A stretch of 64,000 bases of DNA from Nitrospira defluvii (GTDB lineage Bacteria; Nitrospirota; Nitrospiria; Nitrospirales; Nitrospiraceae). Within the stretch, counting starts at the first letter, position 1. Every line of letters starts with the position of its first letter. Of the stretch, positions 1 through 64,000 are shown piece after piece. The position numbers and the translations under genes are program-made. The notes below the pieces were generated by a model that was given only the letters and a program-made list of their open reading frames with translations, did no database searches and had not been told where the DNA came from. The stretch lies in NCBI GenBank assembly GCA_000196815.1, contig FP929003.1:186001-250000 (forward strand), written 5' to 3'.

Positions 1-912
1 TGATGGTGAGGCATCCGGAGCGGGTATGGTGCGCGGGTGTGTTCGGGGGCTGATGCCGATGACGGTCGGCAGCGGAATGTGCACGCCGATATTGCCTGCC
101 AGGAGTGATCGCCAGGTGGCTTGTGACGTGGTTTCCTGGGCGGCATGGAGAAGATCCGGGCTGGCGATCACATCCGAAGAGGCACCCCCGTCCATGGCCA
201 TGGCCTGTTGGATCGACGGGATCTGTCGATGGAGACAGTCGGCCAGGTGGTGGAGCGAGACGACATCCACCGTCTTGATCACCAGTATTGCGCCTTCCCC
301 CTCTTCGGCAACCACGGTTTGAAACGCCCGTTTCCCGCTGTCCCGGACCCGGAGCTTTCCCGTCCGGTCGAACAGCATCAGCGATTGCGCGGCCTCCCGG
401 TAGGGAGGGGTTTCTTCTGTGAATCCGTCGAAGGCAAGGTCGAGCACACGGGCCTTCCTCAGCCTCCCATCGGTCGGTTCCGCTGCGAATAGTCCCTGCC
501 ATGAGTGATGTTTCTTCGTGCCGAGTGACCGGCCTTCTTTCAACAAGACACCCAAATACGAGTAGTCCTCTCGAAACAGGCCCGCATTGAATAAGACGTA
601 CGCATCCGTCCGTTGTTGCCAGTCGTGGATCGAGAGGGGGGCGCGGAGACCTTCATCGCGATATTGATAGATGGAGAACCGAAACCGTTCCGGGTCGATG
701 TGCAGCATGAGCAGAGACGGGACCTGGGGGCAGGCTTCGATGGGGTTCCAGAGCGCCACCTGCATGCCTGTGGTCAAACGCTCCCATGGTACCCCGGCGG
801 GAGGCGCCGCATCGGCTTGGGGTCCGCTACTGAGGCAGAGCGCGAGCAGGCACCCGCAGAGGAGCTTCAGCCGGTGAACGGATCGTCGGTCTTTCAGGCA
901 GCGGCCACGCAT
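1..912 (-). CDS. Phosphodiester glycosidase (NAGPA/DUF2233-like) family protein, C-terminus cut off by window edge
   Basis: The reading frame is open from an ATG at 912 to the window edge (304 codons) with no stop, so the gene is partial. A Shine-Dalgarno AGGAGAG lies upstream of the ATG. A basic N-terminus and a hydrophobic stretch (residues about 17-30) suggest a signal peptide. The protein carries VLFNAG near residue 100 and MAMDGGASSD near residue 245. The DGGxS-type motif is typical of the NAGPA (phosphodiester glycosidase) fold, whose members remove or trim sugar phosphodiesters and occur in exopolysaccharide-related secreted proteins. The exact substrate is not readable. It is transcribed in the same direction as the following signalling genes but separated by about 130 bp. 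Confidence 0.7.
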   Translation of the reverse strand, partial: MRGRCLKDRRSVHRLKLLCGCLLALCLSSGPQADAAPPAGVPWERLTTGMQVALWNPIEACPQVPSLLMLHIDPERFRFSIYQYRDEGLRAPLSIHDWQQRTDAYVLFNAGLFREDYSYLGVLLKEGRSLGTKKHHSWQGLFAAEPTDGRLRKARVLDLAFDGFTEETPPYREAAQSLMLFDRTGKLRVRDSGKRAFQTVVAEEGEGAILVIKTVDVVSLHHLADCLHRQIPSIQQAMAMDGGASSDVIASPDLLHAAQETTSQATWRSLLAGNIGVHIPLPTVIGISPRTHPRTIPAPDASPS

Positions 913-1043
913 GATGAGCGTCTCTCCTTCATCCTGTCGACCTCTGTGAGTGTGTATTCCCGGTCTCGCACGACCCCAGTATAAAAAGGATGCGCAAAAG
1001 GGTCAAATTTCAGGCGCTGTCTGCGGTGTGCGCAGGTGCGGGG

Positions 1044-2681
1044 TTAGGAGGCTCGTGCGGTGCGCGGTGCCTGGTCGGGGGGAAAGTGGTGCGGTGCGCT
1101 CCCCGTCGCGGGAGCGGAGGAATCGAGCAACGCGCGTACCGTGCGCAAGAGGAGGTCGGGGGTAAACGGCTTTTGGAGGAACGTCGTTCGATGCGGGTCC
1201 ATGCCGCTGTTCACGGAGATATCGTCCAAATAGCCCGACATGAACAGCACCCTGAGGTTCGGCTTGATGACGGACAGATGTTGTGCCAGTTCGCGACCGT
1301 TCATTCCCGGCATGACCACATCGGTGAGCAAAAGGTCTACGTGGTAACTCTGCTGTGTGGCCGTGAGACAGGCCTCGACGCCATTTTTGGCCTCGATCAC
1401 CTGATAGCCGGTTTTGACCAGTTCGTGACGGACCAGGTTGCGCACGCCACTATCGTCCTCGACGAGAAGAATGGTTTCCGATCCCTGGCGCAGGCGGCCT
1501 TGCGGTGCGGTGGCATCCGCAGTAGGGGCTTGCGGGTTGACGCGCGGGAAATACAGGTCGAAGGTGGTGCCATGCCCGACCTGGCTCCACACATCGATCC
1601 CGCCTCCGCAGGTGGTCACGATGCCGAAAACCGTCGACAGACCCAGTCCGGTACCCTTGTGTTCTTCCTTCGTCGTAAAAAACGGTTCGAATAGATGGGC
1701 GAGCACGTCGGCATTCATGCCGCATCCGGTATCGGTGACAGTGAGTTTCACATACTGCCCCAATGGCAGCGGGTGGAGATGATGCATCGGGGTCCGTGCC
1801 AGTTCCGTTTGCGAGGTTTCGATCGCCAGTAGGCCGCCATTGGGCATGGCATCCCGGGCATTCACGACCAGATTCATGAGGACCTGTTCCAGTTGTCCGG
1901 GGTCTGCCTTCACATGGCCGTTAAAAGGATCCGGGCGGATCACGAGTTGAATGTCTTCACCGATGAGTCGCCGGAGCATGCTTTCCACATTGCCGACGAC
2001 CGAATTCAAGGGTAGGATTTTCGGTTCCAGCGGCTGCTTCCGGCTGAAGGCCATGAGTTGGCGAATCAAACTCGCGGCTCGCTCCCCGGCCTTTTGCATC
2101 TCTTCGATCTTGGCGCGGATGGGATTGCCTGAGGGCAGTTCCCCCATGAGCACCTGGCTGTGTCCCATGATGACCGTCAACAGATTGTTGAAATCATGGG
2201 CAAGTCCTCCTGCGAGACGTCCGACGGCTTCCATCTTCTGGGCCTGACGAAACTGCTTTTCGCTCACACGCAGGGCGTCCTCCGCCCGTCTCCGTTCCAG
2301 CCGCTCGTCCAGTTCCCGCAAGGTTCGTTTGACGGAGGGAACGAGTCGCCCCAGGCGCTGCTTGGAAATGTAATCGGTGGCGCCGTGCTGCATCATGTCG
2401 ATGGCAAACTCTTCTCCTTGTGTGCCGGAGACAAATAGAAACGGCACGTCGGGATGGAGGGTACGGGCGAGGGAGAGAGCTGCGGCTCCGTCGAAGCCGG
2501 GGACGGTGGTATCGGCAAGGATGAGACTGAACCCCTCCTGGCGAAGTGCAGCCAGAAACTCCTCCCGTGTCGGCGCCTGTTTTAGTTGGCACTGGATGCC
2601 GGCGTCCCGGAGGGTCGTGGCAACCAGCTCCGCGTCGGCGGGGTTGCTCTCAAGATGGACGAATCGCAACGGCTGAGTCAT
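1044..2681 (-). CDS. Hybrid histidine kinase: receiver - HisKA - HATPase - receiver
   Basis: 545 residues. The N-terminal receiver (about 4-120) has phospho-acceptor Asp57 and Lys107. A HisKA dimerisation region holds His162 in the NtrB-like GGLAHDFNN motif. The HATPase domain (about 250-380) has intact N (NARDAM), DTGCG, FEPFFTT and GTGLGL boxes. The C-terminal receiver (about 400-520) has Asp454. There is no membrane segment, so it acts in the cytosol and probably takes its input through the N-terminal receiver. It is the last gene of a three-gene minus-strand signalling group with the Rcp1-like receiver and the CHASE3 kinase, suggesting a phosphorelay. No output gene is recognisable in the cluster. 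Confidence 0.9.
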   Translation of the reverse strand: MTQPLRFVHLESNPADAELVATTLRDAGIQCQLKQAPTREEFLAALRQEGFSLILADTTVPGFDGAAALSLARTLHPDVPFLFVSGTQGEEFAIDMMQHGATDYISKQRLGRLVPSVKRTLRELDERLERRRAEDALRVSEKQFRQAQKMEAVGRLAGGLAHDFNNLLTVIMGHSQVLMGELPSGNPIRAKIEEMQKAGERAASLIRQLMAFSRKQPLEPKILPLNSVVGNVESMLRRLIGEDIQLVIRPDPFNGHVKADPGQLEQVLMNLVVNARDAMPNGGLLAIETSQTELARTPMHHLHPLPLGQYVKLTVTDTGCGMNADVLAHLFEPFFTTKEEHKGTGLGLSTVFGIVTTCGGGIDVWSQVGHGTTFDLYFPRVNPQAPTADATAPQGRLRQGSETILLVEDDSGVRNLVRHELVKTGYQVIEAKNGVEACLTATQQSYHVDLLLTDVVMPGMNGRELAQHLSVIKPNLRVLFMSGYLDDISVNSGMDPHRTTFLQKPFTPDLLLRTVRALLDSSAPATGSAPHHFPPDQAPRTARAS

Positions 2682-2718
2682 CGTGTGTATCGGGAACAGA
2701 ATCCTGAACAGGCGGAGG

Positions 2719-3180
2719 TCACCGGCCGGTTGCGCGGCTCGCCCCCTCGGGAGGCGGTTCGTTGATCATCCCCCAGAACACACCGAGCTCTTTCACGGCC
2801 TTGAGAAACTGATGAAACTCGACCGGCTTGACCACATAGGCGTTGGCGCCCAGTGCATAACTTTCAACCAGATCCCGCTCTTCCCTGGATGACGTCAGCA
2901 TCACCACCGGGATGGGTTTCAGGGCGGCGTCGTTCTTGATGGTGCGCAGGACCTCGAGGCCGTCGACTTTGGGCATCTTCAAATCGAGGAGCACCACTGC
3001 GGGATTGCCCTGGAGCCGGGCTTTGAAGTGGCCACGGCAGTAGAGGTAATCCAATACTTCCGCGCCGTCATGACAGAGGATGACTTTGTCGGCCAGGTGA
3101 TGTTCTTCCATCGCCGCCAGAGCGAGCTCGGCATCGCGTGGATTGTCTTCCGCCAGTAATATGGGTTTGGTCAGGGTCAT
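2719..3180 (-). CDS. Single-domain response regulator, Rcp1-like
   Basis: 153 residues forming one receiver domain: acidic pair near residues 11-12, phospho-acceptor Asp66 in LLDLKMP, Thr/Ser in MLTSS and Lys118 in VVKPV. The spacing and the long alpha2-beta3 segment match the Rcp1 subgroup that partners bacteriophytochrome-type or CHASE-type kinases. It has no DNA-binding or enzyme domain, so it probably passes phosphate on. Its start codon overlaps the stop of the upstream kinase by 4 bp (ATGA), so the two are translationally coupled and likely cognate. Confidence 0.9.
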   Translation of the reverse strand: MTLTKPILLAEDNPRDAELALAAMEEHHLADKVILCHDGAEVLDYLYCRGHFKARLQGNPAVVLLDLKMPKVDGLEVLRTIKNDAALKPIPVVMLTSSREERDLVESYALGANAYVVKPVEFHQFLKAVKELGVFWGMINEPPPEGASRATGR

Positions 3181-4676
3181 GCCGATGTCCTCGCCAACGG
3201 GAGGCTGACGTAAAAGGTTGCGCCCTCGCCGAGCGCACCTTCTGCCCAGGTTTTCCCGCCATGCCGGTGAATAATGCGTCTGACATTGGCCAGTCCGATA
3301 CCCGTCCCCTCGAACTCATCCGCTCGGTGGAGCCGCTGAAAGACGCCGAACAGCTTGTTCGCGTAGCGCATATCAAATCCTACCCCATTGTCGCGTACGA
3401 ATAACACCGCTTCCTCCTGCCCGTTGTCACGGCTTCCGATCTCGATGGTGGCCTGCGGCCGCGTACCGGTAAATTTGATTGCGTTGGCCACGAGATTCAT
3501 AAACACCTGCCGCAACATCGCTGCGTCACCCGTGACTTCCGGGAGTTGAGCGATTGTCCACGAGATTGTCCGATCTTGCAAGTCATGTCGCAGATCGTGC
3601 AGCACGGAGGCGATCAATTGGTTGAGGTTGACTGTTCCGCGTAACATTTCCTGCCGACCCATTCGTGAAAACACCAACAGATCGTCGATGAGTTGCCCCA
3701 TCCTGGTGGCGGATTCAGAAATCGTCTGGAGGTACCGCTTGGCCTTGTCGTCAAGCGAGATCGAGGCGGCCTTGGCCAGCAGCGAGGCATAGCCGTCGAT
3801 ATGCCGCAACGGGGCTCGCAAGTCGTGGGAGACGGAATAGCTGAACGCCTCCAGCTCTTTATTGGCAGCCTCCAGCAGTTCGCCGCGGCGTTGGAGTTCA
3901 TCGGCGATCCGCCGCCGTGCCGTAATGTCATGCCGAATCAGGTAGTACACGGCAGCGAGCAGCACGAACAGCAGCAGGGCGCCGATGATCAGGAGGATAA
4001 TGCTGGAGCGCGTGGTCGTGGTGGATTCGACGACGCGTTGCGCGAGGGCCTTGGTTTCATCCTGCTCCATCTGCGCTTGCAGGCGACGGGCGGAATCGAG
4101 TGCGGTTGTCGCGACACCGGCCAGGGCCATTGTCCGAACGGATTCGAACCCTGTCTCCTTTCGCAGGTCGATAGCGGCTCGCTCTTCCCGCAGTTGCTGG
4201 GTGATCAACTGTTCCAGTTGCGTGACGCGTGCGCGTTGAATGCTGTCCGGCTCAGTGAGTTCTCGCAGGTAGCCGAGATACTCCGGTGCGCGTTCTCGCA
4301 GGGTGTTGTAAGCGGCGAGGTAACTTTCATCCCCGGTGACCAGGAATCGTCGATGGCCGTTTTCCGCGTCGTCGATGGCCTCGCCGGTCGCGGCCAGGGA
4401 TTGGATGAATTCATGACTTCGTTGGTCGTGATGACCGTTTCTGATGAGGACTGTCATATTGCGATACGAAATGGCGAAAATGACCAGGATGCCGGCGAAC
4501 ACGAGGCCGAATCCCGCGAGTACGCGTTGTTCGATGGAGCGTTTCTGAAATGCCAGGACCAACGGCCCAAGAACAGAAAGATGCGAAAGTATACGTGCGC
4601 TCCAGGGAAGGGCAGGCAGAACGGCCTCGACGTCTGTATTGACGGCCTGTTGGGGTTTCGGTTCGTCCATACCCAT
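3177..4676 (-). CDS. Membrane sensor histidine kinase with CHASE3-like periplasmic domain
   Basis: About 499 residues from the ATG at 4676; a TTG at 4715 in the same frame is a possible longer start. A transmembrane helix at about 53-73, an all-helical extracytoplasmic segment of CHASE3 type (about 74-217) and a second helix (about 226-247) precede a HisKA domain with His284 in SVSHDLRAPL. The HATPase domain has NLVANAIKF, DNGVGFD and GTGIGLA. It is followed with a 4-bp overlap by an Rcp1-like receiver and then by a hybrid kinase. The stimulus is unknown. The group lies about 110 bp downstream of nuoN on the same strand. Confidence 0.88.
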   Translation of the reverse strand: MGMDEPKPQQAVNTDVEAVLPALPWSARILSHLSVLGPLVLAFQKRSIEQRVLAGFGLVFAGILVIFAISYRNMTVLIRNGHHDQRSHEFIQSLAATGEAIDDAENGHRRFLVTGDESYLAAYNTLRERAPEYLGYLRELTEPDSIQRARVTQLEQLITQQLREERAAIDLRKETGFESVRTMALAGVATTALDSARRLQAQMEQDETKALAQRVVESTTTTRSSIILLIIGALLLFVLLAAVYYLIRHDITARRRIADELQRRGELLEAANKELEAFSYSVSHDLRAPLRHIDGYASLLAKAASISLDDKAKRYLQTISESATRMGQLIDDLLVFSRMGRQEMLRGTVNLNQLIASVLHDLRHDLQDRTISWTIAQLPEVTGDAAMLRQVFMNLVANAIKFTGTRPQATIEIGSRDNGQEEAVLFVRDNGVGFDMRYANKLFGVFQRLHRADEFEGTGIGLANVRRIIHRHGGKTWAEGALGEGATFYVSLPLARTSA

Positions 4677-4826
4677 GTGAGATCGAGGCGGAGGTAGTAG
4701 GAAGCGTCCGATCAAGGTTGCAGAGCCTCGGCGAACCGCTCAGAGATCAGGAGATTGTATTGTAGCAGAAGCTATTGATAAGCGAAGGGATTTGATTGAA
4801 GTCGTAAGGCGTATCCGGGATGGGCC

Positions 4827-6323
4827 TTATCCGCCGAACGGCGCGACCGGTACGGGAATGGAAGCGGCAGGGCCTAGAAGATTGGAAAACATCAGCGTGG
4901 CCGCCACGGCCCAGTCGAGGAACGGCTGTGGGTAGATGCCGATCACGAGTGTGCCGGCCAATCCGACATAGATGACCGCCCGCAACGGACCCGTCGTCTT
5001 GATGGGGGAAGAATCGAGCGGTTCGCTGATATACATCTTCTTGACGACGATCAGGTAGTAGTACATCGATACGACGATGTTGACGAGGCCGACCGTGATC
5101 AGGATATAGAGCCCCTCCTTGATCGCCGCGACAAAAATATACAACTTGCCGATGAAGCCGGCGAGCGGAGGAACTCCGGCCAGCGACAACAGGAAAATCA
5201 ACATGGCAAAGGCAAGAAACGGCGAGCGCCGATTCAGTCCGCTGTAATCGTCGATTTCATCGCTGCCCACTGCATTGCTGATCGCCATGATCACGGCGAA
5301 GGCTCCGAGGTTCGCAAAGAGATAGGTCAGGAGGTAGAACAAAATAGAGTCGGTCCCCATCTTGGTCCCGGCCGCCAGGCCGATGAGCACGTTGCCGACT
5401 TGCGCGATACCGGAATAAGCCAACAGCCGCTTCACATTTCGTTGTGCGATCGCCACGATGTTGCCGTAGGTCATCGAGAGGATGGAGGCCGCCACAATGA
5501 GCAATGCCCAGGCTGGCTTGAAGGTGGCCAGCGCCACTAAGAAGAGGCGCAGCAGAATCGCAAAGGCGGCGACTTTGGGTGCGATCGACAGGAATGCGGT
5601 GACCGGCGTCGGTGCGCCGTGATAGGTATCGGGGATCCATGAATGGAACGGGACCGCGCCGATCTTGAATCCCAGGGCGGCAAAAATAAGCAGGAAGCCG
5701 ATGACGAGGCCGGTAGTCGGGGCCGCGCCAGTCATGTCCGAGAAGACGAGCTTGCCTGTTTCACCATAGACGAGGCTAATGCCATAGGCGAGCAAGCCCG
5801 CTGCAAAGACGCCCAGGATGAAGAACTTGAGCCCGGCTTCGTTGGATGCCATATCGTCACGGAGATAGGACACCAGGACATAAAAGCCGAATGTCGCGAA
5901 TTCCAGGGTCACAAAGAGCGAGAGCAAGTCGTTGGCGGAGGTCATGAACATCATGCCTAATGCCGACATGACGACCAGGAAGTAGTATTCCCCCCGGAAG
6001 AAAGAAAAGCGGTGGACATAATCGATCGACAAGAGAATGACCAGGATCGTGGCGAGGAGGATCATCACTTTGAAGAAGATCGCCATGCGATCGAGAACGA
6101 ACATCTTCCCAAAGAGGGTGCCGGTGATGCCGGTGACATCGAACCAGGCCAGGCAGGCCAGCGTGATGACCAATCCAAGAATGCTCAGGTAAGCGAGCTG
6201 TTCCTGAACGATCCGCTTGAACGAAAAATCGACAATCAGGACGACGCACAGCCAGGCAGTGAGGAACAGCTCCGGTAGCAGGAGCAGAAGATCGCTGACT
6301 GACAGGGTAAGGGAAAAAGTCAT
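4827..6323 (-). CDS. nuoN: NADH-quinone oxidoreductase subunit N
   Basis: 498-residue polytopic membrane protein of the Mrp-antiporter-like family. It is one of the proton-pumping subunits of the complex I membrane arm. NuoN-type features include AVPFHSWIPDTYHGAPTPVTAF around the TM7-8 region, a Lys in SIAPKVAAF, and the LLAYSGIAQVG segment. Its start overlaps the stop of the upstream nuoM by 4 bp. It is the last gene of the nuoA-to-nuoN operon. Confidence 0.96.
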   Translation of the reverse strand: MTFSLTLSVSDLLLLLPELFLTAWLCVVLIVDFSFKRIVQEQLAYLSILGLVITLACLAWFDVTGITGTLFGKMFVLDRMAIFFKVMILLATILVILLSIDYVHRFSFFRGEYYFLVVMSALGMMFMTSANDLLSLFVTLEFATFGFYVLVSYLRDDMASNEAGLKFFILGVFAAGLLAYGISLVYGETGKLVFSDMTGAAPTTGLVIGFLLIFAALGFKIGAVPFHSWIPDTYHGAPTPVTAFLSIAPKVAAFAILLRLFLVALATFKPAWALLIVAASILSMTYGNIVAIAQRNVKRLLAYSGIAQVGNVLIGLAAGTKMGTDSILFYLLTYLFANLGAFAVIMAISNAVGSDEIDDYSGLNRRSPFLAFAMLIFLLSLAGVPPLAGFIGKLYIFVAAIKEGLYILITVGLVNIVVSMYYYLIVVKKMYISEPLDSSPIKTTGPLRAVIYVGLAGTLVIGIYPQPFLDWAVAATLMFSNLLGPAASIPVPVAPFGG

Positions 6324-7975
6324 CGCGGGGTCACCTTCGCAAGTGCTTCATGGGAAGCGGATGTAGGTACGGTTGGCGAGGTGGCATGTGGAAGGTTCAT
6401 AGGGTGCTCCGCAACCGGGACGACCTTGGTGATACGAGCGATCAAGGGATCGACCCCGGATCTGACGACGGAGTAGAGGTGCCCTGGGAAAATTCCGAAA
6501 CTGATGCTGACGGTGATCATGATCAGCAGCGGCATGCGATCAACGACAGTCACCGCATCGTGTGAGTGGCTGTATTTCTCCGCCATGGAGCCATAGAACA
6601 AGCCCCGCATCATCTTGAAGAGATAGGCCATGGTCAGCACGATACCGAGGACGGCAACGACGACCTGGAAGGGGTATTTGTTCCAACTACCGACGATGAT
6701 CATGACTTCAGCGATAAAGTTCACGGTGCCGGGCATTCCGATCGAGGCCATGCAGCCAATGACGAAGGCGGCGGAAATGAACGGCATCCGGTTGGAGAGC
6801 CCTCCCAAAGAGGGAATGTCGCGGGTGTGGGTTTGATCGTAGACCCAGCCGGCCATAGCGAAGAGCATCCCGGTGGCCATGGCGTGAGCGAACATATAGA
6901 TGACGGCCCCGCTCAGGCTGATGTAGTCGAGGGCGGCCATTCCCAGGAACACGTAGCCCATATGGCTGGAGCTGGAATAGCCGATGACGTATTTGGTGTC
7001 CTTTGCGTAATAGGCGACGAGTCCGCCGTAGATGATGCTGAAGATGCACAGTACCGCGGCAATGGGCATGAGTTCTCGGGTGGTCTCGGGCAGGATTTCA
7101 AAGGCGACCCGAATAATCGAGAAATGTCCCAATTTCATCAGCACGCCTGCGTGCAACATGCTGGTTGCAGCCGGGGCGGCCGCGTGGCCGACGGGAGACC
7201 AGGAGTGCAGCGGCCAGATCGGAGCGATCGACGCAAAGCCGAAAAAGATTAACAGCCAGATCAGCGTGGCCAGAGGCCCCGAGAAATGGGCCTGCTCGCG
7301 CAACACCAGAATATCGAAGGTGTTGAGTCCTGAGAACTTGTAAATCAGGAGAATACCCATCAATGCCGCGACGGCGAAGGCGGACAGAAACAGGACCAGT
7401 TTCATGGCCGCATATTCTTTGCTGTTCGCGCCGAAATTGAAGATAAAGCCGACGGAATCTCGCTGCTTGAGGCCTTCCGCGTCCGTCATCTCGAGATACT
7501 TTTTCGTGTGGCTCCCCCACATGCCTAGGAGGAGATACATGGGGATCACGGACATTTCGTAGAAGAAATAGAGGAAGAACAAATCCAGCGACATGAATAC
7601 GCCGATCGTCGCTGCGGCCAGAATGAGAATCCAGATGTAAAACTCTTTGACCCGGTCTTTGATATGCCAGGAGACGAAAATGCCGGCGAAGAGAAGAATG
7701 CCGGAGGCGAGGACCAGCGGGGTGCCGATACCATCCACCCCGAGATGGAGGGAGATCCCTAGCTGGCGTGACCATTCAATGCGCTGGATAAATTGGTAGC
7801 CGCCTTTCAACGGATCGTAGGCGTAGAAAAGATAGACTGAGGCGATCAATGAGACAAAGGCCGAGCCGGCTGCAATGCCGCGGACCAGCGAGAGCTGGCG
7901 GTTGGAGACAAAGATCAGAGCCAGGGCTCCGACAAACGGCGCGAACAGAATAATGAGCAGCGTGTATTCAGCCAT
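6320..7975 (-). CDS. nuoM: NADH-quinone oxidoreductase subunit M, divergent second copy
   Basis: 551-residue membrane protein of the NuoM type. The TM5 glutamate (Glu140, FFYEMSVIP) and TM8 lysine (Lys281, AGVLMKLG) needed for proton pumping are present. It differs from ordinary NuoM: about 25 extra hydrophilic residues follow TM5 (about 155-188), and the usual PFHTWLPDAH motif reads PLHSWSPVGHAAAP. The C-terminus has a Pro/Thr/Ser tail. It lies 4 bp downstream of another nuoM gene. Two NuoM genes between nuoL and nuoN are the hallmark of 2M-type complex I. Which copy occupies which position in the pump chain cannot be told from sequence alone. Confidence 0.94.
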   Translation of the reverse strand: MAEYTLLIILFAPFVGALALIFVSNRQLSLVRGIAAGSAFVSLIASVYLFYAYDPLKGGYQFIQRIEWSRQLGISLHLGVDGIGTPLVLASGILLFAGIFVSWHIKDRVKEFYIWILILAAATIGVFMSLDLFFLYFFYEMSVIPMYLLLGMWGSHTKKYLEMTDAEGLKQRDSVGFIFNFGANSKEYAAMKLVLFLSAFAVAALMGILLIYKFSGLNTFDILVLREQAHFSGPLATLIWLLIFFGFASIAPIWPLHSWSPVGHAAAPAATSMLHAGVLMKLGHFSIIRVAFEILPETTRELMPIAAVLCIFSIIYGGLVAYYAKDTKYVIGYSSSSHMGYVFLGMAALDYISLSGAVIYMFAHAMATGMLFAMAGWVYDQTHTRDIPSLGGLSNRMPFISAAFVIGCMASIGMPGTVNFIAEVMIIVGSWNKYPFQVVVAVLGIVLTMAYLFKMMRGLFYGSMAEKYSHSHDAVTVVDRMPLLIMITVSISFGIFPGHLYSVVRSGVDPLIARITKVVPVAEHPMNLPHATSPTVPTSASHEALAKVTPR

Positions 7976-7979
7976 GGTC

Positions 7980-9539
7980 CTACTTCGCCGGTACGTGGAT
8001 GACAGTGTCTACCGAGGCCACTTTGGCACGATCCAATCGATCGACGAGGGCTTGAATCGACCCATTCATCATTCTCAAAAATGGTGACGGGTACAGGCCG
8101 ATCCACAAGATCATCACCGAGAGTGAGAGAGCGATGGTGATTTCCCGCATATGCAGGTCCTTGATCGTGGCGGAAATATTCTTGCTCAGCGGGCCGAGCA
8201 TGGCGCGCTCGTAATACCACAAGAAATAGGCCGCTCCGAAGATGACGCCGGTGACCGCTACGGCGCCATACCACCATTTGGCTTTGAAGGCGCCGAGGAG
8301 GATCAGAAATTCACCCACAAAACCATTGGTCCCAGGCAGTCCGATGGAGGCCATGCCGATCAACAGGAGGAACGAGGCCAGGAGCGGTACCTGTTTCGCG
8401 AATCCTCCGAAGGAGGATAACTGGGAACTCTGCTGTCGGGTGGATAAGAAGCCTGCCATAAAGAAGAGTCCGGCGGTGCTGAAACCGAGGTTGATCATGG
8501 TCAGGAGGCTCCCCTGCAAGCCTTGGAAATTCAGGGCGAAGAGTCCGACGACCACAAACCCAAGGTGGCTGATGCTGCTGAATGCGAGGAGGCGCTTGAA
8601 GTCCGATTGAATGAGTGCCACGACTGCGCCGTACAAAATTGCCGCAAGGGCCAGGACCATGACGATCGAGACGACGCCTTCACTTTTCGATGCATCGGGA
8701 AGCAACGGGAAGGTAAAGCGAAGGAAGCCGTAGGTGCCCAATTTCATGCCGGCCAACATGACGGCCATACCGATGGGTCCTTCAACGAGGGCATCAGGGA
8801 GCCAGGTGTGAAATGGGAACACCGGCGCTTTGAAGGCGAATCCCATAAACATCAGCCAGAAGATCAAAATCTGCTGGGAGAGTGGGATCGGGACCGAGAG
8901 CAACTCCAGCAGGTCGAATGAGTAGACGTGGTCGAGGTGGTGAGTCACGGCCCACTGGTGATAGTTGATGTCCAGCAAGGCGATGCCAACCAGCATAAAG
9001 ACGCTGCCCAGGAGTGTGTAGAGCACATATTTGAGGGCTGCGTAATGGCGCTCTGCTCCCCCGCCCCACAATTTGATCAGGAAGTAGCTTGGGATGAGCA
9101 TGAGTTCCCAGAAAACAAAGAACAGAATCAGGTCGATCGACGCAAAGATACCCATGGTGGTGGTCTCGAGAGCCAAGAGCGCCATGAAGTACAAACGGAC
9201 CTGATTGCGCACGGTATCCCAGGAATAGATGACGACCAGTACGGTGAGAAATGCAGTCAGCCCGACAAAGAGCACGCTGATGCCGTCGACGGCGAGATGG
9301 TAGCCGATGCCCAGGGCCGGCATCCAGCGAGCATGTTCGGCGAATTGCATGGCGGCGGAGTCCGGCACGAAGCGCACCAGCACGAAGCAGGCCAGGGCCA
9401 GTTCCACGAGGGTGATACACAGCGTCGTCGTCTTGAGGAGATCTTCGTCTTCGATCAACCAGAGCACCGCTGCGCCCGCGAGCGGGAGGAAGATCAGATA
9501 CGAGAGGATCGGGAATCCAAAACTGAACTCTTCAAGCAT
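7980..9539 (-). CDS. nuoM: NADH-quinone oxidoreductase subunit M, first copy
   Basis: 519 residues, close to the usual NuoM length and more canonical than the copy downstream: VFPFHTWLPDALVEGP, MLAGMKLGTYGFLR (TM8 Lys) and FWELMLIPSYF (TM5 Glu) are all recognisable. About fourteen hydrophobic segments are expected. It sits between nuoL and the second nuoM in a tightly packed operon, with gaps of 4 and 24 bp. As one of four antiporter-like subunits encoded here (L, M, M, N) it would carry one proton channel. Confidence 0.95.
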   Translation of the reverse strand: MLEEFSFGFPILSYLIFLPLAGAAVLWLIEDEDLLKTTTLCITLVELALACFVLVRFVPDSAAMQFAEHARWMPALGIGYHLAVDGISVLFVGLTAFLTVLVVIYSWDTVRNQVRLYFMALLALETTTMGIFASIDLILFFVFWELMLIPSYFLIKLWGGGAERHYAALKYVLYTLLGSVFMLVGIALLDINYHQWAVTHHLDHVYSFDLLELLSVPIPLSQQILIFWLMFMGFAFKAPVFPFHTWLPDALVEGPIGMAVMLAGMKLGTYGFLRFTFPLLPDASKSEGVVSIVMVLALAAILYGAVVALIQSDFKRLLAFSSISHLGFVVVGLFALNFQGLQGSLLTMINLGFSTAGLFFMAGFLSTRQQSSQLSSFGGFAKQVPLLASFLLLIGMASIGLPGTNGFVGEFLILLGAFKAKWWYGAVAVTGVIFGAAYFLWYYERAMLGPLSKNISATIKDLHMREITIALSLSVMILWIGLYPSPFLRMMNGSIQALVDRLDRAKVASVDTVIHVPAK

Positions 9540-9563
9540 CGTGTGTCCAGAAATTCTGCTGCG

Positions 9564-11567
9564 TCAGCGTGATAAATACCCGTTGGAACCGCTTCCCGTC
9601 CAAATCAAGAGAATGAGGTGCACGAGAATAAAGAGTCCCGCCACAATGATGGCCGCGTACTGATGCACCATGCCGGTTTGAAGCCGCCGCCACGAGCGGG
9701 CCAGGAGGTGGTTCGCATAGCCGATGATGTTCAAGCCGGCATAGACCACATGTTTTTCGGTCCAGGTGATGGCCGCTGAACTGGCGTCCGTCCCCCGATC
9801 GATAGATCGGACCAGGCCGTCGATGATCGTGCGGTCAAACCAGTCGCAGAGTCTCCCGATCTGCTTGGTCGGTTCCACGAACAGCCGGTCGTACAGTTCA
9901 TCGACAAAGTATTTATTCAGCAGGGTGGTGTATACGCCGGGCATTCGAGCGGCGAGCGCATCCGCTGCGGAGGAAGGTCCGCTGTAAAAGTAATGCGCCA
10001 GTCCCCAGCCGAGGAGCGCAATGACGGTGGCCGTGCCCATGAGCCCGAGCATCAGGGCCGGTGCGGTGGCATGCTCCTCCCCGGCCACGCCTGCCACTGA
10101 GTGCAGGAAGTGGTGGAACCAGCCGTTTTCAGGCGGAACACCGGGGAACCCGCCAATGACGGAAAGCGAAGCCAACACGACGAGGGGCCCGATCATCACC
10201 ATAGGGGATTCGTGCACGTGTTCGGCAGTGTGGTGATCCAGCCGCGAGGTGCCATAGAACGTGAGATAGGTCAGTCTGAACATATAGAACGAGGTCAGGA
10301 ATGCGCCGACCGCCGCCATGCCATAGAGCACATAGTGGTGATGCACGAAGGCATGGCCCATAATTTCGTCTTTGCTCCAGAAGCCCGCTAAGGGCGGAAT
10401 TCCGGCAATCGCTATCGTGCCGATCAGGAAGAGTGTATGGGTCCAGGGGATCTTCGACTTCAACGCGCCCATCTTGCGGATATCCTGCTCGCCGGACAAT
10501 GCGTGGATGACGGACCCGGCCGACAAGAACAGGAGTGCTTTAAAGAACGCATGGGTCATCAGATGGAAGACGGCGGCGGTATACGCTCCGAGACCACAAC
10601 CGAGGAACATGTACCCGAGCTGGCTGACGGTTGAATAGGCCAAAACGCGCTTGATGTCGGTCTGTACCAGGCCGATTGTAGCGGCGAAGAGCGCGGTGAG
10701 TCCGCCGATCCAGGCAACAGTCGTCATGGCGGTGGGTGACAGATCGAAAATGGCATGATTGCGCACGATCATATAGACGCCGGCCGTGACCATAGTGGCC
10801 GCATGGATGAGCGCACTGACCGGGGTCGGCCCTTCCATGGCGTCTGGCAGCCAGGTGTAGAGCGGGAGCTGCGCCGATTTGCCGACCGCGCCGATTAAGA
10901 GGCAGAGTGCGATCGCAGTGGCCATTTCAGGCGAGAGCTGTGCGGCGTTCTGCATCACCTGGGTGTAGTCGAGGGTTCGGAAGTTCACGAACACCAGGAA
11001 GATTGCGAGGAGGAATCCGGCATCACCGATTCGATTGACCACAAAGGCTTTGGTGGCCGCTTTGGCGGCGGACACCTTGTCGTAGTAGTACCCGATCAAC
11101 AGATAGGAGCAGAGTCCGACGCCTTCCCAGCCGATAAAGAGGACAACGTAGTTATTGCCCATTACCAACAGGAGCATCGAAACCATAAAGAGGTTCATGT
11201 ACACAAAGAATCGCGTGAAGCCGGATTCTCCGTGCATGTACCCCACGGAGTAGACGTGGATCAGAAATCCCACTCCGGTGATGACGAGCAGCATGATGCA
11301 GGTCAAAGGATCGATCAAATAGGCGAGATTGATTGTGAGATCGCCGCCGAAAATCCATTTGTAGGCGACCACTTCGCGAGCCGCGCCTGTTCGGAGGGTT
11401 TCCGTGAAGACGGCCAGCACACAGAGGAAGGACATCAGTACTGATCCCCACGCAAACCGGTGAGCCAGGTCGTGGGAATACCGATGTCCGAAGAGGCCGT
11501 TCACAATGACGGCCATCAGCGGGAACAGGGGAATCAGTTTGACGATCAGATCAATAGAGTCGGACAC
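9564..11567 (-). CDS. nuoL: NADH-quinone oxidoreductase subunit L with lengthened lateral-helix region
   Basis: 667-residue distal pumping subunit of complex I. LPLYTWLPDAMEGPTPVSALIHAATMVTAG is the NuoL signature. The C-terminal part forms the long amphipathic helix that runs alongside the other pumping subunits, followed by a last TM anchor. The stretch between IDGLV (residue 582) and RLQTG (about 632) is roughly two dozen residues longer than I recall for ordinary NuoL. This is what is expected when the helix must span an additional NuoM. Its start lies 1 bp after the nuoK stop. Confidence 0.96.
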   Translation of the reverse strand: MSDSIDLIVKLIPLFPLMAVIVNGLFGHRYSHDLAHRFAWGSVLMSFLCVLAVFTETLRTGAAREVVAYKWIFGGDLTINLAYLIDPLTCIMLLVITGVGFLIHVYSVGYMHGESGFTRFFVYMNLFMVSMLLLVMGNNYVVLFIGWEGVGLCSYLLIGYYYDKVSAAKAATKAFVVNRIGDAGFLLAIFLVFVNFRTLDYTQVMQNAAQLSPEMATAIALCLLIGAVGKSAQLPLYTWLPDAMEGPTPVSALIHAATMVTAGVYMIVRNHAIFDLSPTAMTTVAWIGGLTALFAATIGLVQTDIKRVLAYSTVSQLGYMFLGCGLGAYTAAVFHLMTHAFFKALLFLSAGSVIHALSGEQDIRKMGALKSKIPWTHTLFLIGTIAIAGIPPLAGFWSKDEIMGHAFVHHHYVLYGMAAVGAFLTSFYMFRLTYLTFYGTSRLDHHTAEHVHESPMVMIGPLVVLASLSVIGGFPGVPPENGWFHHFLHSVAGVAGEEHATAPALMLGLMGTATVIALLGWGLAHYFYSGPSSAADALAARMPGVYTTLLNKYFVDELYDRLFVEPTKQIGRLCDWFDRTIIDGLVRSIDRGTDASSAAITWTEKHVVYAGLNIIGYANHLLARSWRRLQTGMVHQYAAIIVAGLFILVHLILLIWTGSGSNGYLSR

Positions 11568-11568
11568 G

Positions 11569-11871
11569 TTACCACTTCAACAAATTCATTTCGTCGACGT
11601 TGGTTGAAATCTTGCCGCGGAACACCACGATGATGATGGCGAGTCCGATGGCCGCTTCCCCCGCTGCAATGGCGATAATGAAGAGCGCCACGATTTGGCC
11701 CTGCATGGCTTCCAGGTAATGGGAGAAGGCGACCAGGTTGATGGTGGCCGCGTTCAGCATGATTTCGACCGACATCAGCACAATAATAAAATTGCGACGG
11801 ATCAGGACGCCGAGCAAACCTGTCGCAAACAACACCGCACTCACAGCCACATAGGCGGACAAAGGAATCAT
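11569..11871 (-). CDS. nuoK: NADH-quinone oxidoreductase subunit K
   Basis: 100 residues, three transmembrane helices, the usual size. Conserved membrane glutamates are visible in the NuoK signature VLMSVEIMLNAATINLVAF (Glu in helix 2) and IAAGEAAIGLAI (Glu in helix 3), which form part of the proton relay between NuoH/J and NuoN. It overlaps the end of nuoJ by 4 bp and lies immediately ahead of nuoL. Confidence 0.97.
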   Translation of the reverse strand: MIPLSAYVAVSAVLFATGLLGVLIRRNFIIVLMSVEIMLNAATINLVAFSHYLEAMQGQIVALFIIAIAAGEAAIGLAIIIVVFRGKISTNVDEMNLLKW

Positions 11872-12392
11872 GAGTCACGCCTCGTTTCGATCGACTTGGG
11901 GGTCTTTGCGAGGACGATCGCGCCGACGATGGCTCCTGTCAGGAATACCCCGATGATTTCAAATTGCAGCAGATAGTCGCTGAACATCTTGATGCCGATG
12001 GCATGGGCGTCTCCGTTTATGAGAATGGCCGCGGTTGAGGCATCGCCCCTGGAGCCGCCGAACGGGGATCGCACCAACAAGAACAGGAGATAGGCCAAGC
12101 CGATGACTGCAGGCGCGAGGAGATATGGGGCCTTGGCGTGAAAATAGCGGTCGTCTGTCTTGAGATTCAACAGCATCAGGACGAATAGATAGAGCACCAG
12201 AATGGCGCCGGCGTACACGATCACTTGGACCGCCCACAAAAATTCCGCGTTCAGCAGGACAAAGAGGCCTGAGACGTGAAGGAGCAGGGCCAGGAGCGCC
12301 AGACCGCATTGCACGGGATTCTTGAGCGCGACGGTCAGAATGCCGGCGACAATACTGACCACTGCGAAATACGCGAAAAACACGAAGGCCAT
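11868..12392 (-). CDS. nuoJ: NADH-quinone oxidoreductase subunit J
   Basis: 174-residue membrane protein with five predicted helices. The segment LNAEFLWAVQVIVYAGAILVLYLFVLMLLN is the conserved NuoJ TM3 region with its mid-membrane pi-bulge Tyr-Ala-Gly motif. The C-terminus overlaps nuoK by 4 bp and the start follows nuoI by 9 bp, so it is embedded in the operon. Confidence 0.95.
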   Translation of the reverse strand: MAFVFFAYFAVVSIVAGILTVALKNPVQCGLALLALLLHVSGLFVLLNAEFLWAVQVIVYAGAILVLYLFVLMLLNLKTDDRYFHAKAPYLLAPAVIGLAYLLFLLVRSPFGGSRGDASTAAILINGDAHAIGIKMFSDYLLQFEIIGVFLTGAIVGAIVLAKTPKSIETRRDS

Positions 12393-12401
12393 AACTTACG
12401 A

Positions 12402-12989
12402 TCAGCTCAAATGTTTGGGTTGTGACTGTGTGGGTTTGAGAACCGACTGCGGAAAGTAATAACGATACTCCCGGCTCTCGTCCGAATTCTTTTCTTGGTT
12501 ATGGGCGTACAGATATTTTTTGGCGTCCTCGAGGTGACGTTCGCCGACCTCGTAGAGCCTTTTCTTGTCGAAGAGGAGGGTGCGCTTGTCGTGGGTTGAG
12601 TATTCGTACATCTTGGTCATCGCTAGCGCATTGACAGGGCAAGCCTCGACGCAGTAGCCGCAAAACACGCATTTGGTGATGTCGATATAGAACTCGCTGG
12701 CGAAACGTTGCAAGGGACGTTCTGGGTCTTCCTGACTGATGACTTTGATACAACGGGACGGACATGCCGCTTCACAAAGGTCGCATCCCACGCAGCGGTC
12801 CCTGCCGTCTCCGTAGCGAAGCAGCCCTAATGCGCCGCGGTGACCGTCGGGGATGGTGCGTTGTTCGCGCGGGTATTGGAAGGTGATGGGGCGATGAAAC
12901 ATATGCTTGAAGGTCACCTTCATGGCGTCCCAAATTTCGTAGAACAACGCCGCCTGAAGAATTTTCTTGGTCAAGGCCCCGACACTCAT
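12402..12989 (-). CDS. nuoI: NADH-quinone oxidoreductase subunit I
   Basis: 8Fe-8S ferredoxin-like subunit carrying clusters N6a and N6b. Two four-cysteine motifs are visible, CVGCDLCEAACP and CVFCGYCVEACP. I place the start at ATG 12989 because AGAGG lies about nine bases upstream; an in-frame ATG at 13010 has no ribosome site. The N-terminal amphipathic helix precedes the FHRPITFQYP element typical of NuoI. In most complex I operons nuoH lies just upstream of nuoI. Here nuoG is the direct neighbour and nuoH is absent. Confidence 0.95.
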   Translation of the reverse strand: MSVGALTKKILQAALFYEIWDAMKVTFKHMFHRPITFQYPREQRTIPDGHRGALGLLRYGDGRDRCVGCDLCEAACPSRCIKVISQEDPERPLQRFASEFYIDITKCVFCGYCVEACPVNALAMTKMYEYSTHDKRTLLFDKKRLYEVGERHLEDAKKYLYAHNQEKNSDESREYRYYFPQSVLKPTQSQPKHLS

Positions 12990-13033
12990 TCCCACCACCT
13001 CTGTCGACATCAAAAAGACGAGCGAGCTTACTC

Positions 13034-15742
13034 TTACGCACCAACCTTTTCAATCTTTACACGCGTGGATTTGAAGTATGGAACTCCCGTGACTGCATCC
13101 ACATCTACGATCATCAGGTCCTTCACGGCCGGCTCATTAAAATGCTCTGGGAAGAAGCACGATCCGGGTTGGATGTCGGGATCGGCTTTTACGCCGGCTT
13201 GCACGGAACCCTGCCGAGAGGTGAGGCGTATGGTCGATTGCTCGTTCAGCCCGAGCCGTTCCACGTCGGCCGGATTCATGCGGATTCGCCCATTGTTCGG
13301 TTCGATATTGATGAGCCCCGACGCACGCGTGGACATTTTCCCGGAATGATAGAGCACTTGTCCGGTTAGTAGGGTAAAGGGCTGCGTGCCGTCGTTGGGC
13401 GTTGATTGTGCCGTGTGGTTGCGATACCGGCTCGCGACTTCAGCCGCATAGCCGTTCGACAAATAGGCATCGGCGGAGGGCGAGACACGGCGAGGCTGGC
13501 CGAGATTGTAGTAGCCCGGCAGCAGCTTCATGATTTCATTCTGGACGTCTTGCGGCGATTCATAGGTCCAGTCGTATCCCAAGCCGTTGGCCAGCGCCGT
13601 CATGATATGCCAGTCCGGCAGGCTTTCCCCGACCTGATCAACTGCCTGACGCACACGCAGGACTTTGCCCTCCAGATTGGTGAAGGTGCCTTCCTTTTCG
13701 GCGTAGGTCGCGGCTGGGAGGACGACATGTGCCATTTTCCCTGTCTCGGTGAGGAAGGGGTCTTGAACGATCAGCAACTGGAGCTTTTCGAGCGTCCCTT
13801 TCACATCCATGGAAGCCGGTAAGGTGGCCAGAGGATTTTCTCCGATGACATACAGCGCTTTGATCTGGCCGTTTCGAATACGGGCGAGAATCTCCAGGAA
13901 ATTGGCACCGCTTGCGCTGGCAGGAAGGGTCACGTCCCAGGCTTTCCCGAAGCGTTCCCTTGCGCTCGGGTCATCGAATCGTGCCTGTCCGGGGAGGAAT
14001 TCCGGCGCAACTCCCATGTCCACTGCACCCTGTTCATTAACTTCTTCTGTGACGGTGGTGACACCGCTGCCGGGCTGGCCTAACTTGCCGGTCACCCAGG
14101 CCAGATCAATCAGCTTGAGAACATTGTGATATCCGTTCGGCTGCCGGACGATGCCCTCGGCACACAAGGCAATGGCGCGCGGCGCTTCAGCGAAAATCGC
14201 AGCCACTTCCCGGATCTGTTCAGCTGAGATGCCGGTCTGCGCTGAGATGTGGTCCAGAGAGACCTGTGCCATAGCTTCCTTCAATGCGGCAAAGGCCTGC
14301 GGATGCCGGGCGGTAGTTGCTTCATCGACGAGGTCTTGCTCAATCACCGACTTCACCAACCCGTCGATCAAGAACGATTCGCTGCCTGGCTTGACCAAGA
14401 GCGGATGCGAGGCTAGTTGCGCAATATTGGTATTGGCCGAGTCCACGACGATGACTTGCGAGCGATACACGCGGATGGCTTCCTTGATGCGGACAGCCGT
14501 CAGCGGGTTGGTCTCCGTGATATTCGAGCCGATGACCAGTATGGCCTTGGCTTTGGTCAAATCTTCCCAGTCATTGAGCGGACGGCCGACGCCGACTGCC
14601 TGACGTACGGCATGAACATAGTTCAGGTGGCCGTAGCGTGCACTGCTATCGAGCTGGTTAGTTCTCAGTCCGGCGCGCATGAGTTTCTGGAACAAATACA
14701 ATTCTTCGTTCGTGCAGCGCGCGGTAATCAGTCCGGCGATCGATTCCGGTCCGTGCTTCCGATGAATGTCGGACAACCGGTCGATCACCGTCTGCATGGT
14801 ATCGAGCCACGGTGTATCCGTCAGCGTCTCGCCTGTGCGGACGAGGGGCTGCCGAAGCCGTTGCTCACTGTCGATGTACTGAAACCCGAACCGGCCGCGT
14901 ACGCATAGTCCACCGTGCCCCTTGGCAGTTTCGGTACGGTCTCCCCATTTATTCTTCCATGAAAGCGGCGAAGTCACACGGACGACTTCGGTATCTTTTG
15001 TTTCGAGATGCATCTGGCAGCCATCGCCACAATAATTGCAGGTGGTCGTGGTTTTCTTCATCTGCCAGGGCTTGTACAGATACTTCGAATACTTGTTCGT
15101 GATGGCGCCGACCGGACAGACAGCTAAGCAGTCTCCACAGAATTCACACGCAAGGGGCTGATCTCCTTTCGCCACGACCTGGTTGAATCCGCCCTTCTTC
15201 ATGAATTGCAGCGCGTCGATCATCAGGACATCTTTGCAGACGTTGATGCACTCGGCGCAGGCAATACAGCGATTCATGTTGAAGTCGAGGACGAGGCTCC
15301 GTGTGTCTTCGGGAATGAACTTTTGCTTCGCATTGGCGAGATTGGTCACACCATGCTGGAACGCCATGTCCTGGAGCTCGCAATGTCCGTCTGCGTCGCA
15401 GACCGGACAGTCCAGCGGGTGAACCGAGAGGTGTTTTTCGACGGCCTTCTTTCGTGCCGCAAAGAGGTCGTCGCCGTCTGTGCGGATCACCATGCCGGCT
15501 GCTGCCTTGGCAGTGCAGGAGCGGACAGGGGCCTTCTTGCCTTCCTGCATGACCAGGCACATACCGCAGGATCCGAAGGGATCAAAGGTGTAGTGGTAGC
15601 ACATGGCAGGAATAATCTTGCCGGTGCTGGCAATGACATCGTACAGCGAGACGCCGTCTTTGGCCGATACCGTCCGTCCGTCGATCGACAGTTCGATCGT
15701 GGCCGCTTCGACGTCTGGATTGGTTGCTGGTTTCAAACCCAT
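13034..15742 (-). CDS. nuoG: NADH-quinone oxidoreductase subunit G
   Basis: 902 residues. Cluster ligands in order: [2Fe-2S] Cys48/59/62/76; the His/Cys3 cluster His108 and Cys112/115/121; [4Fe-4S] Cys159/162/165/169; a further ferredoxin-type set Cys199/202/205/209; and the molybdopterin-domain [4Fe-4S] Cys235/238/242/280. A full MopB-like region and C-terminal molydop-binding domain follow. The organisation, with the extra ferredoxin pair, is close to formate dehydrogenase alpha subunits. The position where those have the metal-binding Cys or Sec reads LDSSARYGH (about 365-372), so Mo chemistry is not expected. nuoE and nuoF, normally just upstream, are missing. Start: ATG after GAGGTAACTCC. 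Confidence 0.93.
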   Translation of the reverse strand: MGLKPATNPDVEAATIELSIDGRTVSAKDGVSLYDVIASTGKIIPAMCYHYTFDPFGSCGMCLVMQEGKKAPVRSCTAKAAAGMVIRTDGDDLFAARKKAVEKHLSVHPLDCPVCDADGHCELQDMAFQHGVTNLANAKQKFIPEDTRSLVLDFNMNRCIACAECINVCKDVLMIDALQFMKKGGFNQVVAKGDQPLACEFCGDCLAVCPVGAITNKYSKYLYKPWQMKKTTTTCNYCGDGCQMHLETKDTEVVRVTSPLSWKNKWGDRTETAKGHGGLCVRGRFGFQYIDSEQRLRQPLVRTGETLTDTPWLDTMQTVIDRLSDIHRKHGPESIAGLITARCTNEELYLFQKLMRAGLRTNQLDSSARYGHLNYVHAVRQAVGVGRPLNDWEDLTKAKAILVIGSNITETNPLTAVRIKEAIRVYRSQVIVVDSANTNIAQLASHPLLVKPGSESFLIDGLVKSVIEQDLVDEATTARHPQAFAALKEAMAQVSLDHISAQTGISAEQIREVAAIFAEAPRAIALCAEGIVRQPNGYHNVLKLIDLAWVTGKLGQPGSGVTTVTEEVNEQGAVDMGVAPEFLPGQARFDDPSARERFGKAWDVTLPASASGANFLEILARIRNGQIKALYVIGENPLATLPASMDVKGTLEKLQLLIVQDPFLTETGKMAHVVLPAATYAEKEGTFTNLEGKVLRVRQAVDQVGESLPDWHIMTALANGLGYDWTYESPQDVQNEIMKLLPGYYNLGQPRRVSPSADAYLSNGYAAEVASRYRNHTAQSTPNDGTQPFTLLTGQVLYHSGKMSTRASGLINIEPNNGRIRMNPADVERLGLNEQSTIRLTSRQGSVQAGVKADPDIQPGSCFFPEHFNEPAVKDLMIVDVDAVTGVPYFKSTRVKIEKVGA

Positions 15743-15822
15743 GGAGTTACCTCAAGTCAAAAGCGATGGGGCGTAAGAATGAATCAGCGCCGCTCACTTT
15801 CTCCTTCGTGCTGTATCGGTCT

Positions 15823-17070
15823 TCATCGATCGCATTCTCCCATGACGATATCGTAGGTGCCGAAGATCGTCACGGCGTCCGCGATCATGTAGCCTTTCGA
15901 CATATGATCGAATGCGCCCATATGGATAAACGACGGGGCGCGAATTTTCAGTCGGTACGGCTTCCCGCCGCCCGTGCTGACGATGTAAAAACCCAGTTCT
16001 CCTTTATGCGCTTCGGTCCCGCAGTAGATTTCTCCGGGAGGCGCGTTAAACCCTTGCGAGAAGAGTTTGAACTGCTGAATCATGGACTCCAGGTTCGTGA
16101 ACACGCGTTCTTTTGGAGGCAGAGTCACGCTCGGCACATCCGCCATAATCGGGCCGTCCTGTATTTGCTCAAGACACTGGCGGATGATCTTGACGCTTTC
16201 GTAGAGTTCCTGCACGCGGATCCAGTACCGGTCATAGGTGTCGCCGTTCTTGCCGACGGGGACGCTGAATTCACACTTGGGGTAGGCGGAGTATGGCTCG
16301 TATTTGCGAAGATCGTAGTCGACCCCAGAACCTCGTAACGTCGGTCCGCTCAACCCAAAGCTCAGTGCATCCTCGGCCGAAATCACGGCCACGCCTTTGG
16401 TGCGCGCCAGCCAGATACGGTTCTTCTCCAGGAAGATCACGTACTCATCGATCTTGGGAGGGAAGTAGTCGAGAAACTGTTTCAGCTTGGCGAACAGGGA
16501 AAGTGTGAAATCGCGCTCGACGCCGCCGATACGGTACCAGCTCGTCGTGAGGCGAGCGCCGCACAGTTCATCAAACCAATCGAGCAGAATTTCACGGTCC
16601 CGGAAGCAATAGAAGAAGACGGTCATCGCCCCGATGTCGAGGGCCTGCGTGCCGAGCCAGAACTGGTGGCCGATAATGCGCTGAATTTCTGCGACGATCG
16701 TGCGCAGGTATTCGGCGCGGTCCGGCACGGTGATGTTCATCAGTTTTTCGACGGCGCGGCAATAGGCAAAGTTGTTGTACATCGCACACACGTAATCCAG
16801 GCGGTCGGTGTGTGGAATGAACTGATGATACGTGCCTTCCTCAGCCAGCTTTTCCACACCGCGGTGGAGAAAGCCCATCACCGGGGTAGACTTGACCAAG
16901 CGCTCGCCTTCCAGCTCAAGGATGACTTTCAGCACGCCGTGCGTGCTGGGGTGCTGAGGACCCATATTGAGGAGCAGTTCTTCCGTTCGCAGCGTCGGAA
17001 GCGTCGCGTCCTCCGGATGTTCCGGGTCGACTTTATAGACTGTAGTTCGTTGATCTTCGAACTGTGCCAT
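15823..17070 (-). CDS. nuoD: NADH-quinone oxidoreductase subunit D
   Basis: 415 residues, the 49-kDa-type subunit that forms the quinone pocket with NuoB and NuoH. LLLNMGPQHPSTHGVLKVILELEGE is the N-terminal signature containing the Q-site histidine. GFLHRGVEKLAE and the C-terminal APSFIHMGAFDHMSKGYMIADAVTIFGTYDIVMGECDR are typical. NuoC and NuoD are separate genes here, unlike the fused NuoCD of enterobacteria. It lies 28 bp after nuoC. Confidence 0.97.
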   Translation of the reverse strand: MAQFEDQRTTVYKVDPEHPEDATLPTLRTEELLLNMGPQHPSTHGVLKVILELEGERLVKSTPVMGFLHRGVEKLAEEGTYHQFIPHTDRLDYVCAMYNNFAYCRAVEKLMNITVPDRAEYLRTIVAEIQRIIGHQFWLGTQALDIGAMTVFFYCFRDREILLDWFDELCGARLTTSWYRIGGVERDFTLSLFAKLKQFLDYFPPKIDEYVIFLEKNRIWLARTKGVAVISAEDALSFGLSGPTLRGSGVDYDLRKYEPYSAYPKCEFSVPVGKNGDTYDRYWIRVQELYESVKIIRQCLEQIQDGPIMADVPSVTLPPKERVFTNLESMIQQFKLFSQGFNAPPGEIYCGTEAHKGELGFYIVSTGGGKPYRLKIRAPSFIHMGAFDHMSKGYMIADAVTIFGTYDIVMGECDR

Positions 17071-17098
17071 GATCGTTTAGTAGTCCAACATCGCCGCC

Positions 17099-17596
17099 CT
17101 AACGGGTCGGCTCGTCCAAGAATTCAAACGTATCGCGCCACCCTTTGCCGCGGAGCGGAAAATCTTTGCGGAGGGGGTAGCCTTCTTCATACTCGTCCGG
17201 CATCAGAATGCGGCGAAGGTCGGGATGGTTCCGAAACCGGATTCCCATCATGTCGTACACTTCGCGTTCCATGAAATCAGCGCCCTTCCAGATGTCGGTT
17301 AAGGAATCCACGATACAATCCGACTCCGGAACCCGGGTTTTCAGACGGATGCGCTGCCGGGTTCGAATTGAATACACTTCATAAACCACTTCGAAGCGTT
17401 CCTCGTCATCCGGCCAATCGACTGAACTGACATGGACGATGTAATCGAACCTCATGGCCGGGTCATCGTGCAAAAACTTGCCGATGTCATGCAAGGCCTC
17501 ACGTTTGACGGTGACGGAAACATCCCCGCGCCACTCCACCACCTTTGTGCAGACACCCGGAAAGGTGTCCTCGATACGTTTGGCCAATTGACTCAT
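17099..17596 (-). CDS. nuoC: NADH-quinone oxidoreductase subunit C
   Basis: 165 residues, 30-kDa-type peripheral subunit. The signature DGADF-like WKGADFMEREVYDMMGIRFRNHPDLRRILMPDEYEEGYPLRKDFPL is complete. It follows nuoB by 18 bp and precedes nuoD. It has a structural role in the peripheral arm and no cofactor. Confidence 0.97.
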   Translation of the reverse strand: MSQLAKRIEDTFPGVCTKVVEWRGDVSVTVKREALHDIGKFLHDDPAMRFDYIVHVSSVDWPDDEERFEVVYEVYSIRTRQRIRLKTRVPESDCIVDSLTDIWKGADFMEREVYDMMGIRFRNHPDLRRILMPDEYEEGYPLRKDFPLRGKGWRDTFEFLDEPTR

Positions 17597-17614
17597 TCGT
17601 TTAGTTTCCGTGCG

Positions 17615-18142
17615 TCAGACCTTCAGGGCGTCTTTCACTTCTTTCGGCTGCGCGAGGAACACACGCTTCTGCATGATGCGCTCTTGCAGTTTTAGAATGC
17701 CATCGAATAAGGCCTCTGGAGTCGGAGGGCATCCCGGCACATAAATATCGACCGGCACAAATCGATCCACTCCCTGCACGACGCTGTAACTGTCGTAAAT
17801 GTTTCCTGATGTGGCGCACGATCCCATGGCAATCACATACTTCGGTTCCGGCATCTGGTCGTAAATCTTGCGGATAACCGGCGCCATACGGCGGCAGACA
17901 GTTCCGGCCACGATCATGAGGTCGGACTGGCGGGGGGAGGCCCGAAAGACCCCGGCACCATATCGATCCATGTCGTAACGGGACGAGACGGCGGCAATCA
18001 TTTCAATGGCACAGCAGGCCAGTCCGAAGGTCATTGGCCACAAGGACCCCTTCCTGGCCCAATTCACGGCCTTTTCCACCGTAAGAGTAATGACATCGGG
18101 AGTCCCGTCTTTGTCGTGGCCTCCCAGTTGAATTAATCCCAT
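17615..18142 (-). CDS. nuoB: NADH-quinone oxidoreductase subunit B
   Basis: About 175 residues. It holds cluster N2, the last cluster before quinone. The tandem CC of [10 protein letters not shown] plus Cys in [14 protein letters not shown] and VPGCPPTPE supply the ligands. I choose ATG 18142 because AAGGAG lies eight bases upstream; this overlaps the nuoA stop by 10 bp. An in-frame ATG at 18163 would overlap by 31 bp and has no ribosome site. Confidence 0.96.
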
Positions 18143-18531
18143 TCCAAAGCTCCTTTTCGCCACGCGTAAACATAGGCGACGAGGAAAAGTCCGATAAAGA
18201 TCAGCATTTCAATAAGCCCAATCAGGCCGATCTTGTTGAAAACAATAGCCCAGGGATACAGAAAGATGACCTCCACGTCGAAAATCACAAACAACATGGC
18301 AAAGATGTAGTAGCGAACGGGAAATGGCATGCGGGCATCGGAAAACGGTTCGGATCCGCATTCATAGGTGGATAGTTTTTCCGGTTCCGGGTACTTCGGT
18401 TGGACGAAGTAGCTGATGAGCAATGTGCCCGCCCCGAACGCCAGCGCGACGAACACAAATACCAGGATCGGGAAATATCGGCTTAGGTACTCTAAGAGGA
18501 GCTCGGAACCGGCCATTGGCTCGAACCTCAA
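18133..18531 (-). CDS. nuoA: NADH-quinone oxidoreductase subunit A
   Basis: 132 residues, three transmembrane helices. The loop between helices 1 and 2 has the conserved [24 protein letters not shown], including the switch Cys of the Q-site loop, and helix 2 contains [12 protein letters not shown]. First gene of the complex I operon. The start is ATG 18531, preceded by a roughly 550-bp gene-free region that should hold the operon promoter. Confidence 0.96.
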
Positions 18532-19085
18532 CGGGTTTGAGGGCTTATAGGGCTAAATTAGGAGGTCGGAATCTTAGCCCCTGCCTATTTTTAATAGCAA
18601 GCGCACAAAGGACCTAGGCCTTTAGTCCCGAAAGTCCTAGAAACTGAATACTGTCCAGCAGTTAGGTGCCACCGCGGTTTGTGGCTATGACCCGGGGAGG
18701 CTTGCGTTCTTCTTGGGAAGTGCCGGCGACGTGTCGGGGGTGGCTTGGCTATTCGAGGATCCCGTCCTCATCTTGTCGGCCGGGGTTCTTAGGGCACTCG
18801 GTGGAGATCCGACGCTGATATCCCATTCTGAAGCCATGGGCGTGGCGGTTCGAACTTTCAATCTGCGGGGCATTTGAGTGTTGATGCGCCGTTTCTCTGT
18901 TCCCACGCCATACCTCTCTCTTCAGACGCCCTGCTATCGGTGCCTGCCGAATCGCCACTCCGGCGCGAGGATCACGATAGCACCCGTGGAGACCTGAAGC
19001 AAACCGTCCAGCGCCGTTCCGTTTCTTGACAAGCCCCTGCTCTTTGCTAAGGTTGCTACAGATAACCCTCCTAGGTGTGATCAAT
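18532..19085. other. Gene-free region between nuoA and the OmpA-type gene
   Basis: About 550 bp between divergently transcribed genes, so it should contain the nuo promoter (minus strand) and the promoter of the 19086 gene (plus strand). Two things can be pointed to: a palindromic GGACCTAGGCCTTTAGTCCC element at about 18610-18632 facing nuoA, and a TTGACA/TAAGGT pair at 19026-19053. A 73-codon minus-strand frame (18685-18906) has no ribosome site and looks random. Confidence 0.6.
19026..19053 (+). promoter_or_regulatory. Sigma-70-like promoter of the OmpA-type gene
   Basis: Perfect -35 TTGACA (19026-19031), 16-bp spacer, -10 TAAGGT (19048-19053). It ends about 30 bp before the chosen ATG, which also argues against the longer open frame that begins at the -35 box. 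Confidence 0.5.
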
Positions 19086-20642
19086 ATGAGGACATTACCC
19101 ATGCGCGCCAGCCTGATCATCCTGTCTTGCAGTCTCGCAGCTGTGACGGCCATCCCTGTTCATGCTCAGAATGCTCAAAGTGTTCGCCTGGGGGAAGCTG
19201 CCCTCACGTATGCCGCCGGCTCGATTCGACAGGAGATGCCGATAGACGGGGTTATCAATGTGATTACCGGGGATAACCAACTCTCCGGGAACCGGATGAT
19301 GTTGGGCTGGTCCGGGACTGATACCCTCTATCTTAAGTTGAAGAATCCCGGTGAGGCGGCGCTCGGTGATCTCTACACCGTATACCGGCGCTCGCGTAAA
19401 GTGTTTCACCCTATGACCAAGCAGTACATGGGCTATATCATCAACAGAGTAGGGGTGGTGAAAGTCATTCAGGTAGACGCGTCGCTGGTCGGTGTCCAGG
19501 TTGTTCGGTCCTACGCTCCCCTCTCTCCTGGTGATCCGGTTATGCGGTTCACACCGCCCTCAGCGGAAGAAGTGGTCGAGACCGCATCTGCGCATGCCGA
19601 GATTGAAGCCATGATTGTTGAACTTCAAGCCGATAAACATATGTCGCTCGTGTCGCAGGGAAACCTGGTCTATCTCGACAAGGGACAAGATGAAGGCCTT
19701 CGTTCCGGCGAATATCTCGAAGTCTTTCGCACGGGCGGTGGGCTTCCTGAGCGGAAAATCGGGGAAGTGAAGATTCTCTCTACCGAACCCCACACGGCTA
19801 CTGCGTTGTTGTCCAAGGCTACGGCCCGTGCTCTGATCGGCGACCGCGTTCGCTCCAAACACGCCTCGCCTGTTGAGGTCACGCAATATGAGAACGGGGA
19901 CTCGGATGTCCCGGCTGCGACGGTCCAACCGGTGATGACCGCCAGGACGGAGAGCGCTGCCATGATGCCGAGCGAGTTCCGTTCGATAAGCAAACCTAGG
20001 GTCGAGCGCGCTCATGGAAGCACTAGGATCAATCTTGATGATCTGGCGGATCAGTTGGAATATGACTCCGGTGAGGTGAAAGTGAAACCTGCCGGCGTAC
20101 CTATTCTGGAACAACTGGCGGAGTATTTGAGGACTGCTGCGGGTTCTCAGCAAGTGCGCGTAGAAGGTCACTCTGACAATATGGAGATAGGGCCGTCGCT
20201 CAAAGGAGTATTCCCAACCAATTGGGAGCTGTCCAAGGCCCGTGCCGCCGAGATTGTGCGGTATCTGATCGAGAAGGGCGGCATGGATTCGGCGAAGTTG
20301 TCCGCCGTGGGGTATGGAGCGAGCCGTCCTGTCGCCGGCAATGGGACCGAGGAGGGCCGCAAAAAGAACCGCCGTATCGAGGTTGTGCTCGATTCGCCGG
20401 AGGAGGGCACCCAGGCCCAGTCCGCGAAGGCGTCGCTGGGTGAGAGCAATCCGATCCCTGCGGAGTTTACGTATAACCAACTGGACACGGCACCGGCATC
20501 CACCGCAGTCGTGCCACCCGCTTCAGCAACGCAGGCAGGATCGGCGTCGGTGGATGCACCGATTGCTCCCGCTCCCTCGGATGTCGCAGTGCCGGTTTCG
20601 CCTGTCGGTGGTGAGACGGCCCCGCCCCCGTCCGGTTCGTAA
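19086..20642 (+). CDS. Envelope protein with C-terminal OmpA (peptidoglycan-binding) domain
   Basis: 518 residues from ATG 19086 (an ATG at 19101 is also possible). The signal peptide ends near VHAQ. The first 250 residues resemble the LysM-associated/FlgT-like surface proteins only vaguely: repeated 'G(D/E)xxxVxR' beta-rich elements such as LGDLYTVYR and LRSGEYLEVFR. An OmpA-like domain follows (about 325-445) with VEGHSDN, NWELSKARAAEIVRYL, GYGASRP and KKNRRIEVVL, which should bind peptidoglycan diaminopimelate. The C-terminal 70 residues are a Pro/Ala/Ser-rich tail. Probable periplasmic or outer-membrane-linked protein; precise role unknown. Confidence 0.85.
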   Translation: MRTLPMRASLIILSCSLAAVTAIPVHAQNAQSVRLGEAALTYAAGSIRQEMPIDGVINVITGDNQLSGNRMMLGWSGTDTLYLKLKNPGEAALGDLYTVYRRSRKVFHPMTKQYMGYIINRVGVVKVIQVDASLVGVQVVRSYAPLSPGDPVMRFTPPSAEEVVETASAHAEIEAMIVELQADKHMSLVSQGNLVYLDKGQDEGLRSGEYLEVFRTGGGLPERKIGEVKILSTEPHTATALLSKATARALIGDRVRSKHASPVEVTQYENGDSDVPAATVQPVMTARTESAAMMPSEFRSISKPRVERAHGSTRINLDDLADQLEYDSGEVKVKPAGVPILEQLAEYLRTAAGSQQVRVEGHSDNMEIGPSLKGVFPTNWELSKARAAEIVRYLIEKGGMDSAKLSAVGYGASRPVAGNGTEEGRKKNRRIEVVLDSPEEGTQAQSAKASLGESNPIPAEFTYNQLDTAPASTAVVPPASATQAGSASVDAPIAPAPSDVAVPVSPVGGETAPPPSGS

Positions 20643-20649
20643 TGAGTGA

Positions 20650-20684
20650 CGGCGACCGGTCTCTTCCGAGGAGGCCGGCCGCCG
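20650..20684 (+). terminator. Probable terminator hairpin after the OmpA-type gene
   Basis: CGGCGACCGG (20650-20659) pairs with CCGGCCGCCG (20675-20684), nine of ten positions, with a 15-nt loop; the following TAGGTTTGTTGG is moderately T-rich. It begins 8 bp after the stop codon. Confidence 0.55.
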
Positions 20685-20803
20685 TAGGTTTGTTGGTGCG
20701 CCTTCCTGGTGGATAGATTCCCGCCTCCAATACGGTTTTCTCTCGGTGCCCCTCTCGCAAGGACCGTGATTGTTGCTCTCATCCGGTGTTGTTAGAATGC
20801 CGC

Positions 20804-23179
20804 ATGTTCGACCACCGTTCGTCTGGAACTTCCTCGGTGGCGCCTGCGCTTCCCCCCACGTATGCCGACGTGGTGTTGCCGCGCCGCCTTCACAGGCCCT
20901 TCACCTACGTGATCCCCTCTTCACTTGAGGGCCAGGTCGCAATAGGGCAATCAGTGATCGTGCCGTTCGGGTCCCAGTACCTTCACGGTCTCGTCACGGC
21001 GGTGTATGACCGCCTTCCGCTCGGCGCTCCCGCGCAGGGGCTAAAAGCCCTCCGCTCCCTTTCCACAGCGTCTCCGGACCACCTGCTCACCTCCAGTCAA
21101 ATCGATCTCAGCCGGTGGGTGGCCGACCGGTATGCTGCACCGTGGGGGCAATGCATCAAGCTTGTGGCGCCTTTTGTCGATCAGGTCGACCGGCGGCCAT
21201 CACGGTATCGGCCGACGGCGCAGGGCATGGACAATCCGTCCTTACCTGAGGGGGTGGGAGAAGTGGAAACTCAGGTGCTCTCGCGTCTTCGTCGTCGTCC
21301 CAAGGGCATTACGGAGGCCTCTCTGGTGCAGGGCGACAAGTCCCGTGTCATGCGCGCGTTGCAGATACTGATTCGAAAAGGGCTTGTGGTGCGCTGCGAT
21401 GATGCGGTCGTTCCGAGGGCGGCTCAAGCAAAAAAATCCCCCTCCCCGGGGGCTGAGCAGGCGGTTTTCCCGAGATTGACAGTGGATGACGTGCCGCCAC
21501 CGCTGGAAGCAGTCACGTGGCCTGATACCGTTGGCCGGGCGCTTTCGCAGGACACATACGGCTCATTTCTGGTTCAGGGGGCTCGATCCACCAGACTCTG
21601 GTGTCTTGTGCAGGCAGCCCGGGCTGCGAGACATCGTGGACGTCGTGTGTTGGTTGTCACGGGAGACGTCGAAAATGCCGCTCGATTGGCCGAAGCCCTG
21701 GCGGCAGCGGGAGAACGGCCGTTGCTCCTGCACAGTGGTCTTTCGGCAAGGGAACGCGCAGCCGTATGGCAATCGGCACAGGATTCCGCGGCCACGCTCC
21801 TGGTCGGCACCCGCATGGCGGTGTTTGCGCCCATCGATCGATTGGGATTGGTGTGGGTGGAAGGCGAGGACGATGCGTCCCTTAAGGAGGAGCAATCGCC
21901 CCGGTACCATGCGCGGGAGGTGGCACGGCGGCGCGCGCTCTGCGATCAAGCCTTGTTGGTGCTGGCCTCGGGCCATCCGTCGCTGGAGAGTTGGTCGGCG
22001 GTTCAGCAAGGGGCCATGACGGCCTGTGTTTACCGAGACCCGGCAGGTGCTCCGAGAGTGCAGGTCATCGATTTGAGAGAGTACTCCAGGGAGACCCCCG
22101 CGGGTACCTTGTTATCGCCGCCGCTCTATGACGGCATTCAGGACGCCCTGCGGCAGAAGGCCCTGGCGATTCTCTATCTGAACCGCAAGGGGTTTGCGAG
22201 CGTCTTGCATTGCGGCGATTGTGGCGCGATGCCGCAATGTGATGCGTGTAGTGTGGCGCTGACGTTTTTCCGGCAGAGCAATCATGTGCGGTGCCATTAC
22301 TGCGGGCGAACAAAGCCCGTGCCGGATCATTGCGCTCGGTGCCAATCGCTCAAGTTGGAGCCGGTCGGGTCAGGCACGGAGCGCATCGAGGAGGCTGTAC
22401 GGCGAAAATTTCCACTAGCGCGGGTGGGCCGTGTGGATGGTGAAACCATCCGCCGACCGGCTGATGCACGGTCGTTCAGTCGGCTGCTTGCCGCCGATGA
22501 ATTGGACATCGTGATCGGCACGCAGATGCTGTTCCGGTTCGGCCTTCAGGCGCGGGCGGCGTTTGTCGGAGTTCCGGATGCCGATGCCGGTCTTCATGTG
22601 CCGGACTTTCGCTCGGCGGAACGGATGTACCACGGCCTGGTGGATGCCGTGGAGTTAGCCCGACCCGCTCATGCCGGAGGCGTGGTGATGATCCAGACCC
22701 GGTTAACGGATCACCATGCGATCATGGCGGTTGCCACCGGCGATCACTCGGTGTTTCTTGAACAGGAGCAGGTCTTTCGCCAGATGCTTCAGTATCCGCC
22801 GCTGACCTCGCTTATGAGGTTGGATGTAACCGGGACGCTTGAAGCGGCGGTAGCCCAGGCCGCCGGTCGTTGGGCGGCATTGCTGCGAGCGGAGGTGATG
22901 AGTCTAGAACGGCGTAAAGCCGCAGCCGGGAGCGGTTTGCCTCTGCCGGAGCGTTCCACAGGGCTGGGTGGAGAGACGAGCCACATTGTTATCCTGGGGC
23001 CTTCCCCGGCACCACATGCCAAGGCGCGAGGTCGTTATTGCTGGCAGATTCTGGTCAAGTCCCTATCTCTTGAGGCGGGCAGAGAAATCGTTGTGCGGAC
23101 TCGGGAGGTGCTTGATCGGGAGTCGCGACGAGGTGGTCTCCGGTTCGATATCGATGTCGATCCGGTTGCGATGACGTGA
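20804..23179 (+). CDS. priA: PriA-type primosomal protein N' with degenerate helicase motifs
   Basis: About 791 residues from ATG 20804 (an in-frame GTG lies at 20786). The N-terminal 3'-DNA-binding domain (ADVVLPRRLHRPFTYVIP...VIVPFGSQYLHGLVT) and the zinc-binding region with eight cysteines (CGDCGAMPQCDAC ... CHYCGRTKPVPDHCARC) are convincing PriA. The helicase motifs are not intact. Walker A (normally GxTGSGKT) reads VQGARSTRL (around 21572-21598), the DEEH box reads EGEDD (around 21860-21874), and motif VI (normally VAGRAGR) reads ELARPAHAGG (around 22652). The protein probably binds forks and loads the primosome but cannot unwind DNA, as inferred for actinobacterial PriA. It stands alone between unrelated genes. 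Confidence 0.88.
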   Translation: MFDHRSSGTSSVAPALPPTYADVVLPRRLHRPFTYVIPSSLEGQVAIGQSVIVPFGSQYLHGLVTAVYDRLPLGAPAQGLKALRSLSTASPDHLLTSSQIDLSRWVADRYAAPWGQCIKLVAPFVDQVDRRPSRYRPTAQGMDNPSLPEGVGEVETQVLSRLRRRPKGITEASLVQGDKSRVMRALQILIRKGLVVRCDDAVVPRAAQAKKSPSPGAEQAVFPRLTVDDVPPPLEAVTWPDTVGRALSQDTYGSFLVQGARSTRLWCLVQAARAARHRGRRVLVVTGDVENAARLAEALAAAGERPLLLHSGLSARERAAVWQSAQDSAATLLVGTRMAVFAPIDRLGLVWVEGEDDASLKEEQSPRYHAREVARRRALCDQALLVLASGHPSLESWSAVQQGAMTACVYRDPAGAPRVQVIDLREYSRETPAGTLLSPPLYDGIQDALRQKALAILYLNRKGFASVLHCGDCGAMPQCDACSVALTFFRQSNHVRCHYCGRTKPVPDHCARCQSLKLEPVGSGTERIEEAVRRKFPLARVGRVDGETIRRPADARSFSRLLAADELDIVIGTQMLFRFGLQARAAFVGVPDADAGLHVPDFRSAERMYHGLVDAVELARPAHAGGVVMIQTRLTDHHAIMAVATGDHSVFLEQEQVFRQMLQYPPLTSLMRLDVTGTLEAAVAQAAGRWAALLRAEVMSLERRKAAAGSGLPLPERSTGLGGETSHIVILGPSPAPHAKARGRYCWQILVKSLSLEAGREIVVRTREVLDRESRRGGLRFDIDVDPVAMT

Positions 23180-23185
23180 TGTGGG

Positions 23186-23623
23186 TCAGCGCCTGGCCCG
23201 TTTCTTCTTACTCCGTGCCGGGACCGGCTCGGTTCCGGGGGGTGGCACCGGCGGGGCATTCTGTTCGCGTATACGCTTGAAGAGCCCGAAGGCGAAGGTG
23301 ATCCAGAACACCGATGTGAACAGTCCGAACAGGACGGCGTTCAGAATCGTTTCCATCTGCTCCTCGGTCGGCTGACTTCCTCCCATCCTCATTCGAATCA
23401 TCGTGACGATCGGCCAGCTCATACTTTCGATGCCGAGTCCCATGGTGGTCCAGGCCCAGACGGCTGCGATGCTGCGTCCCTGCCACCAGAGAAAGGCCGT
23501 TGACGCGACGGCGACGAGCAGGGCCCAGGTGGTCGCCGCCTGCTCCCACATGACGAAAATCCCGATCGCGACGACGATGCCGCCGAGTACCGCGTGCAGT
23601 TGCGGAGTCCACCACGTTTTCAT
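23186..23623 (-). CDS. Small integral membrane protein, unknown function
   Basis: About 145 residues from ATG 23623. Four hydrophobic segments: two near residues 10-45, one near 52-75 and one near 92-115. A basic Pro-rich tail ends KKKRARR. I do not recognise a family. It converges on priA with a 6-bp gap and follows a receiver gene on the same strand by about 125 bp. Confidence 0.7.
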   Translation of the reverse strand: MKTWWTPQLHAVLGGIVVAIGIFVMWEQAATTWALLVAVASTAFLWWQGRSIAAVWAWTTMGLGIESMSWPIVTMIRMRMGGSQPTEEQMETILNAVLFGLFTSVFWITFAFGLFKRIREQNAPPVPPPGTEPVPARSKKKRARR

Positions 23624-23748
23624 GACCACATCTTTCTTGTATGTATGAAGGAGCCCGAAAAGCGGGCGTCAGTGTGCGGGGCGATGAATCGGAAGTCAAT
23701 GTCACAGTGGGGCAGTATGGCGAACGGACCAGAAGAGGCAGGCGTCGG

Positions 23749-24120
23749 TCAGCCGGCAATTTCAGCTTGAACCGCATCCAGGAGCTGCTGCATCTCGAAG
23801 GGTTTCTGGAGCGTGCGGCGCGCGCCCAGCATACGGGCCACATCGAGGAAGTTTAAAATGCCGATCATGTCGCTTCCGCCGGTGATCGCCATAATCCTGG
23901 CCTCGGGAAATTCACGACGGAGCGTCAAGATACTCTCGAGGCCGTCCTGGTCAGGCATCAGGATATCCATGATCACGAGATCAGCCGGGGATTGGCGATA
24001 GTGGGACAGCCCTGCTTTGCCGTCGGCCGCTTCGCGGACATGATAGCCGGCCTGCTCCAGGGTGCTGCGAATCAGTCGGCGAATCGCTTCTTCATCATCC
24101 ACGATCAGGACCGAGGGCAT
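23749..24120 (-). CDS. Single-domain response regulator
   Basis: 123 residues from ATG 24120, chosen for the GAGGA just upstream; a GTG at 24132 is in frame. One receiver: DDEE near residue 8, phospho-acceptor Asp52 (VIMDILMP), Thr in AITGG and Lys106 (LQKPF). No output domain. It follows the PAS kinase gene by about 110 bp on the same strand and is probably its partner. Confidence 0.9.
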   Translation of the reverse strand: MPSVLIVDDEEAIRRLIRSTLEQAGYHVREAADGKAGLSHYRQSPADLVIMDILMPDQDGLESILTLRREFPEARIMAITGGSDMIGILNFLDVARMLGARRTLQKPFEMQQLLDAVQAEIAG

Positions 24121-24227
24121 AACATTCCTCACAGGAGTATTCGTATCGAGTGTCTGGGTATTGGATTGCGGCGCTCAGGAGACGACCGGAGGCGGCGTTT
24201 CGGCACCGTTTAATTACCACCGTGAAT

Positions 24228-25826
24228 TTACCGCTCTTTGTCATGCTCAGCAAGAAATTCCTTCGCTTCCGTGAGGGATGTTGCGCGCTTGCAGCTTGGT
24301 TCCTGGGCCACTGTCTGATGGGGCTGAAGCATTGCGGGCAGATAGACCTCAATAGTGGTGCCCTGGCCGGCCGTGCTGGTGGCGCGGAGTGTTCCGCCAT
24401 GCTCGCTCACGATTCGCTGCAGCTCCCCGAGCCCCGCTCCTGCACTGCTTCCCGTCGGGGGAAGGGCGAAAAGCGGATACCTGTTGGGCGTCCGGACGTC
24501 AGGGGGAATGCCTTCACCGGTATCCGAGATCATGAGGCGCACATACTGACCCGGTGGGAGCGGAAGGTCGTGGCCGGTCATCGAAGCGTCAATACCCACA
24601 TTGTCGAGGCGGACTTCCAAGACCCCGCCGCTGATCGTCATGACCTGTTGGGCCCGTGCCAGCAGGTTCAGGCAGAGTTCATGGATCTGGGTTGGGTCGG
24701 CAAGCACGGGGTTGGTTGCGCCGGGAATCCATTCGCGGAGGCTGATGGACTCCGGCAGTGTCATCTTCAGGACTCGCAGTGTTTCTTTGAGGAGGATATC
24801 CAGGGAGAGCGGCTGTTTCGCGCCGTCCGCCTGTCGACCGGCCATGAGCATTTGTGTGACGAGATCACGAGCTCGTTTCGACGCGAGGATTACCTGCTGG
24901 ATGTGGCCATGGACGCGACTGTCCGGCACGAGTGACGGCAGCGCCAAGTCCGAGAACCCCATGATGGCGGTCAGGCAATTGTTAAATTCATGGGCGATGC
25001 CGCCGGCCAGTGTCGCCACGGTCGCCATTTTTTTTGCCCGATGCAGTTGCCCGGCGATGACCTTCCGTTCGGTGATATCGGTGCCCAGAAGTTGGATGGC
25101 CGGATGTCCATCGAACATGACTGGGGCCGCTGTCAATTCGACGTCAATGACCATTCCATCGGGTCGTACCAATTGTCGTTCGACTGGGGGAACGGGCATG
25201 GTTTCTGCCAAGGGGAGGTCGTGCAGAAATTCTTTCGGGAAAAAATCGCACAACGCGCGTCCCTCGATAGGGTGTGCCGCCGCGAGTCCGAAAATCCGGG
25301 CCCCGGCTTCATTTATGAATAGGACGACATTGTCCGCATAGACAAGGATTGCGTGGGGCGATTGTTGCGCCAGCGTCCGGTAGCGCTCCTCGTTTGCGTG
25401 CAGGGCGTCCAATGCCAGTTGTCTGGGGGTAATGTCGCGCACGATGCCGACGTAGCCGCCGGAGGGTCCTCCGCCGGTGCGCAACGGGAAGGCTTCCGCC
25501 ATGACCCAGCGTAGCGACCCGTCCGACCGCCGGAAGCGAAACTCCCGTGAAAAGCTCCGTTCGGCGCTGGTGGCGCCAGACCATTCGCTACAGATCGGGT
25601 CATGGTCTTCAGGTGCCAGCGCATTACGCCAGCATTCCCCGGGCGTCGCTGTGACAGGAAGTCCCGCGATGCGGCGCAGCCGCTCATTCAGGTACAGCGT
25701 GCGGCCCGCGGGGTCCGACAGAAAGATGCCGAGGGATGCTTGACCGGACAGGGTTCGGACAAGGGCCTCAACGGTGCTGGAATCTCCCGATGGCGGGAGG
25801 GCCGTTGTCACGTCTTGCGCAGTCAC
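24228..25826 (-). CDS. PAS-PAS histidine kinase with degenerate ATPase domain
   Basis: 532 residues, GTG start after GGAGGCACTT. PAS 1 (about 25-135) and PAS 2 (about 148-255) are followed by an HisKA region with His279 in GGIAHEFNNCLTAIMG. The ATPase domain is altered. The N box reads CLNLLARAQQVM, with Arg391 where the Mg-binding Asn is expected. The F box (FEPFFTTK) is replaced by NRYPLFALPPTG, and the G2 box reads GAGLGEL. The DTGEG box is intact (435-439). Soluble sensor; it may be a weak kinase, a phosphatase or a pseudokinase partner of the receiver downstream. Confidence 0.85.
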   Translation of the reverse strand: MTAQDVTTALPPSGDSSTVEALVRTLSGQASLGIFLSDPAGRTLYLNERLRRIAGLPVTATPGECWRNALAPEDHDPICSEWSGATSAERSFSREFRFRRSDGSLRWVMAEAFPLRTGGGPSGGYVGIVRDITPRQLALDALHANEERYRTLAQQSPHAILVYADNVVLFINEAGARIFGLAAAHPIEGRALCDFFPKEFLHDLPLAETMPVPPVERQLVRPDGMVIDVELTAAPVMFDGHPAIQLLGTDITERKVIAGQLHRAKKMATVATLAGGIAHEFNNCLTAIMGFSDLALPSLVPDSRVHGHIQQVILASKRARDLVTQMLMAGRQADGAKQPLSLDILLKETLRVLKMTLPESISLREWIPGATNPVLADPTQIHELCLNLLARAQQVMTISGGVLEVRLDNVGIDASMTGHDLPLPPGQYVRLMISDTGEGIPPDVRTPNRYPLFALPPTGSSAGAGLGELQRIVSEHGGTLRATSTAGQGTTIEVYLPAMLQPHQTVAQEPSCKRATSLTEAKEFLAEHDKER

Positions 25827-26255
25827 AAGTGCCTCCTTCGTCTGTTCTCAGCGGGTTGCATACTCAGTAGGTGCCCTCACCAAGAGTGGATGCGAGAGGG
25901 TGGCGGGACTGCTTCGGCGGAACGTTCGTATGGTTTGCAGTGTTGCACTCACCATCCAGTGATTAGGCATGCACGCCGCACATCATAGCACCAAGCCGGA
26001 TCAGGCGGTTAGAGATGATTGACAATTGGGAATGTAATTGGGCCCTAGTGGAATAGGGCCGTTTATCTGTAGCAGAGGAGTCATCGCAGAGCCGTCGATC
26101 CTGGCTGGTGGCCGCACAACGAGCCGGACGGCGTAGGGACTGGTCTGGGTGAATTCTGCCGGAGGAAGAGGCGCCTGAAGATAGTACTGAAAAGAACGTG
26201 CCGTACCTGCGGGAGTTGCTGAAGGACTGCGAGTTCGTCGAACGACTGTTGAGTT
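25827..26255. other. Gene-free region between the PAS kinase and tRNA-Leu
   Basis: No convincing gene. It holds the kinase leader (minus strand) and a perfect 7-bp hairpin GGCCCTA-loop-TAGGGCC at 26041-26060 downstream of the tRNA. An open frame on the minus strand that runs through the tRNA (26001-26471) is not a gene. Confidence 0.6.
26041..26060 (-). terminator. Hairpin downstream of tRNA-Leu(GAG)
   Basis: Perfect 7-bp stem (26041-26047 with 26054-26060) and 6-nt loop, about 195 bp beyond the tRNA 3' end. No U-tract follows on the minus strand, so it could be a processing or weak termination signal. Confidence 0.3.
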
Positions 26256-26339
26256 TGGTGCCGAAGGCGGGACTTGAACCCGCACGGCTTGCGCCACACG
26301 CCCCTCAAACGTGCGTGTCTGCCATTCCACCACTTCGGC
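26256..26339 (-). tRNA. tRNA-Leu (anticodon GAG)
   Basis: Acceptor GCCGAAG pairs with CTTCGGC, discriminator A, CCA encoded. T-arm GCGGG-TTCAAGT-CCCGC. Anticodon stem CACGT/GCGTG with loop TTGAGGG gives GAG. The long variable arm (TGGCGCAAGCCGT) is typical of class II tRNA-Leu. Length 84 nt. Confidence 0.95.
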
Positions 26340-26441
26340 AACCGAGAGTCTCTCCGTCGAAACATGAAGCGAGGTGCACCAGCCGGACGGCGATGAAACG
26401 CGCGTTCTCGCTACGCAGGCACCAGGCTTCAGAGGAAGCGC

Positions 26442-26471
26442 ATTATAGAAGTGGTCCAAAATGCTTGTCAA
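26442..26471 (-). promoter_or_regulatory. Consensus sigma-70 promoter reading toward tRNA-Leu(GAG)
   Basis: On the minus strand, perfect TTGACA (26466-26471), 18-bp spacer and perfect TATAAT (26442-26447). Transcription would start near 26435, about 95 nt before the tRNA. Its -35 box lies on top of the -35 box of the oppositely directed promoter. Confidence 0.7.
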
Positions 26472-26493
26472 TCAACTAGTTGTCCAGTAGAAT
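26465..26493 (+). promoter_or_regulatory. Sigma-70-like promoter of the HAD hydrolase gene
   Basis: TTGTCA (26465-26470), 17-bp spacer, TAGAAT (26488-26493); five of six matches in each box. The predicted start of transcription (about 26500) favours the ATG at 26563 over the in-frame GTG at 26500. Confidence 0.6.
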
Positions 26494-26562
26494 TCACGCG
26501 TGCTGCGCGGACACGTCGCAGATCCTTCCTCATCAACAGCGATCAGCAGGCCGGCAATCGAG

Positions 26563-27258
26563 ATGACGCCTCTCTCTGTTTCACATATTTCGCGCACGAG
26601 CCGGCAGACTGACATTGCTGCGTTGTTTGACGTCGACAACACGTTGCTTCCCGGACAGGCCAGCGAAGTTCGGTTTTTTCGCTTTCTCTGGAAGCGAGGT
26701 CTCGTCGGATGGCGGGAGCTTCGGGACAGTGTGGGCTGGGTGCTCCGTCAGGCGCCTGCCGTGTCATTGCACCCCTTGCGTGAACGGAAACTGTATTTGG
26801 CCGGGAAGGCTGCGGCCGAAATCGAACCACTGGCTGAGGAGTTCTGTCGTGCCGAGCTTTTTCCGCGTCTTTCCGCGCAAGGGCTCGCTCGAATGGACGA
26901 ACATCGTCGGGCCGGGCATCATATCGTGTTGGTGACCGGATCCCTCGACTTCCTCATTGCTCCACTCGCCTCCTTGCTGGAGGTGCCGACCCTGCTGGCG
27001 GCCAGGCTGGAACGGCAACAGCGCCGGTTTACCGGTCACGTGTGTGTCCCTCTTCCCTATGGTCCAGGAAAGCGTGAATTGATCACTCGGCTGACGCAGG
27101 AATTGCGCATTGATCTGGCACAATCGTTTGCCTATGGCGATAGTCCTGGGGATGTGGAGTTGCTCGAAATGGTGGGGCATCCATTGGTCGTGAATCCGAT
27201 TCGCGGGATGGATCGCATCGCGCGACGAAATGGATGGCCGGTGACGACGTGGAAATGA
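26563..27258 (+). CDS. HAD-IB family phosphatase (SerB/CicA-like)
   Basis: About 231 residues from ATG 26563. Haloacid dehalogenase motifs: motif I FDVDNTLL (nucleophile Asp and general acid Asp), motif II VTGSLDF, and motif IV YGDSPGDVELLE followed by HPLVVNP. The helical cap between I and II and the overall length place it in subfamily IB, whose members dephosphorylate phosphoserine or phospholipid head groups. The substrate cannot be assigned. It begins a plus-strand run with queE 51 bp downstream. Confidence 0.82.
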   Translation: MTPLSVSHISRTSRQTDIAALFDVDNTLLPGQASEVRFFRFLWKRGLVGWRELRDSVGWVLRQAPAVSLHPLRERKLYLAGKAAAEIEPLAEEFCRAELFPRLSAQGLARMDEHRRAGHHIVLVTGSLDFLIAPLASLLEVPTLLAARLERQQRRFTGHVCVPLPYGPGKRELITRLTQELRIDLAQSFAYGDSPGDVELLEMVGHPLVVNPIRGMDRIARRNGWPVTTWK

Positions 27259-27309
27259 GTCCCCCGTATCAACCATCAGTGAGACGCTGAGTTGCCGGAT
27301 CAATCGACG

Positions 27310-27948
27310 ATGGTCAAGGTGACCGAAATCTTCCACAGCATCCAGGGCGAGTCTACCTATGCCGGCCGCCCCTGTGTATTCGTCCGGTTGACCGGTTGTC
27401 CGCTCCGGTGCACCTGGTGCGACACGGCCTATGCCTTCTACGGCGGGCGGGATCTGACGATCGACGACATCGTCAATCAGGTCCGCGCGTTCTCGTGCGA
27501 TCTCGTCGAAGTGACCGGAGGAGAGCCGCTCAGCCAGCCGGCGTCTCTTCCATTATTGACTCGCTTGTGTGATGAGGGCTTCGAGGTGCTCGTGGAAACC
27601 AGCGGGGCCATCGAAACCATCGGCGTGGACCGGCGGGTGCATGTGATTCTTGACGTGAAATGTCCCGGAAGCGGGATGACCGACCGCATGTGTTGGTCGA
27701 ACCTCGACCGGCTTGCGCCTCAGGATGAAGTGAAATTTGTGATCAAGGATCGGGTGGACTATGAATGGGCGCGAGAGGTGCTCCATCGTCACGAGCTTCC
27801 GGGGCGGTGCACGGTGCTCATGAGTCCGGTGTTCGGCGAAGTAGAGGTGCGGTATCTGGCGGAGTGGATACTGGCCGATAAGCTGCCGGTGCGTTTCCAG
27901 CTCCAAATGCACAAATTCATCTGGGCGCCCGATATGCGTGGTGTTTGA
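27310..27948 (+). CDS. queE: 7-carboxy-7-deazaguanine synthase
   Basis: 212 residues from ATG 27310. Radical SAM enzyme that makes the 7-deazaguanine core of queuosine and related modified bases from 6-carboxytetrahydropterin. FHSIQGEST at the N-terminus and the CPLRCTWCDTAYAF cluster motif are diagnostic of QueE, as is the VEVTGGEPLSQP segment. Compact size is normal. No queC or queD gene is nearby, so the pathway is dispersed. Confidence 0.93.
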   Translation: MVKVTEIFHSIQGESTYAGRPCVFVRLTGCPLRCTWCDTAYAFYGGRDLTIDDIVNQVRAFSCDLVEVTGGEPLSQPASLPLLTRLCDEGFEVLVETSGAIETIGVDRRVHVILDVKCPGSGMTDRMCWSNLDRLAPQDEVKFVIKDRVDYEWAREVLHRHELPGRCTVLMSPVFGEVEVRYLAEWILADKLPVRFQLQMHKFIWAPDMRGV

Positions 27949-28029
27949 GGGGGTCGTAATTCTTAAGGACGGGGCGGTCTGTGAACGGCTGATGATGAAC
28001 GCTGAATGGCAAGAACCAGGGGAGGTTTG

Positions 28030-29550
28030 ATGAAGAAGATCCAAGTTCACGCACAGGTCGGACGGGCAGAAAACGAGGCCGCTGAGGTTCTGGTGTTGCT
28101 CCACTGCGAGGGCACCGCCGGTCTCACGCAAGAGACTGCCGCTATCGATGCCCAACTCGGGGGCCAGCTTGCCGCCTTGATTCAGCGCGGAGAATTCGAA
28201 GGGAAGCTCGGTGAAGGGTTGCTGGTCCATACCCAGGGCAAGGCCAGGGCAAAACGCCTGTTGTTGGCTGGATTGGGCAAGGAAAAAGATCTACGGGTGG
28301 ATGCCTTCCGCCAGGCTTTGGGTTCCGCCGTCAAACGTGTCCGTCAAGCCAAAGTGACCTCATTCTCCGTGGTGTTGCCGGCCGCTATGCTGGAGGAGAT
28401 TCCGGTCCAGGATGTGGCGCAGGCCTTGGCGGAGGGCGCTATTCTCGGTAGCTATCAATTTACCGCCTATCGCACTGCCAACGGCAGCAAGCCGATCGAC
28501 GTCGAACGGCTGACGATCTACACCTCGCAAGCCTCCCTGCTCCCCCAAATGACCGAGGGCATCCGGCGCGGGGTGGCGACGGCGGAGGCCACGGTACTGG
28601 TTCGCGACCTGTGCAACCATCCGGCCAATGTCATGACGCCGACGCGTATCGTGCGCGAAGCCAAGGCGGTGGCAAAAGAGTCCGGTGTGCGGCTGAAGGT
28701 GCTCGAGCAGAAGGATATGGAGCAACTCGGCATGGGCGCATTACTCGGCGTGGCTAGGGGCAGCCACGAACCGCCGAAGTTCATCATCCTGGAATACAAG
28801 GGCGCCAAGGCGAAGAAGGGAGATCCTCCGGTGGTGCTGGTTGGAAAGACCATCACCTTTGACACCGGCGGCATTTCGCTGAAGCCGGCCGAGAATATGG
28901 AACATATGAAGGCCGATATGACGGGCGGCGCTGAAGTTCTGGCGACGATGCGGGCCGCAGCGCGGCTCAAGCTTCCGCTCCACCTCGTCAGCATTCTGCC
29001 CGTAGCCGAAAATATGCCGGGCGGGCGCGCGATGCGGCCGGGCGATATCGTGACGACGCTGTCCGGAAAAACGGTGGAGGTTCAGAATACCGATGCCGAA
29101 GGCCGACTGATCCTCTCCGATGCGTTGGCCTATGCCACCCGGTACAAACCGGCCGTGTTGATCGATATTGCGACCCTGACCGGCGCCTGCGTGGTGGCGC
29201 TCGGCCAGTTCGCCATCGGCATGTTCGGCAACAACGATCAGTTGAAAGAACAGGTCCGGAACGCCGGTCAACGCGCAGGCGAGCGCGTATGGGAGATGCC
29301 GTTGTGGGAGGAGTATTTCGAGCAGCTGCGCAGCGACGTGGCAGATATGCGGAATATCGGCGGCCGGGGCGGAGGGATGATCACTGCCGCCTTGTTTCTG
29401 AGCAAGTTTGTCGGCGATTGCCCTTGGATCCATCTGGACATTGCGAGCACCGACTGGAGCGAGCGTGAGCGGGCGTATCTGCCGAAGGGTCCCACCGGAA
29501 TCGGTACACGCCTGCTCATTCAGTTCCTCCTGGACCGTACGTTGCCGTAG
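28030..29550 (+). CDS. pepA: Cytosol (leucyl) aminopeptidase, M17 family
   Basis: 506 residues from ATG 28030, which has GGGGAGG upstream. Metal and catalytic residues are all visible: Lys273 and Asp278 in VGKTITFDTGG, Lys285, Asp296, and the M17 signature NTDAEGRL with Asp355, Glu357 and Arg359. Two-zinc or manganese hexameric exopeptidase that removes N-terminal residues. The N-terminal macro-like domain (about 1-160) is divergent as usual. Confidence 0.95.
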   Translation: MKKIQVHAQVGRAENEAAEVLVLLHCEGTAGLTQETAAIDAQLGGQLAALIQRGEFEGKLGEGLLVHTQGKARAKRLLLAGLGKEKDLRVDAFRQALGSAVKRVRQAKVTSFSVVLPAAMLEEIPVQDVAQALAEGAILGSYQFTAYRTANGSKPIDVERLTIYTSQASLLPQMTEGIRRGVATAEATVLVRDLCNHPANVMTPTRIVREAKAVAKESGVRLKVLEQKDMEQLGMGALLGVARGSHEPPKFIILEYKGAKAKKGDPPVVLVGKTITFDTGGISLKPAENMEHMKADMTGGAEVLATMRAAARLKLPLHLVSILPVAENMPGGRAMRPGDIVTTLSGKTVEVQNTDAEGRLILSDALAYATRYKPAVLIDIATLTGACVVALGQFAIGMFGNNDQLKEQVRNAGQRAGERVWEMPLWEEYFEQLRSDVADMRNIGGRGGGMITAALFLSKFVGDCPWIHLDIASTDWSERERAYLPKGPTGIGTRLLIQFLLDRTLP

Positions 29551-29621
29551 GCCCTGCCTTCGGTAGGCGAACGCCACGGGGGATCTGCCTGCTTCTCACC
29601 AGATCGTCGGAGTAGCGAGTG

Positions 29622-30773
29622 ATGACATTACGCGAGCAGATCGGTCAGCTGTTTATGATGGGCTTCACCGGGACCACGGTCACCAAAGACCTGGCCTCGT
29701 TTCTGGCAGCCTCCAAGCCGGGCGGCGTCATCTTTTTCCGTCGCAATCTCGAGTCGGTTCAGCAGATCGTCGATCTCACCAACGGGCTGCAGAAACTGTC
29801 GCCCGCTCAGCCGCTGCTGATCGCGATTGACCAGGAGGGCGGCCGGGTGTCCCGGTTGCCGGCCGAATTTACGATTTTCCCTCCTTGCGGACAGCTGGGG
29901 CAGTGCAACTCGAGTGAATTGGCCTACTCCGCTGCCGCGACGATTGCCAAAGAGTTGCGGGCAGTGGGGATCAATATGAACATGGCGCCGGTGCTGGACG
30001 TGAACAGCAATCCGGACAATCCGGTCATCGGCGATCGGGCGTTCGGCGCTGCTCCCGAGCTTGTCGGAGAAATGGGGCTGGCGACCATCGGAGGGCTGCA
30101 GGACAATATGGTGGTCGCGTGCGGGAAGCACTTCCCTGGCCATGGCGACACGGCGACGGATTCCCACAAGGAGCTGCCGGTGGTCGATGCCGGACTTCAT
30201 CGATTGCGTGAGACGGAGTTTCCTCCCTTTCAACAGGCCATTCGTTATGGCGTATCCAGCTTGATGACGGCCCATGTGCTCTATCGGGCCTTGGACCCGG
30301 AGGCGCCGGCAACCCTGTCCTCTGCGGTGATCGAGCGCTTGCTGCGCGAGGAGTTCCGATATGAGGGTGTGGTCTTTACCGACGATCTGGAGATGCATGC
30401 CATTATCGATCACGACGGGATTGGCGAAGCGGCTGTTCGGTCGTTTGTGGCCGGATGCGACGTTTTGTTGATCTGCAAGGACCAGGATCGTGTTATGACC
30501 GCCATGCAGGCTATGGAGCGTGCCGTGAACGATGGTCGAATCACCCAGGACAGACTGGCGCAGTCGCTGGCCCGCGTGGCCAAGCTCAAGGCACGGTATC
30601 TCCATCCCTACAAGCCGGTCACGATCTCCGATGCGCGGCTGGTGGTCGGGTGCCGGTCGCACAAAGTCCTGCTCGATTCATGGCACAAGGCCTATGCGCG
30701 TATTCCCCAACCCAAGTCAGTCGAGACGGTGCAAGCCACATCCTCACATGATTCTCCGGTAACGCACGTGTGA
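29622..30773 (+). CDS. nagZ: Beta-N-acetylhexosaminidase, GH3 family
   Basis: 383 residues from ATG 29622 (GTG three bases earlier is possible). TIM-barrel NagZ with IAIDQEGGRVSRL, the catalytic loop KHFPGHGDTATDSHKELP (Lys169-His170 and the Asp/His dyad) and nucleophile region VFTDDLEM (Asp254/255). It recycles cell-wall muropeptides by releasing GlcNAc from anhydromuropeptides in the cytosol. No signal peptide is seen, consistent with that role. Confidence 0.93.
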   Translation: MTLREQIGQLFMMGFTGTTVTKDLASFLAASKPGGVIFFRRNLESVQQIVDLTNGLQKLSPAQPLLIAIDQEGGRVSRLPAEFTIFPPCGQLGQCNSSELAYSAAATIAKELRAVGINMNMAPVLDVNSNPDNPVIGDRAFGAAPELVGEMGLATIGGLQDNMVVACGKHFPGHGDTATDSHKELPVVDAGLHRLRETEFPPFQQAIRYGVSSLMTAHVLYRALDPEAPATLSSAVIERLLREEFRYEGVVFTDDLEMHAIIDHDGIGEAAVRSFVAGCDVLLICKDQDRVMTAMQAMERAVNDGRITQDRLAQSLARVAKLKARYLHPYKPVTISDARLVVGCRSHKVLLDSWHKAYARIPQPKSVETVQATSSHDSPVTHV

Positions 30774-30994
30774 CCGGCGCGTATCCTGTTGCCATCGCTT
30801 CTCGCTCGAAGCCCATCGCGCAACGGCCTGTCCTTTCCTGCGAGCAATGGGTGCCCGTCTGATGCCTGGCCAGCCTCCCAGGCTGTCTGGTGGAGACCGC
30901 GGTCACTCGAGTCTGTACTGGCTTTTCGCCAGACGATCTGATTCACTATCAATTCAACCGGCGGCTTGTTTCTCTCCTTTCATATCGAGGCGCT

Positions 30995-31381
30995 ATGGCG
31001 ATCAAAAAGGGTGACATTCTGGACGAGCGAAAACGCTTTCCGGATTCGTGCGGGTTGGTGATCAAGGTGACCGGGGGCGGTGAGGGTTTCCAGAAGATCC
31101 TCTGTTGCGGGCACGAGCTAACTGAAGAGGATGTGGTACCGGATATCATCTCGTCGAGAGGCCGGAAAAAGGGTGCATTGCTTCCCGGGGCTATGCTGGA
31201 GGAAAAGCGGCAGTTCACCGACTCCTGCGGTCTGCGACTCATGGTGATCGACGGCGGTGCCGGGTTTCAGGGGATCGATTGTTGTGGTCACATCATCACA
31301 GCCAAGGCGGTCAACGGCTTGAAATTCGTTGAACCACGTGAGGACTTCCCCGTGCAGACTGGTCCGGCAGGTACAGCATGA
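30995..31381 (+). CDS. Small protein with two tandem C-x17-CCGH repeats, unknown function
   Basis: 128 residues from ATG 30995. Residues 8-42 and 67-101 are copies of one unit: RFPDSCGLVIKV-GGGEGFQKILCCGHEL against QFTDSCGLRLMV-GGAGFQGIDCCGHII. Each carries one Cys, then CC and His (Cys19/37/38/His40 and Cys78/96/97/His99). This looks like a metal- or cluster-binding or redox site, but I do not recognise the family and assign no function. The start of the next, membrane-protein gene overlaps its stop (ATGA), so the two are translationally coupled. Confidence 0.8.
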   Translation: MAIKKGDILDERKRFPDSCGLVIKVTGGGEGFQKILCCGHELTEEDVVPDIISSRGRKKGALLPGAMLEEKRQFTDSCGLRLMVIDGGAGFQGIDCCGHIITAKAVNGLKFVEPREDFPVQTGPAGTA

Positions 31382-31902
31382 CCCCGCCGGTGACTTCTCC
31401 CGGGGCTCTTGAGAAGTCCCGTCGGGCAACCATGCAGTGGTTGCTTGGATTCATGGACCATTTAGATCGGTTGGGCTATGTTGCGGCGGGATTCAGCTTG
31501 CTAGCCCTGGGCATGCTGATTTTTGTTCATGCTTGGTATTCATTTTTCTTGCGCTCCACCGATGTCCCGCTCCTGCCTGCCGGCCTCAAGCTGTTGAATG
31601 ATCTGCTGCTTGTCATCATCTTGTTGGAATTGTTCCGCACGGTGGTGCGGTTTCTTCAGACCGAGGTGCTTGAATTGGAGCCCTACCTGGCGGTCGGCAT
31701 CATCGCCTGCACGCGACGGGTGTTGACGGCCAGCGCGGAATTATCCCATCAGCTTGAGGTGGTGACGCGAGAGGCTCGGCAGGAACTCTTCCAGCAGTAT
31801 CTGATGGATGTCGGCCTCAACGTGACCGTTATTATTGTCCTCATCCTGGGTGTGTACCTGCTGCGCATGCGCCCTACGAGAGAGCGCTCCGCTACGACCT
31901 AA
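31378..31902 (+). CDS. PsiE-like inner membrane protein
   Basis: 174 residues. Three to four transmembrane segments (about 30-52, 65-88, 100-115 and 145-165). LLVIILLELFRTVVRFLQTEVLELEPYLAVGIIACTRRVLT is the characteristic stretch of the phosphate-starvation-inducible PsiE family. Molecular function of the family is unknown. It is coupled by a 4-bp overlap to the CCGH-repeat gene. Confidence 0.78.
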   Translation: MTPPVTSPGALEKSRRATMQWLLGFMDHLDRLGYVAAGFSLLALGMLIFVHAWYSFFLRSTDVPLLPAGLKLLNDLLLVIILLELFRTVVRFLQTEVLELEPYLAVGIIACTRRVLTASAELSHQLEVVTREARQELFQQYLMDVGLNVTVIIVLILGVYLLRMRPTRERSATT

Positions 31903-31994
31903 TCGATTCTGGACCGAATAGCAGGGGGGGTGATAGGTCCATCTTGCCCTCTTCCCGCCTCTTATGGCATCATGCACCTCTTCTTGGAGGCGCG

Positions 31995-32456
31995 GTGGCC
32001 ACATTGCTCGAATATGTGGGGTCAGTGCATATCTATCTCGGGCCGTACCGGGGGAACCCGATTGCCCTCTATTTGAGGCGCACGGAGACCGGGTGCCAGA
32101 TCGGTCCCCGGGCCTATCCTTGGAATGACGTCGTGGGTGCGGGAGAAACCCCGAATAAGGCGGCTGCAGATTTCGAAGAAAAGTGGAAAGGCAAAGGGCT
32201 GGCCGCCGATATGTATTCAGGTCCTTCCTGGGAAGGTGGCATTAAACCGGAGCGACCTGCTCCGCCGAAGCCCCCTGCTCCACCAAAGCCACCAGCTGCC
32301 CCGGCTGCCGGTACGGCCGCTCCGGCAGCGGTAGCCACCGGGACTGTGGCGTCCGGTTCTTCTTCTCCCGCGGCAGTGGCCGCAAAGCCGACGGCTCCTG
32401 CTGCAACGGTCCCTCCTGCAACCGCTCCTGTGGCTCCAACCGAAGCGTCGTCCTAG
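31995..32456 (+). CDS. Hypothetical protein with long Pro/Ala-rich tail
   Basis: About 153 residues from GTG 31995, chosen because GGAGG lies four bases upstream; an in-frame TTG at 31944 would lengthen it. The N-terminal half (YVGSVHIYLGPYRGNPIALYLRR...YPWNDVVGAG...KAAADFEEKWKGKGL) looks like a small folded domain. The rest is low-complexity Pro-Ala-Lys repeats (PAPPKPPAPPKPPAAPA). Function unknown; the tail may be an envelope spacer, but no signal peptide is evident. Confidence 0.65.
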   Translation: MATLLEYVGSVHIYLGPYRGNPIALYLRRTETGCQIGPRAYPWNDVVGAGETPNKAAADFEEKWKGKGLAADMYSGPSWEGGIKPERPAPPKPPAPPKPPAAPAAGTAAPAAVATGTVASGSSSPAAVAAKPTAPAATVPPATAPVAPTEASS

Positions 32457-32492
32457 TTGTTCCCGTCACCCGTTGCTTGACTCGTGATTCGA

Positions 32493-33938
32493 CTATGCCG
32501 GTCGAGGTGCCTCGGCCTGTTTTGTTGAGGGCCTTGTGGCGAGTTTGCTATGGCGCATCCCATAGGTGGCGTAGACCAGGATGCCGATCAGGGTCCACAC
32601 AAAGAACCGTATCCAGGTCATCCAGGGTAGGAAATACATCAGACCCAGGCAGGCCAAGACTCCCAAAATGGGGACGACCGGCATGAATGGCATACGGAAG
32701 GGGCGTGGATGGTTTGGCTGCGTGTAGCGCAGGACTATGATGCCGACGCAGACGAGGACAAAGGCGAAGAGGGTTCCGATGTTCGTCATATCCGCCGCCT
32801 CACCGATCGGAATGAGTGCGGCCATGATGGCGACGGCCACTCCCGTCAAATACGTCGCGTGGTGCGGTGTTCGAAACTTCGGATGGACGCCTGAGAGCCA
32901 GGGCCCGAGGAGGCCGTCTCGGGACATCGCGAAAAAGACTCGGATCTGCCCCAACATCATCACCACCAGGACGCTGGTGATGCCTGCTACCGCTCCCGTC
33001 GCCACGATGGCGGCTCCCCATTTGAATCCGGCCATGCGAAGCCCCTCGGCCACCGGCGCGTGAACGTCGATCTGCGAATAAGGCACTAAACCGGTCAGGA
33101 CCGCCGCCACGGAAATGTAGAGCACCGTGCAGATGGCTAGGGAGGCAAAGATGCCGATGGGTAAATCCCGTTGGGGATTCTTCGCTTCTTCGGCGGTGGT
33201 GGACACAGCGTCGAACCCGATATAGGCGAAGAACACGATGGCTGCGGCCGCGCCGACGCCGGCAAATCCGAACGGCATGAAGGGGGACCAATTGGCCATG
33301 TCGACGGAGGATGTGCCGACCGCAATGAAGAAGGCGATCACGGCCAGCTTGATGAGCACGATGCCGCAGGTGGCGCGCGCGCTCTCCTTGACTCCGACGA
33401 TTAGGATGCCGGTGACGAGCAGCACGATGATCGCGGCCGGAATGTTCGCAATGCCGCCGTCAGCGCCGGGAGGATGAGTGGCCCAGTACGGGAGTTCAAG
33501 GCCGCAGAGTTTGAGAATGTTGTTAAAGTATCCGGACCATCCGATCGCGACGGCTACGCAGGCTACACCGTATTCCAGGATCAGATTCCAGCCCGTCAGC
33601 CAGGCCAGAAATTCTCCCAAGGTGGCATAGGAGTAGGTATAAGCGCTGCCGGCGACCGGGATCATGGCGGCAAATTCAGCATAGCAGAGGGCGGCGAGTG
33701 CGCAGGTGATGCCTGAAAGAATGAACGACAGCATGATGCCGGGCCCCGCGCCTGGCCGGTGCGCATCACCGACAATAGCGGTGCCGATCAGCACGAAGAT
33801 GCCGGTGCCGATAATCGCGCCGATGCCGAGTCCGGTAAGGTCCCAGGCCGTCAGAGTCCGTTTCAGGCGATGTTCAGGGGCGTCGGAATCAGCGAGGATT
33901 CGTTCGATGGATTTGGTGCGAAACAGCGGATTGCCCAC
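32493..33938 (-). CDS. APC-superfamily cationic amino acid permease (CAT/YfnA type)
   Basis: About 481 residues. I choose GTG 33938 because AGAGG lies seven bases upstream and the resulting N-terminus (GNPLFRTKSIERILADSDAPEHRLKRTL) is typical of the CAT subfamily; ATGs at 33983 and 33971 are in frame. Twelve hydrophobic helices. TM1 has GLGIGAIIGTGIFVLIG, and the segment AYIGFDAVSTTAEEAKNPQRDLPIGI is the family signature. Probable import of an amino acid by ion symport; substrate unknown. It is the only amino acid transporter seen here. Confidence 0.88.
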   Translation of the reverse strand: MGNPLFRTKSIERILADSDAPEHRLKRTLTAWDLTGLGIGAIIGTGIFVLIGTAIVGDAHRPGAGPGIMLSFILSGITCALAALCYAEFAAMIPVAGSAYTYSYATLGEFLAWLTGWNLILEYGVACVAVAIGWSGYFNNILKLCGLELPYWATHPPGADGGIANIPAAIIVLLVTGILIVGVKESARATCGIVLIKLAVIAFFIAVGTSSVDMANWSPFMPFGFAGVGAAAAIVFFAYIGFDAVSTTAEEAKNPQRDLPIGIFASLAICTVLYISVAAVLTGLVPYSQIDVHAPVAEGLRMAGFKWGAAIVATGAVAGITSVLVVMMLGQIRVFFAMSRDGLLGPWLSGVHPKFRTPHHATYLTGVAVAIMAALIPIGEAADMTNIGTLFAFVLVCVGIIVLRYTQPNHPRPFRMPFMPVVPILGVLACLGLMYFLPWMTWIRFFVWTLIGILVYATYGMRHSKLATRPSTKQAEAPRPA

Positions 33939-34001
33939 GCAGTGTCCTCTCTCCGGCGGCCCCACGTCCATGTCCGCTTCCATGGCGGAAGGAGCACCGT
34001 G

Positions 34002-34778
34002 TCATGAGTTGTTCCTGCGTCTCGCAGGTGAAGGTCGGAGTGATGGGCGGCGCGAGGCTGCCCGTAAAAATGTCTGAAAGAGTCGTCGGTGCAAGAGGTG
34101 CCGCTCAAACAAAAATTCGGGGTGCCATTGCAGGCCGAGAAAGAATGGGTGCGTCGGAAGTTCGATCGCTTCAATGATGCCATCGGGCGCGGTTGCGCTG
34201 GCAATAAGGGTGCGTCCGACCGCTTTCACCGATTGGTGGTGCGAGCTGTTGACCTGCATGCGGGCGCGCCTGACGATGCGATTGAGCAGGCTGCCGGGCG
34301 CGATGGAGATGCTGTGGGAGAGTCGAACCGCCGGTGTCGTCTGTCGGTGCTGTAACACATGGTCGACCTGGGCCGGGATATCCTGATACAGGCTTCCTCC
34401 GCAGGCGACATTCATGCTTTGCATGCCTCCGCAAATGGCCAGGGTGGGGATCTGGTTCCGGATGGCCGACCGCACCAAGTCCAATTCAAAGCTGGAGCGG
34501 CGTTCGGCGACGATCGGAAAGGTGTATCGCTTGCGTTCTCCGTACAGGGCTGGATCCAAGTCCGGTCCGCTGCCTGTCAGGAGGAGTCCGTCAACTCCTT
34601 CCAGCAGGCGCCGGCGTGCGGCCCGGTTCCCCACGAGTGGCAGAATCACCGGCACGCCGCCGAGTTCCTCAATGGCGCGGACATACCGGGCCCGCAAAAA
34701 ATATGTGGGCTCCTTGCCGCCCCATTCTTGACGATCACCGGCATTGAAGTCGGGGGTGACTCCGATGACGGGTTTCAT
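34002..34778 (-). CDS. Class I glutamine amidotransferase-like hydrolase (PuuD-type)
   Basis: 258 residues from ATG 34778, which starts one base after the upstream gene's TAG, suggesting coupled translation. MKPVIGVTPDFN and VDGLLLTGSGPDLDPALYG are typical of gamma-glutamyl-gamma-aminobutyrate hydrolase (peptidase C26). The nucleophile Cys is in AICGGMQSMNV (usually CRG) and the His in LQWHPEF, with Glu two residues later completing the triad. The C-terminus is unusually basic. The polyamine-breakdown role of PuuD should not be assumed; no other puu gene is present. Confidence 0.85.
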   Translation of the reverse strand: MKPVIGVTPDFNAGDRQEWGGKEPTYFLRARYVRAIEELGGVPVILPLVGNRAARRRLLEGVDGLLLTGSGPDLDPALYGERKRYTFPIVAERRSSFELDLVRSAIRNQIPTLAICGGMQSMNVACGGSLYQDIPAQVDHVLQHRQTTPAVRLSHSISIAPGSLLNRIVRRARMQVNSSHHQSVKAVGRTLIASATAPDGIIEAIELPTHPFFLGLQWHPEFLFERHLLHRRLFQTFLRAASRRPSLRPSPARRRNNS

Positions 34779-34779
34779 G

Positions 34780-35253
34780 CTAGCGGATCGGTTCCAAGGG
34801 TAGCGGCGCTGGTTCTTGCGGGGTGTAGTCGCCGGCCTCTCGCGCAGGCTCCCCTGAGACGCCGAGGAAGCGAATGGGTTTATCGCCTTTGAGATGGTCC
34901 GGCGTGATGATGTAGGTGCCGTACATGCTGGGGATCCAGATATTCTTGGCCGTCTGCTCACTGCCTCCTGAGAAGCCATAGGCCAATCCACCGACGACCC
35001 CGCCGCCGATCGCGAAGGCCAGTTTGAGCGGGAAATAGACGATGGTAGCCAGTGCGGAGCCCGCTTGAATGCCCACACCCGACGGACTCGCATCGGTCGA
35101 CGAGACCGGCACATTGGAAGCCCCTCCCGATTCCTGCGCGGAGACGGGGGCGATGAGTAAGGCCAGAGAACAGACTGTGACCAGACTGAAGACGAGGACT
35201 TGGGCCCAGAGGCTGCGTCGTCTTTTAAGGGGCGAATAGACAGAGACGTTCAC
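34780..35253 (-). CDS. Secreted protein of unknown function
   Basis: 157 residues, GTG start after AAGGAGGCACCCAAC. A signal peptide (hydrophobic residues about 18-38, cleavage near VSAQ) leads into a small domain with a glycine-rich hydrophobic stretch (FAIGGGVVGGLAYGF) and GTYIITPDHLKGDKPIRFLG. Likely periplasmic or membrane-associated. The PuuD-type hydrolase gene follows directly. No family recognised. Confidence 0.72.
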   Translation of the reverse strand: MNVSVYSPLKRRRSLWAQVLVFSLVTVCSLALLIAPVSAQESGGASNVPVSSTDASPSGVGIQAGSALATIVYFPLKLAFAIGGGVVGGLAYGFSGGSEQTAKNIWIPSMYGTYIITPDHLKGDKPIRFLGVSGEPAREAGDYTPQEPAPLPLEPIR

Positions 35254-35385
35254 GTTGGGTGCCTCCTTCGTGCTGAAGTTCTGATGCGGTGGAAAGAAAA
35301 ATGAATGCCGATGAGTCCGTTGTCGTTATAACAAATTCCCCCCCGTTTTCAAACCCCTTCCGGATTTGCTGCCGCACGTGGCTCG

Positions 35386-35844
35386 TTAGATTTCGGAAGT
35401 CTCCCCCAAGTCCAATTCGAGGCGAATTCGATCGGTCACCTGTTCCGGTTGTTCGTCGAGGAGCTGGTGCAGTTCGTCTGAGAACGTGGCGGCGGCGATG
35501 AGTTGATTCACCTGTTCAATTCCCGCCTGGAGGGCCAGGTTGAGCACACTGGTGCAGAGTGATTGAACGAACAGGTCATCGGCGCGGCTGGTCAGCTCCT
35601 GGCGTTCTTCTTGGCTGCTTGCTTGAACGAGTCCGGCCAGCCAGGACGTATAACGAATTCGTTCGCGGGCCCGGTCGAGGTGATCCTGGGCTACATCCAC
35701 TGCCACTTGCACGCCGCCTTTCCAACTGCGCTTCTTCACATTGAAGACACATCGCAAATGATCCGGTCGTTCTTCAACAGCCTCAGGGCCGAAGAAGAAG
35801 GTGACGCGGTATTGTGCGGGATCGGATGAGGGGACCATAGCCAT
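35386..35844 (-). CDS. Hypothetical cytosolic protein
   Basis: 152 residues, acidic and mostly helical from residue 45 on. It begins with a beta-like segment (YRVTFFFGPEA...LRCVFNVKKRSWKGGVQVAV). No signal peptide, membrane segment or known motif. Codon use is like that of the neighbours. It diverges from the M24 peptidase gene across about 80 bp. Confidence 0.65.
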   Translation of the reverse strand: MAMVPSSDPAQYRVTFFFGPEAVEERPDHLRCVFNVKKRSWKGGVQVAVDVAQDHLDRARERIRYTSWLAGLVQASSQEERQELTSRADDLFVQSLCTSVLNLALQAGIEQVNQLIAAATFSDELHQLLDEQPEQVTDRIRLELDLGETSEI

Positions 35845-35926
35845 AGCGGGACTGGCCTCATTCTAGCATTGCGTGGAGGGAAGAAACAGCGTGATTGCCC
35901 AGTGGCATCGATGGCGGAATGACGCT

Positions 35927-37156
35927 ATGATGGCAACCATGAACGTAGCGGATCGGTCTCACGCACGGGTGCTTCGGATTCAGCAGGCCATTCGGGAGCA
36001 GCCTGGGCTTGATGGGTGGCTCTTTTACGACTTTCGCCACCTCGACCCCATCGCCTATCGCGTCTTGTTGTTAGACCCCTCGCTTCATGTCACGCGGCGT
36101 TGGTACTATTGGGTTCCCGCGCAGGGTACCCCGGTGAAGCTCCAGCATCGCATTGAGCCTCATGTCCTGGATGGGTTGCCCGGAGACGCGCGTGCGTACG
36201 TCTCTTGGCGCGATCAGCAGTCGGCTCTCGGTTCCCTGCTGCACTCTGCCAAGCGAATCGCGATGCAATATTCGCCGATGAATGCCATTCCCTATCTTTC
36301 GCGCGTGGATGCCGGCACGATTGATCTGGTGCGCAGTCTCGGCGCGGAGGTGGTGACCTCTGCCGATCTAGTTCAGCAATTTGAGGCGGTGTGGAATGAT
36401 GCACAATTGGCGTCGCATCGGGTGGCAGCCGAAGGTCTCCGCGCAATCGTCGACGAGGCGTTTGGATTTGTCGGAACCTCACTGGCGGCTCGGTCCAACC
36501 TGACGGAATACGGATTGCAGCAATACATCCTTTCCCGCATGCAGGCCCGCGGGTTGGTGACCTCCAGTCCGCCGATTGCTGCCGTGAATGCGCACAGCGC
36601 CGATCCTCACTACGCGCCGGAGTCCCAGGGATCAGCCCTTATCCGGCAGGGTGACTTGGTACTGATCGATCTGTGGGCTAAACAGCCCGGACCAGGGGCG
36701 GTCTATGCGGATATTACCTGGACGGCGTTCGTCGGGGCGACTGTGCCTGCCCGGCACCAGGACATTTTCCAGATTGTTCGACGTGCCAGGGATGCGGCCG
36801 TCACCTTCGTGCAGGGTCGTGTGCGAGCCGGTGAATTCCCCTATGGGTGGGAAGTGGATGATGTCTGCCGCCAGGTGATTCAGGAGGCGGGGTATGGGCA
36901 GTATTTCGTGCACCGAACCGGCCATTCCATCGGGGAGGAGGTACATGGCAACGGCGCGAATATCGACAATCTGGAGACGCAGGATGCTCGCCGGTTGTTG
37001 CCGGGTACCTGTTTTTCGATTGAGCCCGGGATCTACCTGCCCAAGGATTTCGGTATTCGAAGTGAATTGGATGTCTATCTCTCTCCCCACGATGCGGTGG
37101 TGTACGGACAGCCGGTTCAGGCTGATCTTGTCCCCATTCCTGTGCCGTTCAACTAG
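35927..37156 (+). CDS. M24 family metallopeptidase (Xaa-Pro aminopeptidase-like)
   Basis: About 409 residues from ATG 35927; an in-frame GTG at 35873 is possible. An N-terminal creatinase-like domain (about 10-150) precedes the pita-bread catalytic domain. Metal-site residues are visible as Asp in VLIDLWA, Asp in VYADITWT, His in VHRTGHSIGEEVHG, Glu in FSIEPGIYLP and Glu in IRSELDVYL. Dinuclear-metal exopeptidase of aminopeptidase P type; Xaa-Pro specificity is not proven by sequence. It is a single gene ahead of the TatA-like gene. Confidence 0.86.
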   Translation: MMATMNVADRSHARVLRIQQAIREQPGLDGWLFYDFRHLDPIAYRVLLLDPSLHVTRRWYYWVPAQGTPVKLQHRIEPHVLDGLPGDARAYVSWRDQQSALGSLLHSAKRIAMQYSPMNAIPYLSRVDAGTIDLVRSLGAEVVTSADLVQQFEAVWNDAQLASHRVAAEGLRAIVDEAFGFVGTSLAARSNLTEYGLQQYILSRMQARGLVTSSPPIAAVNAHSADPHYAPESQGSALIRQGDLVLIDLWAKQPGPGAVYADITWTAFVGATVPARHQDIFQIVRRARDAAVTFVQGRVRAGEFPYGWEVDDVCRQVIQEAGYGQYFVHRTGHSIGEEVHGNGANIDNLETQDARRLLPGTCFSIEPGIYLPKDFGIRSELDVYLSPHDAVVYGQPVQADLVPIPVPFN

Positions 37157-37201
37157 TTTGTACGATCGCGCAGCCGGGTGGGCCTGGGCCCTCCGCCTTT
37201 C

Positions 37202-37231
37202 TTGACACCCTTTGCATCGGGCAGCTATCGT
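37202..37231 (+). promoter_or_regulatory. Sigma-70-like promoter of the TatA-like gene
   Basis: Perfect TTGACA (37202-37207), 18-bp spacer, TATCGT (37226-37231), about 70 bp ahead of the ATG. Confidence 0.5.
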
Positions 37232-37302
37232 GGGAGTTCGGATGGCCGAAAAGGCCCTCTGGCGCTGGATTGACTCCTATCTGCCGAGGAAGGATATCGA
37301 AC

Positions 37303-38157
37303 ATGTTTGGCACTATGGGATTTTCCGAGTTGATTATCATCCTGGTCATTGTGTTGATCATTTTTGGGGCCGGGAAACTTCCGCAAATCGGCGAGGGGGT
37401 TGGCAAGGCGCTCAAAGGGTTTAAGAAGGAGGTAAATGATATTCCACCTCCTGAAAGCGCTCCCGAACAAAACGAGGTCGCCGCAACGCCTGGTCAAATC
37501 CAAGCTCAGCCAGCGACAGACATCACACAGGTTGCGCAGCCCACCTCCGTTGCGCCGGCGGCATCTGCTCCTAAAGCCACCTCTCCCTACACGCCGGGGC
37601 CCGAGCTGACTCCAGGTACGACTGCGGCGCTGATGGCTGCGGCTGGGCCCCAGGGCCCGCAATCGACCCAACCGGCAAAACCGCGGGTGGCGACGGTCAC
37701 GCCGGGGCAAGCGGCAGCGGGGTCGGCGGTTGCGCACAGCCACCAGCCTCCCACGATGGAAGATCGTATGGCGGCTCCGGCACCTGTGATGCGGGCGCAG
37801 TATCCGCCCCTTCCTGCCGGGGCTCAGAGCAAGCCGGTGGCCAAGCGTCCGTCGGCGATTGTGAACAAAGATGCCGTGGCTCGGGTGCAGGCGGCTCAGG
37901 CAGCCATGCGGGCAAAAGCGGCTCAGGCTCAACCATCTGGCTTGTCTCCCCAAGATATGCAGGGTTTAGGGGAAGGATTGGGGGATGCCGTGCGCACCTT
38001 CCGTCAGGCGGTTGCGGATGTACGAAGTTCGGTTGATCCTGAAATGCGAACAATTCGGGCCGAGATGGATTCGGCGCAAAAGGAACTGGAGCAGTCCATC
38101 GAAGCAGCTAAGCAGGCACCTGTGCTGGACGATGATGCCCCCGCTAAATCGGTTTAG
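37303..38157 (+). CDS. tatA: TatA/B-like twin-arginine translocase subunit with long C-terminal extension
   Basis: 284 residues from ATG 37303, with AGGAAGGA upstream. The first 50 residues are a normal TatA: short N-terminus, helix ELIIILVIVLIIFGAGKLP, then the amphipathic GEGVGKALKGFKKEV. The remainder is a Pro/Ala-rich linker (about 50-205) and a second amphipathic helical segment (about 215-275) that begins GLGEGLGDAVRTFRQAVADV. Ordinary TatA proteins are 60-100 residues. The second helix resembles the post-TM helix of TatA/TatB. No tatC is in the window. A Tat substrate (SRRRFLQLS) is encoded at 45765. Confidence 0.85.
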   Translation: MFGTMGFSELIIILVIVLIIFGAGKLPQIGEGVGKALKGFKKEVNDIPPPESAPEQNEVAATPGQIQAQPATDITQVAQPTSVAPAASAPKATSPYTPGPELTPGTTAALMAAAGPQGPQSTQPAKPRVATVTPGQAAAGSAVAHSHQPPTMEDRMAAPAPVMRAQYPPLPAGAQSKPVAKRPSAIVNKDAVARVQAAQAAMRAKAAQAQPSGLSPQDMQGLGEGLGDAVRTFRQAVADVRSSVDPEMRTIRAEMDSAQKELEQSIEAAKQAPVLDDDAPAKSV

Positions 38158-38402
38158 AAGACGCTGGAGAGGTCTCTGCCCTTCTGCGGATGAAGTGGGT
38201 GTGTAGCTGGTTGAAGGATGTCGACCGATTCTATTTCCACCGGTATCGTGTTGATCGGTGTTTGGGGCAATCCTGCCAAACACGTCGTCTCAGTTCTCCT
38301 CCAGTTTCGTAGAAATGTATGGTCTAGGGTTAGTTTCTGTCTGCTTGGATGGCTGTTTCAATTCCGTTGAAGTCGGTCATTCCTATACGTCGTGCTCCTT
38401 CA

Positions 38403-39194
38403 ATGCGCGCTTATTTTCCATTCCATTTCCTCGTCTACCTGCTGCTGTGCTCCGTGGTGTATGGGTGTTACGTCGATACTCCATCGGTGGAGCCTGAGAC
38501 GGTATCTCGACGCCTCATGGAGTTGCTTGCCGACCCGGACTCGGATGTCCGGCGCACTGCTGCAGAGGCTTTGGGGAAGGTCGGCCATAAGTCTTCCACT
38601 GGCAGTCTGATCGTGGCGCTCGATGATCCGGACGCTCGTGTCCGGGAAGCCGCGGCTCTCGCACTGGGTCGGCTGGGTGACGGGAAGAGTGGGATGGCGC
38701 TGGCGTGGCATTTGGCCGATTCTGCTGAGCCGGTTCGGATGGCATCGGCGCTGGCTCTCGGTGAAATTGAGTTTTCTGCGGATCGTGAGGCTCAGACTCT
38801 TGCGGTTCTTCGGCATCCGCAGGGGTCTGCTCGTCTTGCCGCAACTCGGGCGTTACTCAGCCTCGATACCGTGTCGCTCTCTGCTGATCTCATCAATGCG
38901 CTTCGAGATTCGGATGCGCGTGTGCGTCAAGGCGCCGCGGCCGCACTAGGGGAGACAGGGAATCTTGGTGCCGTTTCTCACCTTCGCTCACTGCTCAGGA
39001 CAGATGTGGCGGCAAGCGTTCGCGCGGAGGCCGCATTTCGTCTAGGCAAAATCGGTGATCACGCAGTCTTGGCGGAGCTGTCAAGGGTGGTTGAGGCGGA
39101 TCCAGATATGAGGGTCCGTGGGTGGGCTCGATGGGCTGTGCAGCAGATTACGCTGTCGCACGAGTTCGGTTCAGAGAGGCAACCAAGTCAATGA
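38403..39194 (+). CDS. HEAT-repeat lipoprotein
   Basis: About 263 residues from ATG 38403 (38349 is also possible). A hydrophobic leader ends in VVYGC, a plausible lipobox, so the mature protein may be lipid-anchored. The rest is about six HEAT/PBS-type repeats of about 31 residues with D(P/S)DxxVRxxAAxALG(E/K/R)xG signatures. This is a protein-protein scaffold; partner unknown. Its 3' end overlaps the convergent PilZ gene by 47 bp. Confidence 0.8.
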   Translation: MRAYFPFHFLVYLLLCSVVYGCYVDTPSVEPETVSRRLMELLADPDSDVRRTAAEALGKVGHKSSTGSLIVALDDPDARVREAAALALGRLGDGKSGMALAWHLADSAEPVRMASALALGEIEFSADREAQTLAVLRHPQGSARLAATRALLSLDTVSLSADLINALRDSDARVRQGAAAALGETGNLGAVSHLRSLLRTDVAASVRAEAAFRLGKIGDHAVLAELSRVVEADPDMRVRGWARWAVQQITLSHEFGSERQPSQ

Positions 39195-39666
39195 GCCGTG
39201 CCTGGGCTTCCGGGTCAATATCGGTGAACTGAATGCCCATCCCGGGAAATAACAAGTATCGTTCTGGTTTTGAACGCGTCCATGCCACCTTCGCGCGCGT
39301 TTCGAATTTCTGACTCGGCCGGTCGGGCAAGGCAAATTCAATCTTCAAGTCAGTGCCGGGTGCTAACGGCGCACTACTTTCTATAAATAGTCCCCCCCCG
39401 CCGATCCCGCCGGTCAGACTGTCGAAGTGTTTTCCATCGGTGGTGGTGCAGTGTACCTTGATTGCGAGCGGCGCTCGGGGATGCACACGGCTATGCGCGA
39501 AGCGTGCGTCTTCGTCAACCGAGAGCATGTGTTCGATCAACGTGCCCCAGGTAAGTATGCAGAGGCGTTGCCCGGTGGCATCGAATAAAGAGAGGGTTTC
39601 TTGGTCGCAGTCAATGCTGAGCGTCTTCCCTTGGTGTTCGCGAGTGGCGGTAACGGGAAACTTCAT
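39148..39666 (-). CDS. PilZ-domain protein, copy 1
   Basis: 172 residues. An N-terminal domain of about 55 residues is shared with the neighbouring paralogue. A PilZ-like beta-barrel follows, with RxxxR at Arg60-Arg64 and GGLFIES. The second c-di-GMP motif ([DN]xSxxG) is replaced by TGGIGGGG (85-92), so nucleotide binding is uncertain. The C-terminal part (PGMGIQFTDIDPEAQARL) is typical of the myxobacterial-type PilZ family. Tandem duplication with the next gene, 64 bp apart. Confidence 0.8.
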   Translation of the reverse strand: MKFPVTATREHQGKTLSIDCDQETLSLFDATGQRLCILTWGTLIEHMLSVDEDARFAHSRVHPRAPLAIKVHCTTTDGKHFDSLTGGIGGGGLFIESSAPLAPGTDLKIEFALPDRPSQKFETRAKVAWTRSKPERYLLFPGMGIQFTDIDPEAQARLIDLVASLNRTRATA

Positions 39667-39730
39667 CCTTGGCTCAGATCTCTTGCCTGTGTATTAGGAG
39701 GTTTGAATTGCGGTTCTGAACGGGAGTTAT

Positions 39731-40255
39731 TTACTTTGGTTCGTCCGAGGGGATGCCCTTGACGGAATGGACCAGGCTGAGTACTCGATTCCGTGTTTCC
39801 GTCGCGATGTCGCTGAAGCGGACGCCCATCCCCGGGCTAAATGTATATTGGTCGGCCTTCGGACAAACCCACGCGATCACTCCTTTGGCCGACAACCACT
39901 CGCCCGGACTTTCCGGCAGGGTAAACTCCATGGCGAGCTTGGTTCCTACGGCTAAGGGCGTAAAGCTCTCGATAAATAGTCCCCCTCCGCCGATCCCGCC
40001 CGCTCGACTTTCGAACTGAGTGCCCTCTGGGGTGTGGTATTTGACCCGTATGGAGAGCGAGATGCGGGGCTCAGACCGCGCCTCACGGGACTGCTGTGGT
40101 TTCCGGTAGGTCAGAATTTGATCGACGAGAAAGTCCCAGGCCAAGCTTCCCATTGGCTCGCCGTTGATACCCACTAAGGTGATCACTTCTTTGGAGGAAT
40201 CAATCTCAAGCGTTTTGCCCTTGTGTCTATTGCTCGATACGACTGGGAATTTCAC
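39731..40255 (-). CDS. PilZ-domain protein, copy 2
   Basis: 174 residues, clearly paralogous to the downstream gene throughout (MKFPV...GKTL.ID start, Arg60-Arg64 RxxxR, AGGIGGGGLFIES, FSPGMGVRFSDI). As in the paralogue, the DxSxxG motif is missing. The two proteins likely share a structural or regulatory partner. Each is far enough diverged that the duplication is old. Confidence 0.8.
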   Translation of the reverse strand: MKFPVVSSNRHKGKTLEIDSSKEVITLVGINGEPMGSLAWDFLVDQILTYRKPQQSREARSEPRISLSIRVKYHTPEGTQFESRAGGIGGGGLFIESFTPLAVGTKLAMEFTLPESPGEWLSAKGVIAWVCPKADQYTFSPGMGVRFSDIATETRNRVLSLVHSVKGIPSDEPK

Positions 40256-40401
40256 ATGCGCCGCCCTTCGGAAAAGGCACCAGTGGGGGGATATCCATCT
40301 TTCCGCAAGTATACCGCACGAAATGGTCTTGTCGACAAAAACCTGACATTTTGGGGAGTGGGTTGCCTAGGGGGCAGGCCGGAGGCGCCACTGGGGGAGC
40401 T

Positions 40402-40429
40402 AAAAAATGAGGGGGCGCTGGGCCCCCTC
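40402..40429 (-). terminator. Rho-independent terminator of the tig-clpP-clpX operon
   Basis: On the minus strand GAGGGGG-loop-CCCCCTC (40409-40429) is followed by ATTTTTTA (40402-40408). Perfect 7-bp GC stem, 7-nt loop and a U-tract, 45 bp after the clpX stop. Confidence 0.88.
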
Positions 40430-40473
40430 TGGAACGGTAACGGCAGTCATGTGAATGAGCTGGCAGGGGTAAG

Positions 40474-41730
40474 CTAGGCGCTTTTCACGTCCTTATCCTG
40501 CTCAAAGATCCGGATCGGAGCGTGTTTTCCGCTGATAGCGTCTTCGGTTATGACGACTTCCTTAATTTGCTTCTGCGAAGGCGCATCGTACATCACGTCG
40601 AGCATGGCCTCTTCTAGAATTGAGCGTAACCCGCGCGCGCCGGTCTTTTGTGTGAAGGCTTTCCGTGCAACAGCGCTCAGGGCTCCCTCTGTAAAACGGA
40701 GCTTGACCTTCTCGAAGGAAAGCAATTTTTCATATTGCTTGGTGAGCGCATTTCGGGGCTCGGTAAGGATGCGAATCAACGCCTGCTCGTCGAGTTCATC
40801 CAGGGTGGCGACGACCGGTAAGCGGCCGATGAACTCCGGGATCAAGCCATACTTCAGGAGATCTTCTGGTTGGACATGTGGCAGCAATTCACCCAATCGG
40901 ATGTCGTTGCGGCCTCGGACTTCCGCTCCGAACCCCATTGATTTTCTGTTCATCCGTTGCTCGATGATATGCTCGAGCCCGACAAATGCCCCGCCGCAGA
41001 TGAACAAGATATTTGAGGTGTTGACCTGAATGAACTCTTGATGCGGGTGTTTGCGCCCACCTTGTGGCGGCACGTTTGCGACGGTCCCCTCAATAAGTTT
41101 CAGGAGCGCCTGCTGAACGCCCTCACCGGAGACATCCCTCGTAATAGAAGGGCTATCGCTCTTTCTACTAATCTTGTCGATTTCGTCGATATACACAATC
41201 CCGCGCTCAGCGCGTTCGACATCGTAGTCGGCGGCCTGAAGCAGTTTTAGGATAATGTTCTCAACGTCTTCACCGACATAGCCTGCTTCTGTAAGCGTGG
41301 TGGCATCCGCAAGGGTGAACGGGACGTCAAGGAATTTGGCCAGGGTTTGAGCCAGGAGTGTTTTGCCGGTGCCGGTTGGGCCTATGACCAGAATATTGCC
41401 TTTTTGGAGTTCGACATCGTCGACGTCTTTCTCCTTGGCGGAAATGCGCTTGTAGTGGTTGTGCACGGCAACGGAGAGGATTCGCTTGGCACGATCCTGC
41501 CCCACCACGTATTGATCAAGGTGGTGTTTGATTTCGGCAGGTTTCTTCAGCTTTGAAGATATTTCCTCCTTCGCCTCCTCCCAATCCTCCGCAATGATGT
41601 CGTTGCAGAGGTTGACGCATTCATCGCAGATGTAGACAGTGGGACCTGCGATGAGCTTGCGCACTTCGTCACGGCTTTTTCCGCAAAACGAGCATCGTAG
41701 GTGCCGATCAATCTTTTCTTGCTTAGCCAT
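40474..41730 (-). CDS. clpX: ATP-dependent protease ATP-binding subunit ClpX
   Basis: 418 residues, full length. N-terminal zinc-binding domain with Cys13/16/35/38, Walker A GPTGTGKT (117-124), pore loop GYVG (150-153), Walker [12 protein letters not shown] loop in GGRKHPHQ, and the ClpP-docking GFG in KSMGFGAE. Hexameric unfoldase that feeds proteins to ClpP. It is the last gene of tig-clpP-clpX, 26 bp after clpP. Confidence 0.98.
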
Positions 41731-41756
41731 GCTGCCTCCTGTACACCAAAGGTCAA

Positions 41757-42392
41757 CTAGCTCTTGCCGCCGTCCTTCCCTGAGTCCGTGGACCCTACGG
41801 GCTTGAGGCTCTTCAGGGGGCGCGTGATGACTTCATCGATCAATCCATATCGCTTTGCTTCTTCGCTCGACATGAAATAGTCTCGCTCGGTGTCCTGCGA
41901 AATTTTGTCGAGTGGCTGCCCGGTGTGCTTCGCCATAATTTCGTTCAGACGTTCGCGAATCTTCAGGATCTCTCGCGCGTGAATATCGATCTCCGTGGCC
42001 TGACCCTGAAATCCTCCCATGGGTTGATGGATCATGACTCGGGCATTCGGCAAGGCGTAGCGCTTGCCCTTTGTGCCGGCTGTCAGGAGGAAGGCGCCCA
42101 TGCTGGCAGCCTGGCCTAAGCAGATCGTATTGATGGCAGGTTTGACGTATTGCATCGTATCGTAGATGCCAAGTCCAGCCGTGACACTTCCCCCGGGCGA
42201 ATTGATGTACAGATTAATATCCTTTTCAGGGTCTTCGGCTTCCAGGAACAGCAATTGAGCGATAATCAGGTTTGCAAAGACGTCATCGATCGGTGCGCCA
42301 AGAAAGATGATGCGGTCTTTAAGGAGGCGCGAGTAAATGTCATAGGCACGTTCGCCGCGGTTCGTCTGTTCGATGACAATCGGAACTAGCAT
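41757..42392 (-). CDS. clpP: ATP-dependent Clp protease proteolytic subunit
   Basis: 211 residues with the complete serine-protease triad: Ser97 in GQAASMGA, His122 in MIHQP and Asp171 in ERDYFM. The N-terminal [24 protein letters not shown] is the usual axial-loop region; no long propeptide. It lies in the conserved tig-clpP-clpX order. Confidence 0.98.
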
Positions 42393-42518
42393 TCAGCTGA
42401 ATCCTTTCCGCTAGAGGCCTGACAGGTGGAAACTCTTCAGTTTACCATACTCATTTAACCTGGATTTTGGTGATCACCGTCCGGTTAACCAATGCTGCGA
42501 CCATGGCAGCCGACTATG

Positions 42519-43844
42519 CTACCCCTGGATCATTGCGTGCTTGTAGACAAAATCCAAAGCTTTATCGGCCAAAATCCGGGATCGAAGGTCGTCCAGGGTG
42601 TCTTGCCCACCGGCCTGAATCATGCGAGTCACTTCTTCGACCGAGAGTTTGACCTCTGCAGCGAGCCTCGTGATTTCGTTGCTAAGATCCTCACTCGTGA
42701 CGGTGATGCTTTCCTTTGCCGCCAGTGCCTCAAGGATAAGTCCGACCTTGACGCGCCGTTCGGCCTCCGGGCGCAGTTCCTCTTGAAGTTTCTTGGCATC
42801 CTCTGTCTGAGGCGAGGTAGGTGAAGTGTCAGATTGGTCGCCGGATTTCCGCTGGCGGGACTGTAATTGTTGCCGGACCATGGCTGACAGCTCTCGTTCG
42901 ACCAGTGTTCCGGGAAGTTCGAAATGATGGGTTTCAGCCAGGCGCTTTAAGATGGTGTCCTTGTAACTATCCTCGATATCTTTCTTTAGGGCCCGTTCCA
43001 TTTCGGCGCGAAGCTTCTCCCGGATTTCTTGCAAAGATTGGTAGGGCCCGCAATCCTTTGCGAACTCGTCGTCTAGCGCGGGGAGCTGTTTCTGCTTTAC
43101 GGATTTGATGGTACAGCGAAAGTTCACGGTCTTGCCAGCGACGCGAGTATCAGGGTGTGTCGCGGGATAGGCTTGTGGAACAGTTATCGACTCACCTTCC
43201 TTTTTCCCTGGGAGATGAGCTTCAATGTCGATGCCCAGCACGGAGGCATGTGAGCCCATTTTGTGAAGGTACCCTTCTTTGGTCGTTCCTTCGAGCGCTT
43301 TGCCATCCAAGGTCCCTTCAATATCTAGGACTGCATAGTCGCCATCGGCCAATGTTGTTCCGGCGGGAGCTGGGTGTAATTGGGCCATTTGCTCGCGGAG
43401 AACGTTGAGGGCTTTTTCGACCTGTTCATCCGTGACGGTTCTCTGGTCCTGCTTCAGAGAGATAGGATTCGGAGCCTTGTAATCTCGAAGCTCGATGGTC
43501 GGCTTGATTTCAACGGTTGCGGTAAAGCTAAAGGGCGTGTCTTTTTTGACTTTGACCCGTTCCAGTGGAGGAATTTCCACGAGAACCGGAACGATGCCCG
43601 CCTGGCGGATGGCTCGATCATAATAATCCGGGACCAGGCTGCGAATCACATCCTCTTCGATCGTTTTTGCATACCGCTTCTCGAGCAACTGGAGCGGAGC
43701 CTTACCCGGTCTGAATCCGGGAATGCGAACCTGCCGGTTCAATTCGGAGTAGGCCTGAACAAATCGCAGGTTCACTTCATCTGCCGGGACTTCAATTTTG
43801 AGGGCCCGCTTCATGGGGCCGAGTTCGGTCATTTCCATTTTCAT
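42519..43844 (-). CDS. tig: Trigger factor (ribosome-associated chaperone / prolyl isomerase)
   Basis: About 441 residues from ATG 43844. The longer open frame that reaches 43934 runs into the tRNA-Leu and is rejected. The ribosome-binding domain has the signature region with PGFRPGKAPLQLLEKRY. The FKBP-type domain is in the middle, with GDYAVLDIEGTLDGKALEG, and the helical chaperone arms come after it. First protein gene of the tig-clpP-clpX operon, 60 bp after tRNA-Leu(UAG). ATG codons at 43838, 43832 and 43814 are alternatives. Confidence 0.94.
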   Translation of the reverse strand: MKMEMTELGPMKRALKIEVPADEVNLRFVQAYSELNRQVRIPGFRPGKAPLQLLEKRYAKTIEEDVIRSLVPDYYDRAIRQAGIVPVLVEIPPLERVKVKKDTPFSFTATVEIKPTIELRDYKAPNPISLKQDQRTVTDEQVEKALNVLREQMAQLHPAPAGTTLADGDYAVLDIEGTLDGKALEGTTKEGYLHKMGSHASVLGIDIEAHLPGKKEGESITVPQAYPATHPDTRVAGKTVNFRCTIKSVKQKQLPALDDEFAKDCGPYQSLQEIREKLRAEMERALKKDIEDSYKDTILKRLAETHHFELPGTLVERELSAMVRQQLQSRQRKSGDQSDTSPTSPQTEDAKKLQEELRPEAERRVKVGLILEALAAKESITVTSEDLSNEITRLAAEVKLSVEEVTRMIQAGGQDTLDDLRSRILADKALDFVYKHAMIQG

Positions 43845-43904
43845 AAAGCTGTTCACGTCCTCCGGGTCCGAAAAGTTATTTGCGCCATGCGGATCTGTGA
43901 GAGG

Positions 43905-43987
43905 TGGTGCGAGAGGGGGGACTTGAACCCCCACGGTTACCCACGAGATCCTAAGTCTCGCGCGTCTGCCAGTTCCGCCACTCTCGC
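43905..43987 (-). tRNA. tRNA-Leu (anticodon UAG)
   Basis: Acceptor GCGAGAG pairs with CTCTCGC, discriminator A, CCA encoded. Anticodon stem GAGA/TCTC with loop containing TTAGGA gives TAG. Variable arm TCGTGGGTAACCGTG-like, class II. The T-arm GGGGG-TTCAAGT-CCCCC is perfect. It sits directly upstream of tig on the same strand and probably shares its transcript. Confidence 0.95.
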
Positions 43988-44068
43988 GCGACGCTGAGTA
44001 CTAGGTTGCTCACCGATGCTACATATGGAATGTGCCTGCGCGTGGAAAGACAGGATCAATAATGACAT

Positions 44069-44098
44069 TTTGTACCGTCGATCGAGTCTGCCTGTCAA
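44069..44098 (-). promoter_or_regulatory. Sigma-70-like promoter of tRNA-Leu(UAG)-tig-clpP-clpX
   Basis: Minus strand: perfect TTGACA (44093-44098), 18-bp spacer, TACAAA (44069-44074). Predicted start near 44062, about 75 nt before the tRNA. Confidence 0.55.
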
Positions 44099-44246
44099 CC
44101 CATACACAGGTGGGGCCTGCGCGTTGGCATGTCGGTCGGAGTGGAAAAAGGATGCTGATGATAAGGCGCTGGGCGGGGGGCTATGCCCTATCGGTTCCGT
44201 GGCGATGTTTGGCGCTCCTTCCATAGAGTCCGGAGGCCCTGGAGCG

Positions 44247-44252
44247 TATAAT
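44247..44252 (+). promoter_or_regulatory. Possible -10 box of the HEAT protein gene
   Basis: Perfect TATAAT about 65 bp before the ATG; no good -35 is seen at 16-18 bp, so it is weak or activator-dependent. Confidence 0.35.
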
Positions 44253-44315
44253 GAAGCGTCCATTCTTTGTTGGCGACCTTCATTCAAAGCCCTATTGGAA
44301 AAGGAGGATGTCCAA

Positions 44316-45401
44316 ATGGCGCGGAGCACTTTCTTTGCCGCAGCTATCTACCCTCTGCTTCTCCTTGGCATTGGCTCTTCAGCGTGGGCCTATCGAGACT
44401 ACTTCAGTGAAACGCAAAAGGCGCAATTGGCACATATACAGACCGTGCTCGTTGAGGTGGTCGCGCTTACTGATACGGGCGCCGGTAGTCCCGATGGAAT
44501 CAGAGAAGTCGTGATGCGACGCATGAAGGAAATGGGCTATGGAGTCATTGCGGATCCGGCCGTTCCACACGATGTCGTCGTCCGGGTAAAGTGTGAGCAA
44601 CGTAAGACGTGGGAAGGTACCGCGGCGGCCGGTGGAGATAATGATTTGCCGGATGCCCCTTCTCGCCTGTGGAAGGGACCGGCGTGTCAGGTGACATATG
44701 CTTTGGGAGGCATGAAGATCAAATGGCAGAAAGAGGTTCGGACGGAATTTGAAGATGCCAATCAGGCCGCTCAATTGGCTCAGGGGGGCGCGCCCGGTTC
44801 CTATGCCATGGCCGCGCTTAAGGGCGAGTTAGAGAAGTATGAATTTCCGCTCTTCTTGACGGCCGAATGGGGGCAGCCTGATCGATTGCTGAAGCTAATG
44901 GATTCTCCGGACACCGGCCAGCTTCGGAAATTGAATATCATTTCCCTCCTGGGAGAGATGGTGGCCGATGAAGCACTGCCTCATCTGACAGAGGCGTTGA
45001 AGGATAAAGACTTGGCAAAGCAAGCGGCGGTGGCGCTGGGCAATATGGGGAAGGAGGGAATCCCAGTGCTCATCGATATCCTGAAGCATTCCAAACAGCC
45101 AGATTTGCAGGCCGCGGCGGCTAAGGGGTTGGGCGATCTTGGGAATACCCATAGTGACCCGAGAGTGGTTCCGCCGCTTCTTGAGATGTTGGACGCACCG
45201 GGCATTGACATTGCTGTTCAAACAGAGATTGCCTGGGCATTGGGGCGGGTTCCCGACCGACGATCGGTTGAGCCACTGTTTGCACTCGATAGGAAACTGC
45301 AGAAGATCCGCAACGATCCCCCCGACCCTCAGATCAAGAAGCTAAAGGAGGCAGTGTTCTGGTCGATTAAGCAGGTCTATACGGAAGACCAGTACAGCTA
45401 A
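44316..45401 (+). CDS. Exported HEAT-repeat protein
   Basis: 361 residues from ATG 44316, preceded by a strong AAGGAGG. The signal peptide ends near SAWA-YRD. Residues 25-190 form an unrecognised domain that starts with a QTVLVEVVALTDTGAGSPDGIREVVMRRMKEMGY module, resembling proteins that assess a variable-length ligand region. Residues 200-340 contain HEAT repeats (LISLLGEMVADEALPHLTEALKD, AAVALGNMGKEGIPVLIDIL). Periplasmic scaffold of unknown role; single gene. Confidence 0.8.
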   Translation: MARSTFFAAAIYPLLLLGIGSSAWAYRDYFSETQKAQLAHIQTVLVEVVALTDTGAGSPDGIREVVMRRMKEMGYGVIADPAVPHDVVVRVKCEQRKTWEGTAAAGGDNDLPDAPSRLWKGPACQVTYALGGMKIKWQKEVRTEFEDANQAAQLAQGGAPGSYAMAALKGELEKYEFPLFLTAEWGQPDRLLKLMDSPDTGQLRKLNIISLLGEMVADEALPHLTEALKDKDLAKQAAVALGNMGKEGIPVLIDILKHSKQPDLQAAAAKGLGDLGNTHSDPRVVPPLLEMLDAPGIDIAVQTEIAWALGRVPDRRSVEPLFALDRKLQKIRNDPPDPQIKKLKEAVFWSIKQVYTEDQYS

Positions 45402-45764
45402 CCCGTGATTCACACTCTCCCGGTTCTTTCTTGCCGTTCCATCGGCGGTTACCGGGATGGAGCCTGAGATGTGTGTTCTCAGTCCCGCTTCGTCCTCTTG
45501 CCACAACCAGCGAAGGATAGTTAAATCCCCCGCACGCCAGGAGGATTCTCGTCCGACTCTCCCAGTTGTTTTGACAACCATCATTTGCGAGGGCTATACC
45601 TCGCCCACTGTGAGAGGAGATCGTCGTCTCAGAGGTCTAACTTCGTGCTACGAAAACATGGATGACTCTGTGAAGAGAGAAAATCCCTCTCGGTGTGATC
45701 ACGGCGTAACCATCGGGGTCGCGCTGCATGAGAGGGCAAATGAAAACCAGGGGGGATCAAGTGT
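45402..45764. other. Gene-free region upstream of the orphan substrate-binding protein
   Basis: About 360 bp. Contains a good promoter at 45571-45600 and a leader of about 155 nt with no recognised riboswitch. A 103-codon frame (45457-45768) has no ribosome site and an unlikely composition. Confidence 0.55.
45571..45600 (+). promoter_or_regulatory. Sigma-70-like promoter of the orphan substrate-binding protein gene
   Basis: Perfect TTGACA (45571-45576), 18-bp spacer, TATACC (45595-45600). The start would lie near 45607, leaving a 5' leader of about 155 nt. Confidence 0.6.
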
Positions 45765-47009
45765 ATGAATAGGATCTCACGCAGGCGTTTCTTGCAACTA
45801 TCAGCCATGACCAGCGGCGCGTTGCTCTGTGGCGACTTCATCGACCGAGTGCTCGGTGCGTCGCCCGGTCAAGCGGTGGCCTCCGTGGCAGAGCCGATCA
45901 AGATCGGGATCCTGGATCCGCTCTCGAGCCCTTACAAGACCTCTTCCATTCATGATGTGCATGGGGCCAATGTGGCCGTCGATCTGTTCAATAAACGTGG
46001 CGGTGTGTTAGGGCGGCCGGTGGTGATTCTCGAAGGCGATGATGCCTCGAATCCTGAGACGGCGATCAAAGTTGCCACAAAGTTTGTGCGGGACGATCAC
46101 GTTGATGTCCTGATGGGCACGTTTAATGCGGATTGTGCGCTCGTGGTTTCGGAGTTGGCGAAGAAGGAGAACACATTGTTCATGGTCACGGGCTCCCTTC
46201 TCCCCGAACTGACCGGAGCCGCGTGCAACTCGCACACGTTCGTGTTTATGCCGAATGCCTCGATGATGGCGCAGGCTGTCGTCCCCCACTTGGTGAAGGC
46301 CTACGGCACCCGCTGGTATATGCTGACGACCAGCTCAGTGGACGGCAAAGCCATGGCGCAGGCTATGGTGACGGCCGGCCAGGCTCATGGCGTTGAGTTT
46401 GTGGGGGAGACACTAGTGCCTTTCGGGGCGACGGACTTCACTGCGGCGTTCACGGCCGCCAAGGACAAACATCCGACGCTGGTGGTGCTCAATCTCTATG
46501 GGTGGGATTTGGTCCATGCATTAAAGGCGTACAGCAACCTTGAGTTTGCGAAGGAGAAGATCGGCGTGGGTGGGATGATTGCGGGTGAACAAATTGGACG
46601 GCCCCTCGGTTATGCCGACAATGCCGGCATTTGGGGGCTCATCTGGGATCCAAAGGTCAACACGGAAGGATCCAAGCAGTTTATTCGAGCAGTTGTCGAC
46701 AAATACAATCACACGCCAACTTCGCGCTGCTATCTTGGGTATGCCGCCATGACGCAGATCCTTGAGGCGATTCAACGAGCAGGAACGACGGACGCTGCCA
46801 CACTCATTAAGGTGTTGGAGGGGCGCGAGTTTGACGGGCTGAAAGAGGGACGGTCCTACTTCCAGGCCTCAAATCATCAGCATGTGCAGGATGTGCTGGT
46901 CGGGGAAGCCTACGGGAAGGAACTGGGGCTTGGGCATTACAAGATTCTGGCGACGGTTTCAGGCGACAGTCTTGCGGCGCCTGTTGACGCTGGTGTCTGT
47001 CAGTTATAG
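45765..47009 (+). CDS. Tat-exported amide/urea/branched-chain amino acid-type solute-binding protein
   Basis: 414 residues, ATG after a G-rich GGGGGGATC site. The Tat signal is SRRRFLQLSAMTSGALL. The mature part is a type I periplasmic binding protein (KIGILDPLSSPYKTSSIHDVHGANVAVDLFNKRGGVLGRPV...MGTFNADCALVVSELAKKENTLFMVTGS) close to the UrtA/AmiC/FmdD branch that binds urea, short amides or hydrophobic amino acids. No permease or ATPase genes are adjacent, so it is an orphan: either it serves a transporter encoded elsewhere or acts as a sensor. Ligand cannot be assigned. Confidence 0.85.
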   Translation: MNRISRRRFLQLSAMTSGALLCGDFIDRVLGASPGQAVASVAEPIKIGILDPLSSPYKTSSIHDVHGANVAVDLFNKRGGVLGRPVVILEGDDASNPETAIKVATKFVRDDHVDVLMGTFNADCALVVSELAKKENTLFMVTGSLLPELTGAACNSHTFVFMPNASMMAQAVVPHLVKAYGTRWYMLTTSSVDGKAMAQAMVTAGQAHGVEFVGETLVPFGATDFTAAFTAAKDKHPTLVVLNLYGWDLVHALKAYSNLEFAKEKIGVGGMIAGEQIGRPLGYADNAGIWGLIWDPKVNTEGSKQFIRAVVDKYNHTPTSRCYLGYAAMTQILEAIQRAGTTDAATLIKVLEGREFDGLKEGRSYFQASNHQHVQDVLVGEAYGKELGLGHYKILATVSGDSLAAPVDAGVCQL

Positions 47010-47073
47010 CGAACAGGCCGTGATGTGACGGTGGTGAGTCGTCAGTACGCGGCGATTCGGTTTGCGTGACAGG

Positions 47074-48579
47074 CTAGGGTGTTGCGCTGAGGGTTGCGAG
47101 TCGAACCTGCCCGCGCCTCGATTCCTCGACCGTCGCGGCAACAGTCGGCCCCTGGACGATGATCAATTCAAGGCGGCGATTTTTCTGCCTGCCCTGCTCG
47201 GTGGCATTGGATGTGAGCGGGCGTGTATCGGCCAGCCCGACGGCCTTCGTCTTGTCGGCGGGTATCCCTCCGTTGACCAATGCCCTGCGGGCATTTTCAG
47301 CGCGAGCCCATGAGAGTGCCTTATTGTCGGGGAAGGTTTTTTGAAGCGTCTTGCTGAGTGCTTGATTGTCGGTGTGTCCTGCGACCTGCACGAACTTGTC
47401 TGGAAGCTGTCCCAGGACCGCACCGATGCGTTTGAGAATAGTTGCGCCTTCCGGGCTCAGCGCAGCGTCACCCCATGTGAACAGCAAATTGCTGTCCAGC
47501 GCGACCGTTAATCGATTTCCATCCTGCCTCATGCTGATCGTTTTCTGTCTATTGTCGCCCGGCAGGACTTTCAGAAGTTCTTCTTTCACCGCCGCAATGC
47601 TTCCGTTCCGAGCCTCAGATTGAGCGGGGTTTCCTGGAAATGCAACACCGCTGCGTGTGGAGTCCTTTCCCTGGGCGGCTGATTTCCCATCGGGTATCGA
47701 TTTGGTCGTATCGCCAAGAGATTGGTGGGCAGCGCCGGAGCGCTGGTTCAGCGGTCCTCCGTCGCGCTGACTGCTGGAGAGTTGAGTCCCCTTCTGGCGC
47801 GGCGACAGATCTCTCCCCTTCTCGTTCAGACGCTGTTCGAGTGCTGCGATGCGGTGCCTGGCCTGGTAGATTTCTGCAATCATCGCATTGTATTGGGGGA
47901 CCAGCTTGTCGCGCTCCATGAGGCGCGACCGGACTGTTTCATAGGTCTGTTCGCGGTCTTTGAGCTGCTGATCGAGTGAGCTGATACGGGCTTTTAAGGA
48001 TTCGATGGTGGCGGTGGCGGTTTGTAGTTGAGCCGCCAGGCTGTCCCGTTCGGCTGACCCGGTACGCACCGTGTGAAGGTCGCGGTCTTGACGGGCGATG
48101 TGCGCTTCCAGCTCCAAGATCTTACGCCGGGCGACTTCCAGGTCGGCGACGGCCGTTGCCCGGGTTTGGAGGGCAGCCAGATCTTTGTCTCGCGTGGCCA
48201 ACTGTTGTTCAAGCGTCCCGATTCGTTGACGGGCTTGGATGAGCTCGTTGGTGGCGGTCGTCAATTGGCCGGTGAGTCGATCGCGTTCCGGTGCCAACCG
48301 CCTCAGTTCGACAAGTTCCGCTTCCTTCGCGCTGAGCAATTGGTCGTATGATGCTGCGGCGGGTTGACTCTGGCGGTCTCCCAGTTTGCTTTCCAGGTCG
48401 CGAATGCGATCGTGGAATTCACCCAGGGTGGTCAGTAATTGCTCTCGTTCCTGTTGAAGAGCCAGTAGCTTAGGTTCTACCGATGCCGGGTTCGATGCGA
48501 TGGGCTGGACGTGTGGAGCGGTTTCACAGCCTGCGGCGAGGGAACTGAGAACCATGAGCGCCCATACTGCTCGTCTCAT
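47074..48579 (-). CDS. OmpA-type lipoprotein with long coiled coil, copy 1
   Basis: 501 residues, ATG after GGGGAGAGATCG. The signal peptide ends in the lipobox LAAGC (Cys18). Residues about 40-270 form a heptad-rich coiled coil with recurring LxxxLxxRDxxLAxL units. A Ser/Gly linker follows, then an OmpA domain (about 355-480): LLFTWGDAALSPEGATILKRI, VAGHTDNQAL, ALSWARAENARRALV and QKNRRLELIIV. It would be anchored in the outer membrane and bind peptidoglycan. It is paralogous in layout to the gene just upstream at 48827. Confidence 0.85.
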   Translation of the reverse strand: MRRAVWALMVLSSLAAGCETAPHVQPIASNPASVEPKLLALQQEREQLLTTLGEFHDRIRDLESKLGDRQSQPAAASYDQLLSAKEAELVELRRLAPERDRLTGQLTTATNELIQARQRIGTLEQQLATRDKDLAALQTRATAVADLEVARRKILELEAHIARQDRDLHTVRTGSAERDSLAAQLQTATATIESLKARISSLDQQLKDREQTYETVRSRLMERDKLVPQYNAMIAEIYQARHRIAALEQRLNEKGRDLSPRQKGTQLSSSQRDGGPLNQRSGAAHQSLGDTTKSIPDGKSAAQGKDSTRSGVAFPGNPAQSEARNGSIAAVKEELLKVLPGDNRQKTISMRQDGNRLTVALDSNLLFTWGDAALSPEGATILKRIGAVLGQLPDKFVQVAGHTDNQALSKTLQKTFPDNKALSWARAENARRALVNGGIPADKTKAVGLADTRPLTSNATEQGRQKNRRLELIIVQGPTVAATVEESRRGQVRLATLSATP

Positions 48580-48752
48580 TACGATCTCTCCCCGGTCATT
48601 GAGTAGGAAGACGGTGCCGGCTGCATGGGGGCGACAGTCGCCCGAGAGGAACCAACGTATCCAAGAACGTGAGGCGACTGTGACGGAGCTGACGGATGGT
48701 GATCAGCCGGTGCGAGCCATGCGTCCCGACAGAATCTGTCGAGCGACATGTA

Positions 48753-48792
48753 GGCCCCAAGAACACGACAGCAATCTATCGCGTTCCTGGGG
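48753..48792 (-). terminator. Possible terminator after OmpA-type lipoprotein copy 2
   Basis: Inverted repeat GCCCCAAGAAC (48753-48763) / GTTCCTGGGGC (48782-48792), 10 of 11 pairs, 18-nt loop, no clear U-tract. It lies about 35 bp beyond the stop of the 48827-50029 gene. Confidence 0.4.
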
Positions 48793-48826
48793 CTGATGCA
48801 AGGCTGGGGAACCTGCGGATAGCCGG

Positions 48827-50029
48827 TTAGTGTCCAACGACGATTTCGACGCGCCGATTCTTCTGCCGTCCTTCGGCGGTCGAATTGCTCGCCATCGGCC
48901 GGCTGTCGGCATGCCCTTTGGCTTCGATCTTGTCCGGGGCCATGCCCCCTTCGGTCAGTGCCTGACGTGCACTTTCGGCGCGTGCTTGAGACAGTTCGAC
49001 ATTGGTCGGATAGGTCTTGGCCAGTCTCCCCTTGATGGGCACGTTGTCCGTGTGGCCGGCCACATGAATTGAACGATCGGGGTATTGTTTGAGCACACCA
49101 CCGATGCGGTGCAAGACATCGGCTCCCCCCGGCTTGAGTGTCGCTTCGCCGGAGTCGAACAGCAATGTGGTGGCAAGCCCCAAGGTGAGCTGATCTCCCA
49201 ACTGCTTCATGGTCACGTTGCCTTTGGCCACTTCGGCCTGCAGCAGTTTCGATAAATCGTCCTTCGCTTCGGCCAGACTGGTTTTTTGCTGATCCAACGC
49301 GCCTTTCAGCGCGGTCATTTCCTGGTCTCTGCGCCCGATTTCATTCTCGAGGTCCGAGGCCCGCTGTCTGGCCGCTGCGAGGTCTGCCACGAGTTTTTCC
49401 CGGTCGCCGGCGGCATTTTTTAACCCTGCCAGCTCATGACTGTTGGCCTCCAGTTGCTGCTCCAACTGGGTGATTCGCTGCTTGGCCTGTGCAAGTTCGG
49501 ACGACAAGCGATCCCGGTCTCCTGCATTCCCTTTCAGTCCGGCGAGTTCCTGATCCTTTGAGGATAGTTGTCCCTGGAGCGCCGCCAGTTGCGCGGCGAG
49601 GCGGTCCCTGTCTCCGACGCCGCTCCTGAGGGCTGCGAGCTCTTGGTCCTTCGCTGACAGTTGGCGTTCGGCATCCGACAACTGTCCCGCGAGCCGCTCT
49701 TTGTCTCCGGTTGCGTTGCGGAGTGCCGCTAATTCCTGATCACGCTGGCTGAGTTGAGACTCCAGCGCGCTGGTTCTGGCTCTTGCCTGGTCCACATCGC
49801 CGGCGAGCGAGGAGCGAACCTGTGCCAGCTCCGATTCGAGCGCGGCTCTCTGCCGCTCGAGTTCGGCAATTCGTGCGTCTTTCGGATCGGGCTTCGGCGG
49901 GAGCGGTCTGGCGACCGCCTTCATTTCATTCAAGGCTCGGCTCGCCGAGTCGTTAGGGGAAGGGGCCGTTGCGCACGAGGCGAGCAGCAGGGCGCTCAAC
50001 AGTACAGGAATGATACGGAGTGTAGTCAT
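48827..50029 (-). CDS. OmpA-type lipoprotein with repetitive coiled coil, copy 2
   Basis: 400 residues from ATG 50029, with AAGGAGG five bases upstream; an ATG-like start at 50047 is rejected. The signal peptide ends in LLASC. The coiled coil (about 45-260) is built from roughly 29-residue repeats of the pattern L..KDQELA.L(R/K)...GDRDRLA.QLA. OmpA domain (about 275-400) with LLFDSGEATLKPGGADVLHRIG, VAGHTDNVPIKG, TNVELSQARAESARQAL and KNRRVEIVV. Outer-membrane-anchored, peptidoglycan-binding; the coil could span the periplasm. Tandem partner of the downstream gene. Confidence 0.85.
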   Translation of the reverse strand: MTTLRIIPVLLSALLLASCATAPSPNDSASRALNEMKAVARPLPPKPDPKDARIAELERQRAALESELAQVRSSLAGDVDQARARTSALESQLSQRDQELAALRNATGDKERLAGQLSDAERQLSAKDQELAALRSGVGDRDRLAAQLAALQGQLSSKDQELAGLKGNAGDRDRLSSELAQAKQRITQLEQQLEANSHELAGLKNAAGDREKLVADLAAARQRASDLENEIGRRDQEMTALKGALDQQKTSLAEAKDDLSKLLQAEVAKGNVTMKQLGDQLTLGLATTLLFDSGEATLKPGGADVLHRIGGVLKQYPDRSIHVAGHTDNVPIKGRLAKTYPTNVELSQARAESARQALTEGGMAPDKIEAKGHADSRPMASNSTAEGRQKNRRVEIVVGH

Positions 50030-50104
50030 GCAATCCTCCTTCAACAATATCGGAGCCGCCGGGTCGATCCCAGGCAGCGGGGACGAGTCCTGCGCGAGCG
50101 CGAA

Positions 50105-50533
50105 CTATTGGTGGCGTTGATTCTTCAAGAGATCCCGAATCTCCGTCAGTAATACTTCTTCCTTCGGCGGGGCAGGAGGCGGACCGGGAGGGGCCGCTTT
50201 CTTAAAACGGTTCATTTGTTTGATCACCATGAAAATCACGAAGGCCAGAATCGTGAAGTCGAGCAGGGTTTGGAGGAACACGCCGTAGTTGATAGTGGCG
50301 GCCCCGGCGGCTTTGGCTGCGGCCAGCGATTTTCCTTTGGCATCTTCGGTCAACGGGATAAAGAGGCTGGAGAAGTCGACTTTTCCCATCAAGAGACCGA
50401 TGGGTGGCATCAGGATGTCGCTGACGACGGATGAGACGATTTTCCCGAATGCGCCTCCGATGATGACTCCCACGGCCATATCGAGCACATTGCCCTTCAC
50501 GGCGAACTCTTTAAATTCACTCATCATGCTCAT
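50105..50533 (-). CDS. mscL: Large-conductance mechanosensitive channel
   Basis: 142 residues, ATG after [45 protein letters not shown] is the pore-lining TM1 signature; TM2 is [27 protein letters not shown]; a C-terminal [13 protein letters not shown] helix follows a Pro-rich linker (GPPPAPP). Releases solutes on osmotic downshock. Another mechanosensitive channel, MscS, is at 57543. Confidence 0.97.
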
Positions 50534-50582
50534 CCTGCTCCCTCCTTATGTGAACCGAATAGGTGCCGAGCCGTCACGTCCC

Positions 50583-51692
50583 TTACTGTTTTCGGCTGGT
50601 ATCGAAGCTGTATCCCAGCGTAATCAGGTAGAGGTTGTCCGTATCCGACACGCCTGGCGGCGGATTCTTGTTGTACCGCATGGTCCACTGAAAGCCGCTT
50701 ACGAGACCTCCCCAGACTTTAAAGCGCAGCCCGGTGTCGGCCGTCAAGTAGAGATCCTTCGAGTTGGCGAGCGATTGGAATCCTTCCTGGAAGTGATACA
50801 GGCTCACCTGGTCGCCGCCCCAGAGCGGCCAATTCCATTTCACCGCCCATCGGCCTCGGGTGCTGGATTTATCGTCGGCGAGCTTAAAATCTTCGTTGAA
50901 GTAGGCGGCGCCAGCTTCCGCCCAGAGGGTCATATCTTTAAAGAGGCCTGCTAAGTCGCCGCGGTCGAGGAATTGATAGCCTGGACCGGTGGCGAGTGCG
51001 GTGCGCAACTTCAAGTCCTGGAAGGTATCCTGCTCGAAGTACGCCGACGCGAACCAATACAAACGTTTCGAGAGAAAGAAGTCAAGCTTGATAGTGCCAC
51101 GACTGTTCCGCACGATCAGATTTTGCGCGTTGTCGCCGTAGATGTAGCGTCCCAGGATGGTCAGGCGCAGTGATTCACTGCGGGCCGACAGTTCGCCAAG
51201 CAAGCTGCCATTTCGCAGATGGCTGTTGCCGGTCGTTTGTGAAAACCCGGCCTGGATGGCGCCGGTATAGATCACGGCTGGCTGGTTCATGCCGATGACC
51301 GTGTCGAGTGGAATGGCCATCGGAGTTCCCGTGGGGGCGGCTTTCAGGATCATGGTGCCGGGCTCGCCCGGTTGTGCCGTCCCCACTACCGTCGTGCCTT
51401 CTTTGAGGCTGAAAGGGACGGGACGATTGACCACCAGCTTGGCGACGTTCGGCCACATGATCTTGACGATATCGTCGCCTGCGGTCGGCCCGAAACCGGT
51501 TTTGATGTGCAGCTCGTCCGCGATCATGCCCAGGACCTGCCCATAAATCACCGTGCCGTCCTTGAGCGTGACGGCATCGAGCGCGGGCGCTGCGGGTGTC
51601 GTATCAGCCGGTGCCGGAGCTTCCGCTCGCACGATTGGGGCAGCGAGCGCCATCACGAGTAGCGCAAAAAAAAGAGATCCAAGTCGTCGCAT
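50583..51692 (-). CDS. Outer-membrane DUF481-type protein
   Basis: 369 residues, ATG after AGGAGGAGGACC. Signal peptide ends near VRA-E. The N-terminal half has a small beta domain (VTLKDGTVIYGQVLGMIADELHIKTGFG). The C-terminal half (about 145-369) is a beta-barrel-like repeat of alternating strands ending LYLITLGYSFDT, as in DUF481 salt-induced outer-membrane proteins (YdiY). A promoter-like pair lies 75-105 bp upstream. Function unknown. Confidence 0.78.
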   Translation of the reverse strand: MRRLGSLFFALLVMALAAPIVRAEAPAPADTTPAAPALDAVTLKDGTVIYGQVLGMIADELHIKTGFGPTAGDDIVKIMWPNVAKLVVNRPVPFSLKEGTTVVGTAQPGEPGTMILKAAPTGTPMAIPLDTVIGMNQPAVIYTGAIQAGFSQTTGNSHLRNGSLLGELSARSESLRLTILGRYIYGDNAQNLIVRNSRGTIKLDFFLSKRLYWFASAYFEQDTFQDLKLRTALATGPGYQFLDRGDLAGLFKDMTLWAEAGAAYFNEDFKLADDKSSTRGRWAVKWNWPLWGGDQVSLYHFQEGFQSLANSKDLYLTADTGLRFKVWGGLVSGFQWTMRYNKNPPPGVSDTDNLYLITLGYSFDTSRKQ

Positions 51693-52022
51693 CGTTCAGG
51701 TCCTCCTCCTGGGGCTTGCGAGCGGCAACAGCCTGTCGGTTGCCTGATCAGTGGGAAATGCTCGCGATGTATAATTGATTCTGCGTAGGAGATCAACATT
51801 CTGGCTCAAGAAATCCGTCTCGCGGCTGGTCGACTTGAATTGTAGGACTCGCGTAGGACGGCCTTTCCGCACGCATGAATGGCTCGTTCTGTTGGGTATA
51901 CGTACAGAGCGGAGTGTCATCGCATGGACCCAGCAGGGCCGATGGCGCGGAGCCGTGGATCACTATGCGACAGTCCTGTGAGTCTGAGACTCCCGCCGCG
52001 GTCGCAGCTCATATGTGCACCG
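51693..52022. other. Gene-free region between the DUF481-type gene and the LuxR-type gene
   Basis: 330 bp. Only the promoter at 51768-51796 is recognisable; small open frames here are not supported. Confidence 0.55.
51768..51796 (-). promoter_or_regulatory. Sigma-70-like promoter of the DUF481-type gene
   Basis: Minus strand TTGATC (51791-51796), 17-bp spacer, TATACA (51768-51773); four of six matches in each box. Confidence 0.4.
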
Positions 52023-52340
52023 TCATTTGACGTTGGTCAGCTTCCGTGTCTCTTTGGTACTCTCCGAGTCCGCCGAGGTCGGGGAGGGGCCTGTGCTAGT
52101 GGATGAGGGCATACGGAGTATGCCCTCAAGCAGTGCCAGGCGAAGCAGTTGTGCCGAGTTCGTTGCGCGGAATTTTCTCAAGAGATTGGCACGGTGTGAT
52201 TCCACGGTTTTGGGGGCGATCTGTAAACGAGCCGCAATTTCCTGGCTCGTCAGGCCGGCCCAAATCTGATTGAGTATCTCGCGCTCTCTTGCCGTGGGCG
52301 CATCCGGCCGTGGTCGTGAGAAGAGAATGAGCTTGTCCAT
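52023..52340 (-). CDS. Small LuxR-type HTH regulator without receiver
   Basis: 105 residues from ATG 52340, with AAGGAG five bases upstream; the frame opens earlier (52568) but the extra part covers the promoter region. One LuxR/NarL helix-turn-helix (about 14-75) with TAREREILNQIWAGLTSQEIAARL.IAPKTVESHRANLLRKF. There is no receiver or ligand domain; the last 35 residues are Ser/Thr-rich. It lies downstream of the sigma-54 activator gene, beyond a repeat array and a -24/-12-like site, and is probably that activator's target. Confidence 0.85.
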   Translation of the reverse strand: MDKLILFSRPRPDAPTAREREILNQIWAGLTSQEIAARLQIAPKTVESHRANLLRKFRATNSAQLLRLALLEGILRMPSSTSTGPSPTSADSESTKETRKLTNVK

Positions 52341-52427
52341 CGGTTCTCCTTGCGATCGCTTCGATAGGTCTGCTGCGCCGCCCGTCTTCAGGGCGTTGCA
52401 CGCAGTGGTTTTCGCGGGTACCCTCCT

Positions 52428-52443
52428 ATCAAGCTCCATGCCA
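52428..52443 (-). promoter_or_regulatory. Sigma-54-like (-24/-12) promoter of the LuxR-type gene
   Basis: Minus strand TGGCATG-N4-TTGAT, matching TGGCACG-N4-TTGCW except C to T at one place and A in place of the conserved C of the -12 GC. About 90 bp before the LuxR-type ATG and downstream of the repeat array at 52517-52577. Confidence 0.5.
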
Positions 52444-52516
52444 TACACCGTACGTTTTGCCGCGCGACGATAAAATCTGGGTTCTCGGGTGAGGACCCCT
52501 AAGAAGCTCCCAGGAT

Positions 52517-52577
52517 TGTCTGCGGATGAGACACGCGCCGTTGTCTCGCGCTGTGTCTTGCGAGACATGTCGAGACA
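52517..52577. promoter_or_regulatory. Cluster of TGTC/GAGACA inverted repeats (putative activator-binding sites)
   Basis: TGTCTG..GAGACA (52517-52533), TGTCTC (52542-52547), TGTCTT..GAGACA (52554-52567) and TGTCGAGACA (52568-52577). Several palindromic half-sites in 61 bp, about 75-150 bp upstream of the -24/-12 site, which is the usual place for enhancer sites of sigma-54 activators. The activator gene ends 30 bp before the array. Confidence 0.6.
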
Positions 52578-52606
52578 GTGAGCGGGGCGAGTGACTGCGG
52601 GACAGG

Positions 52607-54403
52607 TTAGCGGGTCGGGAGATCGAGTTCACTCAGTCGGCGGTAAAACGTGGCGCGGCTCATTCCGAGGAGGCGCGCGGCCTTTGTTCGGTTGCCACGG
52701 GCTTGTCCGAGGGCGGCCACGAAACGACTGCGCTCGTCTCCGTGCGGCACAACTTCGCAGGGAGAGTCTGTCGGTCCCTGCCGAAGTTCGGGAGGAAGAT
52801 CTGTGGCTTCGAGCGTGTCGCCCTTACAATGAATCATCGCGCACTCGATCGTGCTCTTGAGTTCCCGCACATTGCCGGGCCAATGGTACTCCATCAGTGC
52901 CGCCATCGCTGCCGGGCTGGCGCGATGGATGATTTTCCCCATGCTGGCCCGCCCCTCGGTCAGGAAGGAGGCGACGAGGAGGGGAATATCTTCCTTTCGA
53001 TCCCTCAGCGGCGGGAGCTGGATCCGTGAGACTCGAATCCGATAGAGAAGGTCGGCGCGAAAGGTTCCTTTCGCCACGTCCTGACTCAAATTGTGGTGGG
53101 TTGCGGTCAGCACGCGCACGTTCACTTTTCTCGGTCTGGTTTCACCGAGCCGAGTGACTTCCTTCTCTTGCAGTACGCGAAGCAGGTTGGTTTGGACGTT
53201 GTGGGGGATATCGCCGATCTCGTCGAGGAACAAGACCCCGCCCTGCGCGGCCTCGAAGAGCCCCTGCTGGTCGTCGATGGCTCCGGTAAACGCGCCTTTC
53301 TTGTGGCCGAAGAGTTGGCTGCCCAGCAGCGAATCCGTCAGCCCGGCGCAGTTGGCTGCAATGAAGGGCCCCTTATGTCGTGCGCTTGCCTGGTGTAACG
53401 CGCGGGCCACCAATTCTTTCCCCGTACCGGTCTCGCCTTCGATTAAGACCGTGGAGTCGACACGGGCCAGATCCTGAATCTGTTCGTAGATCTGCGTCAT
53501 CCCGCGGCTCTTGCCGACCAAATCATGATAGTGCGCCTTCAGCTCCAACAGGCGCCGCAAGTGATGGACGTCGGTCATGTCGTGGAGAAACATGATCTTG
53601 GTTCCGGTGTCCCGTGGATCGTCTTGCAGTTCTATCTCCAGCCAGAGGTGCCGCCCTGCCTGGGTTTCGACATGGCACTGCACTCGTTCGCGCCGGGATG
53701 CGGGTTGCTGCAACATCGACTGCAGGGCCAGCCGATCCGGTTTCGTTAGCGGGAGCAGTGTCTCCCACAGCAAGCCGTTCGGCCCGCCGGTTGCGGGCGT
53801 GTCCAGCAGACGAGCTGCGGAGGCACTGAGAAACCGCACCTGCCCCTCTTGGTCGATCAGCAGGGTGGCCAGTCCGAGTTGCTGCAAGATGACAGCGACG
53901 TCGTCCCGAGACCGCTCCATATCCACCAGTTTAGTGGTGAGCTCGTGCTGGGCGCGTTGGTGCCCACGATTGTGTTCGTGCTGCCGAAGCACCTGATCGC
54001 GAGCCCGCTGGAGGAGGGTGGCCTGTTGGTCATAGGCTGCCGTGCTGTGTTGGATCAGCAACAGGCGGCTGGGACCGTGTCGCAGCGCCATGGCATGAAA
54101 GTGCCGGGGCTCCTCAGCCTCGGGCTGCTCGCTCCAAAACCCCGAGTGCGCGATGTCGTCGCCGTCGGTCTGCCATGCATCGGCTGCATCGGCCAGGAAA
54201 TTCTGAAGCACCGGTGTGCGAGCATCGATGGACAGTGGCAGATTGTTTCGGGCGTCGGGGTAGAGGGTGAACAGCCAGGCCGGCGGGTGCCCGATGATGC
54301 GGAAATCTGCACCGGTGACGTGTTCGAGGATGGCAAATTGGAACCGCTGCAACAGATCCGTGCAGAGTAAGTCCGGTGCAGACGGGCGGGTGTTAGACGC
54401 CAT
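52607..54403 (-). CDS. Sigma-54-dependent transcriptional activator with PAS domain (Fis family)
   Basis: 598 residues from ATG 54403, overlapping the GTPase stop by 11 bp (the frame opens earlier, 54499). An uncharacterised N-terminal domain (about 10-125) and a coiled coil (130-170) precede a PAS domain (about 172-285). The AAA+ domain follows: Walker A GETGTGKE (323-330), sigma-54-contacting GAFTGA (370-375), Walker B LFLDEIGD, arginine finger FRADLLYR. A Fis-type HTH closes it (about 571-592). All catalytic motifs are intact. It is an enhancer-binding protein that opens sigma-54 promoters. Location after the GTPase suggests input from that module. Confidence 0.93.
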   Translation of the reverse strand: MASNTRPSAPDLLCTDLLQRFQFAILEHVTGADFRIIGHPPAWLFTLYPDARNNLPLSIDARTPVLQNFLADAADAWQTDGDDIAHSGFWSEQPEAEEPRHFHAMALRHGPSRLLLIQHSTAAYDQQATLLQRARDQVLRQHEHNRGHQRAQHELTTKLVDMERSRDDVAVILQQLGLATLLIDQEGQVRFLSASAARLLDTPATGGPNGLLWETLLPLTKPDRLALQSMLQQPASRRERVQCHVETQAGRHLWLEIELQDDPRDTGTKIMFLHDMTDVHHLRRLLELKAHYHDLVGKSRGMTQIYEQIQDLARVDSTVLIEGETGTGKELVARALHQASARHKGPFIAANCAGLTDSLLGSQLFGHKKGAFTGAIDDQQGLFEAAQGGVLFLDEIGDIPHNVQTNLLRVLQEKEVTRLGETRPRKVNVRVLTATHHNLSQDVAKGTFRADLLYRIRVSRIQLPPLRDRKEDIPLLVASFLTEGRASMGKIIHRASPAAMAALMEYHWPGNVRELKSTIECAMIHCKGDTLEATDLPPELRQGPTDSPCEVVPHGDERSRFVAALGQARGNRTKAARLLGMSRATFYRRLSELDLPTR

Positions 54404-54929
54404 CGGTTGTTCCTGCAGGGGGCGTTTCCGGTGGCGTGCCGAGCACGGCGCGGGTGAGAACCGCGAAGGCCTCCTCGACGCCCTGCCCTGTCTTGGCACT
54501 GGTCACGAGCACCGTCCAACCACGCTGGGCGAGCTGGGCGAGGTCCTCGTGGGTCACTTCCCAATCCGCCCGTCGGTCCAGTTTATTGATGAGGACCACA
54601 AACGGAACCGGGCCGAGTGTGTCTGCTGCGGTCAGTTGAATGTGCAGCGCGATGTCCAGCGTGGCCCGCCGCATTCCGTCCAGGACTACCAGGTACCCGG
54701 ACGATCCGCGCAGATACGAGCGGCGCAATTTTTGGAATTCATCTTCTCCGTAGAGATCCCAGAGCACTAATGTCACGGCCCGGCCGTCCATCGACAGGGT
54801 TTTCTTGTCGACGGTCACTCCGATGGTTGTTTGATACTGGTCGGAGAAACAGCTGGTGACGAAGCGGCGCACCAGACTGGTTTTTCCTACGGCAAAGGCG
54901 CCCAGCATGCAGATTTTTTTTTCGATCAT
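54393..54929 (-). CDS. Ras-like small GTPase
   Basis: 178 residues. G1 GAFAVGKTS (10-18), G2 Thr35 in QTTIGV, G3 WDLYGED (57-63), G4 NKLD (115-118), G5 TSAK (143-146). The layout is that of Rab/Roc-type small GTPases. The residue after the G3 Gly (Gln in Ras/Rab WDTAGQ) is Glu62, which may slow hydrolysis. No lipidation tail. Follows the OmpA-type membrane protein by 12 bp and precedes the sigma-54 activator with overlap, so it is part of one operon. Confidence 0.9.
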   Translation of the reverse strand: MIEKKICMLGAFAVGKTSLVRRFVTSCFSDQYQTTIGVTVDKKTLSMDGRAVTLVLWDLYGEDEFQKLRRSYLRGSSGYLVVLDGMRRATLDIALHIQLTAADTLGPVPFVVLINKLDRRADWEVTHEDLAQLAQRGWTVLVTSAKTGQGVEEAFAVLTRAVLGTPPETPPAGTTDGV

Positions 54930-54941
54930 GTCAGGGGCGTC

Positions 54942-56672
54942 TCATGAAGCGGGGTGAACAGTAGCCTGAAAAGACACTCGCCGGTCCTGCGGCAGTGTGG
55001 CGGCACCCAGGGAGGGTGAGGTTTCAGCTGCCGGGCCGATCCCGCGAGCGTGAAACGTGATCGCGGAAAAGGTGGCGGGATGAAGGGCCTCGAGCACCGA
55101 CCGGGCGCGATCCTCGCTCAGCCGTTGGTTCCGGCTTGACCGGCCCACGACGTCGGTTTGGCCGGTGATCTCCAGCATCACCGTTGCGCCGGAGAGACGC
55201 GCCATATCGTCCAGCTGATACAGGAGCGCCGATATGCGACGCACCCCCTGAAGTTGTTCCGGTGATTGGATCGTCGCCGTTCCCTGTTGGAACAGAATCC
55301 AGACCCCTGCCATCCGTTGGACCAGTGCCTCAAGCGATTGAGCGACGAGGCGGCGGTCGTCATATTCGGTGATACCGGGGAGCAGGCGCGCCAACGGTCG
55401 GCTCTGCCGGATCCACTCTGCGGTGGCTGCGCCGGTGGCTGTGAGGCGCGGTCCTTCCAGGGTCAAGCGAACGGTGTCTGGGGGTGACAGGACGATTCCG
55501 GCTCGTTTCAGGGTGAACGCGGCATCGAGGGCGTAGTAGGGGCTCCATTTCGCTTCGACTCGATCGGCGGCCACCCCACTGCCCTGCAACAACACGTCCG
55601 GATCAGCGGCCAACGGGTCGCGCAGCCCGGTGAGCACATACCGAGTGCCTGCTGAATGCGTGGAGGTGACGACGAGGCCCGGTTCCGAGGCCAGCCGGTC
55701 CAGATACGCCTGCCAGTGTTGGTGGTCTTGAAAGGCGGACAGCCCCCACCAGCCTGCTCCCACAATGCTCGCCGCTAAGAGTCCCCATGTCATGGGGGCT
55801 ATAGCGCGCCGGCGCGTTTCAAACTGGGTCCGCAGGCACGCTTCCAGGAGCGGTGTGGTTCCGGTAAAGGGTGCCGCATCACCACTGAAGCGCGTCAGCG
55901 CATCGGAGTGTTCGGCGTGAATGCGATCGAGCGTGTCCTGGAGGTGGACGTGAAATATCTCCGGTGGCGTGCCACGTATGACGGCCGCGAGGATTGCCGA
56001 GGAGCCCTGTTCGATCCAGACGGTCAGATCACCGACTTGCAAGGTGTTCAACGCTTGATCGGGCGTTGCCCCGAACGAATCCTGGACGAAGCTCCGAATC
56101 GCCGACAACATGCCCGAGACCAGGGTCTGATCCTGCACGGCGACCGCGTCGCCGGCCGCGTGCGCGAGCAGCAGGCCGGTCTGAGTGTGAATGAGAAAGA
56201 CCTGCTCGACTCGATAGCAGAGGGTATGAAGCAGGACGATCTCGGCGAACGGTTTGCCGGTACGCAAGGCCTCCAGCCGCCACTGCATGCTTCGGATCGA
56301 GAGGCTGTGTTCAATGGTTTGGTTGAGCGATTGCACCATGCTGCGCAAGGCATTGGCGATGGCCTGGCGGATCGCCGGCATCATGATCGGGGCAATCGCA
56401 TCGACGATCATGTGGGGCCGTTTGCGCACGGAGACCCCCAGCGCTTCGGAGACGTGAGGGGTCAGTGCATGGGTCAGCCGATGGTCGGTCTCCCCACGAA
56501 GCGCGATCGCCTCGGGAAGCACACGATTCAGATTGTGGGCGTTGAGGTCGAGATGTTCGACCTGCTCTTGCAGTTGTTCCAGCCGCGATTGCTCGGGCGC
56601 CAGGAGGAGGCTGCGCAATTCGGCATAGTCGCGTTCGACTGCCGGTGTGCCGGCTTTAGGTGCGCGCGCCAT
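54942..56672 (-). CDS. Membrane protein with roadblock-like cytosolic domain and C-terminal OmpA-like domain
   Basis: 576 residues, ATG after GGAGACGGG. Residues 1-145: helical region with VLPEAIALR and HSLSIRSMQWRLEALRTGKPFAEIVLLHTLCYRVEQVF. Residues about 150-235: alternating alpha/beta pattern resembling roadblock/LC7 domains (QVFLIHTQTGLLLAHAAGD...DLTVWIEQG). Single transmembrane helix at about 293-312. The C-terminal periplasmic part ends in an OmpA-like domain (about 495-576, GQTDVVG, RLSEDRARSVLEAL). The domain after the coiled region sits on the cytosolic side, where the GTPase would be. Known as an uncharacterised family; the link between GTPase and cell wall is inference. Confidence 0.8.
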   Translation of the reverse strand: MARAPKAGTPAVERDYAELRSLLLAPEQSRLEQLQEQVEHLDLNAHNLNRVLPEAIALRGETDHRLTHALTPHVSEALGVSVRKRPHMIVDAIAPIMMPAIRQAIANALRSMVQSLNQTIEHSLSIRSMQWRLEALRTGKPFAEIVLLHTLCYRVEQVFLIHTQTGLLLAHAAGDAVAVQDQTLVSGMLSAIRSFVQDSFGATPDQALNTLQVGDLTVWIEQGSSAILAAVIRGTPPEIFHVHLQDTLDRIHAEHSDALTRFSGDAAPFTGTTPLLEACLRTQFETRRRAIAPMTWGLLAASIVGAGWWGLSAFQDHQHWQAYLDRLASEPGLVVTSTHSAGTRYVLTGLRDPLAADPDVLLQGSGVAADRVEAKWSPYYALDAAFTLKRAGIVLSPPDTVRLTLEGPRLTATGAATAEWIRQSRPLARLLPGITEYDDRRLVAQSLEALVQRMAGVWILFQQGTATIQSPEQLQGVRRISALLYQLDDMARLSGATVMLEITGQTDVVGRSSRNQRLSEDRARSVLEALHPATFSAITFHARGIGPAAETSPSLGAATLPQDRRVSFQATVHPAS

Positions 56673-56788
56673 CCCGTCTCCATGGCCTAAAGGAAGGAGG
56701 GAATTCTATACGACACATCGTTGCCGAGGAAACAACCGTGCGCGCGGTCTGAAGGGCAGACCGGAACCGTTGACGAATCGGCGTGGAG

Positions 56789-57406
56789 TTAGGCCTGTTG
56801 CGGAGGCTGGTCATGCGAGAGCCTCTGTGAGAGCTCCTGGAACAAGGTCGCAAGGGACGCGCGGTCGGTCTTTTGGTGTGAGAGTTGGCGGACCGCATCG
56901 TCGAGGGTGGCCGATAAGACGGCATGTTGCTGGGTGAAATCACCGGAGAGGGATGTGGCCTGATTCTGGAGCTGGGTGCGCAAGTCGTGATGTGCCTGCT
57001 CGCTCTGCTCCCGCAGCTGGGTCGCCGTCTGCTGGAGCACGCCGGCCAGCGTCTGCAGTTCCGTGGTCAGGCGTCCGACGGCATCGGTGCGGTCCTGTTC
57101 TTCGGCCGTCAGGCGCCCCGTCACCGTGTCCACTTCTTTTCGAATGTATTGCTCCAGCGAGGCGAATCGTTCCTTGAGGTCGTTGCGCAATTGGGCTGCT
57201 TCCGCCAGCAACTGCGCTTCGAGTTTGGCGAACCGGCGCTCATGATCACGTACCTGGGCGCCGAAGAGAATGTCGCGGATCTTGTCGAGGTTGGTGCCGG
57301 CTGCATGCTCCTCGGTCAGCACGGATTCCGTTTCTGTGTCGGCGAGACTGCTGCCCGAGGTTCGTTCCGAACGTCGGGGGCGATCAAGATCCGTCTGCCT
57401 GCTCAT
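56789..57406 (-). CDS. Coiled-coil protein of the GTPase module
   Basis: 205 residues, ATG after AAGGAGACCCCATC. An N-terminal acidic segment has LDKIRDILFGAQVRDHERRFAKLEAQL, a phrase typical of small cytosolic proteins next to OmpA/GTPase genes. The rest is uninterrupted heptad-repeat coil (about 55-195). No signal peptide or enzymatic motif. First gene of the operon leading into the membrane protein 116 bp downstream; probable structural partner. Confidence 0.75.
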   Translation of the reverse strand: MSRQTDLDRPRRSERTSGSSLADTETESVLTEEHAAGTNLDKIRDILFGAQVRDHERRFAKLEAQLLAEAAQLRNDLKERFASLEQYIRKEVDTVTGRLTAEEQDRTDAVGRLTTELQTLAGVLQQTATQLREQSEQAHHDLRTQLQNQATSLSGDFTQQHAVLSATLDDAVRQLSHQKTDRASLATLFQELSQRLSHDQPPQQA

Positions 57407-57542
57407 GATGGGGTCTCCTTGGTCGCGATCGTTTTATCACGAAAGGGGCCTAGACTAGCATGTTGCGCAGGGGGCAACAAGTCAGGTCTGGTGCCGGCGG
57501 CGTGGATGTGCAGAGCCTGGAGAGTGATCAGCGGCTCTGGCC

Positions 57543-58343
57543 TTAGGATGGATTCAGTAGTCGTACCTCACGCTGAGGGAACGGGATATCCACCCCATCG
57601 GATTGTAATCGTTGAAGGATCGCCTGATTGAGTTCGATGTGCGCGGCCCCGACGGATGCCACCTGAACCCAGGGCCGAATGGACAGGGTAATGGAGGAAT
57701 CGGCGAAGCCGGCAATCCCGATCATCGGGGCCGGATCCTGAAGCACTTTCGGGTGTCGGCTCACGAGATCGCGCAGCACGCGGAGCGTGGTGTCGATATC
57801 GGTCCGGTAGGACACCCCGATGGAAAGATCCAGCTGCCGAATCGTGCCGAAGTTGTGCAGAATTTCTCCCACCACTTTGCGATTCGGGATGACGATCCGG
57901 GAGTGATCCGGATGCATGAGCGTCGTCGTGAAGATATCGATTTTTGCGACATCCCCATGTACCCCCAAGAGCGACACATGTTCGCCGACCCGATAGGGTT
58001 TGGTGAAGATGATCGAGAGCCCCGCCACGACATTGCTCAAGACGCCCTGCAGCGCGAGGCCCATCCCCAGGCCGGCCACGCCGAGCCCGGCGACCAGCGG
58101 CGCGATTTGCAGGCCGAGTTGATCCAGCGCGATCAGAAGGCCGAGGATGACCACGAGGGCTTTCACGAGTCGCAGGAGCAGCAGGCGAAGCGGTGGCTCC
58201 AGGTCCTGCTCGTTCAGCCAGCGCTCGAAGAGTCTCCCCACCGATTTGGCGACGAACAGGGCGGCGACGACGACCAGGATCGCCCCCATAATTCGAAAGC
58301 CGTATTGCACGATATATTGAGTGACCAGATTGGCCAACGACAT
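57543..58343 (-). CDS. mscS: Small-conductance mechanosensitive channel, MscS family
   Basis: 266 residues from ATG 58343, with GGGGAGGACGC upstream; an in-frame start at 58358 is possible. Three transmembrane helices, with the pore-lining GLGVAGLGMGLALQGVLSNVVAGLSII and the beta domain FTKPYRVGEHVSL...GDVAKIDIFTTTLMHPDHSRIVIPNRKVV. Compact family size. Precedes the GTPase module on the same strand but with a 136-bp gap. Confidence 0.93.
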   Translation of the reverse strand: MSLANLVTQYIVQYGFRIMGAILVVVAALFVAKSVGRLFERWLNEQDLEPPLRLLLLRLVKALVVILGLLIALDQLGLQIAPLVAGLGVAGLGMGLALQGVLSNVVAGLSIIFTKPYRVGEHVSLLGVHGDVAKIDIFTTTLMHPDHSRIVIPNRKVVGEILHNFGTIRQLDLSIGVSYRTDIDTTLRVLRDLVSRHPKVLQDPAPMIGIAGFADSSITLSIRPWVQVASVGAAHIELNQAILQRLQSDGVDIPFPQREVRLLNPS

Positions 58344-58361
58344 GCGTCCTCCCCGCAACGG

Positions 58362-60470
58362 CTACCGCCCGAAGAGTCCCTTCAAGAGGTCCTTGCCTTG
58401 CTGTTTGAGATCGTCCGGTTTCGCGGAACCCTTCAAGAGGTCCCCCACGGCGCCTTTGACCTTTTCCTTCACCTGCTCTTTGACCTTTCCTGCAAACATT
58501 TTTGTGTCGAGTCCATAGGAAGGGGCCTGCGTACTGCCGGTAATGAGCAGCGGCAGCGCGAGACGCCCGCCGGTCAGCGCGACTCTGGCGATGGGAGAGC
58601 CGGCCGCAATCTTCTGGCTCAAGGCCTGGGACAGATTCAGGTTCAGTTTCATGTCGAGCGACTGATCGAGGCCGATCGTCCCGCCGCCGGTGGCCTGAAA
58701 ATCATGGCTGTCGATGAGAAGCCGTTGGACGGCGATCAGACCTTGTTTGATCGCAAAGTCGCTTTCGATGGTGGAAAATGCGGTGGCTTTGACGTTGTCC
58801 AAGGAAACGCCGACCACTTTGAGCAACATCGAGGCCTGCTGCAATAAATTAATCCCCTCGATTTTCCCCTCTTTCACTGCCACACGGCCGGTACCTGCGA
58901 GGGCCTTGACGAGGTCCGGATGGGTAAATCCACGCCCGTTGACTGCCAACTCGGCGCTGGCCGTCCCGCTCATGGACACCTGGTCGGTGCCGACGGCCTG
59001 AAGGGCCGGTCCGAGTTGGAGGCCTTGAATCGAGACCGTGCCGTTGAAGGGGGGAGTTGCGGTGCCCAGGCCGAGCGTCCCCTGCGTGCGGACAAATCCG
59101 CCGAAGAGTTGGAGCGAGGCGTTAGTGAGGCGTGCTTCCTGTCCCTTCATTTCGGCTGCGGCCTGCAGGTCTTTGACCTCCACGGGTTTTTTCAGTGTCA
59201 GCGCGATTGGAAGATCAGTCGTGTTGATGAGTTTTGAGTTGGCAGTGATTTTCGCCAATCCGCCGAGCACCGTTCCTTTGACCTCGATACGTGAGCTCCC
59301 CATGGCGACGGTGAGGCCCAGGTTCGGAATCTCGGCCAGTTCGAGCGGCGCGGCCCCCTCTTTGGGCGGATATTTGGCCCGGAGGTTCACATGAAGGTCT
59401 TTGAGTTCGACCGGCTTCGTGAGGGGGGTGGCTACCGGAAGATCCGCGGAGTTGATACTGGCGGATGCCGCCGTCAGATTGGCCAGGCCTTTGGCGGCCG
59501 TGCCTTTCACATTGATGGCCGATCCGCCCATGACCAGGGTCAGCCCAAGATCGGTCAGATCGACCTGATTGGCGGGCGGGGTGTCGGGAGGAACCGGGTA
59601 CAGGGCATGGAGGGTGAGATGCACATCCTTGATCTGGACCGGTTTCGTCAGCGGCAGCGTGAGGGGGAGATCTGCCGTGTCGATCTGCAGCGCATTGATG
59701 GTCGCGTCCAGATTCCCTCCGACCGCACGACCTTTGAGGCCGATCGCCACCTTTCCCAGTGCCAGGTTGAAGGTAAATGATTTCATGTCCAAGGTTTCAA
59801 CGAGTGGTCCGAACGTGCCGTCGAGCCGAACCGGCAAGTTGTAGGGCTGCAGCGTCGCCCCCAGATGTACGGTGGGGCTTTCGCCGAGATGGACCGAGGT
59901 GAGCAGAAATTCAAGATTATTGACGGTGTGCTCGGTCGGTTTCGGGGTGGACTCGTCACGATACGAAAGTTTTCCCCCGTCGATCGAGACCCGGTCCACC
60001 GCAAAGAGCGCCAGGATTTGGAGGGGACTCCCGGGCGTCTGCGCGGGGGCCTCAGGCTTCGAGGGGGCCGGCGGAGCCGGTGTTTTGGCACCGAGGGTCG
60101 AGATGTTGAGTTGGCCCTGGGTATTTTTCAGGACCGTGATGACCGGGTCGCGCAGGGTGATCTCCTCGACCTCGACTGTGCCCTTGAGCAGCGGCAGCAG
60201 CTTGACGCCGACATCCAGTGAAGAGAGTGATGCGAAGGGGCCTGTGCGAAAGGCCGGGTCGTCCTGCACGACAAAGCCGCCGACCCTTGCGCCGATGCGT
60301 GGCCAGATGGTCAGCCGAATGTCCCGGAGTTCGACCTTCCGGTTGAGGACCTCTTCGATTAAGGGGCGGTACCGGTCTTGATATTTGTTCAGATCGATGA
60401 GGAATGGCAACGCGACGATCAGGACGATGAGCAGCAGGATCACGACACCGATCCCGACCAGGATTTTCAT
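58362..60470 (-). CDS. AsmA-family protein
   Basis: 702 residues from ATG 60470, with GGAGGTACGTG upstream. A single N-terminal membrane anchor (LVGIGVVILLLIVLIVALPFLIDLNKY) is followed by the AsmA signature domain and a long repetitive beta-taco region with four similar blocks (L.VDLT.LGLTLVMGGSAINVKGTAAKGLANLTAASASINSADLPVATPLTKPVELKDLHVNL is one). C-terminal part AFSTIESDFAIKQGLIAVQRLLIDSHDFQATGGGTIGLDQSLDMKLNLNL is diagnostic. AsmA-like proteins help move lipids to the outer membrane. The next gene, mscS, follows by about 20 bp. Confidence 0.9.
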   Translation of the reverse strand: MKILVGIGVVILLLIVLIVALPFLIDLNKYQDRYRPLIEEVLNRKVELRDIRLTIWPRIGARVGGFVVQDDPAFRTGPFASLSSLDVGVKLLPLLKGTVEVEEITLRDPVITVLKNTQGQLNISTLGAKTPAPPAPSKPEAPAQTPGSPLQILALFAVDRVSIDGGKLSYRDESTPKPTEHTVNNLEFLLTSVHLGESPTVHLGATLQPYNLPVRLDGTFGPLVETLDMKSFTFNLALGKVAIGLKGRAVGGNLDATINALQIDTADLPLTLPLTKPVQIKDVHLTLHALYPVPPDTPPANQVDLTDLGLTLVMGGSAINVKGTAAKGLANLTAASASINSADLPVATPLTKPVELKDLHVNLRAKYPPKEGAAPLELAEIPNLGLTVAMGSSRIEVKGTVLGGLAKITANSKLINTTDLPIALTLKKPVEVKDLQAAAEMKGQEARLTNASLQLFGGFVRTQGTLGLGTATPPFNGTVSIQGLQLGPALQAVGTDQVSMSGTASAELAVNGRGFTHPDLVKALAGTGRVAVKEGKIEGINLLQQASMLLKVVGVSLDNVKATAFSTIESDFAIKQGLIAVQRLLIDSHDFQATGGGTIGLDQSLDMKLNLNLSQALSQKIAAGSPIARVALTGGRLALPLLITGSTQAPSYGLDTKMFAGKVKEQVKEKVKGAVGDLLKGSAKPDDLKQQGKDLLKGLFGR

Positions 60471-60632
60471 CACGTACCTCCGCTGAAATAGTCCCGCAGT
60501 ATAGGAATGCGCGCAGGAGTGGTCAATGGTGGCATCCCGGGGGCAGTCGCCACGGGACCGTCGTGGGGCTCCCGATCGAGGCCGGACTTCCTTTCACCTT
60601 CGCAGTGTCATGTTTGCAGGCTCCGGCTTACC

Positions 60633-60661
60633 TTGCCGCACCAAAACCTGCGTGATAAGAT
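60633..60661 (+). promoter_or_regulatory. Promoter of tRNA-Ser(GGA)
   Basis: TTGCCG (60633-60638), 17-bp spacer, TAAGAT (60656-60661); transcription would start about 20 nt before the tRNA. Confidence 0.5.
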
Positions 60662-60687
60662 GCGTCCCCTTGAAGTCGTCCGATCGC

Positions 60688-60970
<283 letters not shown>

Positions 60971-61030
60971 GCTAGCTCGACCGCGAGCGATTGAATGACT
61001 CTTGGCGAGCGGAGAAGATCTTAGTGTGAC

Positions 61031-61131
61031 GGGGCCGGGCCCTGTGCAACAGAACCCTGTGAACCCCGCCAGGTCCGGAAGGAAGCAACGGTAAGCGGTT
61101 CGTTCTGTGTGCCGCAGGATCACCTGGCCCC
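61031..61131 (+). ncRNA. ffs: Small SRP RNA (4.5S RNA)
   Basis: The apical domain CCAGGTCCGGAAGGAAGCAACGGTAAGC carries the invariant GGAAGGAAGCA of bacterial SRP RNA. Ends pair: GGGGCCGGG (61031) with CCTGGCCCC (61131). About 100 nt; exact ends are approximate. Position directly ahead of dnaX is conserved in many bacteria. Confidence 0.93.
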
Positions 61132-61213
61132 ACTTCTTCGATGACATCTCGCGCGGCGCGTCAGGCGCCGCCAGCATCGACGAGCACCACCGCCCCGACA
61201 CGATAGACGCAAC

Positions 61214-63091
61214 ATGGACTACCAGGTTTCTGCAAGAAAATACCGGCCGGGGACGTTTGACGACGTCATCGGGCAGTCCCACGTCGTGCAGACGTTGATG
61301 AACTCGATCGCGACGAAGCGGATTGCCCATGCGTTTCTCTTTTCCGGTACCCGCGGCGTGGGGAAAACAACGGTTGCCAGGATTTTAGCCAAAGCGCTGA
61401 ATTGCGAGCAGGGGCCGACGGGAACGCCGTGTAATACGTGTGCGAATTGCCGGGAGATTACGCAGGGCACGTCGGTGGACGTGGTTGAAATCGACGGGGC
61501 GTCGAATACCAGCGTGGACGACGTTCGCGAGATTCGCGAGAACGTCAAGTTTACGCCGTTCCGGGGGCAGTATCGGGTCTACATTATCGACGAAGTGCAC
61601 ATGCTCTCCAACTCGGCGTTCAACGCGCTGCTGAAAACGCTGGAAGAGCCCCCCTCCCATGTGGTGTTCATCTTCGCAACAACAGAAATTCATAAGATTC
61701 CCGCGACGATCCTGTCACGCTGTCAGCACTACAATTTTCGCCGGATCTCCAAAGCCGAGATCGTGCAACGGTTGCGGCATGTCGCCGATCAAGACGGGTT
61801 GACCATCGAAGACCGCAGCCTGATGGCCCTGGCGCGGGCCAGCGAAGGCAGTATGCGTGACGGGCTCAGCTTGCTGGATCAGATCATTGCGTTCGGCGGC
61901 AACACGATTCGCCACGAGGATCTCGAAACGTTGCTCGGCGCGGTTCCGCAGGAGCGTATACGTGCCATGGTCGAGGCGGTGATCCAGCAGGACAGTGCCA
62001 AGGCGTTGCAGGTCATCGCGGCGTTGTTGGATCAGGGACATGACGTGCGCGCCTACTGTGCCGATCTGGTGGAATATGTGCGGAACATGCTGGTGGCGGC
62101 GGTCGTGCCGTCAGGGCCGGAGTTGCGGAGTCTCATCGAAGCGACCGAAGAAGATTTGACGCAGCTGGCTCGTGACGCCGAGCGGTTCACCGTCGAGCAA
62201 TTGCAGGAATTGTTTCGAATGTATGCCGCTGCGGAAGACAGTTTGCGAGTCAGTGCCCATCCGCGGTTTGTGCTCGAAACGGCGGCGGTTCGTGCTACCA
62301 GGCTATTGCGAACCGCTGAGGGCCAACCGGCATCCGGCGGCCTGAGTGTTCAACCCAATAAACCGGCAGCCGACCGCAGGGTTGTCACACAGACGTCTGC
62401 GCAATCCCAGGATAAGGCGGTACCGTCTCCTGCGCCTGTGGTCAAAACTACTGGTGTGAAAGTCAGCCAGGACAACGTCGCAAAGACGTCACCTGCTGGT
62501 GGGAGTGCCCCCAAGGCCCCCTCTGTCGCACCGCCGCGCGAAGTGGCGGCTCCGCCTGCCCGCACGCCTGCTGTTGCCCCCCCGGCTCCCGCGCTTGTTC
62601 CGGCTTCCACTGCGCCGGTTCAGCAGGAACCCAAGGCGACCTCTGCTGCCGAGGCGTCGGCTTCCGCGGTTGAAGTGAATTGGGAGCAGTTCCAAGAAGC
62701 GGTCTCTACGAATCATCCCAATATCGCGCCCTTCCTTGAAATGGGTCGTCTGGTCAAGATCGAGGGCGGGTTGATCACGTTGGGGTTTGCCAAGCAGGCC
62801 ACGACCGCGCGGTCGATGTTGGAGAAGGAAGACAACCTACAAGCCTTGGCGGCGTTGGGAGAAGGTCTTTACGGGTGTGCCGTACGAATTCGAATCGTCG
62901 AGGTGGCGGAGCAGGATCCAGGGGCCGCCCCTACGATGAAACAGATCCGGGTTGCCAAGGAGCAGGAACAGCGCCTGATCTTGACGCAACAGGCGAAGGC
63001 ACATCCCCTTGTTAAACAAGCTCTGGAGATGTTCGGCGGAGAGCTGGCGGAAGTTCGCACGACGGCTCCGGCGCAGGAGGTACAGGAATGA
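61214..63091 (+). CDS. dnaX: DNA polymerase III subunit gamma/tau
   Basis: 625 residues. AAA+ clamp-loader: Walker A GTRGVGKT (45-52), zinc module Cys64/73/76/79, Walker B YIIDEVHML (123-131), sensor motif FIFATTEIHKIPATILSRCQ. A Pro/Ala-rich linker follows at about 395-490, then a C-terminal tau-type segment (about 490-620). No A-rich slippery heptamer with a following stop is obvious, so a separate gamma form is not evident. Start ATG 61214; the stop overlaps the ybaB start by 4 bp. Confidence 0.96.
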   Translation: MDYQVSARKYRPGTFDDVIGQSHVVQTLMNSIATKRIAHAFLFSGTRGVGKTTVARILAKALNCEQGPTGTPCNTCANCREITQGTSVDVVEIDGASNTSVDDVREIRENVKFTPFRGQYRVYIIDEVHMLSNSAFNALLKTLEEPPSHVVFIFATTEIHKIPATILSRCQHYNFRRISKAEIVQRLRHVADQDGLTIEDRSLMALARASEGSMRDGLSLLDQIIAFGGNTIRHEDLETLLGAVPQERIRAMVEAVIQQDSAKALQVIAALLDQGHDVRAYCADLVEYVRNMLVAAVVPSGPELRSLIEATEEDLTQLARDAERFTVEQLQELFRMYAAAEDSLRVSAHPRFVLETAAVRATRLLRTAEGQPASGGLSVQPNKPAADRRVVTQTSAQSQDKAVPSPAPVVKTTGVKVSQDNVAKTSPAGGSAPKAPSVAPPREVAAPPARTPAVAPPAPALVPASTAPVQQEPKATSAAEASASAVEVNWEQFQEAVSTNHPNIAPFLEMGRLVKIEGGLITLGFAKQATTARSMLEKEDNLQALAALGEGLYGCAVRIRIVEVAEQDPGAAPTMKQIRVAKEQEQRLILTQQAKAHPLVKQALEMFGGELAEVRTTAPAQEVQE

Positions 63092-63411
63092 AGAGTCCAT
63101 TCGGGAATATGTCCAACATCTTGAAGCAAGCCCAAGCGATGCAGGAGCAGATGGCCAAGGTACAGGAGCAGGCCGCGACCAAGACCGTTTCCGGGACTGC
63201 GGGTGGCGGGATTGTGACGGTAACGGTCAACGGGGCCATGGACCTGCTGAGCGTGAAGATCGATCCGGAAGTCGTGAAGGCCGGCGATGTCGAGATGCTG
63301 CAGGATCTGGTCGTGGCGGCCGGCAACGATGCGCTGAAAAAATCCCGTGAAATGATGGCGGAAGAAATGAAGGCCGTGACGGGCGGGATGAAGATCCCCG
63401 GGTTGTTCTGA
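63088..63411 (+). CDS. YbaB/EbfC family nucleoid-associated protein
   Basis: 107 residues, ATGA overlap with dnaX. MKSPFGNMSNILKQAQAMQEQMAKVQEQ is the helical start; GTAGGGIVTVTVNGAMDLLSVKIDPEVV and LQDLVVAAGNDALKKSREMMAEEM complete the family pattern. Dimeric DNA-binding protein, found between dnaX and recR in most bacteria. Confidence 0.96.
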   Translation: MKSPFGNMSNILKQAQAMQEQMAKVQEQAATKTVSGTAGGGIVTVTVNGAMDLLSVKIDPEVVKAGDVEMLQDLVVAAGNDALKKSREMMAEEMKAVTGGMKIPGLF

Positions 63412-63447
63412 TGGCGGCGGCGTGCTTCCCGGATGTGATGATGCGTT

Positions 63448-64000
63448 ATGAGTGTTGATCAGCAGGGTCTGTTAGCGAAGTTAGTGCGAGAGTTGGTGCG
63501 TCTGCCCGGGATCGGTCAGAAAAGTGCGCAACGGCTGGCCTTTCATCTGCTCAAGGCGGAGCGGGAAGATGCGATGCGCCTCGCCGAGGCGATTCAGGCG
63601 GTGAAAGACGGACTGTCGTTCTGCCGACAATGCCGGAATATTGCCGAGGGGGAACTCTGTGAGTTCTGCCGGGATCCCAAGCGGGACCGCAGCAAGATCC
63701 TCGTCATTGAAGAGCCCAGCACGTTGTACGCCATCGAACGGGCCGGCGGCTATCGAGGCCTGTATCACGTCCTGCTCGGAGTGCTGTCTCCCCTGGATGG
63801 CGTCGGACCATCGGACATTCGTGCCGAGGAGTTGCTGGATCGAGTGAAGGCGGGAGGCGTGGAAGAGGTCATCGTGGCGACGAATCCCACGATCGAGGGT
63901 GAAGCGACCGCCATCTACTTGACCCGGCTCTTGAAGCCGCATCATGTTCGGGTGACCCGCATCGCTTACGGCATTCCTGTCGGGATGGATATCGAGTATG
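63448..64000 (+). CDS. recR: Recombination protein RecR, cut off by window edge
   Basis: 184 codons visible from ATG 63448. Helix-hairpin-helix RLPGIGQKSAQRLAFHLL, zinc finger CRQCRNIAEGELCEFC and the Toprim domain start (ILVIEEPSTLYAIERAG...GYRGLYHVLLGVLSPLDGVGP...EVIVATNPTIEGEATAIYL) are complete. It acts with RecF/RecO in gap repair. The C-terminus (about 15-20 residues) lies outside the window. Confidence 0.96.
   Translation, partial: MSVDQQGLLAKLVRELVRLPGIGQKSAQRLAFHLLKAEREDAMRLAEAIQAVKDGLSFCRQCRNIAEGELCEFCRDPKRDRSKILVIEEPSTLYAIERAGGYRGLYHVLLGVLSPLDGVGPSDIRAEELLDRVKAGGVEEVIVATNPTIEGEATAIYLTRLLKPHHVRVTRIAYGIPVGMDIEY

Follow-up and report, generated by a model that had tools for sequence, protein, structure and literature searches.

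A predicted activator-linked enhancer array and sigma-54-like promoter before an HTH-only LuxR-type gene in Nitrospira

What lies in the spacer between the gene for a sigma-54 activator (EBP1) and the small LuxR-type gene (LuxR1) that follows it, and do the elements found there belong to the activator or to the gene downstream? The original prediction had placed a cluster of repeats and a -24/-12 site in this spacer, both at positions that proved right, and had read the layout as enhancer, sigma-54 promoter and target gene. We analysed the spacer in the window (the whole stretch of 64,000 nucleotides, part of a single contig of 4,317,083 bases), in the other genomes of the genus, and in more distant relatives of the activator.

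The locus and its half-site array

On the minus strand, the gene order is coiled-coil ORF, OmpA-domain protein, Ras-like GTPase, EBP1, spacer, LuxR1, and DUF481 protein (Table 1). The ATG of EBP1 overlaps the stop codon of the GTPase gene. EBP1 qualifies as a sigma-54 activator (bEBP) by its AAA+ domain, with GAFTGA present in the translation, and by its Fis-type HTH (cut-off 22 bits), which contains the helix SRATFYRRL. Its N-terminal 288 residues were modelled as two PAS-like folds with a long helix between them (structure prediction, mean pLDDT 73, pTM 0.55); the tandem structural matches of this model (TM-score ~0.35) name no ligand, and no receiver domain match was found in EBP1. A comparison of the EBP1 gene with plasmid DNA gave 123 partial matches, none with 80% coverage. 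LuxR1 consists of a GerE HTH alone, which places it among the LuxR/GerE-type regulators. Pfam covers only the HTH part of the protein, with no receiver or autoinducer domain match, so that it does not class as a quorum-sensing LuxR. The best NCBIfam matches of LuxR1 (FixJ, an unnamed two-component regulator, and PedR) are all far under cut-off.

Table 1. Features of the EBP1-LuxR1 locus, in window positions.
Feature	Position	Strand	Remarks
Coiled-coil ORF	56789-57406	-	named from its own sequence
OmpA-domain protein	54942-56672	-	25.4 bits, slightly below the Pfam cut-off
Ras-like GTPase	54393-54929	-	
EBP1, sigma-54 activator	52607..54403	-	PF00158 226.5 bits, PF02954 38.2 bits
Half-site h1 TGTCTC	52572..52577	-	
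Half-site h2 TGTCTC	52562..52567	-	10 bp from h1
Half-site h3 GACACA, degenerate, inverted	52552..52557	-	10 bp from h2; GAGACA in many relatives
Half-site h4 GAGACA, inverted	52542..52547	-	10 bp from h3
Half-site h5 TGTCTC	52528..52533	-	14 bp from h4; most conserved 6-column window in the spacer
Weak sixth half-site CAGACA	52517..52522	-	close relatives only
-24/-12 element TGGCATGGAGCTTGAT	52428..52443	-	GG, 10 bp, GA where GC is usual; GGC at -24 in 27/27, TTG at -12 in 26/27
AAACCACTGCGTGCAA	52396..52411	-	directly after the expected start site (~52417)
LuxR1, HTH-only LuxR/GerE-type regulator, presumed target	52023..52340	-	105 aa; PF00196 65.6 bits
DUF481 protein	50583-51692	-	next after LuxR1

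The four genes from the coiled-coil ORF to EBP1 (window 52607-57406) also stay together outside the genus, in G048, G060, G050, and G057. Upstream of the DUF481 gene (window 51724-51796, minus strand) is a sigma-70-like TTGATC-N17-TATACA, with similar sequence in several relatives. It is followed by the inverted repeat GGCAAC...GTTGCC, possibly a LuxR1 operator or a leader hairpin.

The repeats, which had been called palindromes, are real; they are more exactly two direct and two inverted half-sites. The array begins 29 bp after the EBP1 stop codon, runs in exact 10-bp steps through h1 to h4, and so has all four on one face of the helix; the fifth half-site and then the weak sixth follow. With two mismatches allowed, 23 of the 29 genus genomes each have the four-half-site pattern at a single place, and the reversed control gave no match, which takes the array beyond chance. 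The array, or a reduced form of it (4/27), stands before the LuxR1 ortholog in 27 of the 29. In the aligned spacers of these 27 genomes, the array window ranked 2 of 251 for conservation and the h5 window 1 of 281.

At least three exact half-sites lie within 60 bp at all 24 scored genus loci; this scoring did not include G006 and G028, where EBP1 is divided over contigs, or G014, where it is deleted, and it used a looser rule for G001 and G007. When each locus was shuffled 500 times, no shuffle matched the observed number of half-sites in 22 of the 24 loci, and one did in each of G022 and G007. By a stricter score for the four half-sites, G013, G001, G004, and G007 scored no more than 15 of 23, a value within the shuffle range. 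The low scores are caused by one-base shifts (G013, G001, G007) and a degenerate h1 (G001, G007); G004 has no h1, and its frame was misplaced by 10 bases in the scripted alignment. When exact half-sites within 60 bp are counted instead, G013, G001, G004, and G007 have 4, 3, 4, and 3, counts reached by 0, 0, 0, and 1 of 500 shuffles, respectively.

Inverted repeats directly after a gene might also act as RNA, as a hairpin, attenuator, or terminator, and TGTCTCGC and GCGAGACA could pair. However, the stretches between the half-sites pair in only 49 of 108 cells, whereas the half-sites themselves do so in 143 of 162 and 120 of 162 (counts that include four genomes with badly fitting arrays), the fold energy has a z of -0.97, and no terminator-like site was found. 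We consider a role as RNA very improbable. A coding role for the repeats is even harder to credit. It would require the LuxR ORF to start at an upstream ATG at 52568, and a 181-aa frame is indeed open in this genome; however, the open frame at the LuxR1 orthologs can be as short as 102 aa or as long as 201 aa (G002 and G022 have 106 aa), the length differences between spacers are not all multiples of three, and AAGGAG precedes the ATG at 52340.

The -24/-12 element and its -12 box

The half-site h4 is followed after 98 bp by TGGCATGGAGCTTGAT, which in turn is followed after 87 bp by the LuxR1 start codon. The distance from the array to -24 is 97-101 bp in 25 of the 27 genomes; it is 89 bp in G027 and 119 bp in G004, as placed by the script. 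The element has the GG at -24 and the 10-bp spacing to the -12 dinucleotide of a sigma-54 promoter. At -12, GA or GT takes the place of the canonical GC in 25 of the 27: the box reads TTGA in 16 genomes, TTGT in nine, TTGC only in G028, and TTAA in G014. The conservation of the -24/-12 window in the aligned spacers is good but not unique (rank 12 of 270). A single match to the RpoN domain was found in each of the 29 genomes, so that the organism has the sigma factor that such a promoter calls for.

Canonical sites are present in the same genome: TGGCACN5TTGCW was found six times (control 1), and at least three of these sites (L179, L181, L182) begin 48 to 73 bp before the start of an ORF. The ORF behind one canonical site is what we take to be an LpxC-like gene. 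The pattern TGGCAYN5TTGAT had 11 matches genome-wide (control 2): HTH-only LuxR genes or operons follow three of them, an ORF follows two more (L113, L115), and the remaining six run antisense within ORFs. These antisense matches, and the -12 box without its C, would fit a chance or non-promoter motif, with LuxR1 transcribed from elsewhere, such as by readthrough from EBP1. Against this, TTG is kept in all genomes but one, and a like motif precedes the paralogous LuxR-type operons described below in 39 of 39 scored promoters; we regard a chance motif as unlikely. A sigma-70 reading was set aside, as neither a sigma-70-like promoter nor a terminator was found in 52000-52750.

The paralogous activator has a REC domain, an AAA+ domain, and a Fis-type HTH with an SRRT helix. 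It adjoins a hybrid histidine kinase and is followed by two operons, each composed of a small protein and an HTH-only LuxR gene. TGGCAY-GATCY-TTGA precedes the first operon in 21 of 21 genomes, and YGGCAY-N5-TTGA (promoter 2b) precedes the second in 18 of the 18 promoters found among the 21 genomes; both counts allowed A, C, or T after TTG. In G001 and G007, promoter 2b lies elsewhere and has TTGAG; none was seen in G004. The two small proteins (L061 5203-5466 and about 7161-7433) are ~90 aa long, and the first has no NCBIfam match.

The original prediction had noted that the -12 box lacks the usual C, which is confirmed, and had suspected a weak promoter or a different element. Non-C is kept at three promoters, and the missing C is hence not decay. 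Since TTGA or TTGT is kept across the genus, and the window's own genome has canonical sites as well and a single RpoN match, non-C at -12 is, as judged from these comparisons, a retained feature of the EBP1 and paralog promoter set.

The sites upstream of the paralog promoters were surveyed with TTGA required in the promoter pattern. Conserved CATGnCACA, TSTGnCACA, and TGTGCCAT lie upstream of the first operon in place of GTCTC sites, and the LuxR2a promoters have no conserved array of the EBP1-spacer kind. Upstream of the second operon, YGTCTCA was found in 18 of 18, along with one or two TGnCACA, and 11 of the 18 have a pair of YGTCTC 10 or 13 bp apart. The TGTCTC pair is absent from the stretch read before promoter 2b in G001 and G007. 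Because both kinds of half-site occur upstream of promoter 2b, control by two activators is possible, and the second operon may be under both; the presence of YGTCTCA at promoter 2b also counts against the circuit proposed below, as more than one target may share the half-site. In G012 and G017 (L139, L143), which have no orthologs of either activator, LuxR2a is nevertheless kept with TGGCATGATCCTTGATG in front.

Downstream of the -24/-12 element, AAACCACTGC was found in 18 of the 27 genus spacers, and the window of this block ranked only 50 of 261; the 16-mer AAACCACTGCGTGCAA has one zero-mismatch occurrence in the genome. The leader (52341-52432) folds somewhat better than its shuffles (z -1.92, 10 of 200).

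Loss genomes and relatives outside the genus

Two genus genomes, G012 and G017 (the latter 94% complete), have no EBP1 ortholog, no LuxR1, and no array. Their best matches to EBP1 have E-values of 5e-81 and 8e-77; the orthologs in other genomes are found at 7e-240 or better. In G014, a deletion has joined the coiled-coil gene to the final codons of EBP1 (L056 4302-4770, reverse-strand numbering). The OmpA-domain and GTPase genes and most of EBP1 are missing from the locus, and the array and LuxR1 remain, which counts against a dedicated EBP1 enhancer. The -12 box of G014 is TTAA, where the 26 other genomes have TTG; this is the direction of change expected if the promoter were no longer used, seen in one case and in a draft assembly.

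Outside the genus, we read the region after 15 EBP1 relatives, comprising all non-genus matches with E <=1.4e-140. Exact half-sites within 60 bp number four in G044, three in G056, and two each in G048 and G052; 0, 0, 10, and 3 of 500 shuffles, respectively, reached these counts. G058, G038, and G059 have one exact half-site each, along with degenerate copies, and the other eight relatives have none in the 300 bp scored. All seven genomes with half-sites have GGCAY-N5-TTG further down, and the -12 box is TTGA in five of them, TTGT in G044, and TTGC in G048. Two relatives without an exact half-site, G050b and G060, have a GGCAY-N5-TTGA element. In G060 (L158 5873-7000), the DUF481 gene directly follows the activator, with no LuxR gene between them, and a GGCATGTGCTTTGAA element lies 71 bp before it.

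An alanine in the recognition-type helix (SRAT, GRAT) goes with at least two half-sites in 7 of 11 loci, compared to 0 of 7 loci with other residues (Fisher p 0.013, kinship ignored; G000, G001, and G004 stood for the genus). The SRAT helix of EBP1 is also found in G041, yet no half-site follows its activator. The comparison suggests a modest association between helix and array. The absence of half-sites in G041, the single exact copies in G058, G038, and G059, and the -12 box without its usual C also count against the circuit proposed below.

The half-sites could instead be an operator for LuxR1 itself, which would then regulate its own gene. Wherever a genus genome has the array (27 genomes), LuxR1 comes after it, and G014 retains both without EBP1. 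However, the gene that follows the activator and its half-sites in G044 and G056, and the weaker arrays of G058 and G038, encodes a protein with a receiver domain (PF00072; 143 to 150 aa) and not a LuxR protein; tblastn found no LuxR relative in the stretch fetched for these four. G052 and G059 present a similar picture. The LuxR2a promoters, as noted, also have no such array. The half-sites and the promoter thus stay with the activator in part of the order while the target differs, which speaks against autoregulation as the main role, and we judge that role improbable. The reading as an EBP1 enhancer and promoter agrees with the original layout: the array and the -24/-12 element rank with the most conserved stretches of the spacer, the distance between them is nearly fixed, and both track the activator.

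Further targets were sought with two half-site patterns. Exact TGTCTC-N4-GAGACA was found at nine places in 8 of the 29 genomes (control one place); one is the array of G010, and the other eight may be due to chance. Tandem TGTCTC-N4-8-YGTCTC had eight matches in the window's own genome (control four), two of which are the window array and promoter 2b. The tandem matches L171, L174, L177, and L178 have no YGGCAY-N5-TTG on that strand within the fetched 3 kb.

The proposed circuit and the closest known systems

We conclude, with a probability of about 0.82, that the spacer holds a dedicated EBP1 enhancer and a sigma-54-like promoter whose non-C -12 box is conserved and which drives LuxR1. From the elements, their conservation and co-occurrence, and the one RpoN match per genome, we infer the following course of events. 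EBP1 would bind the YGTCTC half-sites as dimers stacked in 10-bp steps on one face of the DNA. A signal, received through the PAS region of EBP1 or through an operon partner (the Ras-like GTPase or the OmpA-domain protein), would lead EBP1 to form a ring and loop over ~100 bp. The ring would then remodel RNA polymerase with RpoN at the -24/-12 element, and the transcript would start near 52417, with a leader of ~77 nt. LuxR1 may carry the signal to further genes, the DUF481 gene perhaps first.

Several known systems come close. At enterobacterial glmY/glmZ, GlrR (QseF) has the inverted half-sites TGTC-N10-GACA (PMC4987338). The locus studied here likewise combines a sigma-54 activator with TGTC/GACA inverted half-sites; unlike GlrR, EBP1 has no receiver match, its YGTCTC array is four-fold with 10-bp steps (core TGTC-N8-GACA), and the target is of LuxR type. 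EBP1 scores 270 bits against the GlrR model, whose cut-off is 763. For PrsR of the PEP-CTERM system, the activator site and the -24/-12 element were found by comparison alone (PMC1569441). The PrsR site stands before many genes with GG/GC promoters, whereas each genome has a single full array for EBP1 and the -12 box usually lacks the C; EBP1 scores 292 bits against the PrsR model (cut-off 503). At qrr1 of Vibrio fischeri, LuxO and SypG share a sigma-54 promoter in the manner of an OR gate (PMC10162802). Promoter 2b resembles it in having two kinds of half-site, a likeness of sequence; unlike at qrr1, the target is an HTH-only LuxR protein. Bradyrhizobium japonicum is reported to have two sigma-54 promoter consensus sequences that differ only at -12; this species is cited among those with several RpoN copies (PMC3162934), whereas one RpoN match per genome was found here. 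LuxR1 resembles other HTH-only GerE-type regulators in its single GerE HTH and its length.

In the accessible portions of two papers on Nitrospira, sigma-54 regulators are discussed only beside nxr genes (PMC6606698, PMC7522533). We found no description of this array in the open literature searched, a search that most subscription papers lie outside.

As a prediction, the original layout is well supported by the comparisons. Circuits of this kind are known; this one differs in its conserved non-C -12 box and in a target that can be exchanged. A bolder reading, which we hold to be doubtful, is that the EBP1 subfamily and its promoters form a distinct class of sigma-54 promoter within one genome. 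TTGA or TTGT would be held over the genus and several other Nitrospirales, with the non-C box determining the degree to which the polymerase is silenced or the activator able to open it, and the target (LuxR-type, receiver protein, perhaps DUF481) would be exchanged while enhancer and promoter stay constant.

The locus offers a testable predicted regulatory cascade in nitrite-oxidising Nitrospira, with G014 as a natural deletion contrast. Conserved sigma-54-type promoters that naturally lack the -12 C also occur here alongside canonical ones under one RpoN, and this set would be useful for studying the role of this base.
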